The translations under genes and the position numbers were made by a program. The notes under the pieces were generated by a model. That model made no database searches. It saw nothing but the letters and a program-made list of their open reading frames with translations, and was not told where the DNA came from. A DNA stretch of 64,000 nucleotides from Seongchinamella unica (lineage in GTDB: Bacteria > Pseudomonadota > Gammaproteobacteria > Pseudomonadales > Halieaceae). The stretch is from positions 124,001 to 188,000 of the forward strand of contig NZ_SMSE01000002.1 in NCBI RefSeq assembly GCF_004354085.1. The letters are read 5' to 3'. Of this stretch, positions 1 to 64,000 are shown piece after piece (within the stretch, counting starts at the first letter, position 1; each line of letters opens with the position of its first letter).

Positions 1-185
1 AGCAGCATGACGATGAACCGGAACGGCGCTATGTGGTGCGCATGTGGCTGACCCTGGGCGAAATGCGCCACCGGGTTGACGTGACCTTGTCGGATCGGGA
101 TGTGTTCGAGTTCCCACTGCTGGTGGGGCGTAACTTTCTGCTGGATGCGGCGATCGTCGATGTCAGCCGCAGTCATACGCAATAG
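1..185 (+). CDS. Retropepsin-like (PF05618) protein, C-terminal part
   Basis: Only the last 60 or so residues are in the window; the reading frame runs from base 3 to TAG at 183-185. The visible part contains YVVRMWLTLGE and FPLLVGRNFLL, the kind of ending seen in the family annotated as 'ATP-dependent zinc protease' or RimB-like, which has a retropepsin fold. The catalytic Asp region lies upstream of the window and cannot be checked. The stop codon overlaps the GTG start of the next gene (TAGTG), and the next two genes are the usual neighbours of this family, which supports the assignment. The family has been linked to modification or turnover of glutamate-ligase products, but its substrate here is unknown. 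Confidence 0.75.
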   Translation, partial: QHDDEPERRYVVRMWLTLGEMRHRVDVTLSDRDVFEFPLLVGRNFLLDAAIVDVSRSHTQ

Positions 186-1702
186 TGTTATCCAGTCGCC
201 TCAAGATTGAGTTGATTGCCGGTGCGCTGATCCTGTTCGGGGTGGGACTTACCGTGTACAAGGTCTTCGCGCTGGGCTTTCCGCTGCTGCCCGGCGAGTA
301 CCGTGAAGTCTGGACCATCGAAACCAAGATCAGCTTCCAGCCCGAATCCGGGGCGGTGGATGTGAAACTGACCCTGCCGGAACCCGTGGCGGGGTGGGAA
401 TTGCTGGACGAGCACTTTGCCTCCTCCGGATTCGGTTTTGCGATACGCGGCGAGGAACCGCGACGCGCCAACTGGACCAAGCAGAATCTGCAGCGTGAAA
501 CCACGCTGTACTATAAATTGCAGGCCTATCGCCCCACCGTTGATGCGCTGCCTGATCGGCCGCCGGAAGCGCTGATGCCTCCCCTGCTGAATCCCGACCA
601 GCAGGTGGCGATGGAGCGTCTGTTGAATGTGCTGCGGGCGAAGTCCGTCGATGTCGAGAGCTTCACCTCACTACTGCTGGTGGAGATGGGGCCGGAGGGT
701 AGCGACCCCGACGCCGGCTTTTTGCGCAGTACCTGGGAGGAGGAGTCAGGGGATATCCTGCTGGGAATTCTCGCTCACGCCGGCATCCCGGCGGGCCATT
801 TGCGGGGTATTCGCCTGGAAGACGGCCGGCGCCGGCAGACTGCCAGCGCCCTGCTGGAGGTGTATGACGGCGACAACTGGCTGGTGTTTGACCCGGAGAC
901 GGCCAGCCGGGGCCTGCCACCCAACTTCTTCGTCTGGCAGCGAGGTTCGCAAGCGTTGCTGGATGTTGTCGGCGGCAGCCGGTCGCGGCTGGAATTTGCG
1001 CTGGTCAGCAACAGCCTGCCGGCCCGGGCGGTGGTGGCCATGGAACAGCGGCTGGGACGTTACGCCCTGCTGGACTTCTCGGTTTACGCCCTGCCGGTAG
1101 AGCAACAGGGCGTGTTCAAGGGCTTGTTATTGCTGCCGGTGGCTGCCTTGGTCGTGGTGATTATGCGCCTGCTGGTTGGCATCAGCACTTCAGGCACCTT
1201 TATGCCCATCCTGATTGCCATTGCCTTTATCCAGACCACGCTGCTGGTGGGCCTGGGTATTTTCCTGACGCTGGTGGCCGCGGGCCTGTGGATTCGTTCA
1301 TGGCTCAGTCACATGAACCTGCTCCTGGTCTCGCGCATTTCCGCGGTGGTGATTGTGGTGATATTCCTGATGGCAACCCTGGCCCTGGTCAGTTACAAGC
1401 TCGGCCTTGACCAGGTGTTGAGCGTGTCCTTCTTCCCGGTGGTGATACTGGCCTGGACCATCGAGCGGATGTCGATCCTGTGGGAAGAGGAAGGCCCCCA
1501 TGAGGTGCTGGTACAGGGCGGCGGCAGCCTGTTGGTCGCGGTGCTGGCCTACCTGGCGATGTCGAACCGCCTGGTGTCCCACCTGACCTTCAACTTTCCC
1601 GAACTCACCCTGAGCCTGCTGGGCGTTATCCTGCTGTTGGGTAAATATACCGGTTATCGCCTGAGCGAACTCTACCGCTTCCGCAACCTGGGGCGCGACT
1701 GA
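185..1702 (+). CDS. Inactive transglutaminase fused to 7 TM domain
   Basis: 505 residues starting at GTG 185, which overlaps the upstream stop by one base, implying translational coupling. Residues about 8-28 form an N-terminal membrane anchor. A periplasmic part follows (about 30-300) with the transglutaminase-like fold (LGILAHAGIPAGHLRGIR, then DGDNWLVFDPETASRG), and from about 310 to 500 there are roughly seven hydrophobic helices. The usual Cys of transglutaminases is not seen at the expected place (GDILLGILAHAGIPA), consistent with the family name PF14400/PF14402. These proteins are found in an operon with a retropepsin-like protein and an ATP-grasp ligase, as here. The biochemical role is not established; a membrane receptor or scaffold for the two partners is a reasonable inference. 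Confidence 0.88.
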   Translation: MLSSRLKIELIAGALILFGVGLTVYKVFALGFPLLPGEYREVWTIETKISFQPESGAVDVKLTLPEPVAGWELLDEHFASSGFGFAIRGEEPRRANWTKQNLQRETTLYYKLQAYRPTVDALPDRPPEALMPPLLNPDQQVAMERLLNVLRAKSVDVESFTSLLLVEMGPEGSDPDAGFLRSTWEEESGDILLGILAHAGIPAGHLRGIRLEDGRRRQTASALLEVYDGDNWLVFDPETASRGLPPNFFVWQRGSQALLDVVGGSRSRLEFALVSNSLPARAVVAMEQRLGRYALLDFSVYALPVEQQGVFKGLLLLPVAALVVVIMRLLVGISTSGTFMPILIAIAFIQTTLLVGLGIFLTLVAAGLWIRSWLSHMNLLLVSRISAVVIVVIFLMATLALVSYKLGLDQVLSVSFFPVVILAWTIERMSILWEEEGPHEVLVQGGGSLLVAVLAYLAMSNRLVSHLTFNFPELTLSLLGVILLLGKYTGYRLSELYRFRNLGRD

Positions 1703-2652
1703 TGCTGTTTCGCTCGCCTGCCGCTTTGCGCCGCATGGGTGTGCTGGGTATGAACGAGCGGAATGTCGGTTACATCGGCCGCTACAATCCCCGCCGTAAC
1801 TATCCGCTGGTAGACAACAAGCTGCTCACCAAGAGCCGGGCCCAGTCCCGGGCAATTCCGGTGCCCCAGCTGTATGCGGTAGTGGAATACCAGCACCAGG
1901 TTGCCAGGTCCAATGAGTTGTTGGTGCCTTACCAGGGCTTTGTGATCAAACCTGCACAGGGCAGCGGCGGCCGGGGCATACTGGTTGTGCAGGGCCGGCG
2001 CGGGGACAATTACCTCAAGGCCAGCGGCATGGAGATCAGTCCCGACGAGGTGGCCCGCCACATTTCCAATATTCTCGCCGGATTGCACAGTCTCGGCGGC
2101 CGTAATGACACCGCCATGGTCGAGGCGTTGATCGACTTTGACCCCTGCCTGGCAAAATTCAGCTACGAAGGTGTCCCCGATATCCGGGTGATTGCTTTCA
2201 GGGGAGTGCCGGTCATGGCAATGATGCGCTGCGCCACCCACGCTTCCGACGGCAAGGCCAACCTGCACCAGGGGGCGGTGGGAGTGGGGCTGGATATAGC
2301 CACCGGCAGCGCCCTGCGGGCGGTACAACACGGCCAACTGGTGGACGCCCACCCGGATACCGGCGCCAGCTTCGACTCGCTGCAGATTCCCCACTGGGAG
2401 CGGGTGCTGGACCTGGCTGCCAGCTGTGTGGAGATGACCGGCCTGCAATACCTGGGCGCGGATATCGTGCTGGACCGGCAGCAGGGCCCCGTGCTGCTCG
2501 AATTGAATGCCAGGCCCGGGCTGGCGATACAGGTCGCCAACCAGGCGGGGCTGCGCGACCGGCTGGCAATAGCGGCGGAAATAGCCGCCGCAACCGACGA
2601 CCACGATGAGAAAATTGAGGCGGCCAGGGCAAGGCTGGGTGGTGGTGGCTGA
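1702..2652 (+). CDS. Alpha-L-glutamate ligase-like ATP-grasp protein
   Basis: 316 residues. ATG 1702 shares its A with the TGA of the gene before. The ATP-grasp features are visible: VIKPAQGSGGRGILVV around residues 75-90 (nucleotide-binding loop), FEGVP-like strand SYEGVPDIRVIAFRG, and the metal-binding ending LLELNARPGLAIQVAN around 270-285. The sequence belongs to the RimK-related group PF14397 rather than to true RimK. It should join an amino acid or peptide to an acceptor with ATP, by family analogy; the acceptor is unknown. Cytoplasmic. Its TGA overlaps the ATG of the next gene, so four genes in a row are translationally coupled. Confidence 0.88.
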   Translation: MLFRSPAALRRMGVLGMNERNVGYIGRYNPRRNYPLVDNKLLTKSRAQSRAIPVPQLYAVVEYQHQVARSNELLVPYQGFVIKPAQGSGGRGILVVQGRRGDNYLKASGMEISPDEVARHISNILAGLHSLGGRNDTAMVEALIDFDPCLAKFSYEGVPDIRVIAFRGVPVMAMMRCATHASDGKANLHQGAVGVGLDIATGSALRAVQHGQLVDAHPDTGASFDSLQIPHWERVLDLAASCVEMTGLQYLGADIVLDRQQGPVLLELNARPGLAIQVANQAGLRDRLAIAAEIAAATDDHDEKIEAARARLGGGG

Positions 2653-3080
2653 TGGCCTGGCTGGAGCAGTGGCTGCCCGATATTCTGCTGTGGGGCACCG
2701 TGGTTTCGCTGCTGAGCCTGTTGGCCCTGCTCATCACCGCACCCTGGGTGGTGTCGCGTCTGCCGCAGGATTATTTCTCGTCCCGCCACCGGCACCCGCT
2801 GCAACGCAGTAACGGCATTTTCGGCTGGGGGCTGTCCCTGCTGAAGAACCTGCTGGGATCGCTGTTGGTGACCCTTGGCTTTATCATGCTGTTTACCCCG
2901 GGACAGGGTATCCTGGTCACCGTGGTTGGCCTGTTAATCATGAATTTTCCTGGCAAATACCGGCTCGAACGGGCCCTGGTCAGCAGGCAGAGCGTGCTCA
3001 ACGGGCTCAACTGGCTGCGCCGCAAGCAGTCCCTGCCGCCGTTTGAAGCTCCCCGGCCCCGGGCAGAAGCAAGCGATTGA
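2652..3080 (+). CDS. PGPGW-type small membrane protein
   Basis: 142 residues, starting at an ATG overlapping the previous TGA by one base. Two or three hydrophobic segments are seen (about 10-33, 65-85 and 88-105). The signature FTPGQGILVTVVGLLIMNFP between the last two segments is the degenerate PGPGW motif of PF09656 proteins, which are inner-membrane proteins of unknown function. The C-terminal 35 residues are basic and cytoplasmic-looking. The overlap makes it the last gene of the retropepsin/transglutaminase/ligase operon, although PGPGW proteins are not an obligate partner of that set. Confidence 0.75.
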   Translation: MAWLEQWLPDILLWGTVVSLLSLLALLITAPWVVSRLPQDYFSSRHRHPLQRSNGIFGWGLSLLKNLLGSLLVTLGFIMLFTPGQGILVTVVGLLIMNFPGKYRLERALVSRQSVLNGLNWLRRKQSLPPFEAPRPRAEASD

Positions 3081-3082
3081 GC

Positions 3083-3111
3083 TGCCACTGCCCGGCTGAT
3101 CGTTTTATAAT
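3083..3111 (+). promoter_or_regulatory. Possible promoter for the small gene at 3142
   Basis: A perfect -10 hexamer TATAAT is present at 3106-3111, 30 bases before the start codon. Seventeen bases upstream the -35 position reads TGCCAC, which matches TTGACA poorly, so strength is uncertain. Confidence 0.35.
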
Positions 3112-3141
3112 GCCCACTGCATCCGACGAGAGAGGTATCCA

Positions 3142-3513
3142 ATGATCGGTAAGATGATGGCCATGGGGTTCGACCTCGCCACCATGCCCGCCCGCCTGAC
3201 CTGGCGCAGTGCCCGGGCACTAACCATGACACCCGCCCAGTTCCAGCAGTTCAGCGATGAGCTGCGCCAGGCTTCGGAGGAGGTCGCCCGCGAGATCCAG
3301 ACCGTCATCGCCGGCGTCGATGCGGAAATGTCCGCCAAGGCCGCGCATCTGAGCCCGGAGCAGAAAGCGCAGGCGGCCGGGCTGGCGCTGCAGGCCGCCG
3401 AGCAGCACCTGAGTATGGCGGCGGTGAACATGCTGCGTGCGCTGTGGTTGTCTGCTCACGCCAGCAGGGAACTGGACCGCAGCGATAGCGTGATTATTGA
3501 ACACGAATCCTGA
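3142..3513 (+). CDS. Unrecognised alanine-rich helical protein
   Basis: 123 residues, preceded by a GAGAGG ribosome binding site and a TATAAT box. No signal peptide or membrane segment is clear, although residues 1-15 are mildly hydrophobic. The middle (about 38-100) is rich in Ala, Glu and Gln (EEVAREIQTVIAG, AQAAGLALQAAEQ) and looks like two or three long amphipathic helices, similar in style to phasin-like or granule-associated proteins, but I do not recognise a family. It sits alone between two membrane or secreted protein genes. Function unknown. Confidence 0.6.
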   Translation: MIGKMMAMGFDLATMPARLTWRSARALTMTPAQFQQFSDELRQASEEVAREIQTVIAGVDAEMSAKAAHLSPEQKAQAAGLALQAAEQHLSMAAVNMLRALWLSAHASRELDRSDSVIIEHES

Positions 3514-3574
3514 CAAGCCGTCAGATTCAGCTATGCTGGTTACGGTGCCCAGCAAAGCACGGAACCGGAGTACT

Positions 3575-3982
3575 ATGCCCATGAGATTAATGAAAACCCT
3601 GTTGCTGTGCGTGCCCCTGTGGTCGCCGCTGGCGCTGGCACAGGAGGCCACCTCCCTGCAGTCTGACTGGATCGACCTGGTCAAGGGCAGCAAGGGCAGC
3701 AAAATGGGTGTGGAAGTGCAGGATGTGCAGCCCGGCGATACACCCGGCACCCGCAAGATCTACATCTCGGTACCCAAGGTGTCCATGGGAAACCCCGACG
3801 CGATCGAGGAAGTGGTAGTTGTGGGCCAGGCGCCGGAGAAGTCGGAGCCGCTGGATATCCAGTACGAGTGGGTCTACGACTATGACGACGACAACTATGG
3901 GCTGATATTGCAGTTGGGCGAGGGTAACTGGCCGATTCGCCTCTACATGAATTCAGGGCCTGGTTACCTGCACCCGGAATAA
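3575..3982 (+). CDS. Exported small protein of unknown function
   Basis: 135 residues if ATG 3575 is used; ATGs at 3581 and 3590 are in frame and a GGAG lies at 3567-3570. The start chosen gives a clean signal peptide (MPMRLMKTLLLCVPLWSPLALAQ, about 21-23 residues, cleavage near ALA-QE), so the mature protein should be periplasmic. The mature part is acidic with a tyrosine/aspartate run (YEWVYDYDDDNYGLIL, around residue 95-110) and ends RLYMNSGPGYLHPE. I do not recognise the family. It ends five bases before the acetyl-CoA hydrolase gene, so the two are probably cotranscribed. Confidence 0.6.
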   Translation: MPMRLMKTLLLCVPLWSPLALAQEATSLQSDWIDLVKGSKGSKMGVEVQDVQPGDTPGTRKIYISVPKVSMGNPDAIEEVVVVGQAPEKSEPLDIQYEWVYDYDDDNYGLILQLGEGNWPIRLYMNSGPGYLHPE

Positions 3983-3987
3983 AGCTC

Positions 3988-5271
3988 ATGGCGCAATTTA
4001 CCGAGACGGCACTGGAAGCCGTTTCCATCATCGGTTCGGGCGAAAAGATCTGGTGCCATTCCATGGCCGCCACCCCCATTGTATTGCTCGAGGCACTGGC
4101 CCGGCACGCGGTCTCCCTGTCCGACGTCACGATCATGCAACTGCACCTGGAACATGCCGACGCGATTGCCGACCCGGCGCTGGACGGCCACCTGCGCAAC
4201 CGTTGCTTCTTTGCCGGTAAGACCACCCGCGGCCTGATCAATGAAGGCAGGGCGGATTATGTGCCGATGTTTCTCTCCGAGATTCCCAAACTGTTCCGCC
4301 ACGGGGAACAACACATCGATACCGCGCTGGTGCAGGTGTCCACGCCCGACCAGCATGGCAATTGTTCCCTGGGCATATCGGTGGAGGCGACCGCCGCCGC
4401 CTGCGATGTAGCCAACCGCATCATTGCCCACGTCAATCCCAATATGCCGCGCACCCACGGTGACAGTTTTATCAATATTCGCGACATTGACTACGCCTAT
4501 GTGGAAGAGGCGCCGCTGATCACTGTCGATAACCGGCGCACATCCGAGACCGAACAGCGTATCGGCGAAATCGTCGCCAGCCGGATCAATGACGGTGATT
4601 GCCTGCAAATGGGCATCGGCGCCATACCCGACGCGGCGCTGTCGTTCATGAAGGACCGCCGCGACCTCGGCGTACACACCGAGATGTTTTCCGACGGTGT
4701 GCTCGACCTCATCGAGGCGGGGGTGATCACTAACAGCAACAAGAAAGTTGCCCGGGGGCGCACGGTCACCGGCTTCACCATGGGCAGCGAACGCCTCTAT
4801 CGCTTTGTCGACGACAACCCGGAAGTGACCTTCCTGGACATTGAATTCGTCAATAACCCGGTGGTCATCGCCAAGAACCCCCAGGTGACCTCCATCAACA
4901 GTGCCATCCAGATCGACCTGACCGGCCAGGTGTGTGCCGACTCCATGGGTCACAAGATCTATTCCGGTGTGGGCGGGCAGGTGGACTTCGTGCTGGGGGC
5001 CAGCTTCTCGGAGCACGGCAAGTCGATTATCGCCCTGCCCAGCACCGCCAAGCGGGGTACCCTGAGCCGGCTGGTGCCGGCCCTGGAACGAGGGGCCGGG
5101 GTGGTGACCACCCGGGCGCTGGTGGACTACGTGGTCACCGAATACGGTATCGCCGAACTGCGTGGCCGCTCCATCGCGGAACGGGCCCGCGACCTGATCA
5201 ATATCGCCCACCCCGACTTCCGCGAGGAACTCTCAAGGGAGGCCAGGGACAACCTGGGAATGTCCATATAG
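3988..5271 (+). CDS. Acetyl-CoA hydrolase/transferase family protein
   Basis: 427 residues. The sequence matches class I CoA-transferases of the acetyl-CoA hydrolase / 4-hydroxybutyrate CoA-transferase type throughout: N-terminal half with LMGIGAIPDA-like stretch (QMGIGAIPDAALSFM, about 205-220) and C-terminal half with YSGVGGQVDFVLGASFSEHG (about 325-345), followed by ALVDYVVTEYGIAELRGRS. The enzyme transfers CoA between carboxylic acids or hydrolyses acyl-CoA; the catalytic Glu normally lies in the region before the GGQ stretch. Substrate cannot be read from sequence. Cytoplasmic. It closes the first gene block and is followed by the tRNA-Arg unit. Confidence 0.88.
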   Translation: MAQFTETALEAVSIIGSGEKIWCHSMAATPIVLLEALARHAVSLSDVTIMQLHLEHADAIADPALDGHLRNRCFFAGKTTRGLINEGRADYVPMFLSEIPKLFRHGEQHIDTALVQVSTPDQHGNCSLGISVEATAAACDVANRIIAHVNPNMPRTHGDSFINIRDIDYAYVEEAPLITVDNRRTSETEQRIGEIVASRINDGDCLQMGIGAIPDAALSFMKDRRDLGVHTEMFSDGVLDLIEAGVITNSNKKVARGRTVTGFTMGSERLYRFVDDNPEVTFLDIEFVNNPVVIAKNPQVTSINSAIQIDLTGQVCADSMGHKIYSGVGGQVDFVLGASFSEHGKSIIALPSTAKRGTLSRLVPALERGAGVVTTRALVDYVVTEYGIAELRGRSIAERARDLINIAHPDFREELSREARDNLGMSI

Positions 5272-5297
5272 GGGCCAAAATTTCCGTCCGTAAGCCC

Positions 5298-5326
5298 TTG
5301 ACGAATAACAACTTCGTCCCTATAGT
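5298..5326 (+). promoter_or_regulatory. Promoter of the tRNA-Arg gene
   Basis: TTGACG at 5298-5303 and TATAGT at 5321-5326 are separated by exactly 17 bases. A GC-rich discriminator (ACCGCCCC) follows, typical of stable RNA promoters under stringent control. The tRNA starts 13 bases after the -10 box. Confidence 0.8.
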
Positions 5327-5339
5327 ACCGCCCCTCAAC

Positions 5340-5416
5340 GCGCCTGTAGCTCAGCTGGATAGAGTACCTGGCTACGAACCAGGCGGTCGCACGTTCGAAT
5401 CGTGCCAGGCGCGCCA
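5340..5416 (+). tRNA. tRNA-Arg (anticodon ACG)
   Basis: A 77-base cloverleaf can be folded by eye. The acceptor arms are GCGCCTG (5340-5346) and CAGGCGC (5406-5412), with discriminator G and an encoded CCA end (5414-5416). The anticodon stem CCTGG/CCAGG encloses the loop CTACGAA, giving anticodon ACG, read as ICG after deamination. The T arm contains GTTCGAATC. It resembles the enterobacterial tRNA-Arg(ACG) closely in the D-arm and anticodon arm. Confidence 0.97.
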
Positions 5417-5418
5417 TC

Positions 5419-5458
5419 TAAACAAAAAAGCCACCCCTCGGGGTGGCTTTTTTGTTTA
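5419..5458 (+). terminator. Rho-independent terminator of tRNA-Arg
   Basis: Starting three bases after the tRNA, a long perfect inverted repeat (TAAACAAAAAAGCCACCCC against its complement) closes a CTCG tetraloop. The G+C-rich part of the stem (GCCACCCC) is followed by TTTTTTGTTT. Because both flanks are A/T-rich it could act in both directions. Confidence 0.95.
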
Positions 5459-5504
5459 GCCGGGTGGGTTTGGTCGCTTAGAGCGCCGGGGCGCCGGACC
5501 GGTC

Positions 5505-5780
5505 CGTTCGACAAAACGCGCCAGCGTTTTGCACCCAGGCGCGTAGCGCCGAAGCCCCTCGGGGTCAGAACAGCCCAAAGGCTGTTCTGAGTCATCGTGC
5601 CTCCCACCCGCCAAACCCGAGTTCTCGACGAGAAAGTGCCCGTTCGAAAAACGCGCAGCGTTTGGACCGCAGCGACGCACCCCGCAGGGCGATAACAGCG
5701 GAACGCCGCCCGGCCCTGAGGCTGTTATCGGTCAATCGTGCCCCGCCCGCCAAAGCCGATTTCTCGACGAGAACGTGTCC
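5505..5780. repeat. Two tandem copies of a ~138-bp intergenic repeat
   Basis: Unit A is 5505-5640 and unit B 5641-5780. Both begin CGTTCGA(C/A)AAAACGCG, both have a hairpin in the middle, and both end with about 50 bases of high similarity containing the palindrome TTCTCGACGAGAA (5622-5634 and 5761-5773). The central hairpins differ in sequence but keep the arms: 5565-5590 is a perfect 11-bp stem with loop CAAA, and 5690-5699 pairs with 5721-5730. This accounts for most of the 445-base gap after the terminator; no convincing gene was seen in it. A related piece lies at 7197-7288. The nature of the element (REP-like, RNA, remnant) is unknown. Confidence 0.75.
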
Positions 5781-5861
5781 GCGGCTCTACCCAATTAACG
5801 GGATCGGGCATTCATCCGTTCCCGATTGATAATCACTCCCAACCGCAGTGGGTCAGCACTC

Positions 5862-6101
5862 TCAATCGATAGTTCTCAACCTTTCAAAAACCAGAGGCCC
5901 TGCTGCGATCATTTCCATTTTGTTGTGGAAATCCTCTATTAGGCGATTGCCTTTGCTGATTCGCCACAGGGCCCAGATCGGCTCCGCCAACGGGTCAGGG
6001 TCCTCGCCAGGGATCGTAGCGGGCTGTCGCCTTTGAGCGCTGGAAGTGCCACCCTGGCCTTGCAGGCAGATGAGTGGTCGCGACGGGGTGCGTCTTGCCA
6101 T
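5862..6101 (-). CDS. Small hypothetical protein
   Basis: 79 residues. The ATG is preceded on the minus strand by AGGAG with an 8-base spacer, which is good support for translation. The N-terminal half is rich in Arg, Pro, Gln and Gly and looks disordered; the C-terminal half (DPLAEPIWALWRISKGNRL, then IEDFHNKMEMIAAG) looks helical. No signal peptide or membrane segment. It diverges from the patatin gene across a 93-base gap, so the two may share a control region. I do not recognise a family, and it could still be a chance frame. Confidence 0.45.
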   Translation of the reverse strand: MARRTPSRPLICLQGQGGTSSAQRRQPATIPGEDPDPLAEPIWALWRISKGNRLIEDFHNKMEMIAAGPLVFERLRTID

Positions 6102-6194
6102 GATTGGTACTCCTGATTGTGGGGTAGTATGCTACCGGTGTCAGGCAGCCAATCCACCTACGGGGCTGTTCAAACTTTCTGGGGCCACCTCTCT

Positions 6195-7142
6195 ATGACC
6201 ACATCCGCGCCCACGGTAAAACGAGCACTCATCCTGTCCGGCGGCGGTGGTCGCGGCGCTTACCAGGTCGGTGTGTGGCGGAGGCTGCAGGAAATCGGCT
6301 GGCAGCCGGACATCGTCTGCGGCACGTCTATCGGCTCCATCAATGGCGCCCTCATCGGCTCGGGCTGGGATGCCGAACAGCTTGAGGCGTTTTGGGCATC
6401 ACTGGATCGAAAACACGCGTTTCGCGTGTCACTGTGGCGGCGAATCAAGTACCGGATCAATCGAGTCCTGGGGCGACACCCGAATTTTCCCGCGTTATTG
6501 GATAATGAACCTCTGCGGCAGACCCTCGCGGAAGCGATTGATGTGGCGCGCCTGCGAGACGATCAACCCAGAGTGACGGTGGCGGCAACCAACGTCTGCC
6601 GGGCGCGACTGGAGTATTTCGCCGGCGAGCAGCTCACTGTTGACCACATCCTGGCCTCTTGTTCCATTCCGGTGGTCTTTCCCTGGTGTGAAATCGCCGG
6701 GGAGCTCTACTGGGATGGGGGCGTGATGGCGAATACACCAATTTTCCCCGCACTGAATGCCGGGGCCACAGAGATTCTGGTGGTATTGCTGGCGCCGTTA
6801 GTGGGCGAGCCGGTGGCGCCGCCGAAAACAACCAGGGCAGCGTTTTCCTGGGCGTTCGACATCATTACTATCGGCTCGGCCGCATCCTTGCTGCAGGAGC
6901 TTGCGTCCCATCTCGGCCTGGACCTTCGTGCCAGGCGCGATACACTGACCAGCCAGCATTTTCTCGATCTTGGCGATATACGTATCGGAGTTGTGGCGCC
7001 GAAAACGGCATGGGGTATCGACTCCATCCTTGATCTGGACAGGCAACATATAAGGCAGCGGATTGGCGCGGGTTATGACGATGCTACCGAGCAGTTAAGC
7101 GGATTTTTGCAACAAGCCAGGGGTGAGCAGCCATCCGTGTAA
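6195..7142 (+). CDS. Patatin-like phospholipase
   Basis: 315 residues from ATG 6195, chosen because an upstream in-frame ATG would only add a non-conserved 26-residue stretch. The patatin hallmarks are in order: oxyanion loop SGGGGRGAYQVGV at about 14-26, nucleophile elbow GTSIGS (G-X-S-X-G) at about 44-49, and the catalytic Asp in WDGG followed by VMANTP near 170. These are the Ser-Asp dyad residues, so it should be an active lipid acyl hydrolase. No signal peptide, so cytoplasmic or delivered otherwise. The region is bracketed by copies of the intergenic repeat (5505-5780 and 7197-7288). Confidence 0.9.
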   Translation: MTTSAPTVKRALILSGGGGRGAYQVGVWRRLQEIGWQPDIVCGTSIGSINGALIGSGWDAEQLEAFWASLDRKHAFRVSLWRRIKYRINRVLGRHPNFPALLDNEPLRQTLAEAIDVARLRDDQPRVTVAATNVCRARLEYFAGEQLTVDHILASCSIPVVFPWCEIAGELYWDGGVMANTPIFPALNAGATEILVVLLAPLVGEPVAPPKTTRAAFSWAFDIITIGSAASLLQELASHLGLDLRARRDTLTSQHFLDLGDIRIGVVAPKTAWGIDSILDLDRQHIRQRIGAGYDDATEQLSGFLQQARGEQPSV

Positions 7143-7196
7143 TGGATCGGTACAGTAATAGTTTAGCAGGGCAATCGCATGAGGCGATCGGGGCGC

Positions 7197-7288
7197 GAGA
7201 TCAGGGTACTGCAATTTGCACCGAGAGGCGTAGCAACGAAGCCCAGAAGGGGCAGTACATCCCTTGGGGTGTGCCGAGCCATCATGCC
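7197..7288. repeat. Diverged third copy of the intergenic repeat; rest of 7143-7528 empty
   Basis: The stretch TTTGCACC-GAG-AGGCGTAGC-ACGAAGCCC near 7215-7243 and CATCATGCC at 7280-7288 match the corresponding parts of unit A at 5528-5556 and 5593-5600. The outer arms GTACTGC (7206-7212) and GCAGTAC (7252-7258) form a perfect 7-bp stem around the conserved core, again a hairpin in the same position. The remainder of the 386-base gap before the next gene shows no credible coding frame; only the ribosome binding site GAGAGG at 7515-7520 was noted. Confidence 0.55.
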
Positions 7289-7528
7289 ACCGGATTATCC
7301 CCGGCCACTTTCGCCTCCCCGTCATTCCTGGTTCGATCGCGCGACATTAATCTTGTCCGGCTGACCTTGTCCACGGGCGCTTTTTTGTCGGTGCCAGGAT
7401 GGCAGTTCAGGTTGGTTGATACCAGGCGCTAAATTTCTGATACTGCAGGGGTAATCTGCGATCAACCACAGCGGCTGATTAAGCGCTACACTTGCAGTGC
7501 GAAAATACAACATCGAGAGGCAATTCCA

Positions 7529-10500
7529 ATGACGTCGGATAATCCGGTTCTCCAATCCGTTTCGCTGGCGGACAAGTATGACAAGAGCGAAGGACGGGTC
7601 TTTATCAGTGGTACCCAGGCGCTGGCGCGGCTGGCGCTGGTCCAGCGTGAAATCGATACCAGGGCGGGCCTGAATACCCGGGGATTCATTAGCGGTTACC
7701 GGGGTTCCCCACTGGGTACCCTGGACAGTGTGCTCTGGCGCGAGCACAAACGGCTGGACGCGGCTGGCGTCGTGTTTCAGCCCGGGGTGAATGAGGATTT
7801 GGCCGCCACAGCCGTATGGGGAAGCCAGCAACTGGATTTTTTCCCGGACCCGCAGGTCGATGGCGTATACGCGCTCTGGTACGGCAAGGCGCCCGGTGTT
7901 GACCGGTCCGCCGATGCGATACGTCACGGCAATAACTTCGGTACGCACAAGCACGGCGGTGTGCTCGTGGTAGTTGGCGACGACCACCCCGGCAAATCCT
8001 CCACGGTCGTCAACCAGAGCGAACCGATGTTCGCCGCCATGCAGATACCGGTATTGTATCCGTCAGACGTGCAGGAAATCATCGACTTCGGTCTGCTGGG
8101 TTGGCAATTGTCTCGCTACTGCGGGCTCTGGGTGGGGCTGAAGACCGTCAACGAAACCGTAGAGCAGACCCAGACGGTGACAGTGCATAGCGACGAATTT
8201 AGCGCCGTTTGGCCCGACCGCGGACTGGACGCCGATAACGTCAACATCAAGTCCGCTTTCAACCCCCAGGCGTTGGAAGTGACGGTCAAGCGGGTGCGAC
8301 TGCCGCTGGTCAATGCGTTTGTCCGGGCCAACGGCATCGACAAGGAACGGATTGGCGGCAAGGGCGGTCTCGGCATCGTAACGTCCGGCAAGAGCTACTC
8401 CGACGTGATTCAGGCGTTCAGTCTGCTGGGTCTCGACAGCGACGCTGCTGCGGCCCTCGGCATCGCCATTTACAAGGTCGGCTGCATATGGCCCCTGGAG
8501 CCGGAGGGTATGAAAGAATTTGCCCAGGGGCGTCCCGAGTTGCTCTTTGTGGAAGAGAAATCGCCGATGCTGGAGCCCCAGGTGGCTCAGCTGTTGATCA
8601 ATGCTGAGCAGAAACCCCGTCTGGTGGGTAAGCAGGATGAGCATGGCTCAGCGCTGCTGCCTTCCGACGTGCAACTGGAGCCCACCGTGATCGCCGACGT
8701 GATTTTCGCCAGACTCGACGCCCTGGCTGTGGCCGACCCTGCTCTGCGCGACAGGCACGCGGCGCTGATGGCGGAGATGAACGCCAACCGGGAGCGATTC
8801 ACTGCCACGGCGTTGAAGGTGATACGTACGCCTTATTTCTGTTCAGGTTGTCCGCACAACACGTCGACACGGCTGCCGGAGGGCAGTATGGCGATGGCCG
8901 GCATCGGCTGTCACGGCATGGCGGGGCTGCGACGGGCCGACACGTTGGTACCCACGCACATGGGTGGCGAAGGCGTCAACTGGACGGGGGTGGCACCCTT
9001 CAGTGGTACCGAGCATATGTTCCAGAATATCGGCGACGGTACTTACTTCCACTCCGGGTTGATGGCAATTCGGGCTGCCGTGGCATCCGGCGCCAATATC
9101 ACCTACAAGATACTGTTCAACGATGCGGTTGCCATGACCGGCGGACAGCCCATCGACGGTCCCATATCAGTAGCGACCATGGCGAGCCAGGTGCTGGCGG
9201 AGGGGGTCCGCAAGGTTGTGGTGGTATCCGACCAGCCGGAAAAATTTCGCGGTCAGTTACCCCGCAATGTCGCCCTTTACCCGCGCGAGGAGCTCGATCT
9301 CGTGCAGCGGGAACTGCGCGAGGTAAAGGGCACGACGGCACTGATTTACGAGCAGACCTGTGCCGCCGAGAAGCGTCGCAGGCGCAAGCGCGGTACCTTT
9401 CCGAACCCGGCCAAGCGAATGTTCATTAACGATGCGGTGTGCGAAGGCTGCGGCGACTGTTCGGAACAGTCCACCTGTGTATCGATCCAGCCCAGGGAAA
9501 CGCCTTTTGGAACCAAGCGCCAGGTGGATCAGTCCAGCTGCAACAAGGACTACAGCTGCGCCAAGGGCTTTTGCCCGTCATTCGTCACCGTGCTGGGATC
9601 GGAGCCAAGGAAGCCCAGCGGTGTCGCGCTGGAGGGTGACTTGTTTGCGGATTTACCGATGCCTGCGCGGGCCGAACTGACGCGGGGCAATGTGGGCATT
9701 ATGATCGCGGGTATCGGCGGAACCGGCGTCATCACGGTTGGCGCGGTGATCGGTATGGCGGCGCATCTCGAGGGCAATGCCTGTTCCATCTACGATATGA
9801 CCGGCCTCAGCCAGAAGAATGGCGCGGTGTATTCACACCTGCGGATCGCGGAGCGGCAGGAAGACCTCGCCGCGCAGCGTATCGGCGCTGGTGAGGCTGA
9901 TGTGGTACTCGGCTTCGATCTGCTGGCGGCGCTGTCCGGTGACGCGGGCACCACCTACGCCCTGGGTCGTACGCGTGTCGTCGGCAACTCGAAAATCGTT
10001 CCGACCATTGATTTCCAGTTTAACCGCGACATGACGATCAACGAATACCAGGTGGAAGCCGATATCGCCACCCGCGCCGGGACGGACAATACCTATTTTG
10101 TCGATGCCACCGACCTGGCCCTGAAGCTGCTGGGCGATACCATCGGCGCCAATATGTTTCTGGTGGGCTATGCTGCGCAGCTTGGGCTGTTGCCGGTCAC
10201 TGTGCAGGCACTCGAGGAGGCCATACGGCTCAACGGCACGGCAATTCCTTTCAACCTGCAGGCCTTCGCGCTGGGTCGACTGTACGCTCACTCGCCAGAC
10301 GCGGTTACCGCACTGCTGCCTGAACAGGCCGAAACGGTGCACGAGGAAACACTGGAAGAGCTCATCGCTTCCCGGGCACAGCACCTGGTCGATTACCAGA
10401 ACCAGGCCTGGTCGCAGCGATTCCTGGCCACGGTGGATCGGGTGCGCGCCGCGGAAACCGCCATCGATGCGGATTCGACGGCCCTTACCCGGGCCGTTGC

Positions 10501-10981
10501 CGCCAACCTGTCCAAGCTGATGTCCTACAAGGACGAGTACGAAGTTGGCAGGCTGTACTCGGACCCGGCGTTCAAACGCAAGCTGGACGCCACCTTCGAA
10601 CCTGGTTACACCCTGAAGTTCAACCTGGCGCCGCCCATGATCAGCCGGATCAACCCGTCGACCGGCCGGCCGATGAAACGGGAGTTCGGCCAGTGGATCC
10701 TGCCCGGTTTCAGCCTGTTGGCACGACTGAAGGGATTGCGGGGAACACCGCTGGATATTTTCGGCTACAATGCCGAGCGGCGCCTGGAGCGACAGCTGAT
10801 ACGTGACTACGAGGAAATGCTTGACACGGTCCTGCCAGGGCTGGACGAAGACAACCTGGAGGCCGCAGTTGCCCTGGCGTCACTCCCTGACGACATTCGC
10901 GGGTTCGGTCACGTGAAGGAAAAGGCAGTGCAGGAGGTCGGGGTACGCAAGGAGGCATTGCTGCAGAAGTTTGCGGCGTGA
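7529..10981 (+). CDS. Indolepyruvate ferredoxin oxidoreductase, fused alpha/gamma chains
   Basis: 1150 residues, a single-chain form of the two-subunit enzyme that oxidatively decarboxylates aryl pyruvates (or related 2-oxo acids) to acyl-CoA with reduction of ferredoxin. The N-terminal pyrimidine domain has GFISGYRGSPLGTLD near 50. The thiamine-diphosphate domain is seen around 435-600 with CSGCPHNTS and GIGCHGMAG. A cysteine cluster near 637-685 (CEGCGDCSEQ, then CNKDYSCAKGFCP) should hold Fe-S. The gamma domain begins near 725 with GIGGTGVITVG. A GAGAGG site lies 8 bases before the ATG. The next gene is an enoyl-CoA hydratase 97 bases away, which fits use of the acyl-CoA product. Confidence 0.93.
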   Translation: MTSDNPVLQSVSLADKYDKSEGRVFISGTQALARLALVQREIDTRAGLNTRGFISGYRGSPLGTLDSVLWREHKRLDAAGVVFQPGVNEDLAATAVWGSQQLDFFPDPQVDGVYALWYGKAPGVDRSADAIRHGNNFGTHKHGGVLVVVGDDHPGKSSTVVNQSEPMFAAMQIPVLYPSDVQEIIDFGLLGWQLSRYCGLWVGLKTVNETVEQTQTVTVHSDEFSAVWPDRGLDADNVNIKSAFNPQALEVTVKRVRLPLVNAFVRANGIDKERIGGKGGLGIVTSGKSYSDVIQAFSLLGLDSDAAAALGIAIYKVGCIWPLEPEGMKEFAQGRPELLFVEEKSPMLEPQVAQLLINAEQKPRLVGKQDEHGSALLPSDVQLEPTVIADVIFARLDALAVADPALRDRHAALMAEMNANRERFTATALKVIRTPYFCSGCPHNTSTRLPEGSMAMAGIGCHGMAGLRRADTLVPTHMGGEGVNWTGVAPFSGTEHMFQNIGDGTYFHSGLMAIRAAVASGANITYKILFNDAVAMTGGQPIDGPISVATMASQVLAEGVRKVVVVSDQPEKFRGQLPRNVALYPREELDLVQRELREVKGTTALIYEQTCAAEKRRRRKRGTFPNPAKRMFINDAVCEGCGDCSEQSTCVSIQPRETPFGTKRQVDQSSCNKDYSCAKGFCPSFVTVLGSEPRKPSGVALEGDLFADLPMPARAELTRGNVGIMIAGIGGTGVITVGAVIGMAAHLEGNACSIYDMTGLSQKNGAVYSHLRIAERQEDLAAQRIGAGEADVVLGFDLLAALSGDAGTTYALGRTRVVGNSKIVPTIDFQFNRDMTINEYQVEADIATRAGTDNTYFVDATDLALKLLGDTIGANMFLVGYAAQLGLLPVTVQALEEAIRLNGTAIPFNLQAFALGRLYAHSPDAVTALLPEQAETVHEETLEELIASRAQHLVDYQNQAWSQRFLATVDRVRAAETAIDADSTALTRAVAANLSKLMSYKDEYEVGRLYSDPAFKRKLDATFEPGYTLKFNLAPPMISRINPSTGRPMKREFGQWILPGFSLLARLKGLRGTPLDIFGYNAERRLERQLIRDYEEMLDTVLPGLDEDNLEAAVALASLPDDIRGFGHVKEKAVQEVGVRKEALLQKFAA

Positions 10982-11078
10982 CGCGTGCATGGCCATGCGC
11001 AGGAGCTGGCTTCCTACCTATTCCGTCAGCGATGGCCGCCTGCGGGAGAATGGCTAACCGTCACGTTAGGGAGAAAGC

Positions 11079-11984
11079 ATGCTCGAACTAACCACCGTCC
11101 GGATATCGCAGGACACTGACAATCCGCGGGTCGCCCGGCTGCTGCTCAACCGGCCGGAACGGCTCAATGCCATCATTGATGAAACTGCCGATGACATCCG
11201 CCGCGCTGTGCGCTGGGCGGAGCAGAACGACGAGGTTCACGTCATTGTCGTCGAGGGCGCGGGCAAGGGGTTTTGCGGCGGATACGATCTGGCGGACTAT
11301 GCCGAACAGCAGGTTGAGCACCCCTGCCAGCAGGAGTCCTATCCCTGGGACCCCATGGTCGATTACGCCTGCATGAAGGACAACACGGAAGGCTTTATGA
11401 GTTTGTGGCGTTCGAGCAAACCGACCATCGCCAAGATACACGGTGCTGCCGTTGCCGGCGGCAGCGATATCGCGCTGTGTTGCGACCTGATGGTGATGGC
11501 CGAGAACGCGCGCATTGGCTACATGCCGACCCGTGTCTGGGGTTGCCCCACGACGGCCATGTGGACCTACCGGCTCGGGCCGACCCGCGCCAAGCAACTG
11601 ATGTTCACCGGCGACATGATCGACGGTAACACCGCCGGTGAGTGGGGCCTGGCCAACTACGTGGTGCCGGAGGAGCAACTGGAGCGCAAGACCATGGAAC
11701 TGGCAGAGCGTATTGCCGGGGTTCCCCGCAGCCACCTGGCAATGCACAAACTGGTCGTCAACCAGGTCATGCTGACCATGGGGCTGGAACAGTCCCAGAC
11801 CATGGCCACCGTGTTTGACGGTATCACCCGCCATAATCCGGAAGGGGTCTGGTTCCGGCGCTATGCCCAGACTGAAGGGTTCAGGGCCGCGGTTGACTGG
11901 CGCGATAGCGGGCGCAATATACCCGAAGGTGAGGAGGCGCGGGCGAGTATACGGGAGATGGACGACAAGCTCGCCGGTCGTTGA
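11079..11984 (+). CDS. Enoyl-CoA hydratase/isomerase (crotonase) family protein
   Basis: 301 residues with a GGGAG ribosome binding site 5-6 bases before ATG. Crotonase features: RPERLNAI near 27-34, the first oxyanion-hole segment [15 protein letters not shown] near 62-76, and the second [15 protein letters not shown] near 124-138. Instead of the Glu pair of classical hydratases, positions after the second segment read [15 protein letters not shown], so the reaction may differ from plain hydration. Cytoplasmic. Lies between the 2-oxo acid oxidoreductase and mmuM, whose start follows the TGA directly. Confidence 0.88.
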
Positions 11985-12914
11985 GTGTCCGCTACACTCC
12001 CAGAGCTGCGCAGCCCGTTGATCCTCGATGGCGGCCTCGCCACCGAACTGGAAGCGCGGGGCTATGACCTGAATCATCCACTGTGGTCGGCCAAGCTGCT
12101 GATTGAAGCACCCGATGCCATCAGGGACGTGCACCTGGCCTACCTGCGGGCCGGTGCCGGCTGCATCATCAGCGCCAGTTACCAGGCGAGTGTCGACGGT
12201 TTTATCTCGCTGGGGCTATCGGAGGAGGAGGCACTATCGCTGCTGGATCTCTCGATAAAGCTGGGGCGAGAAGCGATCAACCAGTATCGCCACGAGGCGT
12301 CGCCGCTGGTGCACCCACTGTTGGCGGCCAGTGTCGGCCCCTATGGCGCCTGCCTGGCAGACGGCTCCGAGTATCATGGGAACTATGACCTGGACCAGGC
12401 GGGGCTTTACCGCTTTCATCGCCAGCGTTTGCTGCGACTTGCCGCTGGCGGTGCTGACTTGCTTGCCTGTGAAACCATCCCCTGTATCGACGAAGCCCTG
12501 GCTCTCGGCCAGCTGGTTGCCGAGACGGAGACCCCCGCCTGGATCAGTTTTTCCTGCCGGGATGGGGAGCTCCTCAGCAGCGGTGAATCCATCGAGAAGG
12601 CGGCCAGGGCGCTGGCCGGTCATTCGTCGTTATTGGCTTTGGGCGTTAATTGCACCGCGCCCGGCCACATCACCTCACTCATTGACCGGCTTCGCCACTG
12701 CTGGAGCGGGCGCATCGTGGTTTACCCCAACTCCGGCGAGCGCTACTGCGCCGACACCGGCAATTGGGAGGGAACCCGCAGCCCACTGGAATTCGCCGAT
12801 GCCGCCGGGACCTGGTTGCAGCGCGGCGCCGATATTGTCGGTGGCTGCTGTCGTACCGGACCGGGGCACGTCGCCGCGCTGCGGCGGGCCCTGGAACTGC
12901 CGGGCCGCGCTTAA
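11985..12914 (+). CDS. mmuM: Homocysteine S-methyltransferase
   Basis: 309 residues, GTG start immediately after the TGA of the previous gene. The Hcy-binding TIM barrel is complete: LILDGGLATELEARG at about 10-24, ACETIPC near 163, GVNCTAP near 218 (first zinc Cys), and the double-Cys VGGCCRTGPGH near 288. It transfers a methyl group from a donor such as S-methylmethionine or SAM to homocysteine, making methionine. Cytoplasmic. Its TAA shares the palindrome TTAA with the stop codon of the convergent kinase gene. Confidence 0.92.
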   Translation: MSATLPELRSPLILDGGLATELEARGYDLNHPLWSAKLLIEAPDAIRDVHLAYLRAGAGCIISASYQASVDGFISLGLSEEEALSLLDLSIKLGREAINQYRHEASPLVHPLLAASVGPYGACLADGSEYHGNYDLDQAGLYRFHRQRLLRLAAGGADLLACETIPCIDEALALGQLVAETETPAWISFSCRDGELLSSGESIEKAARALAGHSSLLALGVNCTAPGHITSLIDRLRHCWSGRIVVYPNSGERYCADTGNWEGTRSPLEFADAAGTWLQRGADIVGGCCRTGPGHVAALRRALELPGRA

Positions 12915-14119
12915 TCCTCCCGGGTGATGGTATAGCCCAGGGCCAGCATCGCCTTGATGGTGCCCAGTACGGTGGCCCGGTCATACTCCTTTTCTGATTC
13001 GGGGAGCTGGTTGTAGGCGACCAGGCAGGGGTGGGTTTTCCGGCTGTCGTCACGCACGTCACCCAGCTTCCAGCCGTCCTTGTAGCGTTGCAGTGCCCAG
13101 ATATCGTGCGTGTGCTCTGCCAGCTTCTCGATCAGTGGTTCCAGTGACTCATCCACTTGCACTGAACCGACGTCGATAGGCCGGGGTTCGTAGCCAAAGT
13201 AGTCGTCGAGGTCCCGGGCCAGGTCCAGGGCGGTGGTGTAGCGTCGGCTGGGGTCCCGGGCAATGGCTTTCAGGCAGATGCTCTCCAGCTCCCGCGGGAT
13301 ACTGTCATCAATCTGTCGCGGCGGGCGCACTTCGCCGCTGCCGATCGCGGCGACCAGTTGCTCTCTCGTGTCACCCTGAAACGGCAATTGTCCACACATC
13401 AACTGGTACAACAACACGCCCAGGGCGTAGATGTCGGTGCGTCCGTCCAGAGACTGGGTGTTGGTATCTGCCTGTTCCGGGCTCATATACGCGGGCGTGG
13501 CCGCGTGGCCGGCCAGCTCCGATCGCTGCTGCGGGTTATAGGCGATGCCGAAGTCGGTCACGTGAGCCTTGCCGTTGTCGTCGATGATCACGTTGGCCGG
13601 CTTGATATCGCAGTGAACGATGCCGGCCAGATGTGCATGGTGCAGTGCCAGCGCGGCGTCGCGAATGGTACGCACCGTTTCCGGCAGGCTGATCCGTCCC
13701 TGTCGCAGCAGCCAGCCCAGGTCCTGCCCGCGGATAAACTTGGAAACGATATAGCAGGAGCCCTCGGGGGTGCGAATGCAGTCATAGACCGGAACGATGT
13801 GCTCATGGTCCAGTTGGGCAACGGTGCGGGCCTCGGCAATGAAGGATTCGACGCTGTCGTAGCGGGAGAGCACCTGCTGGCGCGGTTTCTTTACCGCAAC
13901 CAGCCGGTCCAGTTCGAGATCGTAGGCCAGAAAGACATAGCCGAACGTGCCCTGGCCCAGGTAGCGCTTGACCTCGAAGCGCCCCAGAACGACTTCGCCC
14001 GGTTGCTGGGGCAGTGACTCCCCGGCTGGAAAATCGGCAGCCACCGGCGCATCGGATAACGGACTGAGCTCGGTGTTGTCCATCGTTTCGGTGAGATTAA
14101 ACGGTCCTTCGTTCATCAT
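12911..14119 (-). CDS. Ser/Thr protein kinase with C-terminal RyR domain
   Basis: 402 residues. Kinase landmarks: glycine loop LGQGTFGYVF (54-63), VAVKK with the ATP-binding Lys near 77, catalytic loop HCDIKPANV (169-177), DFG at 189-191 and TPAYMSPEQ near 208. The HRD motif is HCD, so this is a non-RD kinase. The kinase domain ends near 310. Residues about 329-397 match the RyR repeat of ryanodine receptors (AEHTHDIWALQRYKDGW, then KTHPCLVAYNQLPESEK, then MLALGY). There is no membrane segment, so it is cytoplasmic. In bacteria RyR modules are thought to bind nucleotide-like ligands, so a ligand-gated kinase is possible (inference). It converges on mmuM and diverges from surE. Confidence 0.92.
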   Translation of the reverse strand: MMNEGPFNLTETMDNTELSPLSDAPVAADFPAGESLPQQPGEVVLGRFEVKRYLGQGTFGYVFLAYDLELDRLVAVKKPRQQVLSRYDSVESFIAEARTVAQLDHEHIVPVYDCIRTPEGSCYIVSKFIRGQDLGWLLRQGRISLPETVRTIRDAALALHHAHLAGIVHCDIKPANVIIDDNGKAHVTDFGIAYNPQQRSELAGHAATPAYMSPEQADTNTQSLDGRTDIYALGVLLYQLMCGQLPFQGDTREQLVAAIGSGEVRPPRQIDDSIPRELESICLKAIARDPSRRYTTALDLARDLDDYFGYEPRPIDVGSVQVDESLEPLIEKLAEHTHDIWALQRYKDGWKLGDVRDDSRKTHPCLVAYNQLPESEKEYDRATVLGTIKAMLALGYTITRED

Positions 14120-14230
14120 GGGTCACTCTTCGCATGTCGTCGCAGTATATCGTGACCGCGGTACTTTGCATCAGCTACGGGGTGCCGGCTGTATGACCGG
14201 CAGGACGTCGCATCTGGTTCGATCGCCGTG

Positions 14231-14250
14231 CGGTATGTATTTGCATACCG
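14231..14250. promoter_or_regulatory. Inverted repeat in the kinase/surE divergent region
   Basis: CGGTATG (14231-14237) and CATACCG (14244-14250) form a perfect 7-bp inverted repeat with a 6-base centre. A second imperfect palindrome is at 14288-14307 (TCCCATTTT/GAAAGTGGGA). Both lie in the 278-base gap between divergent genes and are candidate operators; the gap holds no gene that I can support. Confidence 0.35.
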
Positions 14251-14397
14251 GAATTGCCACCGACGCCGGCAGTTTTCAGGTTTTTTGTCCCATTTTTGAA
14301 AGTGGGAGGCGTTTGTCACCGGGTTTTGCCATGATTCATTCAGCTCTCGCAAGGAGGGCCTGTATAAAAAACCAATAATTGCCAACGGAGAACCACA

Positions 14398-15324
14398 GTG
14401 AACTTGAAATCGATGCTTTTCGGGGCCGGTATGCTCGCCGCTTCAGCCTCAGCCTCCGCCCTGAATATCGCCCTGACCAATGACGATGGCTGGTCGACCC
14501 CGGGTATCCAGGCCCTTTACGAGGCGCTGACCGATGCCGGCCATACGGTGGTGCTGGCGGCTCCCCTCGATGGCCAGAGTGGCAGTGGCACCGCGTTCAA
14601 CATCAGCGGCCTGGAGATCACCCGCCAGGCTGAACAACAGTACTCCGTGGCCCTGGAGGGCGGGACAGAGGGCGCCGAACCGGCCACCTCGGGCGCTATC
14701 GGCCTCACCATCCTCGAGCAGTTGACGGGTCAAACCCCGGACCTGTTGGTGTCGGGTATCAACGACGGGGCCAATCTCTCTGCCGCCACTTATACGTCAG
14801 GAACAGTGGGTGCCGCGCTCCACGCCGCAGGGCTGGTGATTGGGGGTGAGTCTATAACCGCCATCGCCATCAGCACTGACGAGCGCTGCGCGGAAGATGC
14901 CGCCATGACCGACGAGTGCCGGGAAGTGGCCCAGTTCCTGGTCGATTACATCGATCACCTGGAACAGCGTCCGGCCTTCCAGCGCGGTGCCTCCACCCTG
15001 ATTCCCAACGGACGCGCGCTCAACATCAATTTCCCCCCGGTAGAGCCGCTGGGCGTTAGAATCGCGACCCAGGGCAAGCTTCCCCTGCTGGCGGGGTCCC
15101 TGCGCAGTATCGAACTGGGCTGCGGGGGCTGTACCGAGCTGGAGATCGGTGAATCTGCTGACGGTGGAATCAGCGGCACCACGTCCTTCGAGGGTGGCGA
15201 CGACGTCAGGAATGCCGACCAGGCCCTGTTTGCCGAGGGCTATATCACTGTGGTGGTGATCCAGCCTAACCTGAGCGCCAGGGCGCAAGGCCTCAAGGGC
15301 TATCTGCGCCAGTATCGCTACTGA
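14398..15324 (+). CDS. surE: Exported SurE-type 5'/3'-nucleotidase
   Basis: 308 residues from GTG, with CGGAG 8 bases upstream. Residues 1-21 (LKSMLFGAGMLAASASASA) form a signal peptide, unlike the cytoplasmic SurE of most bacteria. The metal-binding LTNDDGW begins at about residue 25, followed by PLDGQSGSGTAFNI (phosphate-site Ser) and VSGINDGANLS near 115, which replace the canonical RSG and SGINHGAN. The family hydrolyses nucleoside monophosphates and polyphosphate. A periplasmic location would suit phosphate or nucleoside scavenging. The 3' end overlaps the convergent AraC gene by 32 bases. Family certain, gene symbol by homology only. Confidence 0.85.
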   Translation: MNLKSMLFGAGMLAASASASALNIALTNDDGWSTPGIQALYEALTDAGHTVVLAAPLDGQSGSGTAFNISGLEITRQAEQQYSVALEGGTEGAEPATSGAIGLTILEQLTGQTPDLLVSGINDGANLSAATYTSGTVGAALHAAGLVIGGESITAIAISTDERCAEDAAMTDECREVAQFLVDYIDHLEQRPAFQRGASTLIPNGRALNINFPPVEPLGVRIATQGKLPLLAGSLRSIELGCGGCTELEIGESADGGISGTTSFEGGDDVRNADQALFAEGYITVVVIQPNLSARAQGLKGYLRQYRY

Positions 15325-16444
15325 GTTCTGCCTGTTCCGCCTGACGCCTGAATTCTGTAGGCGTCAGGCCCGTCACTTTCCTGAACTGGCGATAAAACGC
15401 CGACTGGGAATTGAATCCGGATTCCTGGGCGATGTCTGCCATGCTGCCGGAACTGGACAGCAGGAGCTCCTTGGCGCGCTTTACCCTGAAGCTGCTCACG
15501 TAGTCGAAGAAGTTTTTCCCGGAACAGCGGTTGATGACCTGACTTAGCTCGGGGGCGGGCAGGCGGAGATCTTCCGCCAGGTCTGCAATTCTCAATTCGT
15601 GCTGCAGATAGGGCTTTTGCCTCACCATGTAGGCCTCCAGTTGCTGCCAGCGTGCCTGTTTGTCGGCGCTGTCATCTTCGCTGGAAGCGGTCGCGGTGTC
15701 TTTCCGGCTGCCTGCCCCCTCCCGGTGCCCGGCAAAGACATCGGGCTGGGCGAGGCCGAAGAAAGCGATCAGGTAATACAGCGCGATCACGGTAAGTGAT
15801 GAATAAATGCTGCGCGGCCACAATTCCATGCCGGGCAACAGCCGAATCAGCGCAACCAGCAGACCGGTAAGTGCCATCAGCAGGCACAGGGCAACCAGCA
15901 GCTTCAGCCAGCGCAGGGTGACCGACTCCTCGAATGAAAATTCGTCTGCCAGCCGTTGACCGTAAGCCAGCACCTTCGCCAGGCTGGCGGTGAGATAAAT
16001 GACCGAGACGGCATAGACAAACAGGCCAGTCAGGGCCAGCGGGCCGGGGGGCCAGCCACTGCGGGCCTGTTCCAGGCCGTTGCTGCTCAGGTCGGCGCCG
16101 TTAGCGGACACCAGGGGGAGGGCGATGATGGGTAGCAGCGGCCACAGGTGCAGCAGGTGTACCGGCCGCAGGTGAAAATCTGCCTGTGTCATCACGCTGA
16201 CATAGCCGTACAGCAGCGGGCTGCTGAGTACATAGGCGAAACCGAGCAGCGATAACCCGGGCATTTGCTGCAGCAAACCGGTATGGAGTGCCAGAATCAG
16301 CACCAGGTAACACAGATTGCAGGCCAGCGCAGCGGCCAGCAGGCTGTTTGCCTGCCGGTTGCCATCCTTACGCAATAATAATCCGGCCATCACAATAAGG
16401 CCCAGCAGTATGCCGGTGCCCGCCACAAATTCACTGACGCCCAT
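15293..16444 (-). CDS. AraC-family regulator with N-terminal membrane domain
   Basis: 383 residues. The first 230 or so residues hold about seven hydrophobic helices (for example FVAGTGILLGLIVMAGLLL and LLYGYVSVMT), and the C-terminal 100 are an AraC-type double helix-turn-helix (LRIADLAEDLRLPAPELSQV, then DIAQESGFNSQSAFYRQF, then VTGLTPTEFRR). It is a membrane-anchored one-component regulator of the type found in Bacteroidetes and marine gammaproteobacteria. It lies 36 bases downstream of the SDR/BVMO operon on the same strand, so it may be the operon's last gene and regulator. The gene end overlaps surE by 32 bases. Confidence 0.88.
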   Translation of the reverse strand: MGVSEFVAGTGILLGLIVMAGLLLRKDGNRQANSLLAAALACNLCYLVLILALHTGLLQQMPGLSLLGFAYVLSSPLLYGYVSVMTQADFHLRPVHLLHLWPLLPIIALPLVSANGADLSSNGLEQARSGWPPGPLALTGLFVYAVSVIYLTASLAKVLAYGQRLADEFSFEESVTLRWLKLLVALCLLMALTGLLVALIRLLPGMELWPRSIYSSLTVIALYYLIAFFGLAQPDVFAGHREGAGSRKDTATASSEDDSADKQARWQQLEAYMVRQKPYLQHELRIADLAEDLRLPAPELSQVINRCSGKNFFDYVSSFRVKRAKELLLSSSGSMADIAQESGFNSQSAFYRQFRKVTGLTPTEFRRQAEQAELSSDTGADSP

Positions 16445-16480
16445 TCAGTTACCGATAGAGTGTGTCAATATCGGTCCAGT

Positions 16481-17263
16481 TTAAACCAGTCCCAGCAGTT
16501 CCACGATGCCATGGCTGTGTCCGGCGGTGTAACCACCGTCTACCACCAGGGTCTGGCCGGTCATGTAGGAGGCATCATCGGAAGCCAGGAACAGGGCGGC
16601 GCCGGCGATCTCCTCGGGCTTGCCAAAGCGCCCGAGTTTGATCTGTTTGCCGATATCCGCCCTGAAGTCGGGCATGGACGCCATCACGTCTTCTAACAGC
16701 GGGGTTTCAATAAACCCGGGACAAATGGCATTGCAGCGAATGCCGAGGCGGCCATAGTCTATGGCGACATTCTTGCTCAGTAACACCACGCCGCCCTTGG
16801 AGGCGTTGTAGGCGCTGCCGCCTTCTGTGCCATTGATGCCTTCGACACTGGCCACGGTGATGATACTGCCGCTGCGCTGGCTCATCATCTGCTCGATCAC
16901 AGCCTTGATGGCGAGGAAGGTGCCCTTGAGGTTGATGTCGACCACCCGGTCCCAGACGGCCTCGTCGACCATATTGACCGGGCCGCCATCACCCACGCCG
17001 GCGGCAGTGATCAGGATATCGATGGCGCCGAATCGATCTGCTGTGTCATCCGCAATTCGCTTGAGTGCCGCGCCGTCAGTCACATCCACCTGGTGCAGCG
17101 CGCTGCCGCGATTGCCTGCCACCTGCCGGTGCCAGTCCGCAGCCGGCTGCAGATCTACACCAATCACCGTGGCGCCCTCGTCGGCGTAGCGCCTTGCACA
17201 GGCCAGGCCAATGCCGGAAGCGGCGCCGGTGATCAGGGCGATGCGGTTTTCCAGTCTGCTCAT
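16481..17263 (-). CDS. SDR family oxidoreductase
   Basis: 260 residues with GAGGAG 6 bases before ATG. Classical SDR: TGAASGIG at 12-19 for NAD(P) binding, NNAG equivalent ITAAGVGD near 87, catalytic Ser in VASVEG, and YNASK (Tyr and Lys) near 153. The ending VDGGYTAGH is typical. Last enzyme of a minus-strand operon: nine bases separate it from the monooxygenase gene. It probably oxidises an alcohol to the ketone used by the monooxygenase, or the reverse (inference). Confidence 0.9.
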   Translation of the reverse strand: MSRLENRIALITGAASGIGLACARRYADEGATVIGVDLQPAADWHRQVAGNRGSALHQVDVTDGAALKRIADDTADRFGAIDILITAAGVGDGGPVNMVDEAVWDRVVDINLKGTFLAIKAVIEQMMSQRSGSIITVASVEGINGTEGGSAYNASKGGVVLLSKNVAIDYGRLGIRCNAICPGFIETPLLEDVMASMPDFRADIGKQIKLGRFGKPEEIAGAALFLASDDASYMTGQTLVVDGGYTAGHSHGIVELLGLV

Positions 17264-17272
17264 GGTGTCTCC

Positions 17273-19201
17273 TCAGCTGAGTCGGTAGTCGCTGGCCTCC
17301 ACCTGCTTGGTCCAGCGCCACATGTCGATGATTTTCCACGGCCATAACAGGGTAACCTTGCCCTGCGCGTTCTGGTAAAAGCTGTGTACACGGGGGTGCT
17401 CCCAGATCAGCCTGGCGTGCTGCTCCCGGAATCGTTGTTGGTAGGCGGCGAGGGTCTCATCCCGGCACTCCAGTGTTTTCTCGCCCGACTGCAGTAGCAA
17501 CTTGAGACACTCCATGGTGTAACGCACCTGGCATTCGCCGTTGAACACCAGACTGCCGCCGAAGGCGAGATTGGTGCCGGGGCCAAACATGCAGTAGAAA
17601 TTGGGAAATCCCGGTATCGTAATTCCCAGGTAGGCGGCCGGTTCGGTGGCCCAGGTCGTGGACAGTAATCGACCTTCGCGGCCGCGGATTTCCATCGGCC
17701 ATAGAAAGCGGTCGGTTCGGAAGCCGGTTGCATAGATGATAACGTCGGCTGCAACCTCGCTGCCATCGTCGGCGATGACACCGCTGGCCGTCACTGCCGT
17801 GATGCCCTGGGTCTGCAGGTCCACATTGTCCCTTTTCAGTGCCCCCAGCCAGCTGCCGTTGTCCTGCAGCGTCCGCCGTCCCATGGGCGGGTAATCTGGT
17901 ATCACTTTCTGCAGCAGGTCGGGGTCATCACCCACCTGGCCACGGATATAGTCACTGAACATCTGGTAGACGAAGTCATTCATTTCGTTGACCGAGCGCT
18001 CCTGGTGGGGCCAGTCGGGGTCGACGATAATGGTTTCGTAGGCGCCGTCGCAGGCGCACCAGAACAGCAGGAAGCGAAACCAGCGGGTGTAAAAGGGGAG
18101 GTGCTGCAGACACCACTTTTTGCCGGCGGGGACTTCCTCGTGGTAAACCGGGTTTTCGAACATCCACGGCGGGGTCCGCTGGAAAACGGTCAGCTGAGCG
18201 GTTTCGGCGGCGATCGCTGGCACGATCTGAAACGCGCTGGCACCGGCACCCACCACGACCACTCGCTTGCCGTGACAGTCGATGGATTCGTCCCAGTCAG
18301 CAGAGTGGCACCACTGGCCCTGGAAGGAATCAACTCCGGGAATATCGGGCAACCTGGGGCGGTTCAGCTGACCGACAGCGCTGATGACCGAGTTGACCTC
18401 GTGGCACTCTTCGGCGCCGGCGCCGTCACGAGTGGTGACCCGCCAAAGGCCGCTTTGCTCATCATAGCTTGCACGGGTGACTTCCGTGTTCAGGCGTATG
18501 TTGTCGAGCAACTGGTAATTGGTCGCTACATCTTCGAAGTATTTCTGCAGTTCCGGCTGTTGCGCAAAATACTGGGACCAATGGTGCGCCGGTTCAAAGG
18601 AATAACTGTAGAGGTGGTTGCTGACGTCGACCCGGGCGCCGGGGTAGCGGTTTTCAAACCAGGTGCCTCCCACGGAGGCATTTTTCTCGATCAACACATA
18701 GGGAATGCCGGCCTCCTGCAGCCGTATTGCCGCCAGCAACCCGGACATGCCGCCGCCAATAATGAGCACTTCGTGGGCCTCGCGGCGGGCCACCGGCACC
18801 TCGGGCCCCCAGGCGTCGGTTCGCTGGTCGACCCCGTCCAGTTCCATTTCCTCCAGCATCATCGGCAAATACTCCGGCGGCACTTCCTGCGCTACCAGGA
18901 AGTTCATCATCCTGTGAATCGTGGCTGTGTCCGGCTGGGCTGGCAGCTGGCAACCGCCATCGCGAAATTTGCAGATCACCTCCAATGCTTGTGCGCGGAT
19001 GGCGGCCTTATCCTGCTCGGACATATAGCCCTGGTATTCGTTGATATACGCTCCGCCGGGGCGTATGTCGCCATCCAGCAGGCTGGCGTCGCCGCTCATG
19101 TGTATCATGCTCATCATCAGCGTGGGAATACTGGCGTCGGCCAGCGCCGCTTCAATGAGTTGGTCATCCCTGGGGATATGAAAATGTGGTTGCTCAGTCA
19201 C
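17273..19201 (-). CDS. Flavin-containing Baeyer-Villiger type monooxygenase
   Basis: 642 residues from GTG, with CAGGAGT just upstream. The first 135 residues are a helical extension of the type seen in 4-hydroxyacetophenone monooxygenase. FAD-binding GGGMSGLLAAIRLQ is at about 150, the Baeyer-Villiger signature FQGQWCHSADW near 295, and the NADPH-binding VVVGAGASAFQI near 315. It should insert oxygen next to a ketone to give an ester or lactone, using NADPH and O2. Cytoplasmic. Between two SDR genes in a tight operon; with the acyl-CoA-dehydrogenase-like protein this makes a cyclic ketone or aromatic ketone pathway plausible. Confidence 0.92.
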   Translation of the reverse strand: MTEQPHFHIPRDDQLIEAALADASIPTLMMSMIHMSGDASLLDGDIRPGGAYINEYQGYMSEQDKAAIRAQALEVICKFRDGGCQLPAQPDTATIHRMMNFLVAQEVPPEYLPMMLEEMELDGVDQRTDAWGPEVPVARREAHEVLIIGGGMSGLLAAIRLQEAGIPYVLIEKNASVGGTWFENRYPGARVDVSNHLYSYSFEPAHHWSQYFAQQPELQKYFEDVATNYQLLDNIRLNTEVTRASYDEQSGLWRVTTRDGAGAEECHEVNSVISAVGQLNRPRLPDIPGVDSFQGQWCHSADWDESIDCHGKRVVVVGAGASAFQIVPAIAAETAQLTVFQRTPPWMFENPVYHEEVPAGKKWCLQHLPFYTRWFRFLLFWCACDGAYETIIVDPDWPHQERSVNEMNDFVYQMFSDYIRGQVGDDPDLLQKVIPDYPPMGRRTLQDNGSWLGALKRDNVDLQTQGITAVTASGVIADDGSEVAADVIIYATGFRTDRFLWPMEIRGREGRLLSTTWATEPAAYLGITIPGFPNFYCMFGPGTNLAFGGSLVFNGECQVRYTMECLKLLLQSGEKTLECRDETLAAYQQRFREQHARLIWEHPRVHSFYQNAQGKVTLLWPWKIIDMWRWTKQVEASDYRLS

Positions 19202-19220
19202 AGTGGACTCCTGCCCGGAT

Positions 19221-20069
19221 TTACAGAGGAGGTGCGAAAGTCGGGTTACGCCCTTCGCGGATATCGTCGAGCCTCAGGTTGGCGGACTCACGCCAGGCCT
19301 CCTCCGAGAGAATGTAAAACTGCTCGTTGCGAATCGCCTGCAACACGCGCTGGGCCATGATTTCCGGCCCAAGACCCCCGGCGACCGAAGCGGCCAGACT
19401 TTCCATTACCAGGTCACGGGCATCGGAGCTGACGACATCGCCGGCATCACTGTAGCGCCGGGGTCGATTGCGCTCTGCCCGGGCGATGCCCGTATTGATG
19501 GCTTCCGGACAAAGGACCGACAGCTTGACCTGTGGTGAGTGAAATGCCAGCTCGTGGTAGAGGGATTCGCTCAGCGCCAGCACGGCGTGTTTACTCATGT
19601 GGTAAATACCGGAGTAGGGCATGGCGGTGAGCGCCGCCATCGATGCAGTGTTGACCATGTGGCACTCACAGTTCTGGGCCTGCATGACAGGCAGGAAGCT
19701 GCGGATACCGTGGATAACGCCCCAGAGATTGACGTCCAGCACCCAGCGATAATCTGCCAGGCTTTCTTCCCATAGCAGTCCGCCGGTGAATACCCCGGCA
19801 TTGTTGCAGGCCACGTGAATCGCACCGAATTGGGCAACGGCCCTGTCAGCCAGGGCCTGCACTGCCTCGGCCTCGGCTACATCAGTGACCACGCCAATGC
19901 AGTTTGCGCCCTGTTGCTGCAAGCGGGTAACCGCCTGTTGCAGCGGCTGCGCCTCGATATCCGCCAGCACGATGTTCATCCCCTCGGCGGCAAAGGCTTC
20001 GCCCATGGCCAGGCCGATACCGCTGGCGCCGCCGGTGATAACCGCTGTTTTCCCCGGGAAATCCTGCAT
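19221..20069 (-). CDS. SDR family oxidoreductase
   Basis: 282 residues with GAGGAG before ATG. TGGASGIG at 12-19, CNNAGVF near 87-93, and YHMSK with catalytic Tyr and Lys near 157. It has a long C-terminal extension relative to classical SDRs (about 35 residues, ending NPTFAPPL). Gap to the flanking operon genes is 12 and 19 bases. Distinct from the SDR at 16481, so two different dehydrogenation steps are likely in the pathway. Confidence 0.9.
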   Translation of the reverse strand: MQDFPGKTAVITGGASGIGLAMGEAFAAEGMNIVLADIEAQPLQQAVTRLQQQGANCIGVVTDVAEAEAVQALADRAVAQFGAIHVACNNAGVFTGGLLWEESLADYRWVLDVNLWGVIHGIRSFLPVMQAQNCECHMVNTASMAALTAMPYSGIYHMSKHAVLALSESLYHELAFHSPQVKLSVLCPEAINTGIARAERNRPRRYSDAGDVVSSDARDLVMESLAASVAGGLGPEIMAQRVLQAIRNEQFYILSEEAWRESANLRLDDIREGRNPTFAPPL

Positions 20070-20081
20070 AAGTCAGTCTCC

Positions 20082-21257
20082 TCAGAGCGCCATGCTGTCA
20101 TCGACAAGGCCCAGCATCAGCTTGCCTGCCTCGGTGTAAATCTTTTCGCTGATAAATGCATGCTGGGTACCGGTATACATGTCCCTGAATGAGCGCTCCA
20201 GGCGGTTGCCCTCACGAATGGCGGCAGTGCCGGCGGCGAGGTGAGCCCACTGCACGGCTTCCCTGCAGGCCTCTGTCGCATAGGTGGCAGCCAGACGCAT
20301 ATCCGCCCGCATTTGCGGCGTAAGTTCGGCCCCCCCTGCGACTGCCGATTCACACTCGGTAAACGTGTCCACCATCAGTCGATGGGCCGCCCGCCACAGA
20401 CCCTCGTGGTGGGCGAGGTCGCGCTGGAAGGTCGGCTTGTGCGCGATAGAACTTTCCTCGCCCATGCGGACTTTCTCCCTGGCCAGGATAACCACCTCGT
20501 CGATGGCACCGCGGGCCACACCCAGCGCCCAGGCCCCGTGTCCGCAGGCGGTAAGTGGCATGAGTCCGAAGCGGTAGGTGATACCACCACGGCGCGGTTC
20601 CCGGGTAAACAGGGGGTATACCCGGTGCAGCGGTACAAAGACCTCTTCCAGTTCGTAGTTGTAGCTGCCTGTACCCTTGAGTCCCTGCACGTGCCAGCCG
20701 TCGGTAAACCTGACCTCCTCACGGGGGACGACGGCTACCAGCATCTTCGGCATGCCGTCTTCATCCAACTGCATGTCCTCGCCTGCCATTGGCAGGAAGC
20801 CGGCGCATACATATTGGGAATGCCCGGTTCCGCTGCCGAACTGCCAGGCCCCGGAGAGCCGGTAGCCGCCTTCGACCACAGAGCCTGTGCCATTGGGAAA
20901 GAACTGACCACCCATGGTCACCCGGTTGTCGTTGCGGCTGAACACCTCCTCAAAGCCCTCGTCGGGCAAGTAAGCGGCGGCAAAACAGGCGGAGGGCAGG
21001 TTGGCAATGCCTATCCAGCCAAGGGAGCCATCCTGCCTGGCCATTTCCATCCAGGTGGCGATCAACTCTTCAAAACCAGGCTCGCGCCCGCCTGCGGCTT
21101 TGGGGTTCATGAATTGCATCAGGCCGCTTTGCCAGAGCGCGTCAACCAGCGGCTGGCTCAGGGTCCGGCCCTGCTCGGAGGGGGTCGCCTCTCGCAGTGC
21201 AATGGTCTCGATGCTGCGGGCCATCATGGGTCCGCTGCCCTGGGTCATGTCGTTCAT
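20082..21257 (-). CDS. Acyl-CoA-dehydrogenase-like flavoprotein monooxygenase
   Basis: 391 residues from ATG 21257, chosen because GGAG lies 7 bases upstream; a start 8 codons earlier has no such site. The fold matches the acyl-CoA dehydrogenase superfamily, especially the PF08028 group containing two-component monooxygenase oxygenases (HsaA-type): DGSLGWIGIANLPSA near 75, WQFGSGTGHSQYVCAGF near 140, and a C-terminal helical bundle. The catalytic Glu of true dehydrogenases was not evident. First gene of the operon. A flavin reductase partner is not present in the window. Confidence 0.82.
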   Translation of the reverse strand: MNDMTQGSGPMMARSIETIALREATPSEQGRTLSQPLVDALWQSGLMQFMNPKAAGGREPGFEELIATWMEMARQDGSLGWIGIANLPSACFAAAYLPDEGFEEVFSRNDNRVTMGGQFFPNGTGSVVEGGYRLSGAWQFGSGTGHSQYVCAGFLPMAGEDMQLDEDGMPKMLVAVVPREEVRFTDGWHVQGLKGTGSYNYELEEVFVPLHRVYPLFTREPRRGGITYRFGLMPLTACGHGAWALGVARGAIDEVVILAREKVRMGEESSIAHKPTFQRDLAHHEGLWRAAHRLMVDTFTECESAVAGGAELTPQMRADMRLAATYATEACREAVQWAHLAAGTAAIREGNRLERSFRDMYTGTQHAFISEKIYTEAGKLMLGLVDDSMAL

Positions 21258-21448
21258 TATTGTTCTCCGGCGCCGGTACAAGCTGACACAGTATGCGCCT
21301 GTTACGGCGATTCCGAATCGGTGGCAGCCACTTGGCCAGGTTAAGCGGGTACAGGTTTAAGAATTTGAGCCAGGCCTTTGCCCCGAGACAAGGTTTTGCC
21401 GGTGGTGGCATACTGCTCTCTCCTGAGCCGATAATCGACGGAACCGGT

Positions 21449-22525
21449 ATGTTGAAACAGATTATCCCCCTCGCACTGATGGCACTGCTCTCCGCCTGTG
21501 TTGATGACGAGATGCAGATTAGCGGTTGCGAGCCGATGGGAGACATTGTTCCCATTTGCGGTATGCAGACACCGGAAGATATCGCCGCGCTGCCGGACGG
21601 GCGCCATCTGCTGTTGGCCAATTTCGGCGGCATGCATGACGGTACCGGCAGTCTGTCCCTGTTTGACACTGACAGCGGCCAACTCACGCCGCTGTTTCCA
21701 CCGCGCAGTGGACCAGTCGATACCGGGGATCCGCTGTGGGGAGAAGCCGATTGTGAGCCCCCGCCCCTGGCCCGGTTCAGTCCCCACGGCACCCATTTGC
21801 ATCAGCTTGCGGACGGGCGCTGGCGTTATCTGGTGGTCAATCACGGTGGCCGCGAGACCATTGAAATGTTTGAGCTGCTGGGCGTGGGCGCGCAGAGCCG
21901 GTTGGCCTGGCGCGGCTGTGTGCCGGCAGGGCCGGACACCTTTATGAACGATGTGGTCGGCCTTTCCAGTGGTGACCTGGTCTTCACCCGGATGTTTCAC
22001 GATGGCGGTCGCCTGGAGCAATTGTTGAGCCTGCTGGGGCGTAATACCGGAGACCTCTGGCGCTGGAGCCGGGAGACCGGCTTGCGGGTGATTCCCGGCA
22101 CCGAGGCCAATCAGCCCAACGGTATCGAAATCTCCGCTGATGAACAGTACGTATTTGCCAACATGTATTTCACCGGCGAGGTATGGAAGGTCGATGTGGA
22201 TACCGCCGAGGTGATCGCGACCGCACCGGTTGCCAGCGGCGATAACAGTGCCTGGGGTTCGGACGGCCGGCTGTGGGTCGTTACCCACAGCGACAGCCTG
22301 CCCAACCTGCTGTCCTGTTTTGAGCACCAGGCGCAACCCTGCGGTGCGGGGTTTGAAGTGGTGGCGGTGGATCCGGAAACCATGGCCCATGAGCCGGTGT
22401 TCTCCCATCGCGGTGCCCCGATGGGGGCGGCCACCATCGCGGTGCCGCAGAATGGCCGGGTTTACCTGGGCTCTTTTGTCGGTGACAGGATGATTTCTGT
22501 CCCGGATTTCGGCCTGGCCAGATAG
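21449..22525 (+). CDS. SMP-30/gluconolactonase-like lipoprotein
   Basis: 358 residues from ATG 21449. The N-terminus is a lipoprotein signal with lipobox LLSAC, Cys at residue 15. The rest is a beta-propeller with repeated strand patterns: DIAALPDGRHLLLANFGG, then PNGIEISADEQYVFANMYF, then SAWGSDGRLWVVTHSD. This is the SMP-30/strictosidine-synthase-like pattern of calcium-dependent lactonases or arylesterases. Several Cys occur in the mature part, which suits a periplasmic disulphide protein. It diverges from the BVMO operon, and a lactone-opening role beside a Baeyer-Villiger enzyme is attractive but unproven. Confidence 0.75.
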   Translation: MLKQIIPLALMALLSACVDDEMQISGCEPMGDIVPICGMQTPEDIAALPDGRHLLLANFGGMHDGTGSLSLFDTDSGQLTPLFPPRSGPVDTGDPLWGEADCEPPPLARFSPHGTHLHQLADGRWRYLVVNHGGRETIEMFELLGVGAQSRLAWRGCVPAGPDTFMNDVVGLSSGDLVFTRMFHDGGRLEQLLSLLGRNTGDLWRWSRETGLRVIPGTEANQPNGIEISADEQYVFANMYFTGEVWKVDVDTAEVIATAPVASGDNSAWGSDGRLWVVTHSDSLPNLLSCFEHQAQPCGAGFEVVAVDPETMAHEPVFSHRGAPMGAATIAVPQNGRVYLGSFVGDRMISVPDFGLAR

Positions 22526-22590
22526 TCGTAGATATTCATTTCGTGCCGGTTTATGCTGCCCTCGCATACGCGTTTAAACAAGGTGATTTC

Positions 22591-23361
22591 ATGTTTCGAT
22601 TTGTAGCATTGCTGGTCGCCGGGCTGGCCTTTTTCAGCCTCGGTGCCCAGGCCCAGCAGCCCCTGAAGCTAATGGCCAATACCTCGCCGCCCTATGCGGA
22701 TGCCCGCTTGCCGCAACGCGGCCTGGCGCTGGAACTGGTCGAGCATGTGTTCTCCTCAACGTCGGTGAAACCAGAGATTTCAATAGAGAACTGGTCGCGT
22801 GCAGTGGAGGGGGCGAAGCTCGGTGTTTACAAGAGGCTCGCCGCCGTCTGGTATTCGGAGGAACGTGCCCAGGACCTGTTATTCAGCGAACCCTACCTGA
22901 GCAGCAAGCTGATCATCCTCAAACGGCGCAACGAACCACGCAACTTCACCGACCTGCGCCAGCTGTCCGGCGCCCGCCTGGGGGTGAGAACCGATTACGC
23001 CTACGGGGTAGACCTGGCGGCGATTCCCCGGCTGACCCTGGTGGAGGAAAACCACCTGATCCAGAACCTGCTCAACCTGCTCAGCGGCAAGGTGGACTTT
23101 GTGATCGGTGACAGGCGCACCATCATCTACCAGTTGAACGAGTACCTGAAAGACAGGCTGAACCAGTTCTCGGTGACCGGCATCCAGCTGCAGCCGGTGG
23201 CGCGCCACGTGGCCATCAGCCGCAGCCTGGCGGGGCATGAAGATATCATTGCCGAGTTCAATGCCGCCCTGGCCAGGGCTGAGTCAGACGGCAGCCACCA
23301 GGCCATTATTGACAAGTGGGACCAGCGCTACGTCGGGGTACAGCCGGCAAGCCGGAACTGA
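22591..23361 (+). CDS. Periplasmic solute-binding protein (SBP_bac_3 type)
   Basis: 256 residues from ATG 22591, preceded by AAGGTGA. A 22-residue signal peptide ends GAQAQQ with no Cys, so the product should be soluble and periplasmic. The mature protein follows the family-3 binding protein plan: LKLMANTSPPYAD, GLALELVEHVF, LLFSEPYLSSKLIIL, and VDFVIGD. No transporter permease or ATPase gene is adjacent, so it is an orphan binding protein or sensor. Substrate unknown. Confidence 0.82.
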   Translation: MFRFVALLVAGLAFFSLGAQAQQPLKLMANTSPPYADARLPQRGLALELVEHVFSSTSVKPEISIENWSRAVEGAKLGVYKRLAAVWYSEERAQDLLFSEPYLSSKLIILKRRNEPRNFTDLRQLSGARLGVRTDYAYGVDLAAIPRLTLVEENHLIQNLLNLLSGKVDFVIGDRRTIIYQLNEYLKDRLNQFSVTGIQLQPVARHVAISRSLAGHEDIIAEFNAALARAESDGSHQAIIDKWDQRYVGVQPASRN

Positions 23362-23436
23362 CGATTGGGCCAGCGCCCTCGTGGCGGGCTGTTAGCGTCC
23401 GCCGCAGCCGCGCCAGTGGATTGTTTGGCGGCGAGG

Positions 23437-24432
23437 TCAGGCAGCTGAAAGGTAGTGGACACTGAACAGCCGATCAGGGTCCAGCCAGCTCTGGCGCAGG
23501 GCCAGCCCGGCAAGACCCGCGAGGGCTGCGAACCCTTCTATCGTGTATTTGTAGGAGTTCTCTGTGTGGATGGTCTCACCGGCACTGAGTTCGATGTAAC
23601 TGCCATTGCAGCGCACCCGCTGGTCTTTCTTACTCACCAGGTGCATTTCAATACGCTGGACCTTTACGTTGTAGAACGCGCAATGGCTGAAATTGTTGCG
23701 GTCGAACGCTGCATCCAGTTCCCGGTTCAGTCGCGTTAACAGGTTGAGGTTAAAATCCGCCGTGACCCCGCTGGTATCATTGTAGGCTGAGTTCAATCGC
23801 TCTCGGGACTTGTGCAGGTCTACCCCGACCACTATGCCACCGTCTTCGCCGATGACCCGGCGCACCCGTTGCAGGAAGTTTCTCGCATCCTCCGGCGTCA
23901 GGTTGCCAATGGTGGAGCCGGGGTAGAACACCACCCGTTTCCCCGGTGGCAGGTGTTTGAGGAAAGACCAGTCACAGTTGAAGTCGGCACAGATCGCCCT
24001 GATCGGTAACCAGGGATAATCGGTACCGAGCTGCAGGGCGGTTTCCCGCAGGAACTCCGCGGAGATATCCAGGGGTACATACGCAGCAGGTCGCAGCGCC
24101 TCCAGCAATAACCGGATTTTCTCGCAGCTACCACTGCCTGGCTCGATGAGCACGCAGTCAGTACCGCAGTGAGCACTGATGTCATCCCGGTGTTCTTCGA
24201 GAATGGCCACCTCGGTGCGGGTGGGGTAGTACTCGGGCAGGCGGGTGATCTCCTCGAATAACTGCGAGCCGCGCTCGTCATAAAACCACTTTGGACTGAT
24301 GCGCTTTTGCGCTTGTAGCAGGCCCTCCAATAATTCCTTTCTGCCATCTCCCGCACTGGGATGGGCGTTGTAGAAATGGACATTGGCGGGATCACCTTGC
24401 GGTGAGGACCTGCCCTGGCGGCTAATGGTCAT
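23437..24432 (-). CDS. egtD: L-histidine N-alpha-methyltransferase EgtD
   Basis: 331 residues. Typical EgtD N-terminus with ISPKWFYDERGSQLFEEI near 42-59 and LPEYYPTRTE after it; SAM-binding EPGSGSCEKIRLLLEAL near 97; PGSTIGNLTPED near 170; C-terminal histidine-binding and IHTENSYKY near 295. It makes hercynine (trimethylhistidine) from histidine with SAM, the first step of ergothioneine synthesis. Three bases after the egtB stop, so the two form an operon. Confidence 0.95.
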   Translation of the reverse strand: MTISRQGRSSPQGDPANVHFYNAHPSAGDGRKELLEGLLQAQKRISPKWFYDERGSQLFEEITRLPEYYPTRTEVAILEEHRDDISAHCGTDCVLIEPGSGSCEKIRLLLEALRPAAYVPLDISAEFLRETALQLGTDYPWLPIRAICADFNCDWSFLKHLPPGKRVVFYPGSTIGNLTPEDARNFLQRVRRVIGEDGGIVVGVDLHKSRERLNSAYNDTSGVTADFNLNLLTRLNRELDAAFDRNNFSHCAFYNVKVQRIEMHLVSKKDQRVRCNGSYIELSAGETIHTENSYKYTIEGFAALAGLAGLALRQSWLDPDRLFSVHYLSAA

Positions 24433-24435
24433 GGA

Positions 24436-25683
24436 TTATCCCGTTGACAGTGACTTTGCCAGGCGGATGCCGCTGAACTGCCAGCGATCCGGTGGGTAGA
24501 AGAAATTGCGATAACTGGGTCGCACATGATCTGCCGCAGATACGCACGAACCGCCGCGCAGTACCCATTGGTTACTCATGAATTTGCCGTTGTACTCCCC
24601 GATCGCATCGGAACTCGGGTTGAAACCTGGATAGGGACTGTAGGCGCTCTGGGTCCATTGCCAGCAGTGTCCGTAGAGTTGTTGCATGCCACGGTCGCCA
24701 GTGGCTGGCGGAGGATGCAGGTGACCGTCGTCGATACCCTCGCTCGCACCGGGCTCGAAGCTGGCTGCCAGTTCCCATTCCTGTTCGGTAGGTAATCGAG
24801 CGCCGGCCCAGCGGGCAAAGGCGTCAGCCTCGTAGCCGCTGACATGGGCGACGGGGGCCTGGGCCTCCCTCCGCTGGAGTCCATGGAGGGTGAACTCCCA
24901 TCCCTCGCCGTCCACCTCGCGCCAGTAATAGGGGGCACGCCAGTGCTCCGCGCAGACCGTAGACCATCCGTCCGCCAGCCAGAACTCGGGGCGCCGGTAA
25001 CCGCCATCGTCGATAAAGGCCTGGTACTCAGCGTTGGTGACAAGCCTGTTGGCAAGCTGGAATGGCTCAAGATAGGTCTTGTGGCGCGGTAGTTCATTAT
25101 CGAAACAGAACCCCGGGCCCTGGTGGCCAGTCTCCACCAGGCCCCCGTTGTACTTGTGCCAGGTCACTGGCGCTGCAGTCGAGTGCCGGGGGGCGGGCGC
25201 ATCCCGATACGCCGGTGCCAGAGGATTGGCCGCCAGGGAATATTTGAGGTCGGTGAAGAACAATTCCTGGTGCTGCCGTTCATGTTCTATCCCCAGGCGG
25301 ATCCGTCTGCTGACTTCTGCGTGATTCGGTTCCTGCTCGAGCAGCCTGGCAATTCCTGTATCGATGAGGTCGCGGTAGTGTTTGACCTCGGTCACGGTCG
25401 GGCGAGATAACAATCCCCTCTGGTCTCGCGGATGTTGGGCGCCAATACCGTTGTAATAGGAGTTGAACAACACTTCGTAGTGAGGGTCGGGGCTCTGATA
25501 GTCCCGGAGAAAAGGCTTCAGCAGGAAGGTTTCAAAAAACCAGGTGGTATGGGCAAGGTGCCACTTGGGCGGACTGGTGAAAGGAGCTGCCTGCAGACCA
25601 TAGTCCTCGGGGTAAAGAGGCTCGCAGAACGCCTCGGACCGGCGTCGAGTGTGCAGGTACAACTCCTGGATGTTGTCGGTCAC
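24436..25683 (-). CDS. egtB: Ergothioneine biosynthesis protein EgtB
   Basis: 415 residues from GTG. N-terminal DinB-like domain with WHLAHTTWFFE at 41-51 and EHERQHQELF at 133-142 carrying the iron-binding His residues; the C-terminal half is a formylglycine-generating-enzyme-type domain (residues about 160-412) with TYLEPFQLANRLVTNAEY and WVLRGGSC. It joins a sulfur donor to hercynine and oxidises it. Neither egtA, egtC nor egtE was seen here, so a C-S lyase has to be elsewhere; the MalY-like protein at 50265 is a remote candidate. Confidence 0.95.
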   Translation of the reverse strand: MTDNIQELYLHTRRRSEAFCEPLYPEDYGLQAAPFTSPPKWHLAHTTWFFETFLLKPFLRDYQSPDPHYEVLFNSYYNGIGAQHPRDQRGLLSRPTVTEVKHYRDLIDTGIARLLEQEPNHAEVSRRIRLGIEHERQHQELFFTDLKYSLAANPLAPAYRDAPAPRHSTAAPVTWHKYNGGLVETGHQGPGFCFDNELPRHKTYLEPFQLANRLVTNAEYQAFIDDGGYRRPEFWLADGWSTVCAEHWRAPYYWREVDGEGWEFTLHGLQRREAQAPVAHVSGYEADAFARWAGARLPTEQEWELAASFEPGASEGIDDGHLHPPPATGDRGMQQLYGHCWQWTQSAYSPYPGFNPSSDAIGEYNGKFMSNQWVLRGGSCVSAADHVRPSYRNFFYPPDRWQFSGIRLAKSLSTG

Positions 25684-25835
25684 GCCTGTTTCCCCGGCTG
25701 CTTACCTTCAAGCGTAGCAGCTTTTGCGGAAAATATTGTGACGGGCTACAGTCCTGTCGTGGAATGATGGCGCACTGCCAGGATTTTTCCCGAGTGGTCG
25801 TCGTATACCCCGGCCCCGGAAGGCGCCTCTTGGGG

Positions 25836-26510
25836 TCAGGCGCGGCCTCTCACCGGGATGAGAGCGCCGTGAATTTCGCCGGCCTGGGGCGAGGCCAGAA
25901 AGCACATCACCTCTGCCAGTCCGCTGGGTGTAACCCAGGTACTGAAATCAGCGTCGGGCATGCCCTGGCGGTTGGCCTCGGTGTCGATAATGCTCGGCAG
26001 GACCGCATTGACGTTGATGTTGTCTGCCCTGAGTTCATCGGAAAGGCTCTCGGTCAGTTTCATCACCGATCCCTTGGCACAGCAATAGGCACTCATTGAG
26101 CCCTGTCCCTGCAGCGCACCCAGCGCGCCGATGTTGACGATCGCACCGCGATCATTTTTCTGCAGCAGGGGGACGGCGGCCATGGTGGCATTGCGCAGGG
26201 TGTCGACGTTGATCTGGAACATGCGCTGCCACTGGTCGGAATCGGGGTCGAAAGCCGTGTCGCCCATGGCAAAGCCCCCCGCGATGTTGAACAATGCATC
26301 CACGCGGCCGAGTTTGGCGAAGCACTCGCGTGTGGCTGCCGGGTCCAGCAGGTCCACGCTATAATAGGCGTCCACATTGTCCAGTTGTCCCGTGTCGGCA
26401 ATGTCCAGGCCTGTTACGTGGGCACCGTATTCACGGGCTTTCGCGGCCGCAGCCTGACCCAGTGAGCCCGCCGCTCCGGTAATTACAACTCGTCGCTTGT
26501 TGAGAATCAT
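25836..26510 (-). CDS. SDR family oxidoreductase
   Basis: 224 residues, on the short side for the family. NAD-binding TGAAGSLGQ at 11-19, FNIAGGF near 76, and YCCAK with catalytic Tyr and Lys near 142. The C-terminus is shortened and ends GALIPVRGRA, without the usual VDGG. It is divergent from the thiolase gene, 129 bases apart. Function likely a 3-hydroxyacyl or 3-oxoacyl reductase by context, not provable by sequence. Confidence 0.87.
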   Translation of the reverse strand: MILNKRRVVITGAAGSLGQAAAAKAREYGAHVTGLDIADTGQLDNVDAYYSVDLLDPAATRECFAKLGRVDALFNIAGGFAMGDTAFDPDSDQWQRMFQINVDTLRNATMAAVPLLQKNDRGAIVNIGALGALQGQGSMSAYCCAKGSVMKLTESLSDELRADNINVNAVLPSIIDTEANRQGMPDADFSTWVTPSGLAEVMCFLASPQAGEIHGALIPVRGRA

Positions 26511-26639
26511 GGGGTTTTAACCTTTTGCTGGCCGCGTACGGGATAAGTGTACAACAATGGTGATTATATATAGGATTCATAGCGGGTGCCATCATCTATT
26601 CCGGGCCAGGCACTGCAGTCACTTTTTGAGGTTAACAGA

Positions 26640-27827
26640 ATGAATATGGACGCAGATGATATCGTAATTGCCGCCGCAGCCCGCACGCCCATGGGAGGGT
26701 TCCTGGGAGCCCTGGACTCTGTGGCGGCGCCGGAACTTGGCGCTGTGGCCATCGCCGGGGCGCTGGCGCAGGCGGGCCTGGATGCCTCCGACGTTGACGA
26801 GGTGCTGATGGGTAATGTGCTGGCCGCGGGGCTGGGCCAGGCGCCCGCCCGGCAGGCCGCTCTCGGGGCCGGCCTGGGTGAAAGCGTGCCCTGCACCACC
26901 ATCAGCAAGGTGTGTGGTTCCGGCATGAAAGCGGTGATGTACGCCTGCGACCAGATCCGCGCTGGCAGTGGTGAGATCATGGTTGCCGGCGGAATGGAGA
27001 GCATGTCGCGGGCTCCCCACTTGCTGGAGAAAACCCGCGCCGGACTGCGTCTGGGGCACGCCCGGATCAGGGATCACATGTTCGTCGACGGACTGGAGGA
27101 CGCCTACACCGGACGGGCGATGGGCGAATTTGCCCAGGAGACCGCGGACCTGAAAGGCATTACCCGTGAGGAGATGGATGCCTTTGCCCTGGCCTCCCTG
27201 GCCCGTGCGAATGAGGCCATAGAGAACGGTTATTTCTCGGCAGAACTGGTCCCGGTGACGGTAGGCAAAGGCGACCGGGCCCGCGAGGTGAACGTGGATG
27301 AACAGCCGGGAGCCGCCAGGCCGGAAAAAATTCCGCATCTGAGGCCCGCTTTCTCGCCCGAGGGTACGATTACCGCGGCGAATTCCAGCTCGATTTCAGA
27401 CGGGGCGGCGGCACTGCTGGTGACAACGGGGGCCAGGGCCCGAGCCCTGGGTGTTGACCCGCTGGCACGGGTGGCGGGTTACACCAGTCACGCCCAGGCC
27501 CCGGGCCTGTTTACCACGGCGCCGATTGCGGGGATCAACAAGCTGCTGGAAAAGACCGGCTGGCGGGTTGAGGACGTCGACCTGTTCGAGATCAACGAGG
27601 CCTTCGCCATGGTCACCATGATGGCGATTAATGACCTCGGCCTGGATCATGCCAAGGTCAATATTAACGGTGGCGCCTGTGCGTTGGGGCATCCGCTGGG
27701 CGCCTCCGGGGCGCGGATCATCGTCACCCTGCTGCACGCGCTCAAGCGACAGGGTAAAACCCGCGGGGTGGCGAGTCTTTGCATCGGTGGCGGTGAAGCG
27801 ACCTCTATCGGTCTGGAGGTTTTGTAG
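26640..27827 (+). CDS. Acetyl-CoA C-acyltransferase (thiolase)
   Basis: 395 residues from ATG 26640, preceded by GAGG at 8 bases. Thiolase motifs are complete: nucleophile Cys in ISKVCGSGMKAVMYA near 91, His in GGACALGHPLGASGARI near 350, and the second Cys in CIGGGEATSIGLE near 383. It cleaves 3-oxoacyl-CoA with CoA, or condenses acetyl-CoA. Cytoplasmic. Nine bases separate it from the acyl-CoA dehydrogenase gene, and TetR follows, so this is a small beta-oxidation-like operon. Confidence 0.94.
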   Translation: MNMDADDIVIAAAARTPMGGFLGALDSVAAPELGAVAIAGALAQAGLDASDVDEVLMGNVLAAGLGQAPARQAALGAGLGESVPCTTISKVCGSGMKAVMYACDQIRAGSGEIMVAGGMESMSRAPHLLEKTRAGLRLGHARIRDHMFVDGLEDAYTGRAMGEFAQETADLKGITREEMDAFALASLARANEAIENGYFSAELVPVTVGKGDRAREVNVDEQPGAARPEKIPHLRPAFSPEGTITAANSSSISDGAAALLVTTGARARALGVDPLARVAGYTSHAQAPGLFTTAPIAGINKLLEKTGWRVEDVDLFEINEAFAMVTMMAINDLGLDHAKVNINGGACALGHPLGASGARIIVTLLHALKRQGKTRGVASLCIGGGEATSIGLEVL

Positions 27828-27835
27828 GAAACACG

Positions 27836-29005
27836 ATGAATTTTGATCTCACTGAAGAACAAGCGAGTGTGGCGGAAATCGCCCGGCGCTTCGCTGAGAC
27901 TGAACTGGCGCCGGTTGCCGCGCGCCTGGACCTTGGGGCGGATAAGGAGGCAGACCGGGCAATTTTCCTGAAGAACCTGCAGGGGCTGGCGAATCTGGGT
28001 TTCATGGGGATGAACGTGGATGCCGAATACGGTGGCTCCGAGGTTGGGGTTGTGGCTTTCAGTGTGGCCATCACTGAAATCGCCCGGGCCTGTGCTTCAA
28101 CCGCGGTCACCATGTCGGTCACCAATATGGTCGGCGAAGTTATCCAGGCGATTGGCAACCAGCAGCAGAAGCGGGATTACCTGCCACGGCTGTGCTCCGG
28201 GGAGTATCCGGCGGGCGGCTTCTGCCTGTCGGAAGCGGGCGCAGGATCCGACCCTTCAGGGATGAAAACCCGCGCCGTCAGGGACGGTGATGATTGGGTC
28301 ATCGATGGCACCAAGATGTGGATCAGCAGTGCGGAATACGCCGGCGTTTTCGTGGTCTGGGCCGTCACTGATCCCGATGCACCGCGGGGCAGGGGGATCT
28401 CCTGCTTCCTGGTGGAGGGCGATACGCCAGGTATTACCGTGGCCAAAGCAGAACACAAGATGGGGCAGTGCGCATCGGCGACCAACCAGGTGATTTTCGA
28501 CCAGTGCCGGGTGCCGGGAACGGCCCTCATGGGACAGCTCAACGATGGCTTCCGGATCGCGGTGGCTGAACTGGCGGGCGGCCGGATCGGCATCGGTTCG
28601 CTCGCCCTGGGTGTCGGCCTGGCAGCCATGGACTATGCGCGACAATACGCCAGTGAACGGGAACAGTTCGGGACGAGTATCGCCAGTATGCAGGGGCCAC
28701 AGTGGATGATGGCGGATGCCTATACGCAACTGGAGGCGTCGCGCCTGCTGGTGCTCTTCGCTGCGTTCAACAAGGAAAACCAGCGGCCCTTTTCCAAGCA
28801 GGCCTCGATGGCCAAGTTGCACGCATCGGAGACCGCCAACCAGGTGTGCTATACCGCGATACAGTTGGCGGGGGGCATCGGCTATACCCGGGAGGTTCCG
28901 CTGGAACGCTATGCGAGGGACGCCCGGGTTACGTCGATTTACGAAGGTACCAGTGAAATCCAGCGGGTGATCATCGCGCGTGAACTGCTGGCTGAAATTG
29001 CCTAG
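27836..29005 (+). CDS. Acyl-CoA dehydrogenase
   Basis: 389 residues. ACAD features: FCLSEAGAGSDPSGMKT near 130-146, WISSAEYAG, and the C-terminal YEGTSEIQRVIIAREL near 370, in which the Glu of YEGT is the general base. It introduces a double bond at C2-C3 of an acyl-CoA with FAD. Part of the thiolase/ACAD/TetR operon; the enoyl-CoA hydratase is not in this operon, but a crotonase is encoded at 11079. Confidence 0.94.
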   Translation: MNFDLTEEQASVAEIARRFAETELAPVAARLDLGADKEADRAIFLKNLQGLANLGFMGMNVDAEYGGSEVGVVAFSVAITEIARACASTAVTMSVTNMVGEVIQAIGNQQQKRDYLPRLCSGEYPAGGFCLSEAGAGSDPSGMKTRAVRDGDDWVIDGTKMWISSAEYAGVFVVWAVTDPDAPRGRGISCFLVEGDTPGITVAKAEHKMGQCASATNQVIFDQCRVPGTALMGQLNDGFRIAVAELAGGRIGIGSLALGVGLAAMDYARQYASEREQFGTSIASMQGPQWMMADAYTQLEASRLLVLFAAFNKENQRPFSKQASMAKLHASETANQVCYTAIQLAGGIGYTREVPLERYARDARVTSIYEGTSEIQRVIIARELLAEIA

Positions 29006-29115
29006 CAGGCGCTCCCGGACGATTGCGCTCGTCCGCGCAGCGTTGGCGGCGCGGTAGCGTTTGGAACTCAACTGGCGCGAGACCAATAGCAAGACCAGGG
29101 CCAGAGGAGAACAGC

Positions 29116-29811
29116 GTGGCAGCGAAACAGGATAAAAATCGCCGCAAGCGGGACCCGGAAACGACCCGAACCGCGATTCTGGAGGCGGCCAAAACCGTAT
29201 TGGCCCGCGACGGCGCCGAGGGTTTGAGTGTATCCACAGTGGCTAAAGTGGCCGGAGTCAATCGCGGGACTGCCTACCAGCACTTCCAGCAGAAAGAAGA
29301 CCTGGTGCGAGCCACGCTTGATTGGGTGTCCCACCAACTCCTCGATGCGGTCTTTGAGGGTGGCGACCTGGACCGGGCGGTCCCGCAGGACCAGCTCAGG
29401 ACGGACCGGGATCACATGGATGAGGTGATCGAGCGCATGGCGGGATTCAACCGGCGCCTGGCCGAATACGCGATAGAAAACCCGGATATTGGCCGGGTCT
29501 GGTTATACGATGTGCTGTCGCGGGAGAACCCCCAGGAAGACGTTTTTTATCGACGCTTCGAGCAGGCGGTGCAAACACTCGCCGACAGCGATGCCAGTGT
29601 CGACGATATCGACGTGGAGGTTCAGTCAGTCATGACGCTCACTGGTTACTTCATGTGGCCTGTCTGGGTACGGGCCCATGCCCGCGGCAAGCGGGCGCGC
29701 AAGGAGATGGCAGCGCGTTATGCGATGGAAATGTTGCGAAACTCCATGTACGGGGTGCTGCGGGTCGACACCCACTCTATTCTCAAGGCCTACCTGAAGA
29801 GCAATTTGTAA
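29116..29811 (+). CDS. TetR family transcriptional regulator
   Basis: 231 residues from GTG 29116, preceded by AGAGGAGA. The N-terminus is highly basic (AAKQDKNRRKRDPETTR), followed by a TetR HTH with LSVSTVAKVAGVNRGTAYQHF near 43-63. The C-terminal part has the usual ligand-binding helices. It ends the thiolase/ACAD operon and probably senses a fatty acyl-CoA or related ligand. Its target operators were not identified. Confidence 0.92.
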   Translation: MAAKQDKNRRKRDPETTRTAILEAAKTVLARDGAEGLSVSTVAKVAGVNRGTAYQHFQQKEDLVRATLDWVSHQLLDAVFEGGDLDRAVPQDQLRTDRDHMDEVIERMAGFNRRLAEYAIENPDIGRVWLYDVLSRENPQEDVFYRRFEQAVQTLADSDASVDDIDVEVQSVMTLTGYFMWPVWVRAHARGKRARKEMAARYAMEMLRNSMYGVLRVDTHSILKAYLKSNL

Positions 29812-29925
29812 GCCTGCTACTGTCATCTAATCTCTCTCCGGGTAGAAAACGCCCAGGCCCGGTCAGCGCAAGCCGATTGGGAATGCCGTGGGGGCGATGG
29901 ACTTGCGCCTCACTGAACCCCGAGT

Positions 29926-30348
29926 CTACACCGACGTATGGCTGGGCACTTGTTTCTCCAGTAAAAGCAGGTCCTCAGGGAACTGGACCCACCTGTACTT
30001 CGATTTTGTCCAGGCACTGGCCGCCGGCATCGGGATATCTGGATCGTTGAAGCACCCGGCGGCAATGCCTGTCTGGCCCTGAAAAAGATCGACCCTGAAG
30101 AACACGGTCGAGCCACAATCCGGGCAGAAGAAGGTGGTGTTGGTGTTGCCACTTTCCACCCTGAACTGATAACTCTTCGTTTCACCACTTTGCGCTACCA
30201 CCTGGTTGTCAGGGAAGTACAGGATGGCTGCAAACGGCGAGCCTGTTCTTCGCTGGCAGTTAGTGCAGTTGCAGACGATTGACAGTTCAGGCTTGCCGCT
30301 TACGGTGATGCTTACCTTGCCGCACAGGCACTTTGCTTGCTGTTTCAT
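29926..30348 (-). CDS. GFA (glutathione-dependent formaldehyde-activating) family protein
   Basis: 140 residues from ATG 30348, GGAG 6 bases upstream. Zinc-binding Cys are in place: CLCGK at 7-11, CNCTNCQRR near 26-34 and CPDCGS near 78. The fold (Mss4-like) is shared with glutathione-dependent formaldehyde-activating enzyme and CENP-V proteins. Many members are not formaldehyde enzymes, so the function is open. Twenty-two bases downstream of the methyltransferase gene; last gene of the operon. Confidence 0.9.
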   Translation of the reverse strand: MKQQAKCLCGKVSITVSGKPELSIVCNCTNCQRRTGSPFAAILYFPDNQVVAQSGETKSYQFRVESGNTNTTFFCPDCGSTVFFRVDLFQGQTGIAAGCFNDPDIPMPAASAWTKSKYRWVQFPEDLLLLEKQVPSHTSV

Positions 30349-30370
30349 GGCTATCTCCACTGGCTGATAA

Positions 30371-31174
30371 TCAGTTGGCTTTCGCTTTATCGCGCCCTGG
30401 CATAGGGGCGCTTCCAAGCAGCGATTTGAAGGGGAACAACTTTGAAACCGAGTTCCGATAGTCAAGATACTGCTGGCCGAAGTGGCGTATCAGGTCGCGC
30501 TCTTCGAAGTAGATACCGATAAACACGTAGGCAGTCCAGACCAGGGCCAACACCAGGTGACCCACTGTCATCTGCGGGGTGGACCACATGACCAGCAGAA
30601 TACCCACATACATGGGGTGTCGAGAATACTTGTACAGCGAGGGCGTCTCGAAGCTGTCCGGGGCAAGCTCCTTTCCGGCAAAGGCGTGCCAGGCTTGAGA
30701 CAGTCCAAACAGGCGCCAGTGGCTGATCATAAAGGTCGACCACAGCACCAGTCCCGCGCCCAGCAGGAAAATCAGCGTCAGGCTCACAGCCAGCCAGCCC
30801 TCAGTCGCCCAGATTACCGATGATTGCGGCTGCCACGCCAGGAACATCCACGCCAGGAGCGCGCAGGTGAATAAAACATAGGTACTGCGCTCGGCACTCT
30901 CGGGAATAAACCTCGTGACCACACGCTTGACGCCAGCGCGAGCCATAATGCTGTGCTGGAAGGAAAACACGAGCAGCAAAACAATGTTACCCAGCCATGC
31001 GGGAATCGCGGGCAGGGCGAAATAGACAGACCCGGAGTCAACGGTCTTGGCCGTCGATAGAACGGGAATCCATTCTGCTAAAAAACCAGCGCCGAGAAAC
31101 AGCACCAGGTAATTGAACACCGCCAGAAAGAAAAGATAGGTGATAACGCTGTAGCCAAGTTTGATAAATTTCAT
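30371..31174 (-). CDS. MddA-like thiol S-methyltransferase (NnrU/ICMT fold)
   Basis: 267 residues from ATG 31174, chosen by GGAG 6 bases upstream. Six or so hydrophobic helices: KLGYSVITYLFFLAVFNYL, IVLLLVFSFQHSIMAR, LLAWMFLAW and others. The C-terminal catalytic part reads YKYSRHPMYVGILLVMWSTP, then FEERDLIRHFGQQY, which is the pattern of isoprenylcysteine methyltransferase-fold enzymes and of MddA, which methylates methanethiol to dimethyl sulfide. Inner membrane protein. The match to MddA is by recollection of family signatures; an alignment would be needed to distinguish it from other NnrU-like enzymes. Confidence 0.75.
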   Translation of the reverse strand: MKFIKLGYSVITYLFFLAVFNYLVLFLGAGFLAEWIPVLSTAKTVDSGSVYFALPAIPAWLGNIVLLLVFSFQHSIMARAGVKRVVTRFIPESAERSTYVLFTCALLAWMFLAWQPQSSVIWATEGWLAVSLTLIFLLGAGLVLWSTFMISHWRLFGLSQAWHAFAGKELAPDSFETPSLYKYSRHPMYVGILLVMWSTPQMTVGHLVLALVWTAYVFIGIYFEERDLIRHFGQQYLDYRNSVSKLFPFKSLLGSAPMPGRDKAKAN

Positions 31175-31193
31175 GGTGATCTCCGTCGCGGAC

Positions 31194-32036
31194 TTATCCG
31201 TTAATAACAAGTTGTTGTGCACGCTCAAAGTCGCTGCCTGCTTCGATGAACCCGATGTGTTCCACAATGGTGGAGTGAACCTGCTCAGGGTGAGTTGAGG
31301 GCCCCAGATGTCCCATATCCCTGAGAGTTTGGGTGCTGGCCTGTGGGTATTGTTGGGCGAGAAGTTCCGCCATCCGAATGGCCTGCCGATTGGCCCTGGC
31401 CCCAAGCAGAAGCCTGACCGGCCCATTGAACTCAAGCTGTGAAAACGTGTTTGGCGATGTGTTGTGATACGCCTCCAGGAAGTCCTGGTACACAATGGGT
31501 GCAAGTCGGGAGAGTTTGCGCTGAATCTCCTCGGGAAGCGTTTGCCAGGTGCCGGGTTCGGCCCAGAAATTGACAAAGGTTTCCATGCCAACGCCCGCTG
31601 AGGCTCCCTGCAAAACTTCAGAAACTGCCAGCAGGTCTCCAACTAACTCCAGGTCGTGCATTTGGCCACTGTCCCTGAGCAAAGCCGGTATGACGGGTTC
31701 GTAAAAAGTCAGGCTCCTGACCTGTCCGGGCACCGTTTTTACGATCTGCAATGCAACCGATGCCCCGAAAGAGTGGGCGATTAGGTGAACAGGCCTATCC
31801 AGCCGGGTCATCGCCTTGACAACCGGTGCGGCACGGGTCTGCAGCGTCGCTGCACGATTCAGGCAGCGCCGGTCCTGTGCCCCGTATCCCCTGAGATCGG
31901 GGGCGAGAATAGTGCGCCCCGGCGAAAAGGCGTTAACCAGTGGAGCCCATAAGGCGCCACTGCTGGCTGACCCGTGAATCGCCACGATGGGGCGCGATTC
32001 ACGGTCTCTCGCGTCGGATTGTCGATGTTGATGCAT
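31194..32036 (-). CDS. Alpha/beta hydrolase fold protein
   Basis: 280 residues with GAGGAG before ATG. HGSASSGALW near 21-30 (oxyanion loop), DLRGYG near 48, nucleophile elbow HSFGAS near 89-94 and His in MGHLGP near 243. The usual Asp after strand 6 is missing: the sequence reads LLLGARANRQ where a G-x-x-D is expected. The acid may be in another position, or the enzyme may differ in mechanism. First gene of the hydrolase/methyltransferase/GFA operon; 19 bases to the next gene. Confidence 0.85.
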   Translation of the reverse strand: MHQHRQSDARDRESRPIVAIHGSASSGALWAPLVNAFSPGRTILAPDLRGYGAQDRRCLNRAATLQTRAAPVVKAMTRLDRPVHLIAHSFGASVALQIVKTVPGQVRSLTFYEPVIPALLRDSGQMHDLELVGDLLAVSEVLQGASAGVGMETFVNFWAEPGTWQTLPEEIQRKLSRLAPIVYQDFLEAYHNTSPNTFSQLEFNGPVRLLLGARANRQAIRMAELLAQQYPQASTQTLRDMGHLGPSTHPEQVHSTIVEHIGFIEAGSDFERAQQLVING

Positions 32037-32116
32037 TAATTTCTCCTCAATTTACCTGGCCGCTCTCCTGGCGTTTGCCTGTAACGTGGGAAAATGAGCC
32101 CTCGGGACGGGCCTAT

Positions 32117-32180
32117 TTACCCAAATTTGGAAGCAGGGAACTTGCAGAAATTCCGGGGAAATCTGCAGAAATTGGGGTAA
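32117..32180. promoter_or_regulatory. Repeated operator-like sequences upstream of the hydrolase/MddA operon
   Basis: TTACCCAAATTT (32117-32128) and AAATTGGGGTAA (32169-32180) form an inverted repeat with 11 of 12 matches. Between and overlapping them are two direct repeats, TGCAGAAATTCCGGGG (32143-32158) and TGCAGAAATTGGGG (32164-32177), 21 bases apart, two turns of the helix. The region lies between the CadC-type gene and the operon, so the regulator is a natural candidate for binding here. Confidence 0.5.
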
Positions 32181-32222
32181 CGGTGAAAAAGTGACTACTG
32201 ATGGCGGAGGGCCCGCCGTGAA

Positions 32223-33782
32223 TTACAGGCCCAGGCGCATCAGTGATGAGGTGATGAGGCTGCGAATATTCCCCTGGCCGAAGGGGAGGGCTTCAAAGAA
32301 GTAGTCGCTATCGATGTCTGCGCGGCGATTTTTTCCGCGCTCCATCCATTTCCTGGCTGCCAGCAGGTCGCTATTCATTTCACAGATCGCCGCCGCCAAC
32401 ATATCCATTACCACAATAGCCTCGGGTTGCAGTGCGGCTTTTTCCGCCCAGACCCGGGCATTTTCGAGGTCCTCGTCAGCCAGGTAAGAGAAAGCCTTGA
32501 TCCCGTAAAAACCGTAGAGGAATGGGTCCAGAGGACTCAGGGAAACGGCATGTTCCGCGTTGTCGTAACCGCGCCGTTCGTTACTCGTCATCAGGGAGGC
32601 CAGGCCATGGGCGTAGTAGCCATGGGCATAATTGGGGTTTAGCGACAGTGCGCGTTCCAACCAGGCGATGCTGTGTTCGGTTTCGCCACGTAGCCAGTGG
32701 CTGCGGCCCATGACGAAATTGGCCAGGGGATCGAGCCGGTCCAGTTCAATGCTACGCTCGGCACTCTGGACTGCGTTCTGCACCGCCTGGTTGCGGTCGA
32801 TACCCGCATACATGTTGAAGGCGTTTTGAAATTCGGCCGCGGACAGTCCGGCGTGTGCCCTGGCAAACCGGGGTTCCAGCTGGACCGCGTGTCGAAACAG
32901 TGCGGTCGCTTTTTCATTATCTTTGGCTGTAAAACGATACAGGTGGGCGGTGGCCAAATGGTAGGCCTCCCAGGCGTCCAGGTTCTCAGTAGATTTCAAT
33001 TGCGCCCGTTGCGCTTCGTGTTCTGAAATCTGGATTTCCAGGATAGAGGTTATTCTCCGGGTAATATCAGTCCGTACTTCATTGACCTGGTCCCTGCTCA
33101 TGGCAATGTGGTCAGCCAGTATGATGGCACCGCTCTGCAGGTCGGTAAGCTCGAAGCTGAAATGTGCCTGTCTTCCCGCAGTATCGACGAAGCCCGACAA
33201 GCAGTAGCGCACCGTTGTCAGTGCAAGCAGCCGCTGCAGGTCTTCTTCACTGCTGCTCAGCTTGAAGGCGCTCGACCGGGAGATGACCTTGAGCCAGCGC
33301 AAGCGTGACAAGCCGGTAATTATATCGTGCGCAAGTCCCTGTGGAAGTATCGAGGGCGCGCTGTTGCCGGTTTGGGAAAAAGGCAGAACCAGGATAGACG
33401 GCCTTTCGTCATCGACGCGCTCAGTAGCGTGAGCGCCGGGACCCGCCAACCGAAAATTCCCACCGGGTGACGCTGTGACATTCACCTCAGCAATAAAGCG
33501 GAAGCCAACCCCGTGTACCGTCTTGATAACACGTTGCGCTCGACCGTCATCGCCTATCGCCTGGCGGGCACTTTTGATGCGGCTGGATATCGCGGCATCG
33601 GACATGATGCGTCCATTCCAGATCGCATCGATCAAATCCTGTTTGGTCACCACACGGTGACGGTTATCGATCAGGGTTTGTAGCACGGCGAAAACCTGGG
33701 GTTCGACCTCGACAGGCTTGTTATCCTCCAATAACAGATAGTTATCGGTATCGAGTCTGTAGTTGCCAAATGATGCGATCAT
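32223..33782 (-). CDS. CadC-type winged-helix regulator with TolB-like and TPR domains
   Basis: 519 residues. Residues 1-100 are the OmpR/PhoB-type winged helix found at the N-terminus of CadC (VVTKQDLIDAIWNGRIMSD, RVIKTVHGVGFRFIAEV). Then a TolB/adenylate-cyclase-associated domain (about 125-250) with SILVLPFSQ and GLAHDIITGLSRLRWLKV, and from about 265 tetratricopeptide-like repeats (ALFRHAVQLEPRFARAHAGL and AWLERALSLNPNYAHGYYAH). No transmembrane helix, unlike CadC itself. It is probably a cytoplasmic regulator of the downstream operon on the same strand. Confidence 0.87.
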   Translation of the reverse strand: MIASFGNYRLDTDNYLLLEDNKPVEVEPQVFAVLQTLIDNRHRVVTKQDLIDAIWNGRIMSDAAISSRIKSARQAIGDDGRAQRVIKTVHGVGFRFIAEVNVTASPGGNFRLAGPGAHATERVDDERPSILVLPFSQTGNSAPSILPQGLAHDIITGLSRLRWLKVISRSSAFKLSSSEEDLQRLLALTTVRYCLSGFVDTAGRQAHFSFELTDLQSGAIILADHIAMSRDQVNEVRTDITRRITSILEIQISEHEAQRAQLKSTENLDAWEAYHLATAHLYRFTAKDNEKATALFRHAVQLEPRFARAHAGLSAAEFQNAFNMYAGIDRNQAVQNAVQSAERSIELDRLDPLANFVMGRSHWLRGETEHSIAWLERALSLNPNYAHGYYAHGLASLMTSNERRGYDNAEHAVSLSPLDPFLYGFYGIKAFSYLADEDLENARVWAEKAALQPEAIVVMDMLAAAICEMNSDLLAARKWMERGKNRRADIDSDYFFEALPFGQGNIRSLITSSLMRLGL

Positions 33783-33849
33783 GAGAGGTGTGAAGCTTTT
33801 GCCGGCTTTTTATCGCTCGTGGCAGTTTTACATGTATCGGGCCGGAGCG

Positions 33850-34079
33850 CTATCCCTGCATCAGTGCAATGCTCTCCCTGTCAGGGTTCGGCCGGAACAG
33901 GAGATGGCCATCGGGGGCGTCCAGCGTTTGGGGTGAACCCGGACACCGAGTTTGCAGATTCGTGCCACGCTAGCATCTCCATTTCCGACTGAAAGGAGGA
34001 ATGCCACATGATCGAGAGTCTCAATGAAGGAAGTGCAAACTTCCACTTCAAGGCTCTCGGTCTGTATTCGGGTGCCTGA
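33850..34079. other. Gap 33783-34047 with possible eroded gene and a 24-codon frame
   Basis: The 265-base gap between the CadC-type regulator and the membrane protein holds no complete gene. On the plus strand a 23-residue frame 34008-34079 starts with ATG 8 bases after AGGAGG, an unusually strong ribosome binding site for such a small frame. On the minus strand a 39-codon open frame (33850-33969, no start) ends in LFRPNPDRESIALMQG, which looks protein-like, as if the tail of a decayed gene. Neither is supported by homology. Confidence 0.2.
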
Positions 34080-34425
34080 TACTCCACATGAAGTAGAGAG
34101 AAGCGACTATTGCCATGAAGAGCATCACAGTAATGAGCCAGGTCGCTCCAACACTGTTGTCTACCTGCCGATCCGGGTTTAGTCGTTTTGCTTCCATTGC
34201 GAATTCCAGTGCCCGGCTCCACCAGGCGAAAAACCACACTGAAATAATTGTTGTCGCGCAGACATAAAGAACGGTCACGATCATAACCTGGGTGCGGGTG
34301 AGTTTATCGCCGACGAGGTAAGCAATAATCAAGTATCCCGTCAGAACCGAGAGATAAAGGCCCAGCGCCGTCTGGCTATTGCCGAGAAACAGGCCCCATG
34401 CCTCAACCAGTTCAGCTTCCGTCAT
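34048..34425 (-). CDS. Four-helix membrane protein of unknown function
   Basis: 125 residues with GGAG 7 bases before ATG. Three or four hydrophobic helices are obvious: LYLSVLTGYLIIAYLVG near 23, VMIVTVLYVCATTIISVWFF near 47 and ATWLITVMLFMAIVASLYFM near 93. Few charged residues. It resembles small uncharacterised inner-membrane proteins; no known motif seen. Sixty bases separate it from the following SDR on the same strand. Confidence 0.7.
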   Translation of the reverse strand: MTEAELVEAWGLFLGNSQTALGLYLSVLTGYLIIAYLVGDKLTRTQVMIVTVLYVCATTIISVWFFAWWSRALEFAMEAKRLNPDRQVDNSVGATWLITVMLFMAIVASLYFMWSIRHPNTDREP

Positions 34426-34484
34426 CCTTAGTCTCCCAAAAAACGACTATTTTTTGCCAGATGTAGTGATACTTCTTCCTTGAG

Positions 34485-35279
34485 CTAGTCAATCAGTCCT
34501 TCCAGTCCATGCAGACTGAGCTGGTAGAGCCGTTCCTTTTTCAATCGCTCCGCGTTAGCGAGCAATGTTGCAAGTTCGTCCTTTACATGAATGAAGTGGC
34601 CGCTGAGCTTGCCGTATTTGCCTGTCACCAGCTCACAGGCCAAACCTGCGACATCTTCCGGACGCTGAAAGTCATCCTCAGGAATGTCATTGATAAAAGG
34701 TAAATCGCGCGTCATGTCGGTTAAAACGAGACCGGGACTTATACAGAATACCTGTACACCCTGGTCGGCAACTTCCACCGCGAGGCAGTCAGTAAAGCGC
34801 GCTAACGCGGCCTTACTGGTTCCATAGGCGGTAGCCATGGGAGACGGGCGAATAGAGAGGTAACTGCCAACATTGATAATAATGCCCTCGCCGCGTTCGA
34901 TCATTCCCGGCAGAACCGCCTTGGTATACAGCATGGGGCCACGCACATTGGTTTCCTGTACCCGCCACCAATCGTCAGCATCCATGTCTATCAATAATTG
35001 TGGCCCGTCGGTTCCGCCACCAATACCGGCGTTGTTAATCAGTACCTCGATGGGACCAATGTCGGTAGTCACCTCATCAATGACTGACTGGCTGTGGGCG
35101 GCATCGGTGACATCGGCCAGAATGGCAATGCCCCCGGGCAACTCCCTGGCGACCTCCCTGAGTTTTTGCTCGTTGCGGCCCGTGACCGCGACACGGTTAC
35201 CCAGGCCCGCCAGTGCAATCGCCATCGCCCGGCCAATACCCCGGGTACCGCCGGTGACAAGTATGTTTTTTGTGTTCAT
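34485..35279 (-). CDS. SDR family oxidoreductase
   Basis: 264 residues. TGGTRGIGRAMA at 9-20, INNAGIGGG near 84-92, and YGTSK with catalytic Tyr and Lys near 152. C-terminal extension after the usual VDGG position is unusual: it ends with ERLKKERLYQLSLHGLEGLID and the consensus VDGG is replaced. Adjacent to a ferredoxin and a broken ferredoxin reductase on the same strand, suggesting a former cytochrome-P450 or oxygenase pathway. Confidence 0.88.
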   Translation of the reverse strand: MNTKNILVTGGTRGIGRAMAIALAGLGNRVAVTGRNEQKLREVARELPGGIAILADVTDAAHSQSVIDEVTTDIGPIEVLINNAGIGGGTDGPQLLIDMDADDWWRVQETNVRGPMLYTKAVLPGMIERGEGIIINVGSYLSIRPSPMATAYGTSKAALARFTDCLAVEVADQGVQVFCISPGLVLTDMTRDLPFINDIPEDDFQRPEDVAGLACELVTGKYGKLSGHFIHVKDELATLLANAERLKKERLYQLSLHGLEGLID

Positions 35280-35363
35280 GCCGTATCACCTCATTGAACG
35301 TCAGTCCTGGAGTATAGAACAGGTAGGTATTGAAGCCAGAAGGTTACAGAGAAGTCACCCCGC

Positions 35364-35684
35364 CTAGAACTGGCTGGCGGGCAGGTGCACGACAAGACCG
35401 TCCAGTTCATCACTGAGGGTAATCTGGCAGCTCAGGCGGCTGGTTTCCCTGGGTTCCATGACGAAATCGAGCATTTCGGATTCGACCTCATCGGCGACGC
35501 CGGTTTTTTCCATCCAGGCTTCATCCACGTAGCAGTGGCAGGTCGCGCAACTGCGGGCCCCACCGCATTCGGCCAGAATGCCCGGGACACCATTACCGAT
35601 GGCCGCACGCATGACGGTCGTGCCGGCAGTCACGTGTACTTCGTGTTCGGCCTGGTCGTGGGTGATGAATGTCACAAGGGGCAT
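35364..35684 (-). CDS. [2Fe-2S] ferredoxin, putidaredoxin type
   Basis: 106 residues. Four cluster ligands are in CGGARSCATCHCY (C-x5-C-x2-C, near 40-52) plus the distal Cys in RLSCQIT near 86. The spacing is that of adrenodoxin/putidaredoxin/terpredoxin, which pass electrons from an FAD ferredoxin reductase to P450s or other oxygenases. No P450 was found in the window. The gene just upstream is a reductase remnant (35715-35903). Confidence 0.93.
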   Translation of the reverse strand: MPLVTFITHDQAEHEVHVTAGTTVMRAAIGNGVPGILAECGGARSCATCHCYVDEAWMEKTGVADEVESEMLDFVMEPRETSRLSCQITLSDELDGLVVHLPASQF

Positions 35685-35714
35685 TGGAGGTATTCCTTCA
35701 GTCGTTTTCCAGGG

Positions 35715-35903
35715 TCAGTTGGCAAAAGCTTGCTGTGCTTCCACGTTGTCGTCCGCCAGCGATTCAGAATTCGCGTTCTGTCCGGCAGGCAGGGCCTTGC
35801 GCGCCCGCTTGCGATAGGTAATGGTGCCGCCCTGGCGCAGGCTTGTGACGAGTTGCGCGGCGGCATGGCTGGCGCCGACAATAACAGTGTGTTCTGTGGC
35901 CAT
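35715..35903 (-). pseudogene. Remnant of a ferredoxin reductase
   Basis: A 62-residue frame starts MATEHTVIVGASHAAAQL, the FAD-binding N-terminus of putidaredoxin-reductase-type enzymes (intact proteins are about 400 residues). After roughly residue 25 the sequence (TITYRKRARKALPAGQ and on) no longer looks like the family and ends at a TGA. I infer a large internal deletion with fusion of the start to unrelated or C-terminal sequence. It lies 30 bases upstream of the ferredoxin gene, where the intact reductase would be expected. Confidence 0.65.
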
Positions 35904-35960
35904 CCGACATGTTTCCTGGTTTTCAGGTAAACAACGATGTTGACTGACAATAACCTACCC

Positions 35961-35974
35961 GTCAATGTATTGAC
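35961..35974. promoter_or_regulatory. Palindrome in the divergent reductase-remnant/GH3 region
   Basis: GTCAAT GT ATTGAC is a perfect 14-base palindrome. It lies 46 bases before the GH3 start codon, in the 116-base divergent gap, and might be an operator. No partner motif or -10 box was identified with confidence. Confidence 0.35.
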
Positions 35975-36019
35975 TGCCGGTATTGTTGTGACTGGCGGGT
36001 AACGAACAGGAGATGGGTG

Positions 36020-38008
36020 ATGGAGGCAGGGTTGCGTGCAGATGAACGGCTGGAGTCGGAGGTCACCGGGCTACTCGCGGCCATGACCGTGGCTGAAAAG
36101 TTGTCGTTGCTGGCGGGCAAGAGCTTCTGGCAGACCCAGGGGATTTCGCGGCTGGGACTGGCACCGATGAAGCTGACCGATGGACCCCGGGGGATCGGTT
36201 TGCACTCCGGTTTTCGGCGTTGTACCGCGTTCCCCACTGGCATCGCACTGGCCGCCAGCTGGAACCCGGAGCTGGCGCGGGAGTTTGGTGAAGCCCTGGC
36301 CCTGGAGGCGCGCTCGGTCGGCGCCCAGGTGGTGCTGGGGCCGGCGGTGAATATCTGCCGCACCCCGCTCAACGGGCGCACGTTCGAATACTTTACCGAA
36401 GACCCCCACCTCAACAGTCGCCTGGCGGTGGCCGCGATCAGGGGAATCCAGGCCACCGGTGTCGCCGCCTGTGTCAAGCATTACGCGGCCAACAACCAGG
36501 AAACATACCGCATGAAAACCAGCGCCGAGGTCAGTGAGCGGGCCCTGCGCGAGATCTACCTGCCGGTATTCGAAGCTGCCGTGCGAGAGGCAGACGTGTG
36601 GTCGATCATGGCGGCCTACAATGCGGTCAACGGTGTCGCGGCCTGCGAGAGCGCGGACCTGCTGCAGGACCGCCTGCGGGACGAATACGGTTTCAGCGGC
36701 TTCGTGGTATCGGACTGGTTCGCCGGCAAGCGCACCAGCAGCGGCGCGGCCTGCCTGAAGGCGGGACTGAACCTGGAAATGCCCGGCAAGGGTATCCGCA
36801 TGCGCCAACGGAACCTGCAACGGGAGTTCGATGCCGGTGCCTTCAGCGAGGCGGAACTGGACGCCAATCTTCGCAACCTGCTGCGGGTGTGGCTGCACAC
36901 TCGCCCGGCCCAGGGCCATCCGACCGGCCGGCGCAATACGCCGGAGCACCAGAAGCTGGCGCGACGGATGGCGGAACAGGGGATGACCCTGCTGAAGAAT
37001 GACGGGGGGGTGCTGCCCCTGGACCGGACCCGGGTTCGCCGCCTGGCAATACTGGGCAAGCGGGCGCGCAAGCGCACGTGCCTGCCGCTGTACGGTGGCA
37101 GTGCGGGCGTGTGGTCGCCCTATGAGGTCACGCCTTTGCAGGGTATTCGCGATTTCCTCGGCGATACCTGCGACATTGTCGACGACCCGGCCGCCGCCGA
37201 CGCCGCCATCGTCGTGGTGGGGCTGGGCCATCGACTCGGCGGCGACAGCGAGGTAAAGGACCGACCGCACATGGATCTGCCGCCGGAGCAGGATGCGCTG
37301 GTTCGGAAGACCCTGGCGACAAATCCCAACACTGTCGTGGTGGTGGTCAGCGGCAGCCCGCTGGCCATGCCCTGGGCGGACGATGTGCCCGCCATACTGA
37401 TGGCCTGGTACCCGGGAATGGAAGGTGGTCGGGCCATTGCCGATACCCTGTTCGGCGAGGTCAATCCCGCGGGCAAGCTGCCGGTGACTTTCCCCCGGAG
37501 GCTCGCGGACAGCCCTGCCCACAGCGATCCCCGGCGCTTTCCCGGCAGCAGCGAGCAGGTACATTACGACGAGGACGTCTTCGTGGGCTATCGCCATTTT
37601 GACCGGGAGGCGATCGAACCCCTGTTTCCCTTCGGCCACGGGCTGTCCTACACGCAGTTCAGCTACTCCGCTCTCAGGATTGGCGGGTGGACGTCCGACG
37701 GGGAACTGGAGCTTTCCTGCGATATTCACAACAGCGGTAGCCGTGATGGCTGTGACATCGTGCAGGTCTATGTTGGCTGCGCCAACCCGCAATTGCCAAG
37801 GCCACCGAGGGAGCTGAAGGGCTTTCAACGGGTGGTGCTTGCTGCCGGGGAGTCGCGGCGCATAACGATAACCCTGCCGGCAAAGGCCCTGGCCTACTGG
37901 TGCCCCGAGCGCAATAACTGGCATATTGACAACGGTGAGTATCAGATCGCCGTCGGCGCTTCCAGCAGGGACCTGCGACTGACCGGTTCGGTGGCCTACC
38001 CGGGCTAA
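36020..38008 (+). CDS. Glycoside hydrolase family 3 protein (beta-glucosidase-like)
   Basis: 662 residues from ATG 36020, with AGGAGA 6 bases upstream (a GTG at 36017 is also possible). GH3 plan: N-terminal TIM barrel with LTDGPRGIG near 53, ACVKHYAANNQE near 151 (Lys-His pair), nucleophile Asp232 in VVSDWFAG; the C-terminal alpha/beta domain with SGSPLAMPW near 443 and WYPGMEGG, then a fibronectin-III-like end. No signal peptide, so cytoplasmic. Sugar linkage cannot be inferred from sequence. An 8-bp hairpin follows nine bases after the stop. Confidence 0.92.
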   Translation: MEAGLRADERLESEVTGLLAAMTVAEKLSLLAGKSFWQTQGISRLGLAPMKLTDGPRGIGLHSGFRRCTAFPTGIALAASWNPELAREFGEALALEARSVGAQVVLGPAVNICRTPLNGRTFEYFTEDPHLNSRLAVAAIRGIQATGVAACVKHYAANNQETYRMKTSAEVSERALREIYLPVFEAAVREADVWSIMAAYNAVNGVAACESADLLQDRLRDEYGFSGFVVSDWFAGKRTSSGAACLKAGLNLEMPGKGIRMRQRNLQREFDAGAFSEAELDANLRNLLRVWLHTRPAQGHPTGRRNTPEHQKLARRMAEQGMTLLKNDGGVLPLDRTRVRRLAILGKRARKRTCLPLYGGSAGVWSPYEVTPLQGIRDFLGDTCDIVDDPAAADAAIVVVGLGHRLGGDSEVKDRPHMDLPPEQDALVRKTLATNPNTVVVVVSGSPLAMPWADDVPAILMAWYPGMEGGRAIADTLFGEVNPAGKLPVTFPRRLADSPAHSDPRRFPGSSEQVHYDEDVFVGYRHFDREAIEPLFPFGHGLSYTQFSYSALRIGGWTSDGELELSCDIHNSGSRDGCDIVQVYVGCANPQLPRPPRELKGFQRVVLAAGESRRITITLPAKALAYWCPERNNWHIDNGEYQIAVGASSRDLRLTGSVAYPG

Positions 38009-38126
38009 CCAGTCGCAAGCGGCGGGGACGCCGCTTATCCCGCTTCTCCTGGAAGAAGCAAGCGATGATGTCATAGGCGTCCCGGGCCTCGGGAAAGTCC
38101 GGCTGGTAGAAGTAACAGTGGCTCAT
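38009..38126 (-). pseudogene. Possible hydrolase C-terminal fragment
   Basis: The frame starting at ATG 38126 gives MSHCYFYQPDFPEARDAYDI followed by IACFFQEKRDKRRP, which reads like the tail of an alpha/beta hydrolase (SHCYFYQPDFPEA with the catalytic-His region). It does not stop at the end of this segment but stays open to 37674, fully antisense to the GH3 gene. I treat the first 35-40 residues as a leftover; it could instead be a small real protein translationally coupled to the gene above. Confidence 0.2.
38017..38036. terminator. Hairpin downstream of the GH3 gene
   Basis: AAGCGGCG (38017-38024) pairs perfectly with CGCCGCTT (38029-38036) around the tetraloop GGGA. It stands just after the GH3 stop codon. 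There is no T tract, so it may be a Rho-assisted or processing hairpin rather than a classical terminator. Confidence 0.5.
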
Positions 38127-38338
38127 ATCCTCGGCTTTTGTATTCGCGCCGCCTCAAGTCGCATGCGCTTGCAGCTGCCCCGGCTGTCGTCGATAGCCGT
38201 GAACTCCCCGTCGATGGAGTCGTAAGGCCCTGGTTGACGTCTCCTGCGGGAACCCCGCTGCCCGGGAGTACGGGTGAACCCGTAGCCACCGGCGCTGATG
38301 AGCAACAGGGTAATAATCAGGATTATCCATCTGGACAT
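38123..38338 (-). CDS. Small membrane-anchored protein
   Basis: 71 residues. Residues 4-20 (WIILIITLLLISAGGYGF) are a hydrophobic anchor or uncleaved signal; the rest is basic and hydrophilic (PGQRGSRRRRQPG, MRLEAARIQ). No lipobox Cys and no clear ribosome binding site. The stop codon overlaps in ATGA with the start of another frame that begins MSHCYFYQPDFPEARDAYDI and runs antisense into the GH3 gene, see findings. Function unknown. Confidence 0.45.
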   Translation of the reverse strand: MSRWIILIITLLLISAGGYGFTRTPGQRGSRRRRQPGPYDSIDGEFTAIDDSRGSCKRMRLEAARIQKPRI

Positions 38339-38379
38339 CGCTACAATACCCGGATGACAGGTCCAATGAAGGAAAACCG

Positions 38380-39192
38380 GTGTCTGGAAATTATCCCGGC
38401 TCGATACCTGAAAAGGTAACGACGCTTCATTGTCCAGGCGTCGACATTCACGCCTCGCAGCGCGGGGAGCGGCCGGACGCGGTGTTTCTGCACGGTTTCA
38501 GTGGCAGTCTGCAGGTCTGGGACCCGCTCTGGGACGAACTTGATGGAGATGTCATCGCATTGCGTTATGACCTGCGCGACTTCGGGGCGTCCCGCGCCCA
38601 CGATGAGCGGGAGTTCAGCCACAGTGAAGACCTGCTGGCGGTACTGGACAACTGTGCCCCGGGACCTGTGGACCTGGTGGGCGTTTCCATGGGGGGCGCA
38701 GTGGCGTTGAATTTTGCGCTCGATCATCCGCAGCGGGTGCGACGACTGGTGCTGATCAGCCCGGCGATTACTGGCTGGGAGTGGTCCGACGACTGGCGCG
38801 CGCTGTGGCGGCCGATTATCGAACAGGCCCGCGCCGGTAACATGGACCGGGCGCGCCAGCTCTGGTGGCAACACCCCCTGTTCGAAACCACCCGCAGTTC
38901 CAACGCTGGTCCCGCCCTGCGCGCGAGCATTGACCGCTTCGCCGGTCGGCAGTGGCTGGCGGATCACCAGTTGCCGGACCATCCCGACCTGGACCGGGTG
39001 CACGGCCTGGCTGTGCCCACCCTGCTACTGACGGGTGAGCGGGACTTCAGCGATTTTCTGCGGATTGCCGACCTGCTTGCGGGGGCCGCGCCGGACCTGC
39101 GTCGCCTCACCTTCCCGGCCGCGGGCCACCTGTTGCAGATGGAGCAACCGCGGGCCGTGGCTGGTGAGTTGCGGGCGTTTTGGTCCGGCTAA
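38380..39192 (+). CDS. Alpha/beta hydrolase fold protein
   Basis: 270 residues from GTG, AAGGA about 7 bases upstream. Complete catalytic triad: oxyanion loop LHGFSGSLQVW near 37, nucleophile in GVSMGGAVA near 100-108, Asp in LLTGERDFSDF near 217, and His in AAGHLL near 246. It resembles 3-oxoadipate enol-lactonase and related esterases but is not specific enough for a substrate. Divergent from the small membrane protein. Cytoplasmic. Confidence 0.9.
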   Translation: MSGNYPGSIPEKVTTLHCPGVDIHASQRGERPDAVFLHGFSGSLQVWDPLWDELDGDVIALRYDLRDFGASRAHDEREFSHSEDLLAVLDNCAPGPVDLVGVSMGGAVALNFALDHPQRVRRLVLISPAITGWEWSDDWRALWRPIIEQARAGNMDRARQLWWQHPLFETTRSSNAGPALRASIDRFAGRQWLADHQLPDHPDLDRVHGLAVPTLLLTGERDFSDFLRIADLLAGAAPDLRRLTFPAAGHLLQMEQPRAVAGELRAFWSG

Positions 39193-39391
39193 GATCGAGC
39201 CGTTATTCATCGGAGGGGTCGGTGACAAACAGCTTGCGCACCGCAGGCAGCCAGTCCCGCAGTCCTCACCGTGGTTGCTATCGCCCCATGCGGGTCCGCT
39301 GTCTTTCTCGCTACCGGGCCCTGGTGAACGTCGCTTGCAGTCGAATTCGCTGACCGTGCGCTTCCAGCGTTGCCATGCGTGCCAATCTGAA

Positions 39392-41809
39392 TCATCCCTC
39401 TGTCTTTGCGTTTCCCGGAGGCTGATGATATTCCGCAGGCGCAGGTTCTGCCGCCCCGGTTGCACGACCCGGTATTTTTGTCGGCCGTATCAGGAAGGTC
39501 GCCAGCGCGGGCAGCAGCCACAGCGCCCCTACCATGTTCCACAGAAACATGAAGGTGAGCAGCATGCCCATATCGGCCTGGTATTTGATGGGTGAAAGAA
39601 TCCATGTCACCACCCCGATGCCCAGCGCAAACCCGGTGAAGGCGACGGCTCTTCCCGTGGTAGTCAGTGCCAGATAATAGGCTTCACGCATGGGCAGGCC
39701 CCGTCTGAGATAAAAGCTCAGGCGGCTGAATATATAAATTCCGTAGTCCACGCCGACGCCGACACCGAGAGCGACCACCGGCAGCGTCGCTACCTTGATA
39801 CCGATGTCGAGTTGGGCCATCAGGGCCTGGCATAGCGCCGAGGTCATGCCCAGCGGCAGGATAATGCAGATAACGGCGACCAGGCTGCGGAAACTGAGAA
39901 ATACCAGTGCCGCGACCACCGTGTAGACGAGGGTGAGTATTTGCGACTGGGCCACCGCAATTTCCTCGTTGGTCGCCGCCTCTACGCCGGCGTTGCCCGC
40001 CGCCAGCGCAAAGTGAATCTGGTCGTTGCCGAACCTTTGCTGGAAGGACTGCACTTCGTCGGTGATTCTCTCCAGGGTTTCTGCCTTGTGATCGTCCAGG
40101 AACAGAACCACCATGGCAAGGCTGCAGTCGAGGTTCATGAGGCTCCGAGGTACATTGGCCAGCCCACCGTCTATCACGCGTTGCCTGCGCGACAGGGTTT
40201 CCCACCTGGCATTGCCTTCATTCAACGCAGTCGCTGTCATGCGTACCACGTCTGCCGGGGAAATCACCGACTGGACCCCCGGTACGTTCTCCATATACCA
40301 GTCGAACTTATCGATCAGGCGGATATTGCGGTACAGCCCGCAGGCTTGTAATGGCGTTTCCACCATGACCACGAGGATGTCAGAACTCACCGCGTAATTA
40401 CTGGTGATGAACGAGTTATCGAGATTGTAGCGAGAGTCCGGTCGCAGCTCCGGAGCCCCGGAATCCAGGTCGCCGATCTGCATTTTCTGGCCACCCCATA
40501 TACCGACCCCGTAGCCCGCCAGCCCGACGAGCAGTGAGATGGCGGCGACTTTGGGTGTGGCACACAGGGAAACCAGTGACCACAGTTTGTGGCGACGGTT
40601 CGGGTCCACCTTCATGTGTTTGACCCCGGCCTTGCTCATGCTGGTATAGGAAATGATGACGGGCAAAAGCACCAGGTTGGTGAGTATGATTGACGCGACA
40701 CCGATACTGGCGGCTATACCCAGTTCCTGAATCACACCGATGTCGATGACCAGCAGGGTAATAAACCCGATACCGTCAGAAATGAGTGCGGTCATACCCG
40801 CGATATAAAGCCCCCTGAATGCGAGACGAGTGGCAATCAGGCGGTGGCCCCGGTCACCCAGTTGCAGGGCTACTGCATTGATAACCTGCACCCCGTGGCT
40901 GACGCCGATGGCCAGCACCAGAAAGGGCACCAGGATGGAATAGGCATTGAGGCCGTACCCAGCGAGGCGCAGTAGTCCCAACTGCCAGATAACAGCGAGT
41001 ATCGAGCAGAATAGCGGAACAAACGTCGCCCGAAGGTCGCGAGTGTAGACGTAAAGCAGCACAAAGGTGATCAGCAGGGTCACCGCTGCGAAGATGAATA
41101 TCGCCCCGATGCCCTCCAGCAGGTCACCGATTAACTTGGGAAACCCGATAATGTGAATGCTGATGTTCTCGCTTTCATAGCTCTGCCTGACCAGCTTTTC
41201 GAGGTTGCGCGAGAATTCCAGGTAGTTCAGCTGTTCGCCGGTGGTGGGATCGGTATCGTAGATGGGTACTTCGATTATCGTCGACTTGAAGTCGTTGGCG
41301 ACCATCGAGCCGATGATCCCCGACCGATTGAGATTCAGGCGCAACTGCTCCAGCGACTCTTTCGATCCATCGTAGTCCGGGGGGATCACAGAACCCATAT
41401 CGAAGCCGTCCTCGGTCACCATGGTCCAGCGCACGTCAGGACTCCAGATGCTTTTCAGACCGTTTTTGTCGACTCCGGGGATATAGAAAATCTCGTCGGA
41501 AATCTGGCTCAGAGTAGCGAGATACTCATCATTGAAAATATCGCCCTCACGCACTGCGACCGATACTTTAAGGCTGACCCCTGCGGCACGCAGGTCGCGC
41601 ATGTGCTCGTTCATTTTCTGGATGAAGGGGTGGGTCTGGGGCACCAGCTTGGCAAAGCTGGCGTCGGGCTTGATCTGGTAGGCCTGGTAGGCGAGGAACA
41701 GTGTCGCCAGGGTGAACAACAGCAGCACCAAAGGCCGGTGGCCGAAGATGAGGCGTTCCGGCAGTCGAGCGGTTTTCAGGGCATCGTATTTGAATTCAGC
41801 GTGTTCCAT
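39392..41809 (-). CDS. RND superfamily (MMPL-type) transporter
   Basis: 805 residues. One membrane helix near 30, a large periplasmic loop to about 225, five helices, a second loop (about 440-610) and a second helix bundle, that is the twofold RND plan. Segments VPFLVLAIGVSHGVQVINAV near 293 and LGVGVGVDYGIYIFSRLSF near 700 are the helix-4 equivalents of the two halves. The MMPL/RND group includes lipid and sterol exporters. It lies five bases downstream of a YCF48-like gene, a pairing I have seen with DUF1329/DUF1302 genes in related bacteria; these were not present here. Confidence 0.9.
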   Translation of the reverse strand: MEHAEFKYDALKTARLPERLIFGHRPLVLLLFTLATLFLAYQAYQIKPDASFAKLVPQTHPFIQKMNEHMRDLRAAGVSLKVSVAVREGDIFNDEYLATLSQISDEIFYIPGVDKNGLKSIWSPDVRWTMVTEDGFDMGSVIPPDYDGSKESLEQLRLNLNRSGIIGSMVANDFKSTIIEVPIYDTDPTTGEQLNYLEFSRNLEKLVRQSYESENISIHIIGFPKLIGDLLEGIGAIFIFAAVTLLITFVLLYVYTRDLRATFVPLFCSILAVIWQLGLLRLAGYGLNAYSILVPFLVLAIGVSHGVQVINAVALQLGDRGHRLIATRLAFRGLYIAGMTALISDGIGFITLLVIDIGVIQELGIAASIGVASIILTNLVLLPVIISYTSMSKAGVKHMKVDPNRRHKLWSLVSLCATPKVAAISLLVGLAGYGVGIWGGQKMQIGDLDSGAPELRPDSRYNLDNSFITSNYAVSSDILVVMVETPLQACGLYRNIRLIDKFDWYMENVPGVQSVISPADVVRMTATALNEGNARWETLSRRQRVIDGGLANVPRSLMNLDCSLAMVVLFLDDHKAETLERITDEVQSFQQRFGNDQIHFALAAGNAGVEAATNEEIAVAQSQILTLVYTVVAALVFLSFRSLVAVICIILPLGMTSALCQALMAQLDIGIKVATLPVVALGVGVGVDYGIYIFSRLSFYLRRGLPMREAYYLALTTTGRAVAFTGFALGIGVVTWILSPIKYQADMGMLLTFMFLWNMVGALWLLPALATFLIRPTKIPGRATGAAEPAPAEYHQPPGNAKTEG

Positions 41810-41814
41810 GGTTG

Positions 41815-42987
41815 CTACCTTGCGGACTCGTCATCAATGACAAAATTGATGCTGCCGCCGCGTCCCACGGCGGTAAAAGCCGCCGAACCCGTTGGCGCAA
41901 CCCCGTAAAGATCACGGTTGCTGCCGAGTTCCAGTGAGATAAATGTGTCGCCATCATCCCTGCTGGCGACGGCTGTGCCATTGAGTCCTACCATTACCAG
42001 TGCGCCGTTTGCGGTGGCGACCGCGCCAAACAGGCTCGAGGCTGTGCCGGAATCCAGTTCCTCCCAGGTCGCGCCCCGATCGCGCGACCGGTAAATGGTG
42101 CCCAACAGTCCGTAGGCGAATACGCTATCGGTCGCCGGGTTGACCACGACGCCAAAGAAACTTCCGTCGTAGCCTGTCTCGATGGCCTCCCAGGTCTTGC
42201 CGCTGCAGGTGGAACGAAAGATGTAGCCCCACTCTGAGGCGATAAACAAGCCCCCTGCTGAGTCAGCAGTGATTCCGTTCAGGTGTAACTCCTCGTCATT
42301 GTTCACCGCGTAACTGTAGTCTTCCCATTGTCGGCCATCCGTTGAGGTGGAGAGCAAAACGCCGAAGCCACCGGACGCCCAACCCCGCTTGCCGCAGAAC
42401 CCGATAGCCATCAGCGGTGGCGCATACACGGGGTCGCTCATGGCCTGCTGCGCCCGTTCTAGGGCGTACTCGGCGTCTTCCAGGTCAGGCTCCAGGGTGG
42501 CGACCCTGTCATCGGATGCAACTTCCAGCTTCGCCCGCAATTCCCTCAGGGTTTGCTGGCTGCGGCTCACCCGGTCCTTGTTGATGTTCAGCTGATCGCT
42601 GACGCCGTCGCGCTGCAACTCCCAACTGGCCCCGCCGTCGCTGCTGAACAGAATGTTTCCGTCATGGCCCACGGCCCAGCCGTTTTTTGCGTCTCGAAAC
42701 AGCACCCGGGTCAGCATGACGGACGTGGGTACCCTGGCCTGGGTCCAACTATCGCCGGCATTGTCGGAATAGAGAATGTGACCGCGCTCGCCCACGGCTA
42801 CAAGACGCTCGCCGGCCGCTGCGACGTCCAGCAGCAGCGATTTGCTGGCGCCGGGCATCATCATGGCAGGGTCGGTCTCTACGCCCCAGACGGGCATTAT
42901 CAGCAGATTCGCGAACCAGAACCCGGTCAGCAGCTGAGTGAGGGATCGACGCAATCGTCGGGTACGGCCGTTATTTCTCTGTGGCAT
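41815..42987 (-). CDS. YCF48/Hcf136-like exported beta-propeller protein
   Basis: 390 residues from ATG 42987, chosen as it gives a signal-like N-terminus (LLTGFWFANLLIMPVWG, cleavage near residue 38); an upstream TTG has no better site. The body has BNR/YCF48 blades: SDNAGDSWTQARVP, DAKNGWAVGHDGNILFSSDG, then FRSTCSGKTWEAIETG and RSRDRGATWEELDSG. A coiled stretch near 130-190 (VSRSQQTLRELRAKLE) interrupts two blades, which is a feature of this subgroup. Periplasmic. Upstream partner of the RND transporter, five bases apart. Confidence 0.88.
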   Translation of the reverse strand: MPQRNNGRTRRLRRSLTQLLTGFWFANLLIMPVWGVETDPAMMMPGASKSLLLDVAAAGERLVAVGERGHILYSDNAGDSWTQARVPTSVMLTRVLFRDAKNGWAVGHDGNILFSSDGGASWELQRDGVSDQLNINKDRVSRSQQTLRELRAKLEVASDDRVATLEPDLEDAEYALERAQQAMSDPVYAPPLMAIGFCGKRGWASGGFGVLLSTSTDGRQWEDYSYAVNNDEELHLNGITADSAGGLFIASEWGYIFRSTCSGKTWEAIETGYDGSFFGVVVNPATDSVFAYGLLGTIYRSRDRGATWEELDSGTASSLFGAVATANGALVMVGLNGTAVASRDDGDTFISLELGSNRDLYGVAPTGSAAFTAVGRGGSINFVIDDESAR

Positions 42988-43520
42988 ATCTGTAAATGTA
43001 ATTATTTTTCGTCGATTCAAGGGTGAAGAACTACCGTGCAGTGTAATCGTACCGGGCTACATATGGTATTGCTTCAAATCAATCCTTCCGGATTGCTCAG
43101 GAACTGTTGTATCAGCGTTTTACTTGTTAATGAATATGCCGATCCGCCGGTTCGCAAGGCGTTAAGTCTTCTGGCTTGGTGGTCGTGACGACAGGGCGAA
43201 TACCGCGATATCTGCAACAAACTGCAGAGCGCTTGCTATCAGGTTTGGCTCGCGTTCTTGGCATTCCCGTAGCGCTGTATCCTGTAACATCCAACTCCGG
43301 ATTTGCTCAATTACCGATGGTGAGCTACCGGGACTTGCGGTGCTATCCATCCTGGCAGAATGTCAGGCCGTGATCATTGGCCATAGCGTTGCTTCACCTG
43401 GCCTGGAACGACAACCTGGAGACGCGCAGTCCGGTTCCAGCATTGTTTATGTGCCGGTGATGGGCGTGAAAATGATAGTATCTTCTGCAGGTTAACCGAT
43501 TCGGGACATGCGCCTGGCCG
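42988..43520. other. 533-base region without a supported gene
   Basis: Between the divergent YCF48-like gene and the ABC exporter. A 62-residue minus-strand frame (43162-43350, MDSTASPGSSPSVIEQ at its start) has weak ribosome binding and no recognisable family. A relatively A/T-rich part near 43030-43150 would suit promoters in both directions, but I could not place a -35/-10 pair with the correct spacing. No repeats or RNA genes seen. Confidence 0.5.
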
Positions 43521-45356
43521 ATGGCATTCCGCTTTTTTGAACAGCTTATCGATCCGTTTCCGCCTCCTGTGCCGGGGCGATCGCCGCAGTCCGTCTACCG
43601 TTTCTGTCGCCACCACGCCAGGGGGCTGGAACCCTTTCTGCTGGCGATGGCGCTGCTCAGTACGGCCATTGCGATCGTCGAAGTTTACCTGTTCGAGCTG
43701 ATGGGACGGCTGGTTGACCTGCTGTCAGTCAGTAGCCCCCGGGAATTTCTCCCGGGCCCCGGGGGCGACCTGTTGTGGCTGGCTCTGGGGGTTATTGTTG
43801 CCTACCCCATTCTGGTGGGAATCTCTTCCCTGCTGTTGCACCAGACCCTGATGGGCAACTTCCCGATGATCGTGCGCTGGATGACCCATCGTTACCTGTT
43901 GCGCCAGAGCCTGAGCTTTTTCCAGGATGAGTTTGCCGGGCGCATTGCCACCCGGGTGATGCAGACTTCACTGGCCGTGCGCTCGACAGTGATCAAGCTG
44001 CTGGACATCATGGTGTATGTCTCGGTGTACTTTTTCTCGGTGCTGGTTTTGCTGGGCACCATCGACCTGCGGCTGATGCTGCCCATGCTGTTCTGGCTGG
44101 GCTGCTACATCGGCCTGCTTTACGTCCTGCTGCCCAGGTTGCAACGCATCTCTGAGCGCCAGGCGGATGCGCGGGCGACGATGACCGGGCGCATCGCTGA
44201 CAGCTACACCAACATATCCACGGTCAAACTCTTCTCCCACGCCCGCCGGGAGTCGGCCTACGCCAGGGAAGGGATGGAAGCGTTCCTGGGTACGGTCCAT
44301 CCCCAGATGCGTCTGGTCACCTGGATGGAAACCGGGGTGGCGATTAACAATACCATTATGCTGGTGGCCGTGGGCCTTAGCGCGCTTTTCCTGTGGTTTC
44401 AGGCCAACATCACTCCGGGAGAAATTGCCGCAGCCATTGCCCTGTGCCTGCGACTCAATGGTATCAGCGAGTGGATTATGTGGGAGGTTTCCGACCTGTT
44501 CGAAAACGTCGGTACGGTCAAGGACGGCGCTGGCGCCATATCACGTCATATCGCTGTGGAGGACGCCGAGGACGCCAGCGAACTGGACGCCAGGCAGGGG
44601 GGGATCAGCTTCCAGCATCTGGGTTTTGCCTACGGCGAGGGCAAGCCGGTGTTCGATGATCTCAACCTGGAGATCCAGCCCGGGGAGAAAGTCGGCGTTA
44701 TTGGCCGCTCCGGCGCCGGCAAGTCCACTCTGGTGAATCTGTTGCTGCGCTTTTACGACCTGGACAGCGGCAGTATCCAGGTGGATGGGCAGGACATCCG
44801 CAAGGTCACCCAGGAGAGCCTGCGTGCCAACATCGGCATGGTGACCCAGGACACCTCGCTGCTGCACCGCTCAGTGCGGGACAACATTCTTTACGGTCGC
44901 CAGGACGCCACTGAGGAGCAATTGATGGCCGCGATCGACAAGGCCCGGGCCCGGGAATTTATCGAGGAGCTCGAAGATCAGTCAGGGCGACGCGGGCTGG
45001 ACGCGCGGGTGGGCGAGCGGGGGGTCAAACTCAGCGGTGGCCAGCGCCAGCGGATTGCCATTGCCCGGGTGATTCTGAAGGATGCTCCCATCCTGGTGCT
45101 GGATGAAGCCACCTCGGCGCTGGATTCCGAAGTCGAACTGGCGATCCAGGACAGCCTCTACCAGTTGATGGAAGGCAAGACGGTCATTGCCATTGCGCAT
45201 CGCCTGTCAACCATTGCCGCGCTGGACCGGCTGGTGGTGCTGGATGAGGGGCGTATTGTGGAGTCGGGTACCCATACCGAACTGCTGGCGCAGGGCGGCA
45301 TCTACAAACGGCTTTGGGACTACCAGTCAGGCGGGTTCCTGGCACCGGAGTATTGA
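43521..45356 (+). CDS. ABC exporter, membrane-ATPase fusion
   Basis: 611 residues. N-terminal half has six hydrophobic helices (for example FLLAMALLSTAIAIVEVYLF near 38, ILVGISSLLLHQTL near 95). The C-terminal half has Walker A GRSGAGKSTLV near 398, signature LSGGQRQRIA near 505 and Walker B ILVLDEATSALD near 524, and the switch His in IAIAHRLSTIAALD. It works as a homodimer of the ABCB half-transporter type. Substrate is not evident. The start was kept at ATG 43521 without a strong ribosome binding site. Confidence 0.93.
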   Translation: MAFRFFEQLIDPFPPPVPGRSPQSVYRFCRHHARGLEPFLLAMALLSTAIAIVEVYLFELMGRLVDLLSVSSPREFLPGPGGDLLWLALGVIVAYPILVGISSLLLHQTLMGNFPMIVRWMTHRYLLRQSLSFFQDEFAGRIATRVMQTSLAVRSTVIKLLDIMVYVSVYFFSVLVLLGTIDLRLMLPMLFWLGCYIGLLYVLLPRLQRISERQADARATMTGRIADSYTNISTVKLFSHARRESAYAREGMEAFLGTVHPQMRLVTWMETGVAINNTIMLVAVGLSALFLWFQANITPGEIAAAIALCLRLNGISEWIMWEVSDLFENVGTVKDGAGAISRHIAVEDAEDASELDARQGGISFQHLGFAYGEGKPVFDDLNLEIQPGEKVGVIGRSGAGKSTLVNLLLRFYDLDSGSIQVDGQDIRKVTQESLRANIGMVTQDTSLLHRSVRDNILYGRQDATEEQLMAAIDKARAREFIEELEDQSGRRGLDARVGERGVKLSGGQRQRIAIARVILKDAPILVLDEATSALDSEVELAIQDSLYQLMEGKTVIAIAHRLSTIAALDRLVVLDEGRIVESGTHTELLAQGGIYKRLWDYQSGGFLAPEY

Positions 45357-45406
45357 GTTTGCGCGGCCTATCGGGCGAGCAATAGCCGCGGTCACACGCC
45401 GGCTCA

Positions 45407-45457
45407 GCTCTGGCAACGCCTGTCTCCGCAGCAACAGGCCGGTGTGACTGCCAGAGC
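45407..45457. terminator. Nested inverted repeat between convergent genes
   Basis: GCTCTGGCA (45407-45415) is the exact complement of TGCCAGAGC (45449-45457), and within it GCCTGT (45418-45423) pairs with ACAGGC (45434-45439). Placed between the ends of the ABC exporter and the PHP lipoprotein genes, it may serve as a two-way transcription end, without a T run. Confidence 0.5.
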
Positions 45458-45469
45458 GATGCGCGATAG

Positions 45470-48400
45470 TTAGTCACATGTTCCGCTTGCCACGCCGGGG
45501 GCGGTCCAGCCGTCGTTGCCTACGTCGATGAACAACGGGTTGGTAAAGGCGAAGGCAGGCGTTCCCGCCTCGCCGAGATTGCCGTCGATAAGGTCGTCCA
45601 GACTCGTGTTGCCCTTTCTGGCCAGGCTGGCCGGGAGAATCGGGAACAAGGGCTCCGAAACGCCGTCACTGCCCCGGGCCATGGCCACGACCCAGGCGTC
45701 TTCGGCCAGGTTCGCCAGGGTGACCGTCACGCTGATACTGGTGCGCGAAGCGCCCGGGACAGAGGCGTTAACCACGACCTTTTCGGAAACCCAGCCGTCG
45801 TCCCCCGCGGAAATACGAAGGTCCGGACAGACCCGATACCGGGCGGCAGCATCGACCGCCGATGTGCGCTCGGGTTGGTTGTTGATATAGAACTCGATGG
45901 CATCCACCGCTGCCCACTCGGGCGTCGCCACCGTGGCGACAAGTTCGACGTCGCTACCGGGGTCCACGGAGAGCGTGGTACTGGCTTCGGTTTGCAACCC
46001 CGCTTGTTGGGCCTGCTCCTGGTAAACCCCCTCAGCCCGCAACAGCAGGAATGGCGCGTTGCTGCCTATCGCCTTGCCGGCCTGTACCGCCGCTGCAAGC
46101 TGCTCTGCAGCGGCAGACAGGTCCGCAGCGCTGTCGAGGTCGCTGGCGACCAGTGTCCTGGCCGAGGTGCGGGTAAATCGTCGATCGTGGGTATCGGAGT
46201 TGGCGATGCCGGTCCGCACCAGCCCCTGGTTGATCAGGTTGAACCAGTCGCCGGCGTTCTCACCGAGAAATTCGTTGAGTATTGCGCCGCGCCCGTTGGT
46301 GCCAATCCAGACCTCCAGCGCATCAAACCCGGCATCGAAGGCATTGACCAGCGTCGGGTCTAACCTTTTCGCCGCCAGTTCCGCGCTGGATGCTGGTGGG
46401 GTTTTGCCGGTGTCGATAGCCAGTCCGGAGGCGCCGAAATGGGAACCGATATGATTGATCTGCACCAGGTTGTCCATGGGGTCATCGAGCAAGCCCGAAA
46501 TAATTGCCTTCGGCGCGAGGTTGTAATTGCCATAGGCGGGGAAATCTTCCCCGGGAGGCGCAGCACCTGCCCAGTCGAAAGCGCCGCCGCTGATACTTTC
46601 CGGGTCAACGGTCACCGGCCAGCTGTTGAAGTGACCGTAGTCAAACGTGGTGGTTTCGCTACTGGCGGCCACGCCAATGAGATCTTCCACGCCCATGGCC
46701 TGCAGGGTCGGCAGAAAATCAGCGCGCACGCCGTGGTCCGAGGGCGTAAAAAAGTCCATGCCTTCGGCCAGCATGACGGCAACCCGCTCTTCCCGGGTGA
46801 CCTCCGAGTCTGGGCTGTCAATGGCGTGCACGTGAAAGTCGCTGTGTACAAAGCCATCGGTCTCAACCACCTGTACGATTTCCGCCTGGACGGTGGTCAC
46901 TTGGCCGGGCAATATGCTCACGTTCTGCCTGAACGCCGAGTACCTCGGGCCGCGCGAGACAACAACCTGGTAGTCACCCGGTTCAACTGGCAGTCGTTCA
47001 CCCGTGCCCGTGCGGTCGATGAAGAAGGCCTGGGCTACACCGTAGGGCAGGCTGTCTGCCCCGGGATCGCCGAACACACCCGCGGTAAAACCGTTGATAA
47101 AATTGATGGCGGTCGGGCTGGGATCGAAACCCACCAACTGTACCTTGGCGGGCCCCGGGCCGATTTCGTCGATCACGGTGACATCGAGGTAGCCCGGCTC
47201 TGGCAGCGCAAAGTCACGGGTGAGCGCGGTGTCCACGCTTACCGTGAGCGAGGAGGGAGTATCGCCGGGGAACGGGTAACCCTCACTATTGACCCTGATT
47301 TCATACTCTCCAGGCGGCAGGGTGAGGCGGTACTCACCGGCTGCGTTGGTCCTGCTGTGGTTGACCATGAACAGGGAGGGAGGGTCGGTGCTGTCGTCCA
47401 GCACCTGGTAAACAGCCACCTGGGCTCCTTCCAGCGGCTCGCCCGCGCTACTCACCACGCCGCTGACCTCGCCCGTTGCAAATCCGAAAATCTCGTCCCG
47501 AATGGCTGCAATGCTGGCCACGCTGCCGTCACCCACGGCGAAGTAGCGGCGTAGAACGAGCTCACCATCAGCGGGAATGGTGTAGTTCGGGCCGACCACC
47601 CCGAGGATGAGAGGCAGTACCGATTCGCCGTAAACCGCGATATTGATGCCGACTGTGGAAAAGCTGGAGGAACGTTGCTCCCCGTGAATCAGTCCGTAGG
47701 AAACGCCGGCGGCACCATCGACGCCGCTGTAGGCCACAAAGTTGCATTGATCACACAGGCCGTCTTCCCGTGACTCGCAGCTGACGTAGGTTTTGGTGGG
47801 GCAGGCGTTGGTAAAGGCAGGTTCGCCAAAACCGGCGTGGGGCTGGAAAAATTCCACCTGGCCGGAACCGTTCATGTACTCGGTCATATAGACCGGGAGG
47901 TCTTCGGCGCCCTGGTTGGTAAACGTGGTATCGATCACCACATGGCGGGCATCGGACTCGAGGCGATAGCAAGTCTCGATGTCTACAGGGAGGTCACGAT
48001 CATCGGCGCTGGGGGGCAGTGGCACACCGAACTCGATGATGGCGGAACTGGGGTTGGCCAGTTCCAGCAGATCATCGGGCCCGGTTGCGCAAATTGTCGC
48101 CGCCTGGCCGTCACTGCCGTCGCGTTCGATGCGCACATCCGTGTAGTTGGCCGTGTTTTCAATATTCAGCCCGAGAACAAACTCTTCCATGTGGTCCGGT
48201 AGCAGGGTACCGCTGGCACTCTTGCGGCTGACATCAATAATGTTGCCGCCAAAGGTGCCAATGCTGAGCCACTGGCGACCTGGCTGCTGGATAATGACCC
48301 GCAGGTTCTCGTTTTCCAGTACGAAATCTCCCGACCTGCCGCGAGCCAGAGGACCCGACAACAGGTCTGCATCGCTGGCGACCCGGGCTGAAACGGTCGA

Positions 48401-48529
48401 CGGGGACGGAACCGGCGGTGGCGGTTGGGGATGGCGATCACGGCTGGAGTCGTGACAGGAGGAAAGGGCCAGCATCGCCATAAAAAGTATTGCTGGCCCG
48501 ACTATCGCTATTTGAAATCGGGGGCGCAT
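45470..48529 (-). CDS. PHP-type (CehA/McbA-like) metallohydrolase lipoprotein
   Basis: 1019 residues. Lipoprotein signal with lipobox LALSSC, Cys near 24, followed by a Pro-rich linker. The front half (to about 540) contains beta-sandwich material, including a carboxypeptidase-regulatory-like domain near 360 (GVVSSAGEPLEGAQVAVYQV). From about 558 the metal-binding PHP-like region reads FVHSDFHVHAID, then FFTPSDHGVRADFL, then VQINHIGSH, then IANSDTHDRRF. Cell-envelope anchored. CehA/McbA members include carbaryl hydrolase-like enzymes; substrate here unknown. The C-terminal part (from 860) is a further beta-rich domain with YRVCPDLRISAGDDGW. Confidence 0.88.
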   Translation of the reverse strand: MRPRFQIAIVGPAILFMAMLALSSCHDSSRDRHPQPPPPVPSPSTVSARVASDADLLSGPLARGRSGDFVLENENLRVIIQQPGRQWLSIGTFGGNIIDVSRKSASGTLLPDHMEEFVLGLNIENTANYTDVRIERDGSDGQAATICATGPDDLLELANPSSAIIEFGVPLPPSADDRDLPVDIETCYRLESDARHVVIDTTFTNQGAEDLPVYMTEYMNGSGQVEFFQPHAGFGEPAFTNACPTKTYVSCESREDGLCDQCNFVAYSGVDGAAGVSYGLIHGEQRSSSFSTVGINIAVYGESVLPLILGVVGPNYTIPADGELVLRRYFAVGDGSVASIAAIRDEIFGFATGEVSGVVSSAGEPLEGAQVAVYQVLDDSTDPPSLFMVNHSRTNAAGEYRLTLPPGEYEIRVNSEGYPFPGDTPSSLTVSVDTALTRDFALPEPGYLDVTVIDEIGPGPAKVQLVGFDPSPTAINFINGFTAGVFGDPGADSLPYGVAQAFFIDRTGTGERLPVEPGDYQVVVSRGPRYSAFRQNVSILPGQVTTVQAEIVQVVETDGFVHSDFHVHAIDSPDSEVTREERVAVMLAEGMDFFTPSDHGVRADFLPTLQAMGVEDLIGVAASSETTTFDYGHFNSWPVTVDPESISGGAFDWAGAAPPGEDFPAYGNYNLAPKAIISGLLDDPMDNLVQINHIGSHFGASGLAIDTGKTPPASSAELAAKRLDPTLVNAFDAGFDALEVWIGTNGRGAILNEFLGENAGDWFNLINQGLVRTGIANSDTHDRRFTRTSARTLVASDLDSAADLSAAAEQLAAAVQAGKAIGSNAPFLLLRAEGVYQEQAQQAGLQTEASTTLSVDPGSDVELVATVATPEWAAVDAIEFYINNQPERTSAVDAAARYRVCPDLRISAGDDGWVSEKVVVNASVPGASRTSISVTVTLANLAEDAWVVAMARGSDGVSEPLFPILPASLARKGNTSLDDLIDGNLGEAGTPAFAFTNPLFIDVGNDGWTAPGVASGTCD

Positions 48530-48680
48530 CGGTAATCTCCAGTCTGGACCTGGATGGGGTGTTATCAGGTTATGCCGGTTTAGCTTACTGACTCATAAGG
48601 GCGAGCGCTACCACTTGAGCTGACAGGGATTCCGCTGAGGCCGGGGGCCATCGGCGTGGCCCAGTTCCTCCCGCTCCGGT

Positions 48681-48708
48681 TTGCCCGGCTGATCCAAGTG
48701 TCTATACT
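48681..48708 (+). promoter_or_regulatory. Promoter of the hendecad-repeat protein
   Basis: TTGCCC (48681-48686) and TATACT (48703-48708) are separated by 16 bases, and the ATG is 46 bases after the -10. A GGAGGG ribosome binding site follows at 48743-48748. Confidence 0.5.
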
Positions 48709-48753
48709 GCACATTGGTTTCACAATCCTGCAACACAAATCCTGGAGGGAACG

Positions 48754-49095
48754 ATGAAAACCACGATGACAGCACTGCTGGCTGCTCTTTGCCTGTCCCT
48801 GACCGCGTTCGCCGAGGACGACAGTCACATGGAGAAGGCAAAGGAAGCGACCGGTGAGGCGTGGGAGAGCACCAAAGAAGCGTCCGGCGAGGCCTGGGAG
48901 GCGACCAAGGAAGGCACTGAAAAAGCCTGGGACGCTACCAAGGAAACCAGCGGAGAAGCCTGGGAGGCGACCAAGGAAGGCAGTGAAAAAGCCTGGGAGG
49001 CAACCAAGGAGGGGAGTGAAAAGGCCTGGGAAGCAACCAGGGAAGGCAGCGAAAAAGCCTGGGAGGCGACCAAGGAGGTTGTGGATCCCGAGTAA
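48754..49095 (+). CDS. Exported protein of 11-residue repeats
   Basis: 113 residues. Signal peptide MKTTMTALLAALCLSLTAFA, cleaved near residue 20. The mature protein consists almost wholly of hendecads of the form G-(S/T)-E-(K)-A-W-E-A-T-K-E; Trp occurs exactly every 11 residues at 37, 48, 59, 70, 81, 92 and 103. Such repeats make a long amphipathic or right-handed coiled helix as in LEA group 3 proteins and apolipoprotein-like repeats, but with a Trp and many Glu/Lys. The protein should be periplasmic. No family assignment. Promoter and GGAGGG site are good. Confidence 0.8.
   Translation: MKTTMTALLAALCLSLTAFAEDDSHMEKAKEATGEAWESTKEASGEAWEATKEGTEKAWDATKETSGEAWEATKEGSEKAWEATKEGSEKAWEATREGSEKAWEATKEVVDPE
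48853..49077 (+). repeat. 33-bp tandem repeats encoding the hendecads
   Basis: About seven copies of a 33-bp unit (core GCCTGGGAGGCGACCAAGGA) with 2-6 differences per copy. The unit is a whole number of codons, so changes in copy number would keep the frame. Confidence 0.85.
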
Positions 49096-49271
49096 TCGAG
49101 GCGTCAATACGCTGGTGCAGCTCGCCCTGACCAGCCGGTCCACGATGCACTGGCGCCCAAACCGTGGCCAGGACATTGTTGCCAGCTACAGGATCGGCGA
49201 AGATCGCATGGTATTTATCCTGCCGGCAGGCACAAAAGAGATACGCCAAACTCACGATAGCCTGTAAATGA

Positions 49272-49291
49272 CTGCCGGCTATCGCCGGCAG
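49272..49291. terminator. Hairpin between convergent genes
   Basis: CTGCCGGC (49272-49279) is the exact complement of GCCGGCAG (49284-49291) around TATC. It lies 3 bases past the stop of the luciferase-like gene on its strand and within the 199-base gap after the hendecad gene, so it can end both transcripts. The rest of the gap shows nothing. Confidence 0.6.
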
Positions 49292-49294
49292 CGG

Positions 49295-50152
49295 TCAGCG
49301 CGCAATAATGTCTTCGGCCAGTTTGCCGATGCCTGCAACCGGGTCCCGGCCCAGGGCGAACAGGGGCACGATCAATCGCGATACCCCGAGGTCCTCAAAG
49401 GCCTGTACCGCTTCCCGGCCACCCTTGTTGGTCCACATGGAAGTGATCTCAATACTTGCATAGTCGCGACCGGCAGCCTCGCAGGCCGCTTTCAGCGGAT
49501 CCAGCATGGGTGCCAGGCCCTCCGCGTCGTTGGTCGGCGCGAACCAGCCGTCGCCCAGCCTGGCAATGCGTTCGAAGGCTTTGCCTTTGGAACCGCCCAC
49601 AATGATGGGGACACCGCCTGCCTGCACCGGCAGGGGGTAGCTCTGGAAACCGGACCAGTTCAGAAACTCGCTCTGGTGCTCAACCACCTCGCCGGACCAG
49701 ACTTTGCGCATGGCGGTCACGTAGTCGTCGTAGCGGGCACCGCGGCGCTCAAAGGGAACACCCATGGCGTCGAATTCCTCTTTCAGCCAGCCAATGCCGG
49801 CCCCCAGCATGAAACGTCCCCCCGAGAGCACGTCGAGGCTGGCGGCCTGCTTTGCCAGCAGCAGGGGGTTGGACTGGGAGAGAATGTTGACGCCGGTGCC
49901 CAGGCGCACGGTTTTGGTATGGGCTGCCACCGCGGTCAGGGCGATCAGCGGGTCCAGGAAGGGGTTGTCCGAGCCGCCGCCCATCTTGCCGTCCCTGCTG
50001 TAAGGGTACCTGGACTCGTACTCCACCGGCACCATGACATGCTCGAAGGTCCACAGGGACTCGAAGCCCAGTGACTCGGCGTACTGGGCCAGGCCCACCA
50101 GTTTGTCCAGGGACTCCATGCCAACGTTGATCGGTATCAGGCCCAGTTTCAT
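49295..50152 (-). CDS. LLM class flavin-dependent oxidoreductase
   Basis: 285 residues from ATG 50152, AGGAG 7 bases upstream. The luciferase-like TIM barrel is recognised: ESLGFESLWTFEHV near 26, VRLGTGVNILSQSNPLLLAKQ near 82, GGRFMLGAGIGWLKEEF near 112, and VPIIVGGSKGKAFERIARLG near 185. It resembles TIGR03619-type F420-dependent members, so the cofactor could be F420 or FMN. Substrate unknown. Divergent from the patB gene, 112 bases apart. Confidence 0.9.
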   Translation of the reverse strand: MKLGLIPINVGMESLDKLVGLAQYAESLGFESLWTFEHVMVPVEYESRYPYSRDGKMGGGSDNPFLDPLIALTAVAAHTKTVRLGTGVNILSQSNPLLLAKQAASLDVLSGGRFMLGAGIGWLKEEFDAMGVPFERRGARYDDYVTAMRKVWSGEVVEHQSEFLNWSGFQSYPLPVQAGGVPIIVGGSKGKAFERIARLGDGWFAPTNDAEGLAPMLDPLKAACEAAGRDYASIEITSMWTNKGGREAVQAFEDLGVSRLIVPLFALGRDPVAGIGKLAEDIIAR

Positions 50153-50264
50153 GATGATGCTCCTGTTGCTGGTTATCCGCCAGAGACGCGGTTTCCGGTC
50201 GAGGTGGGGTATCATGCTATGCCGACGTGCGGAAATAAACCGCTGTCTACCAGGAGCCTTGTCG

Positions 50265-51431
50265 TTGCAAAAGTCAGTCAGACACATCGTGGATTTTGAT
50301 CGGCCTGTCCGCCCCCACAGCGACAGCATGAAATGGAACCGCTACGCAGGCAGCGGGCCGGAAGTGCTGCCCGCCTGGGTGGCAGACATGGATTTTCTGA
50401 CCCCTGCGCCGGTCCGGGATGCGGTGCAACAGCGCTTGCAGGGCGCGCCACTGGGTTACGCCGAAGCCCCCCAGGCATTGTTGGAGGTGTTCCGCGCACG
50501 TATGCAGCGACTGTACGGCTGGCAGGTCGAGCAGGAGTGGGTTGTTGTTATCCCCGGTGTGGTGCCGGGATTATTCGGTGCGGTACGCACAGCGGGTAAT
50601 GCCGGTGACGCAGTCATTACCCAAACGCCGAACTACCATCATTTTTTTGGTGCGGCGGAATTCTCCGCCCAGCAGCTGTTGCCGCTGCCGAATCATCTGC
50701 AGGGCGGCCGCTGGGAAATGGACTTTGACCAGCTGCCGCAGCTGGCGGGGCAGGGCGCCCGCAGCTTTTTATTGTGTAACCCCCACAACCCGCTGGGGCG
50801 TGTGTTGACCCGGCGAGAGCTATCGCAGGTGGCGGAGTTCTGTTTACAACAGAACCTGCTGATCTGCTCCGATGAAATCCACGCGGAACTTATCCTCGAT
50901 GAGGACAAGCAACACATACCGCTGGCGAGCCTCGCGCCCGAGGTGGCGGCGAAAACCATTACCCTGGTGTCCCCGAGCAAGGCCTTCAACCTCCCGGGCA
51001 TTGGCGCCTTTGCCCTGGCGGTCATTCCCGACGCGTCGATTCGCGGAACCTTTGCCCAGCGTATTTACGGGCTTGCCGCCCATCCCGGCGCCCTGTCCTA
51101 CGCCGCGGCCCTGGCGGCCTGGCGCGATTGCGATGACTGGCTGGGCCAGTTGCTGCAGTACCTGCGCGGCAATCGTGATGTACTGGAGCAGCGCATTGGC
51201 GCCATGACGGGTATCTCCATGGCCCATGTCGAGGCGACCTATCTGGCCTGGCTGGATGTGTCAGCGCTGGAACTGGAAAACCCGTTCCAGCATTTCCTTG
51301 CCCACGGGGTTGCCCTCTCAGATGGAACACCGATGGGCGACCGTAACTTCCTGCGCCTCAATTTTGGCACCACGCGAGCCAACCTGGAGCAGATTCTCTC
51401 GCGGATGGAGCGGGCCCTGGGTGCCGGCTAG
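50265..51431 (+). CDS. patB: MalY/PatB-type PLP-dependent cystathionine beta-lyase
   Basis: 388 residues from TTG 50265, chosen because AGGAG is 8 bases upstream. N-terminus VDFDRPVRPHSDSMKW and WVADMDF are characteristic of the MalY/PatB family. PLP-binding Lys is in SPSKAFNLPG near 234, Tyr/Asn-rich phosphate site NPHNPLG near 170, and Asp in SDEIHAE near 203. It cleaves C-S bonds of cystathionine or similar thioethers to give thiol, pyruvate and ammonia. Cytoplasmic. In this region it adds to the sulfur genes (egtB/egtD, mmuM, MddA-like). Gene symbol by homology. Confidence 0.88.
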   Translation: MQKSVRHIVDFDRPVRPHSDSMKWNRYAGSGPEVLPAWVADMDFLTPAPVRDAVQQRLQGAPLGYAEAPQALLEVFRARMQRLYGWQVEQEWVVVIPGVVPGLFGAVRTAGNAGDAVITQTPNYHHFFGAAEFSAQQLLPLPNHLQGGRWEMDFDQLPQLAGQGARSFLLCNPHNPLGRVLTRRELSQVAEFCLQQNLLICSDEIHAELILDEDKQHIPLASLAPEVAAKTITLVSPSKAFNLPGIGAFALAVIPDASIRGTFAQRIYGLAAHPGALSYAAALAAWRDCDDWLGQLLQYLRGNRDVLEQRIGAMTGISMAHVEATYLAWLDVSALELENPFQHFLAHGVALSDGTPMGDRNFLRLNFGTTRANLEQILSRMERALGAG

Positions 51432-51459
51432 CGCGTGGTCCGGGCCCTGCAGCCAGTAA

Positions 51460-52239
51460 CTACTTGGGTGGCATGCGAATGCCGCCGTCCAGGCGAATCA
51501 CCTCGGCGTTCAGATAGGGATTGGTGATGCACTCCATGACCGCGAAAGCGAGTTCCTCGCCGGTGCCGAGGCGCTTGGGAAACAATACCGACTGGCCCAG
51601 GTGTGCTTTGAAGGCCTCGGCGTGCTCTCCTTCACCGTAAATGGGTGTATCAATCAGGCCGGGAGCAATGGTGTTCACCCGCACACCGACCGCACTCAGG
51701 TCGCGGGCCACAGGCAGGGTCATGCCCACCACCCCACCCTTGGACGCAGAGTACGCGGCCTGGCCGATCTGCCCGTCAAATGCCGCTGCGGACGCCATAT
51801 TGACAATGGCACCACGACAGCCGTCCTCGTCCAGCGGCGCCTGCTTGGCCATGGCGGCGGCAGCGCGGCTTAGCACGTTGAAGGTACCAATCAGGTTGAC
51901 GTTAATCACGAAGCTGAACTTGTCCAGGTCCAGTGGAACATTGCTGCGATCGATCGTGCGTCCGGGAGCGCCCAGGCCGGCGGAGTTTACGCAGGCGCGC
52001 AGCGGGGCAAGCGCCACCGCAGCTGCGACTGCGGCATCGGCGTCTTCAGTTTTGGTGACATCACAGCGGACAAAAACACCGCCAATCTCATCGGCGATCT
52101 GCTTGCCTTTTTCCTCGTTGAGATCGGCGATGACCACCCTGGAACCAGCCGCTGCCAGTTGGCGGGCGGTGGCTTCGCCGATACCTGAGGCGCCGCCGGT
52201 AACGATAGATGAACTGTTTTCCAGGTTCATGCGTGGCAT
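51460..52239 (-). CDS. SDR family dehydrogenase (HSD10-like)
   Basis: 259 residues, AAGGA 8 bases before the ATG. TGGASGIGEATAR at 14-26, CVNSAGLG near 83, and YSASK with catalytic Tyr and Lys near 162. The long insert with DRSNVPLDLDKFSFVINVNL is typical of 3-hydroxyacyl-CoA dehydrogenase type 2 (HSD17B10-like) enzymes, so the natural substrate may be a hydroxyacyl-CoA or steroid. Ends with RLDGGIRMPPK. Convergent with patB; 102 bases from the DUF2058 gene. Confidence 0.9.
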   Translation of the reverse strand: MPRMNLENSSSIVTGGASGIGEATARQLAAAGSRVVIADLNEEKGKQIADEIGGVFVRCDVTKTEDADAAVAAAVALAPLRACVNSAGLGAPGRTIDRSNVPLDLDKFSFVINVNLIGTFNVLSRAAAAMAKQAPLDEDGCRGAIVNMASAAAFDGQIGQAAYSASKGGVVGMTLPVARDLSAVGVRVNTIAPGLIDTPIYGEGEHAEAFKAHLGQSVLFPKRLGTGEELAFAVMECITNPYLNAEVIRLDGGIRMPPK

Positions 52240-52341
52240 TGTTGTTTTCCTTTTTGATGGGCTTTACAAACGGTTAGGCATGGTCGACCAGGGCTTGCGG
52301 AGTGTCAACAAGGTGCCGGTTCAAACTGTGTTACCAAGGTG

Positions 52342-52890
52342 TCACCACATGAGGTCATCGGGTATTTCGTAGTCCTTGTACCAGTCCTTCTCTTCCTCGT
52401 TGAGCTCCGGTTCACTGGAGTCGGTGCAGTCGATGACCCGGCTGCTGTCCCGCTCGGCAATTTTCTCTGCCACCGGCCAGGGCACAATCTCGTATTTATC
52501 GCCCTGTTTGACGATAGCGAGTCTTCCCGCAGACAGTTGCTTCTGTTCCATGGGGGACACGTAGACTTTCTTGACCTTCTTGCCATCGGTGAAGTTAAAG
52601 CCTATGTCACCCTTACCGGTGGCCAGCTTGTTGGTTTCAATCAGCTGTTTGATCTGCGCGTTGATCGCCTTGCGCTCGGCCTTGCTGTTCCTGGCCTGGT
52701 TGAGTGCCCGATCGCGCTCGGCCTTTTCCGCCAGAGCCTGGCGCGCCGCTGCCTTGGCCTCGTTCACCAGTTCTACCCCGGAGCTGCGAGCCACCCGGGC
52801 CTGTTTGCGTTTTTCCTTTTCCATCTGCCGGGCCTTCTTTTCGTCGGTGAGCCCCGCTTTCAGCAGCTGATCCTTCAGTGAACCGACCAT
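52342..52890 (-). CDS. DUF2058 family protein (YaiL-like)
   Basis: 182 residues from ATG 52890, preceded by GGAGG 5 bases away. Highly charged coiled N-terminal half (KDQLLKAGLTDEKKARQ, KEKRKQARVAR) and a compact end with YVSPMEQKQLSAGRLAIVK, then WYKDYEIPDDLMW. DUF2058 members are found across gammaproteobacteria and are described as nucleoprotein/polynucleotide-associated; function not settled. Cytoplasmic. No operon partner. Confidence 0.9.
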   Translation of the reverse strand: MVGSLKDQLLKAGLTDEKKARQMEKEKRKQARVARSSGVELVNEAKAAARQALAEKAERDRALNQARNSKAERKAINAQIKQLIETNKLATGKGDIGFNFTDGKKVKKVYVSPMEQKQLSAGRLAIVKQGDKYEIVPWPVAEKIAERDSSRVIDCTDSSEPELNEEEKDWYKDYEIPDDLMW

Positions 52891-53014
52891 GTGATCCTCC
52901 TCTGCTGCGCCGGCGGTTCCGGCGCTTTTCATGCCGAGCATTAAGATATTTCCGCGAGCGGCTGTCAATTCCATGTTCTGTCCACCCGTCGCGGTGCAGC
53001 TTGCTCACGGTAGA

Positions 53015-53027
53015 TTCCAATTTGGAA
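53015..53027. promoter_or_regulatory. Palindrome upstream of the GST gene
   Basis: TTCCAA T TTGGAA is a perfect palindrome 55 bases before the GST start. It lies next to TAGTAT (53031-53036), a possible -10 box, so it could be an operator. No -35 box at 17 bases is evident. Confidence 0.3.
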
Positions 53028-53081
53028 CAATAGTATGGTGCCGGGTGTTGTACCGTTTATTGCCAGAAGAGAACAAGAACG

Positions 53082-53726
53082 ATGATTAAAGTCCACGGTG
53101 TTTCAGCATCTCCCTTTGTGCGCAAGGTCCTGGCCGTTATGGCTATCAAGGACCTGCCTTTCGAACACATTCCACAAATGCCCTTTACCGACGACGCGGA
53201 GTTTCGCAGGATCAGCCCGCTGGGTAAGGTACCGGCGCTGGAGGATGGTGACCTGGTGGTCAACGACTCCAAGGTGATTTGCCAGTACCTTGAGGATGCC
53301 TACCCACAACCGCCGGTATACCCGACAGACTACCGGGAGAAGTCCAGGGCCCGTTGGTACGAGGAACTTGGGGGGACCCGGGTCGCGGAGTTTGCCGCGG
53401 GCATCTTCTTCCAACGATTCCTGCGGCCAGTGATGCTCAAGCAGGAGACCGATGAGGCACTGGTGGAAAGCCTGATCAACGACAAGTTGCCGCCGATGCT
53501 TGACTACCTGGAGTCACAGGTACCGGTGGACGGTTTTATGTTCGGTGATCTCGGTGTCGCCGACATTGCCCTGGCCAGTCCCTTTGTCAATGCCAGCTAT
53601 GCTGGTTATAAAGTCGATGCCGAGCGCTGGCCCGGGTTTGCCGGTTTTTATCGTCGCGTTGTCGAGCATCCGGTTATGGCGCCCTTGCTGGCGGCCGATA
53701 TAAAAGCGCTTGGGCTTTCGCGCTGA
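53082..53726 (+). CDS. Glutathione S-transferase family protein
   Basis: 214 residues. Thioredoxin-like N-terminal domain with VSASPFVRKVLAVMAIKDL near 5 and the cis-Pro/Ser glutathione site VPALEDGD then VNDSKVICQYLED near 50-70; C-terminal all-helical domain with LGVADIALASPFVNA near 160. The N-terminal catalytic residue (Ser in SASPF) suggests a class with Ser or Cys/none. Substrate unknown. Cytoplasmic. A 163-base gap follows with nothing recognisable. Confidence 0.9.
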   Translation: MIKVHGVSASPFVRKVLAVMAIKDLPFEHIPQMPFTDDAEFRRISPLGKVPALEDGDLVVNDSKVICQYLEDAYPQPPVYPTDYREKSRARWYEELGGTRVAEFAAGIFFQRFLRPVMLKQETDEALVESLINDKLPPMLDYLESQVPVDGFMFGDLGVADIALASPFVNASYAGYKVDAERWPGFAGFYRRVVEHPVMAPLLAADIKALGLSR

Positions 53727-53889
53727 GGCCCTGCCCCGGCATGGCAGTAAGGACCGACTCAGTAGGCGCAACCGCTCGTCGGTAGCCCCGGCTGGGAAGA
53801 AATGCTCGAAGACAACAGGCTCGCCATGTATGCCGATGCCGGCTGAGTGGGCGTCCCGCTATCGTTCCGGATAGCTGGAAAAAACCTGC

Positions 53890-55572
53890 CTAACCTTGCT
53901 TTCCGGTTTTTACTTTCGGCTTTGCCGCCGGCTTGCTTTGGGCGTTGGCGGCGGTTTTTGCCCTGGCCGGCGCTGTTGCCCTGGTTTTCGCCTTCGCCCC
54001 GGCGCCGGTTTTGGGTTTCGCTTTAGCCTTAGCCTTAGCCTTAGCCTTAGCCTTAGCCTTAGCCTTAGCCTTAGCCTTGGTTTTGGTTTTGGGCCTGGTG
54101 TTGGCTTTCGCTTGAGTCCGGCCACGGCTCGTGCCGGCGCCGGTGGCATGTTTTTTCGCTGGCTTTGCCTTGATGCCAGCCGCATCCTCCAGCTCTTGCA
54201 GCGACTCTTCCATGTAATCGATCATTCGCTGAATATGGGGCAGTGAGCGACGGCAGGCAATGATGCCGAAATCGACGCTCTCGGCGTAGGTTACCAGGGT
54301 GATGTTCATGGCCATGCCGTCAGTGACAATCGACAGAGGATAGGATCCGTCCAGGCGGGCACCATTCCAGTACATGGTCTCGCGGATACCGGGCACATTG
54401 GAAATCGCCACATTATAGGGGGGCAGCTTGGACATCATGCCCAGCGGTGCGAGGATGGCAGCGGGGCTTTGCACGATCAGGAAGAACAGCTCTATTTCCC
54501 TGGGAGTCATTTCGGCGTAAAAGTCCTTGCTCACCTGTACCGAAGCCTTGATCCGCTCGAACCGCTCGATGGGATCATCGATGTTGGTTGCCAGGTCGGC
54601 GCTGATGGCAGCCACGGCGTTGCCTGAATCCACGTCTCCCGGCTGGCGCAGGGAAACCGGCACCATCGCTTTCAGAGGCGCTTGCGGCAGTTCTGCATGT
54701 ACCTGCAGGTAGGTACGCAGGGCGCCTGAGCACATGGCCAGCACGGCGTCATTAAAGGTGCCGTCAAAGGCTTTGGCAACGGCCTTGATGCGCGCGAATG
54801 GCCAGGACTGGGCAACAAAGCGCCGCGCCCCGTCAATGGGCGCGTTCAGCGCGCTGCGCGGGACCCTCATGTGGGGCAGGGCCATGCCATTACCGCGGCC
54901 GACCAGGGTTCCGGCAAAGGTTTTCACCGCATTAAAGACGTGGGCGCCGCTGTCGATACTCAGTTTGAACATATCCGAGACGGAGCGCAGTTCAGAGGTG
55001 GTGTGCTCGGGTCTCTTTCCCATTTTGAGCCCCGCCTTGTACTGTTCCCACAGGTGCAGGGACAGGGGCGACTCTTCCAGCACGTGGTTCGGGTCGGCCG
55101 AAAGCATGACCCTGGAAACGTGGATCGAGCGTGCGCCGTCAACAGCAGCGTGGTGAGTCTTGTTGTACACAGCGAACTGCCGGTTGGGCAGGCCCTCGAT
55201 CAGGTGCATTTCCCACAGAGGCCGGCTTCTTTCCAGCAGGGTTCCGTGCAGGCGGGAGACAAGGGTGAACAGTTCCCGGTAGCGTCCCGGAGCCGGCAGG
55301 GCGGAATGGCGGATATGGTAGTCCAGGTCCAGGGCAGGGTCAGGTTCCCAGTAGGTGTTGCCGACCAGGCCCAGGGGGCCGGTTTTGAGCCGGTCGCCGA
55401 AGGGAGGCAGCATGGTGTCGACGTTGCGCATACTGTCGGCAAGGCCGTGCAGGAACTCCTTCTCGTTGGCCCCGGGGGGCAGGGTATACAGGCTGACGCC
55501 GCCGACATGCATGGGCGTTTCCCGGTTTTCGCTCAACAGGAAAGCCTTGTCGACCATGTTCAATTTTTTCAT
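53890..55572 (-). CDS. Wax ester synthase/diacylglycerol acyltransferase (WS/DGAT)
   Basis: 560 residues. Catalytic HHAAVDG at 140-146 (HHxxxDG motif) and later PPYNVAISNVPG near 388, both typical of the family. It joins fatty acyl-CoA to alcohols or diacylglycerol, making wax esters or triacylglycerols at the membrane or lipid droplet. The first 475 residues are the normal enzyme. The last 80 are a Lys/Ala/Pro tail (KAKAKAKA...) that is not part of the family and may interact with DNA, lipid or polyanion. Neighbouring acyl-CoA genes and lipid SDRs fit a storage-lipid role. Confidence 0.94.
   Translation of the reverse strand: MKKLNMVDKAFLLSENRETPMHVGGVSLYTLPPGANEKEFLHGLADSMRNVDTMLPPFGDRLKTGPLGLVGNTYWEPDPALDLDYHIRHSALPAPGRYRELFTLVSRLHGTLLERSRPLWEMHLIEGLPNRQFAVYNKTHHAAVDGARSIHVSRVMLSADPNHVLEESPLSLHLWEQYKAGLKMGKRPEHTTSELRSVSDMFKLSIDSGAHVFNAVKTFAGTLVGRGNGMALPHMRVPRSALNAPIDGARRFVAQSWPFARIKAVAKAFDGTFNDAVLAMCSGALRTYLQVHAELPQAPLKAMVPVSLRQPGDVDSGNAVAAISADLATNIDDPIERFERIKASVQVSKDFYAEMTPREIELFFLIVQSPAAILAPLGMMSKLPPYNVAISNVPGIRETMYWNGARLDGSYPLSIVTDGMAMNITLVTYAESVDFGIIACRRSLPHIQRMIDYMEESLQELEDAAGIKAKPAKKHATGAGTSRGRTQAKANTRPKTKTKAKAKAKAKAKAKAKAKAKAKPKTGAGAKAKTRATAPARAKTAANAQSKPAAKPKVKTGKQG
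54023..54076 (-). repeat. Hexanucleotide tandem repeat in the WS/DGAT tail
   Basis: Nine perfect copies of TTAGCC on the plus strand (GGCTAA on the coding strand), encoding the Lys-Ala dipeptide run; flanking copies are degenerate. Six bases is two codons, so expansion or contraction keeps the frame. Confidence 0.9.
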
Positions 55573-55738
55573 TATTGTTCTCCCTCCATCACACGCAGTC
55601 TAGCCTGAAAGCCGACGTTTTGCCCGGCTATTAATGGGGCATGAAGCGAAAAATGTTCGTTGAGTTCCCGTTGGCTGCGATGCTATCGTCCTCCGCCAGC
55701 AGGTTAACAACGACAAGCATAAGTAACAGGAGTGGAAT

Positions 55739-56503
55739 ATGCCTACCCATCTTTTCGATCTCAGCGGCAAGATAGCACTGGTGACTGGCGCCAGCCGGGG
55801 CATTGGTGAAGAAATTGCCAAATTGCTGGCGGAGCAGGGTGCCCATGTGATTGTTTCCAGTCGCAAGATCGACGACTGCCAGGCGGTGGCTGACGCTATC
55901 ACTGCCGCGGGAAACAGCGCCGAGGCATTTGCCTGCCACGTGGGTAATATGGAGGATATCACCGCTATATTTGCCCATATCGCGAGCACCCACGGCAAGC
56001 TCGATATCCTGGTGAATAACGCCGCCACCAACCCCTATTTCGGCCATATACTCGATACCGATCTGGGTGCCTACAACAAGACCGTTGACGTGAATATTCG
56101 TGGATACTTTTTCATGTCTATCGAGGCGGGCAAGATGATGCGCGAGCAGGGGGGCGGTAGCATTGTCAACACCGCTTCTGTCAACGCATTGCAGCCGGGC
56201 CCCATGCAGGGTATTTACTCCATTTCCAAGGCAGCCGTTGTCAATATGACGAAAAGTTTTGCCAAGGAGTGTGGGCCACTGGGTATCCGGGTCAATGCCT
56301 TGCTGCCCGGTTTGACCAAGACCAAATTTGCCGGCGCACTGTTCAGTAACGACGATATCTACCAGGCCGCGATCCAGGGCATTCCGCTGGGGCGGCATGC
56401 GGAGCCCCGGGAAATGGCCGGTACGGTTTTGTACCTGGTCTCCGACGCCAGCAGCTACACTAACGGGGAATGCATCGTCGTTGACGGCGGTCTCACGATT
56501 TAA
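55739..56503 (+). CDS. SDR family oxidoreductase
   Basis: 254 residues. TGASRGIGEEIA at 14-25, VNNAATNPY near 91, and YSISK with catalytic Tyr and Lys near 160; ends GGLTI. It resembles DHRS4-like and general SDRs used in fatty acid or ketone reduction. Divergent from the WS/DGAT gene (166 bases). A 16-base gap separates its stop from the convergent lipoprotein gene. Confidence 0.9.
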   Translation: MPTHLFDLSGKIALVTGASRGIGEEIAKLLAEQGAHVIVSSRKIDDCQAVADAITAAGNSAEAFACHVGNMEDITAIFAHIASTHGKLDILVNNAATNPYFGHILDTDLGAYNKTVDVNIRGYFFMSIEAGKMMREQGGGSIVNTASVNALQPGPMQGIYSISKAAVVNMTKSFAKECGPLGIRVNALLPGLTKTKFAGALFSNDDIYQAAIQGIPLGRHAEPREMAGTVLYLVSDASSYTNGECIVVDGGLTI

Positions 56504-56519
56504 ATCAGCCGCCGGGGGC

Positions 56520-57173
56520 TCAGTCGACCAGACCCTGGTCCGCGAGGTCTTTCATAAAAGAAGCAATGAAGGCGCTGCGCATGGCCGCGACATCGCTGCC
56601 GTCCTCCATGCCTGAATTAACCTGCCAGAGCCGCTTTTCAGAACTGATCTCATAGAGCTTGGCGGTCAGGTGGACGGACTTGTGCTCGGCCCAGAAATCT
56701 GCGGACTGGCCCACCTGGTACGGTACACCGTAAACCCGGCCGCTACCGTAGTAATCCCGGCCGTAAATCGGGGCCCAGGCGTAATACTTGCGTCCGGGAT
56801 GCAGTACCGCAGTTTCATCGCGTCCGGCAAACAGGGTGATCAGCACGGTATCCACCTCCGCCTCGGCCGCCATCGTGATGACATCCTCCCGGGTGATGTC
56901 GGTGCCACCCTTCAGGGGATAGCTCGCTACTGCATGCACGCCATGTTTTATCAGCGCCCCGGTAAACTCCTCCTCAAAAGCACGCCGGCCTTCGGCATTG
57001 TTGGCCATGGCGAGCACCAGTACACCCTGCAGGTCCCGGGTGTGGATTTCCTGGTTCACCCAGGATTTTTCGACGGTAGCGCTATTGCTGCAGCCGAACA
57101 GCAGGGCAAGAAAAAACGTGAGTGAGACGGTTGTCGCTCTGATGGGGACTCCTTCGGAGGCAGGCGAGGTCAT
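56520..57173 (-). CDS. Lipoprotein of unknown function
   Basis: 217 residues. N-terminal hydrophobic segment with lipobox LLFGCSN, Cys near 28; the codon before it can be reached from an ATG at 57173, although no ribosome binding site is clear and the signal is preceded by a long N-region. The mature protein has an alpha/beta pattern with EEFTGALIKHGVHAVASYPL and SVHLTAKLYEISSEKRLWQV, similar in style to small lipoproteins of the DUF4136 or TolB-like type. Outer or inner membrane lipoprotein. No assigned role. Confidence 0.7.
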   Translation of the reverse strand: MTSPASEGVPIRATTVSLTFFLALLFGCSNSATVEKSWVNQEIHTRDLQGVLVLAMANNAEGRRAFEEEFTGALIKHGVHAVASYPLKGGTDITREDVITMAAEAEVDTVLITLFAGRDETAVLHPGRKYYAWAPIYGRDYYGSGRVYGVPYQVGQSADFWAEHKSVHLTAKLYEISSEKRLWQVNSGMEDGSDVAAMRSAFIASFMKDLADQGLVD

Positions 57174-57185
57174 GGGCTGTCCACT

Positions 57186-58058
57186 TTACGGCAATCCGGC
57201 CGTTTGGCAACCGTCGTCCAGCCAGGCCGCGTAACCGGACTGGTAGCTCGGATAAAGCAGTTGATAGCCTGATGACCTCAGTGCAGTATTTTTACACCGC
57301 TTGTGACTGATCGCCGTATCGGTGCCAGGCACCTGTGGGAGCGGTGTGATTCCCAGCCGCTGCGCCAGCCACGCCTCCACTTCATGGGCCGGGCAGGGAC
57401 AGTCATCCACGCCGTTATAAATTGTCTCCAGCGGCTTTCCCGACTGCTCCCGGAACAGCAGGTGGGCCAAAAATCCGGCGCAGTCATCACGGTGGATTCG
57501 ATTGGTATAGCGCACCGGCGTGGCCGGGCTTATCAGACCCTGCCTGATCTTTTTCACCAGCCTGCCTTCGGTAGCACCGTAAATGCCACCGCAACGGACG
57601 ATAGTGGCCGGATGGCTTGCGTTCAGCAACTGTTGTTCAGCGTCGATGATGGCAACAGCGCGTCGGTCCGTGGTGCTCAGCGGTGCTGATTCGTCGATCC
57701 AGGCACCTGCCGTTTCTGCGTACACGCGGGTGCTGGACACCATGAAGCTGCGTCTGGGCCGGTGTGTGCCCAGGCCGTCCAGCAGGTTTTGCGTGGCGTC
57801 GGCGAACCCCCGCTGGTAGCCGTCAATATCCCTCGATACGGGGGTCAGTGTGGTTAGCACGTAGTCGGGCGCCAGCGCCTCTGCGAACCCCAGGCTGCCC
57901 GCCACAGTGTAGTCTCCCGGGTGCCAGATAACTCCGCTGTCATCTGCATCCGGGTGTCTGCGCAGGGCATGAATTTCCCAGTCCGACTCCAGCAGAAGCG
58001 GCGCAAGCCGGTGACCAATATCGCCGAAGCCGATAATCAGCAGGCGTGGATCAGGCAT
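57186..58058 (-). CDS. NAD(P)-dependent epimerase-like protein (YeeZ type)
   Basis: 290 residues from ATG 58058, which overlaps the stop of the HAD gene by 8 bases; an in-frame upstream start would lie inside that gene. Rossmann loop LLIIGFGDIGHRLAPLL near 5-21, SSTRVYAETAG near 107, and CGGIYGATEGR near 156. It belongs to the extended SDR group with YeeZ; the Tyr of SDR catalysis is possibly in VYAET. Substrate unknown. Downstream of the HAD gene in an operon. Confidence 0.82.
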   Translation of the reverse strand: MPDPRLLIIGFGDIGHRLAPLLLESDWEIHALRRHPDADDSGVIWHPGDYTVAGSLGFAEALAPDYVLTTLTPVSRDIDGYQRGFADATQNLLDGLGTHRPRRSFMVSSTRVYAETAGAWIDESAPLSTTDRRAVAIIDAEQQLLNASHPATIVRCGGIYGATEGRLVKKIRQGLISPATPVRYTNRIHRDDCAGFLAHLLFREQSGKPLETIYNGVDDCPCPAHEVEAWLAQRLGITPLPQVPGTDTAISHKRCKNTALRSSGYQLLYPSYQSGYAAWLDDGCQTAGLP

Positions 58059-59742
58059 GACGGGAACCGATGCAGGCCAGTACCAGCGCCCAGAACTCGG
58101 CGAAGTCATTGACGACCACGTCGGGCTTGTAGGGATAGTGCTCGTTACCCGGGAAGATAGTGTTCAGCCACGGCAGGTCCCATTGGGCGCCATTGAAAAA
58201 AACGCTCGTTGCGCCGGCGTTTTTAGCCGCAATCGTATCGGTGGTGGAGTCTCCCACGTACCAGATGGTCCCATCCATTTCGTATCCCAGGTCTTCCACC
58301 GCTTTTTGTAACTGGTCCGGGTGCGGCTTTCTTCGCGGCGTGTCGTCGCCGCAGACCGAGGTGTGAAAATAGCCAGACCAGTTTTCGCCATCGACGTTGG
58401 ACAATTCCTGGAGAAAGAATTCCCGGTCGCGGTTGGTGATAATTCCCAGTGGCATATTCAACGCCACCAGTGCTTCCAGCAGTCTCCTGACCCTGGGCTC
58501 GAAGGGAAGGGCTTTGCCGAAGTATTTTCGATAGTGCCGGTTGAAGGCCCTGTGGGCGATGCGCTTGGCCTCGTTGTCCTCGCCAAACAGTACTTCGAAT
58601 ATATCCGTGCGAGAGATTTTGCGGTCGGCCTTGACCCTGGGATGCAGTCGTTGTCGCTCTCGCACATAGTCTACCAGGCGCTGGTCTTCCGGTGACTTGG
58701 ACGCCTCGGCCTTCACCAGGCGGTCCACCAGTCCCAGTTGGGCCAGTTCCGGCAGCAGGTCGTCTACCGCGTGATACATGGCATCCAGGGTATCCACCAG
58801 GGTCGCGTGCCAGTCGAAAAGGATCAATTGCGGCGGCGTCAGGTTGGCCACGGCGGGATGCCAGTCGGGTTCGACGTGGGGTGGTAAGGGTTCGCGCGGA
58901 GGCCGCCTTTGCGGTCGCGCCTGTCCGGTGACGCGGTCCGGTGCGGCCCGTGCCAGTGCATCGAGCAACTGTTCAAAATCATCGACCACAGCCTGTGGCC
59001 GCCCACCCCGGTTGTCGCCGGCGCTGAAGGTCTGCTTGAGTTCAGGTGGTGACAACAGGCCGGCGTTGTAGAAGACCGGGGTAAGTCCCGCCGCCCCGGC
59101 GGTGATCATGTCGGTAACGCTGTCTCCCACGTACCAGACCTCCGGTCCGGGGTCGACGCCGAGTTGTGCGCAGGCGTAGAGCAGCATATCCGGCGCCGGT
59201 TTATGGCGTCCTGCCTCGTCGCCACAGCAACTGGTGGCAAACAACGTCGGCCAGGCGCCATCGTCAAGGCGGCAGATTTCGTTGTCAAAAAATTCCCGAC
59301 TGCGATTGGTGGCAACCCCCAGGGGGATGCCCAGTGTATTCAGGTATCGCAGGTAGTCGGATATGCCTTCCTGGTAGGGATAGACCTCTCCGTAGAACTT
59401 GCGATAACTTTCATTGTAGGCGCGGTGCGCGATTGACCGCGCCTCTTCGTCATCGGCAAACAGGGCGTCAAATATCTCCGTTCGGGAAATGCGCCGCTCC
59501 GCCAGGACCCTGGGGTGCAGTTTGCGGAAAATCCGGATGTAGCGAATCAGCTTTTCGTCGTCACGGCTGCTTGCTTCCGCTTCGGGTACCAGACGGTCTA
59601 TCAGTCCCAGTTCTTCCAGTTGCGGCAACATATCCTCGATTGCCTGGTACATTGCATCCAGGGTATTGACCAGGGTACCGTGCCAGTCGAACAGGATGGC
59701 GCGGGGAGGGAGGAGTGGCCGGCTAGCTTCCAGTGTTGCCAT
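58051..59742 (-). CDS. Tandem HAD-superfamily hydrolase
   Basis: 563 residues from ATG 59742, within the end of the M1 peptidase gene (overlap 20 bases). Two complete HAD domains in series. Domain 1 has FDWHGTLVNTLD near 18, ATNRS near 147, RHKPAPD near 187 and YVGDSVTDM near 212. Domain 2 has FDWHATLVDTLD near 309, ITNRD near 435, RRKPHPD near 470 and YVGDSTTDT near 497. In both, the D-x-D of HAD phosphatases is D-x-H, so the usual acid/base Asp is His. Phosphatase or related activity is inferred from family only. Cytoplasmic. Confidence 0.9.
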   Translation of the reverse strand: MATLEASRPLLPPRAILFDWHGTLVNTLDAMYQAIEDMLPQLEELGLIDRLVPEAEASSRDDEKLIRYIRIFRKLHPRVLAERRISRTEIFDALFADDEEARSIAHRAYNESYRKFYGEVYPYQEGISDYLRYLNTLGIPLGVATNRSREFFDNEICRLDDGAWPTLFATSCCGDEAGRHKPAPDMLLYACAQLGVDPGPEVWYVGDSVTDMITAGAAGLTPVFYNAGLLSPPELKQTFSAGDNRGGRPQAVVDDFEQLLDALARAAPDRVTGQARPQRRPPREPLPPHVEPDWHPAVANLTPPQLILFDWHATLVDTLDAMYHAVDDLLPELAQLGLVDRLVKAEASKSPEDQRLVDYVRERQRLHPRVKADRKISRTDIFEVLFGEDNEAKRIAHRAFNRHYRKYFGKALPFEPRVRRLLEALVALNMPLGIITNRDREFFLQELSNVDGENWSGYFHTSVCGDDTPRRKPHPDQLQKAVEDLGYEMDGTIWYVGDSTTDTIAAKNAGATSVFFNGAQWDLPWLNTIFPGNEHYPYKPDVVVNDFAEFWALVLACIGSRHA

Positions 59743-62455
59743 AGCGCTCGACGAAGGCTGCGCACAGCCTGATTTTTTCCAGCGATTTTGCCAGGTAGCG
59801 AGGACCGGACTCGTAGTTGGCAATGACCGGTGAGAAAACTGCCGCCACCGACGCCGCGTCCGCTTCGCTGCAGAAGCTGTCGAAGTATCGGGGAGCCTGC
59901 CCCTTCTGCCAGGTGGGGATCCTGGCGATGACAGCGTCGAAATTGTCCTGCATCCACTGCCACATGGCCTGTTGGTGCTCTGGGATATCCATCTGCCCGG
60001 AAATGATATAGCCGAATTCGTTGACCGCCACGTCCGGTGACAGGATGGCGGCTCGCAGTTTTGCTGCGACCACCGGGTCCTCGCTGCGCGCCAGGGCCTG
60101 GAGGTGTCGCTCCCTCAGGGTCACGTTTTGCTGCTCGAGAAACTGCTTCCATAGCAGGTCGGTAAACGGTTTGCCCAATGTCTCGACACCGGCCAGCAGG
60201 GCGATATAGGCATAGTTGGCATCAATACGCTCGGGGTGAATCTGCTCATCGTCGCCGAAACCGGTGTAGCGTTTCGCCAGTCCGGTAAGTTCCTCTAGCA
60301 GGGCTTCATCCCTGGCTCTCAGGGCGAGGGTGGACACCATGAACATGCGGTACTGGTTCTGGTCCGGGGTCAGGGCATCCAGTGCATCGAGTTGCGCAAG
60401 CCGGGGTCGGTACCACTCGGCGAGCAGGGTGCGCAGTAGCTGTTGTTGTTCCGGCGTGGAACCGTGGTCCAGCAGGGTGTAGATAGTGTCCCGGGGCCGG
60501 ATGGAGACCCGCCATGAATCAGATCCGGCGATCACCGGCGCGGCTGCGAGAAAGTCATCCATTGTCATGTTGCCAGCGGAGACCGCCGATATCACACTGC
60601 CGGCCACCGAAATCTGTTCATGAGTACTGAGCTCGTCAAAGCGTTGCAGTAATGCCTGCCACTGTTCGCCGGGCAGGTTGAAGCGGTAATAGCTGGAGCC
60701 GTTGCTGTTGGGCAGCACTGCCTCGGGGCAGCGTTCAGTGATCAGGCTGACGTTCTGGCTGGCACCCTGGGCGATAAAGCATTGTTGTTTGGGACCTGCG
60801 TCAGTGAACAGGGTGACGCAGGCCGGTATGGTCCAGCTCTGGTCGGGAGAACCGCGGGACCCCAGCGGTAGATAGCGTTGCTGAGACATGGACAACTGCG
60901 GACCATCAATCCCGCAGTCCAGGGCCATGGTGAGCTCGGGTACCCCCGCCTGTTCAATAAAACTGCGGAACGCTTCCTGTAGTACAGCGCCGTCTGCCTG
61001 GGGATTTGCCTCGGTGATCGCGGTAATGAAGTCTTTCGCAGTGGTGTTTTTCCAGGCGTATTTTTTCATGTAACGACGGATGCCGCGACGCAGGTTCTCG
61101 CGACCGAGAAACTCCTCGAACATGGCCAGTACGCCGCCGCCCTTGGCATAGGTGATTCCATCGTAAGCGGCGCCAATGTCCTCGTGATGGATAATGGGTT
61201 CGCGTATGCGCCTGGCGCTGGCCAGGCTGTCTTCGTTCATTGCCCAGGCGGAGCCATTGAACAGCGCGTCCAGGTAGTGACCATCGGGATATAGCTCATC
61301 CAGGGTGATGTGGGCATGCCAGGTGGCAAAGGATTCCTTCAACCACAGGTCGTCCCACCATGCCGGTGTGACCAGGTTGCCGAACCACTGATGTGACAGC
61401 TCATGAGCGTGAGTGTTGAAATAATTGTACTTATCAAATACTGAAGCGGACTCATCCAGCAGGATCAACTGTTCCCGGTAGGTGATAGCCCCGGCGTTTT
61501 CCATGGCGCCACTGGCAAAATCTGGAATAGCGATGACATCCAGTTTGGCGTAGGGGTAGGCCGTATCAAAATAATCCTCCATCGCCGTGAGAATGTCAGC
61601 GGTGTGTTCAAGGGCGTAGTGGATCTCCTCGCCTCTCCCGCGGGTGGTGATGCCACGGAGTGGGATCTCCCGTTCCCTGACCGCGGTTTCCGGAATCGAC
61701 TCCCATTCGACGACGTCAAAGGGACCTACAGCGAATGCCACCAGATAGGAGGGCAGGGGTTTGGTGGTGGCGAAGGTCAGGGTTTTCCAGCCGTCACCTT
61801 TGACCTGTTCTGCAATCTGCGGCGTGTTGGCTATACCAATCTGGTCCTCTGGTATGGTCAACTGCACATCAAAGGGGACCTTGAAACCCGGCTGGTCAAA
61901 GGCCGGAAATGCCAACCGCGCAGAGGTGGCCTCAAACTGGGTGAACGCATAGGCGAGCTCGCCCTTGTCTACCCGGTACAGTCCTTCAAGCCGGGTATTG
62001 AAGGGTGCCCGGTAAGAGAAGGACAGGCTCAGCTCTCCCGCCGGCAACGCCTGCTCGGCAGTCAGGTTCACCACCCCGCCCTCGGTCAGCTGCTTCCAGT
62101 CCAGGTTTATCGTCCTGCCGTCGTCCAACAGGGCTTTCGCCTCACTGATCTCAAGGTCCCGCCCATGCAGGTAAAGGGTCCTGGTCGCATGCTGCAGTGA
62201 GGCCCTGATTCTCGCCTCTCCGGAGAAGGCCTCCCGCCGCGGGTCGACGGTCAGCTGCAGGCTGTAATTCAGCGGGGCGGCGTTGGCCGGCAACAGGCCA
62301 TCGGGCACAGGCTCTTCGATCACCCCGCTGGTATGGGCAACCGTCGATACTGCAGCGGGTTGTATGGCCGTCCTGTCGGACTCGTCAACACCGCAGGCGG
62401 TAACTGCGAACAGCAACGCGGTGCCGAAAGCGCTCGCCATAGTCTTGATTTGCAT
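59723..62455 (-). CDS. M1 family aminopeptidase lipoprotein
   Basis: 910 residues. Lipoprotein signal with lipobox AVTAC, Cys near 21. M1 features: exopeptidase GAMENAGAITY near 315, zinc-binding HELSHQW with the second Glu in KESFATW near 348-370, and the transition-state Tyr near 430 (YDGITYAKGG). ERAP-like C-terminal domain. It removes N-terminal residues from peptides; here anchored in the periplasm or outer membrane. First gene of the peptidase/HAD/YeeZ operon, with overlapping neighbours. Confidence 0.94.
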   Translation of the reverse strand: MQIKTMASAFGTALLFAVTACGVDESDRTAIQPAAVSTVAHTSGVIEEPVPDGLLPANAAPLNYSLQLTVDPRREAFSGEARIRASLQHATRTLYLHGRDLEISEAKALLDDGRTINLDWKQLTEGGVVNLTAEQALPAGELSLSFSYRAPFNTRLEGLYRVDKGELAYAFTQFEATSARLAFPAFDQPGFKVPFDVQLTIPEDQIGIANTPQIAEQVKGDGWKTLTFATTKPLPSYLVAFAVGPFDVVEWESIPETAVREREIPLRGITTRGRGEEIHYALEHTADILTAMEDYFDTAYPYAKLDVIAIPDFASGAMENAGAITYREQLILLDESASVFDKYNYFNTHAHELSHQWFGNLVTPAWWDDLWLKESFATWHAHITLDELYPDGHYLDALFNGSAWAMNEDSLASARRIREPIIHHEDIGAAYDGITYAKGGGVLAMFEEFLGRENLRRGIRRYMKKYAWKNTTAKDFITAITEANPQADGAVLQEAFRSFIEQAGVPELTMALDCGIDGPQLSMSQQRYLPLGSRGSPDQSWTIPACVTLFTDAGPKQQCFIAQGASQNVSLITERCPEAVLPNSNGSSYYRFNLPGEQWQALLQRFDELSTHEQISVAGSVISAVSAGNMTMDDFLAAAPVIAGSDSWRVSIRPRDTIYTLLDHGSTPEQQQLLRTLLAEWYRPRLAQLDALDALTPDQNQYRMFMVSTLALRARDEALLEELTGLAKRYTGFGDDEQIHPERIDANYAYIALLAGVETLGKPFTDLLWKQFLEQQNVTLRERHLQALARSEDPVVAAKLRAAILSPDVAVNEFGYIISGQMDIPEHQQAMWQWMQDNFDAVIARIPTWQKGQAPRYFDSFCSEADAASVAAVFSPVIANYESGPRYLAKSLEKIRLCAAFVERYGNTGS

Positions 62456-62496
62456 GGGGCTATCCCTGGCAGGCTATTTGTTGGTCTTGTAAATGC

Positions 62497-62526
62497 AGCG
62501 CGGGCAAGTCATGGCTTGCCCGCGCT
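62497..62526 (-). terminator. Hairpin between MopE/CAP gene and M1 peptidase gene
   Basis: AGCGCGGGCAAG (62497-62508) pairs without mismatch with CTTGCCCGCGCT (62515-62526) around TCATGG. It stands in the 156-base gap, 86 bases after the stop of the upstream gene, and is the strongest hairpin in the second half of the window. Few Ts follow on the minus strand, so Rho-independent action is uncertain. Confidence 0.6.
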
Positions 62527-62611
62527 CCGGCGGGAAGAAGTATAGGCCAGTCAGGGACAATTTTCTGCTGTATTTCCCTGCAAACTATCAGGGAATATCT
62601 GCCCTGCAGGC

Positions 62612-64000
62612 CTAGTAGCCCCTGCCGAACACCTGGGTCCAGTAGGTGCCGTAATCGCTGCTGGCGTTGTAGTAGCGAGCCGTACCCATCTCGTCGAAAG
62701 ATGGGTTCATCAGATTGGCACAGTGCCCGTCGCTGTCGATCCACCCCTGTAACACGGTGCCTACCGAACTGTATCCGGCGGCTATGTTCTCGCCCAGGGC
62801 GCTCCAGTTGTAGCCTGCAGCGGTTGCCCTGTTGCCAAGGTCAGATCCATCGGAGCCCGTGTGACTGAAAAAATTATTGTTGGCCATGTCGGCGGAGTGG
62901 GCACGGGCGGCAGTCTCCAGCTTGCAGTTCCATGCCAGTGGCGGGGCGGGAGAGAACACGCCGCGTGAGCCACAGTCCCTGGTGCCGGCGCGGAAATCAT
63001 TGACTGAATCGAGCATCGACTGCGCTTCCGTGGATACCGCGCAGGCGCCAGCGGAACCCCCCGGGCCGCTGTTGTCCACGGGGTCGCAGCTATCGCCAAT
63101 GCCGTCATTGTCGCGATCTGCCTGGCTGGGGTTATAGTCGTCGGGACAATTGTCGGTTGGCGAGTTTACACCGTCGTTGTCCGGGTCGAGATTATTGAAG
63201 CTGTCGCAGGCATCGCCAATGCCGTCGCCGTCACTGTCGGCCTGGGAAGGATTGGATATGCTGGGACAGTTGTCCCCGGCGTTGCTGACGTAACCTTCGG
63301 GCTGTTCAATATCGGCGATCGAGTCGGCGGCATCACCAAAGCCGTCGGCATCCGCATCGCGGTAGTAGGTGGTGGTGCTGAACCCTTCGTCGGTCAGGCC
63401 GTCACAATCGTTGTCTGTGGCATCGAACTGTTCAGGGGCGCCGGGGAATATGTCGCTGTTGTTATCGTCGCAATCACCGGCCTCGGTCGTGTAACCCGGC
63501 AGCGGTTCCAGCGACGACATGCTCCCGGTTTCGACACCGTAACCGTCGCCATCCACGTCGCGGAAATAGGTAAGCAACTGCTCGTCAATGTTTCCGTCGC
63601 AGTTATTGTCCCTGTTGTCAGCGACTTCCGGTGCGTCGGGATGTTGCCCGGCATCGTTGTCGTTACAGTCGAGATTATTTCTGACGAAGCCGCCGGGTTT
63701 GCGCCGGGACATGCGGGATACCGCGGGATCACCGAAGCCGTCGCCGTCGATATCCCGGTAGTAGGTCTCATCGACGAAGCCCTCATCAATGCGACCGTTG
63801 CAGTTGTTGTCCACACCGTCTTCCAGTTCGCTGGTCCATGGGTGGATGTCGGCGCTGTCGTCATTGCAATCGAGGTTATTAATCACGTAGCCGTCAGGTT
63901 GGCTGGCGGCAAGGAGCGAGTCATTGGCACTGCCATAGTCATCGCCATCCCGGTCGGCATACCAGGTCCTGGTACTGTTGGCCGGTTCAAACTCGGCAGC
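62612..64000 (-). CDS. Secreted MopE/TSP3/CAP mosaic protein, 5' end missing
   Basis: 462 residues visible; the reading frame continues off the window. At least three MopE-like metal-binding repeats (YYRDIDGDGFGD, then NNLDCNDNDA, then DNNCDGNIDEQ), about 60-65 residues each, are followed by a fourth partial repeat merging into thrombospondin-type-3 calcium loops (DSDGDGIGDACD and DRDNDGIGDSCD). The end (about 310-462) is a CAP/SCP domain with HSADMANNNFFSHTGSDG, LGENIAAGY and SDGHCANLMNPSFDEMG. Likely exported or surface protein binding calcium or copper; CAP function unknown. Confidence 0.9.
   Translation of the reverse strand, partial: AAEFEPANSTRTWYADRDGDDYGSANDSLLAASQPDGYVINNLDCNDDSADIHPWTSELEDGVDNNCNGRIDEGFVDETYYRDIDGDGFGDPAVSRMSRRKPGGFVRNNLDCNDNDAGQHPDAPEVADNRDNNCDGNIDEQLLTYFRDVDGDGYGVETGSMSSLEPLPGYTTEAGDCDDNNSDIFPGAPEQFDATDNDCDGLTDEGFSTTTYYRDADADGFGDAADSIADIEQPEGYVSNAGDNCPSISNPSQADSDGDGIGDACDSFNNLDPDNDGVNSPTDNCPDDYNPSQADRDNDGIGDSCDPVDNSGPGGSAGACAVSTEAQSMLDSVNDFRAGTRDCGSRGVFSPAPPLAWNCKLETAARAHSADMANNNFFSHTGSDGSDLGNRATAAGYNWSALGENIAAGYSSVGTVLQGWIDSDGHCANLMNPSFDEMGTARYYNASSDYGTYWTQVFGRGY

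Follow-up and report, generated by a model that had tools for sequence, protein, structure and literature searches.

What is a ryanodine-receptor (RyR) domain, a module first recognised in the calcium channels of muscle, doing at the end of a Ser/Thr kinase of a marine bacterium? The question is raised by a gene in the window (the whole stretch of DNA analysed here, 64,000 nucleotides from positions 124,001 to 188,000 of Seongchinamella unica contig NZ_SMSE01000002.1), whose features are collected in Table 1. The answer that we favour, and to which we give about an even chance of being correct, is that the kinase is set by an ADP-ribose-type nucleotide bound at its C-terminal RyR domain, which would be a receptor; the likeliest ligands would be TIR-made 2'cADPR or 3'cADPR, or ADPR.

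Table 1. Features of the kinase-RyR gene and its product (positions in the window)
Feature	Position	Strand	Evidence or remark
Kinase-RyR gene	12911..14119	minus	ORF, ATG start, 402 aa
N-terminal tail, residues 1-40	14000..14119	minus	low model confidence; T10, T12 kept in three orthologues
Ser/Thr kinase domain, residues 48-296	13232..13978	minus	PF00069, E 6.1e-46
HCD motif, residues 169-171, non-RD catalytic loop	13607..13615	minus	invariant in three orthologues
RyR domain, residues 310-400	12920..13192	minus	PF02026, E 8.6e-33; BtRyR fold match, Z 13.5
His338, equivalent of RyDEP H75	13106..13108	minus	gapless HMM alignment
Trp341, equivalent of RyDEP W78	13097..13099	minus	gapless HMM alignment
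His363, equivalent of RyDEP H100	13031..13033	minus	gapless HMM alignment
Asp380, equivalent of RyDEP D117	12980..12982	minus	gapless HMM alignment

The predicted gene product is a PknB-like, apparently soluble Ser/Thr kinase joined to a full RyR domain. A preliminary description of this DNA had named both domains and proposed a profile search and a structure prediction as checks on the second, and both checks bear it out. The Pfam Pkinase model PF00069 scores 157.4 bits (cut-off 31.7), and PF02026 scores 112.9 bits (cut-off 27.4) with all 91 profile positions covered (1–91/91), so a chance match to the RyR profile is rejected. The span of residues 329–397 originally given for the RyR match is slightly short, since the profile begins right after the kinase. 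The catalytic residues of the kinase are kept (Lys77, Glu96, Asp171, Lys173, Asn176, and DFG at 189–191), and the catalytic loop reads HCD, as had been described; Cys170, which precedes the catalytic Asp, replaces the Arg of HRD, and the protein is therefore outside the RD type and non-RD by definition. The nearest NCBIfam model, the PASTA kinase NF033483, matches the kinase part only and at 244.7 bits, below its cut-off of 450, and the best PADLOC match of the kinase part is PD-T4-6 (1.1e-69, residues 41–308).

Searched against PDB sequences, the last 75 amino acids match ryanodine receptors at about 1e-45 (up to four stretches in each), a Bacteroides/human chimera at 3e-48 and the Bacteroides "putative ryanodine receptor" 3nrt at 2.4e-23. 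The AlphaFold2 model, built on an 18-row alignment in which only three rows cover the kinase part, has ten-residue mean pLDDT values of 84–93 over residues 321–400 of the RyR part; over the full length, mean pLDDT is 50.4 and pTM 0.29, with a poor kinase part, and on these grounds we rejected reading any arrangement of the domains from it. Fold comparisons with VIA-align, which are second looks at the Foldseek lists only, matched the RyR part to the Bacteroides thetaiotaomicron protein BtRyR (6uag; Z 13.5, rmsd 4.4, 96 aligned) and to RyR2 (6mm6; Z 9.4, rmsd 1.7, 93 aligned). The modelled kinase part matched PknA, PknI and PknB with Z of 5.9–8.2 and mostly high rmsd (best 4ow8, Z 8.2, rmsd 7.8, 169 aligned); because these matches are weak, we base the kinase assignment on the Pfam score.

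No operon is evident around the gene. A homocysteine S-methyltransferase gene, convergent with it, ends at 12914 and overlaps its 3' end by 4 bases, and a SurE gene diverges from its 5' end; the surroundings in the window are metabolic genes. Neither ThsA nor ThsB was found among the three neighbouring genes scanned (S-methyltransferase, SurE and AraC-type), and a promoter and terminator scan gave signals little above those of shuffles. A conserved operon can be rejected, as the S. sediminis locus keeps the S-methyltransferase side and the context in HTCC2148 differs; a 19-kb stretch of HTCC2148 compared with the window proteins (4–24 kb) had a match for the kinase-RyR protein alone. By eye, the protein has no long hydrophobic stretch.

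The best clue to a ligand comes from phages. According to the available part of a 2026 preprint (PMC13232231), PF02026 proteins of phages bind or cleave 2'/3'cADPR; one of them, RyDEP (gp78 of mycobacteriophage DyoEdafos), is a homodimer whose ligand residues are H75, W78, H100 and D117, with H75/D117 as the catalytic pair. The same part reports that six of eight other phage homologues gave a stable complex with 2'/3'cADPR and two did not, that none of the eight cleaved it despite high sequence conservation, and that for two phage relatives the binding constants of cADPR isomers are in the nanomolar range. Since two of the eight gave no stable complex, membership of PF02026 is no guarantee of 2'/3'cADPR binding. 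Residues 72–117 of gp78 align without gaps to a profile of bacterial RyR domains (E 1e-12, HMM alignment), which gives the four equivalents in Table 1. The RyDEP glycosidase pair is thus present as H338/D380, and this could be taken to mean that the RyR domain is itself a signal-cleaving, RyDEP-like glycosidase, with the fused kinase serving as an off-switch or reset factor; we consider this very unlikely, because the highly conserved homologues that do not cleave (PMC13232231, available part) make the pair undiagnostic of cleavage.

Conservation of the candidate pocket also bears on whether it still binds anything. Across 93 domains (that of the window and those of 92 loci), the positions equivalent to H338 and D380 never vary, that of W341 is Trp in 92, and that of H363 is His in 68, Thr in 23 and Asn in 2, counts that are biased upward because the scan patterns contain parts of the motif. 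All four residues are kept in the three kinase-RyR orthologues. The RyR domain might instead be a dimerisation or docking module only, with ligand binding lost, an idea that has in its favour the dimers of BtRyR in PDB titles, the RyDEP homodimer, and the fact that a single RyR repeat would pair the kinases fused to it; retention of the four ligand residues across orthologues, the most distant of which is only 63.6% identical overall, argues against such a loss, and we find it quite unlikely.

The preliminary description called RyR domains rare in bacteria; they are indeed sparse but not truly rare. In samples that both include the window's own genome, 4 of 369 genomes of the class and 15 of 140 of the family carry PF02026; it also occurs in 20 of 392 and 15 of 396 genomes of two other phyla, where the sample centres were chosen for having RyR. 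A scan of a genome collection with two patterns gave 414 confirmed relatives, and tblastn found RyR in 217 of 50,697 phage records and 9 of 72,556 plasmid records. Most of these domains stand alone: among the best 80 of the 414 loci, which were kept, RyR lies in an ORF of <200 aa in 68, mostly of about 95–110 aa. Fusions among the same best 80 include seven loci (L016, L036, L052, L064, L074, L083 and L090) with RyR, TPR-S and a SLOG-like domain in one chain, five of which also contain a class III cyclase, and Abi_2-RyR and PrsW-RyR proteins; relatives of the window's genome have TrkA_N-RyR proteins (Pfam on L004, L005 and L009). A kinase and RyR in one frame occurred only in the window's genome, in Seongchinamella sediminis (87.0% identity to the window protein) and in HTCC2148 (63.6%), as eight frames that are repeats of three genes among 223 RyR-bearing frames (194 of 238 loci). 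This sample consists of the best 80 of the 414 scan hits and the loci fetched from the genome samples, with the 217 phage and 9 plasmid hits lying outside it, and further fusions may exist beyond the sampled loci; within them, a widespread fusion is rejected, as it is confined to three genomes of one genus. A viral scan with the kinase as query returned 11 loci that contain kinases, none of them sharing a frame with RyR.

The company kept by the stand-alone genes is informative about the signal. We compared ORFs ≤300 bp from the RyR domain with ORFs >4 kb away in 78 loci (the 80 less the kinase loci L014 and L015; 12 viral RyR loci, L094–L105, were left out), which are not phylogenetically independent and many of whose flanks end at contig ends. 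An iterated TIR profile matched 20 of 150 near ORFs and 8 of 303 far ones (Fisher 2.9e-5), with 4 of 71 and 12 of 213 at intermediate distances. The Pfam TIR_2 control, which covered the 20 near ORFs while the 8 far ones were counted by profile alone, confirms 19 of them (Fisher with 19, 6.3e-5); the exception is most likely an ORF of L076 (8288–12100) in which Pfam finds only RHS repeats. A TIR-profile ORF lies within 300 bp in 18 of the 78 loci and anywhere in the fetched flank in 30, leaving 60 without one nearby and 48 without one in the fetched flank, many of these flanks being cut by contig ends. A profile for a SLOG-membrane protein (either its SLOG or its membrane part) matched 11 of 150 near and 1 of 303 far ORFs, and before iteration the six proteins matched were all ≤300 bp from RyR. 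In a Pfam scan of 83 of the 95 close same-strand neighbours, the other 12 being left out for size, TIR_2 matched 13, TIR 8, ThsB_TIR 3 and SLATT_1 2 (models can overlap on one protein). Stand-alone bacterial RyR genes thus unusually often adjoin TIR genes and genes for YpsA-like SLOG-membrane proteins. We do not rely on a further TrkA/RCK-type class, because its TrkA_N-seeded profile (31 of 150 near and 6 of 303 far ORFs) drifted to include 102 of 796 ORFs, and Pfam finds TrkA_N in 4 of the 83 close neighbours and nothing in two profile members checked; the main reading never needed it.

Kinases appear in this company too. In L067 (Clostridia bacterium), L093 (Flavonifractor) and L076, a protein of 1337–1392 aa is encoded upstream of the stand-alone RyR gene and ends ≤3 bp from it, and in all three a PP2C phosphatase gene precedes it. 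Pfam recognises a kinase region in that of L067 (71.2 bits), falls just short in L093 (31.6 against a cut-off of 31.7) and finds none in L076, and the kinase profile of this analysis finds the region in all three; of the three loci, L076 alone has a Card1-like nuclease match above the cut-off.

These neighbourhoods also help to weigh the possibility that the ligand of the RyR domain is a common adenine nucleotide (ATP, AMP, NAD+, or ADPR of whatever origin) and the kinase a sensor of metabolism or energy outside any TIR pathway. The metabolic genes around the window gene would suit this, as would the human RyR3 R12 structure with AMP-PCP and dantrolene (PDB 9L90), with which RyDEP is compared in the available part of the preprint (PMC13232231). 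The enrichment of stand-alone RyR genes beside TIR and SLOG-type genes, and the nanomolar binding of cADPR isomers described above for two phage relatives, point the other way and lead us to regard a general adenine-nucleotide sensor as unlikely. The nucleotide-type ligand suggested in the preliminary description is now better founded, on the binding of 2'/3'cADPR by phage relatives, the kept pocket residues and the TIR and SLOG neighbours; gating of the kinase by such a ligand, its other suggestion, is what we infer from these.

Both kinds of neighbour occur in the genomes that carry the fusion. In HTCC2148, a gene for a 569-aa SLOG-membrane protein adjoins the kinase-RyR gene, convergent with it and 23 bp away. 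Pfam finds no model at cut-off in this protein, and PADLOC gives one weak "4TM" effector match (4e-4). In its structure model (mean pLDDT 69.4, pTM 0.71), the N-terminal domain matches YpsA (Z 14.2, rmsd 2.9, 158 aligned) and then DprA and LOG proteins, and we take it to be a SLOG domain on that account; the remainder is modelled as helical and looks membrane-bound. In the seven RyR-TPR-S fusions, TPR-S is followed by the same SLOG-like domain, and in L023, L047 and L057 neighbours of stand-alone RyR genes match the membrane part of the HTCC2148 protein. YpsA-like SLOG domains include cADPr sensors, and the SLOG domain of ThsA recognises variant cADPr, according to the available part of a 2022 survey (PMC9503650).

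The SLOG-membrane gene is present in three of eight genomes of the genus, exactly the three with the kinase-RyR gene (3/3 against 0/5; Fisher 0.018, kinship ignored), although in the window's genome and in S. sediminis it is not beside it. In the family it occurs in 5 of 140 genomes, four of which have RyR (hypergeometric 4e-4, kinship ignored) and one of which (G027) does not. In a one-gene tree of seven of the eight genus genomes (G002, whose gene is in two pieces, is left out), G003, which has neither the kinase-RyR nor the SLOG-membrane gene, lies nearer the window's genome than does G007, a kinase-RyR genome, though with support of only 0.57, and plain vertical descent may explain the co-occurrence wholly or only in part. 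The window's genome has three TIR genes (PF13676), S. sediminis two and HTCC2148 one; among the other five genus genomes, one has a single TIR gene. Those of the window's genome are on contigs C1, C4 and C5, and the window itself is on C3. All six TIR genes of the kinase-RyR genomes have, by eye, a Glu at what we take to be the usual TIR place.

If the kinase is indeed set by an ADP-ribose-type nucleotide, it could work as follows. A TIR NADase would make the signal under stress or phage attack, and the signal would bind in the RyR pocket formed by H338, W341, H363 and D380. RyR domains would then pair, or their pairing would change, and two kinase domains would be brought together or released, after which the kinase might phosphorylate itself and further targets. 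In this scheme the ligand could be an activator or an inhibitor. Pairing through RyR is plausible because RyDEP is a homodimer and PDB titles mention dimers of the Bacteroides protein in open and closed form. Pairing activates PknB-type kinases. The SLOG-membrane protein of the same genomes may respond in parallel to signals of this class.

A bolder version is possible but doubtful: this would be the first Ser/Thr kinase directly gated by TIR-made cADPR, many bacteria would use RyR domains, in the company of TIR and SLOG partners, as host receptors for variant cADPR signals, and one such receptor would have become a phosphorylation switch in Seongchinamella and HTCC2148. Were it true, the phage RyDEPs would be captured host receptors, and the RyR repeats of animal channels might trace back to an immune receptor for nucleotides.

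How does this protein compare with known systems? Bacterial sensor kinases are a known kind; as far as the literature searched shows, neither the RyR sensor nor the probable signal has been described for them before. A search of titles and the openings of abstracts found neither a kinase-RyR fusion nor a host RyR-TIR neighbourhood, and the words "ryanodine" and "RyR" are absent from the available parts of a 2005 survey of prokaryotic Ser/Thr kinase architectures (PMC1262709) and of the 2022 survey of viral NAD/ADPr systems (PMC9503650).

The window protein shares its kinase domain and catalytic residues with the PknB-type kinases, but it falls below the PASTA-kinase cut-off, has HCD for HRD and carries RyR as an extra domain. 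Its likeness to PD-T4-6, presumably a phage-defence kinase, is limited to the kinase part. With Thoeris (ThsB TIR and ThsA SIR2-SLOG; PMC9503650, available part) it would share the logic of a TIR-made ADPR derivative sensed by a small effector-fused domain; it differs in having a kinase as output, RyR rather than SLOG as sensor, and no TIR or SIR2 gene as an immediate neighbour. If the proposed reading is true, it adds a phosphorylation branch to NAD-derived bacterial immune signalling.

Among RyR proteins, RyDEP and the phage PF02026 sponges belong to the same domain family, with four ligand residues that align gaplessly with those of the window protein, but they remove or sequester the signal, whereas the domain of the window protein, joined to a kinase of the host, presumably serves as a receptor. 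The host would then have a receptor of its own for signals against which phage antagonists, the RyDEPs, are already known. The putative ryanodine receptor of B. thetaiotaomicron (3nrt, 6uag) has the same fold and 46–50% identity over the RyR domain, and unlike the window protein it is without a kinase. Animal ryanodine receptors have homologous RyR repeats (Repeat12, the phosphorylation domain), several of them in a calcium channel thousands of residues long, whereas the window protein has a single repeat on a kinase; should the proposed reading hold, what the repeats of the animal calcium channels sense becomes testable in a protein of 402 residues.

The kinase and RyR domains are also linked outside the window protein and its orthologues. 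In three fetched loci, including those of a Clostridia bacterium (L067) and of Flavonifractor (L093), they occur within a gene cassette (see table), and these cassettes constitute an independent kinase-RyR link.

Features at other fetched loci
Locus	Positions	Feature	Remark
L067	3254-8279	PP2C-type phosphatase, large protein with kinase region, stand-alone RyR	kinase by Pfam
L076	3251-8282	PP2C-type phosphatase, large protein with kinase region, stand-alone RyR	kinase by profile only
L093	3011-8279	PP2C-type phosphatase, large protein with kinase region, stand-alone RyR	kinase borderline in Pfam
L068	4460-5620	Abi_2-RyR fusion
L080	138-1196	PrsW protease-RyR fusion
L126	4215-7337	1040-aa TIR protein, its single chain also holding a cyclase-type match, NB-ARC and TPR	S. 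unica genome

Seven further proteins, spread over several phyla (L016, L036, L052, L064, L074, L083 and L090), carry RyR, TPR-S and a YpsA-like SLOG-type domain in one chain, with the RyR domain at or close to the N-terminus; a class III nucleotide cyclase is also present in five of them. Such a chain is a predicted one-protein device for nucleotide signalling. Relatives of the S. unica genome encode TrkA_N-RyR proteins in open frames of about 620–660 aa, assigned by Pfam (L004, L005, L009) or by eye (L007, L008), and in that of L004 the spacing of the ligand residues H/W/H/D was judged by eye to be identical.

In the N-terminal tail of the kinase-RyR protein (window 14000-14119) T10 and T12 are kept in all three orthologues and the rest is variable; these two threonines may be a phosphorylation or docking site. 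In S. sediminis the kinase gene adjoins the counterpart of the gene at 21293, and in the window the two stand apart, with about 7 kb of genes between them (14398-21281), including SurE and AraC-type genes (Pfam) and SDR and flavin monooxygenase genes (by eye).

The TIR/NB-ARC/TPR protein encoded elsewhere in the S. unica genome (L126) has a layout similar to that of plant immune receptors.
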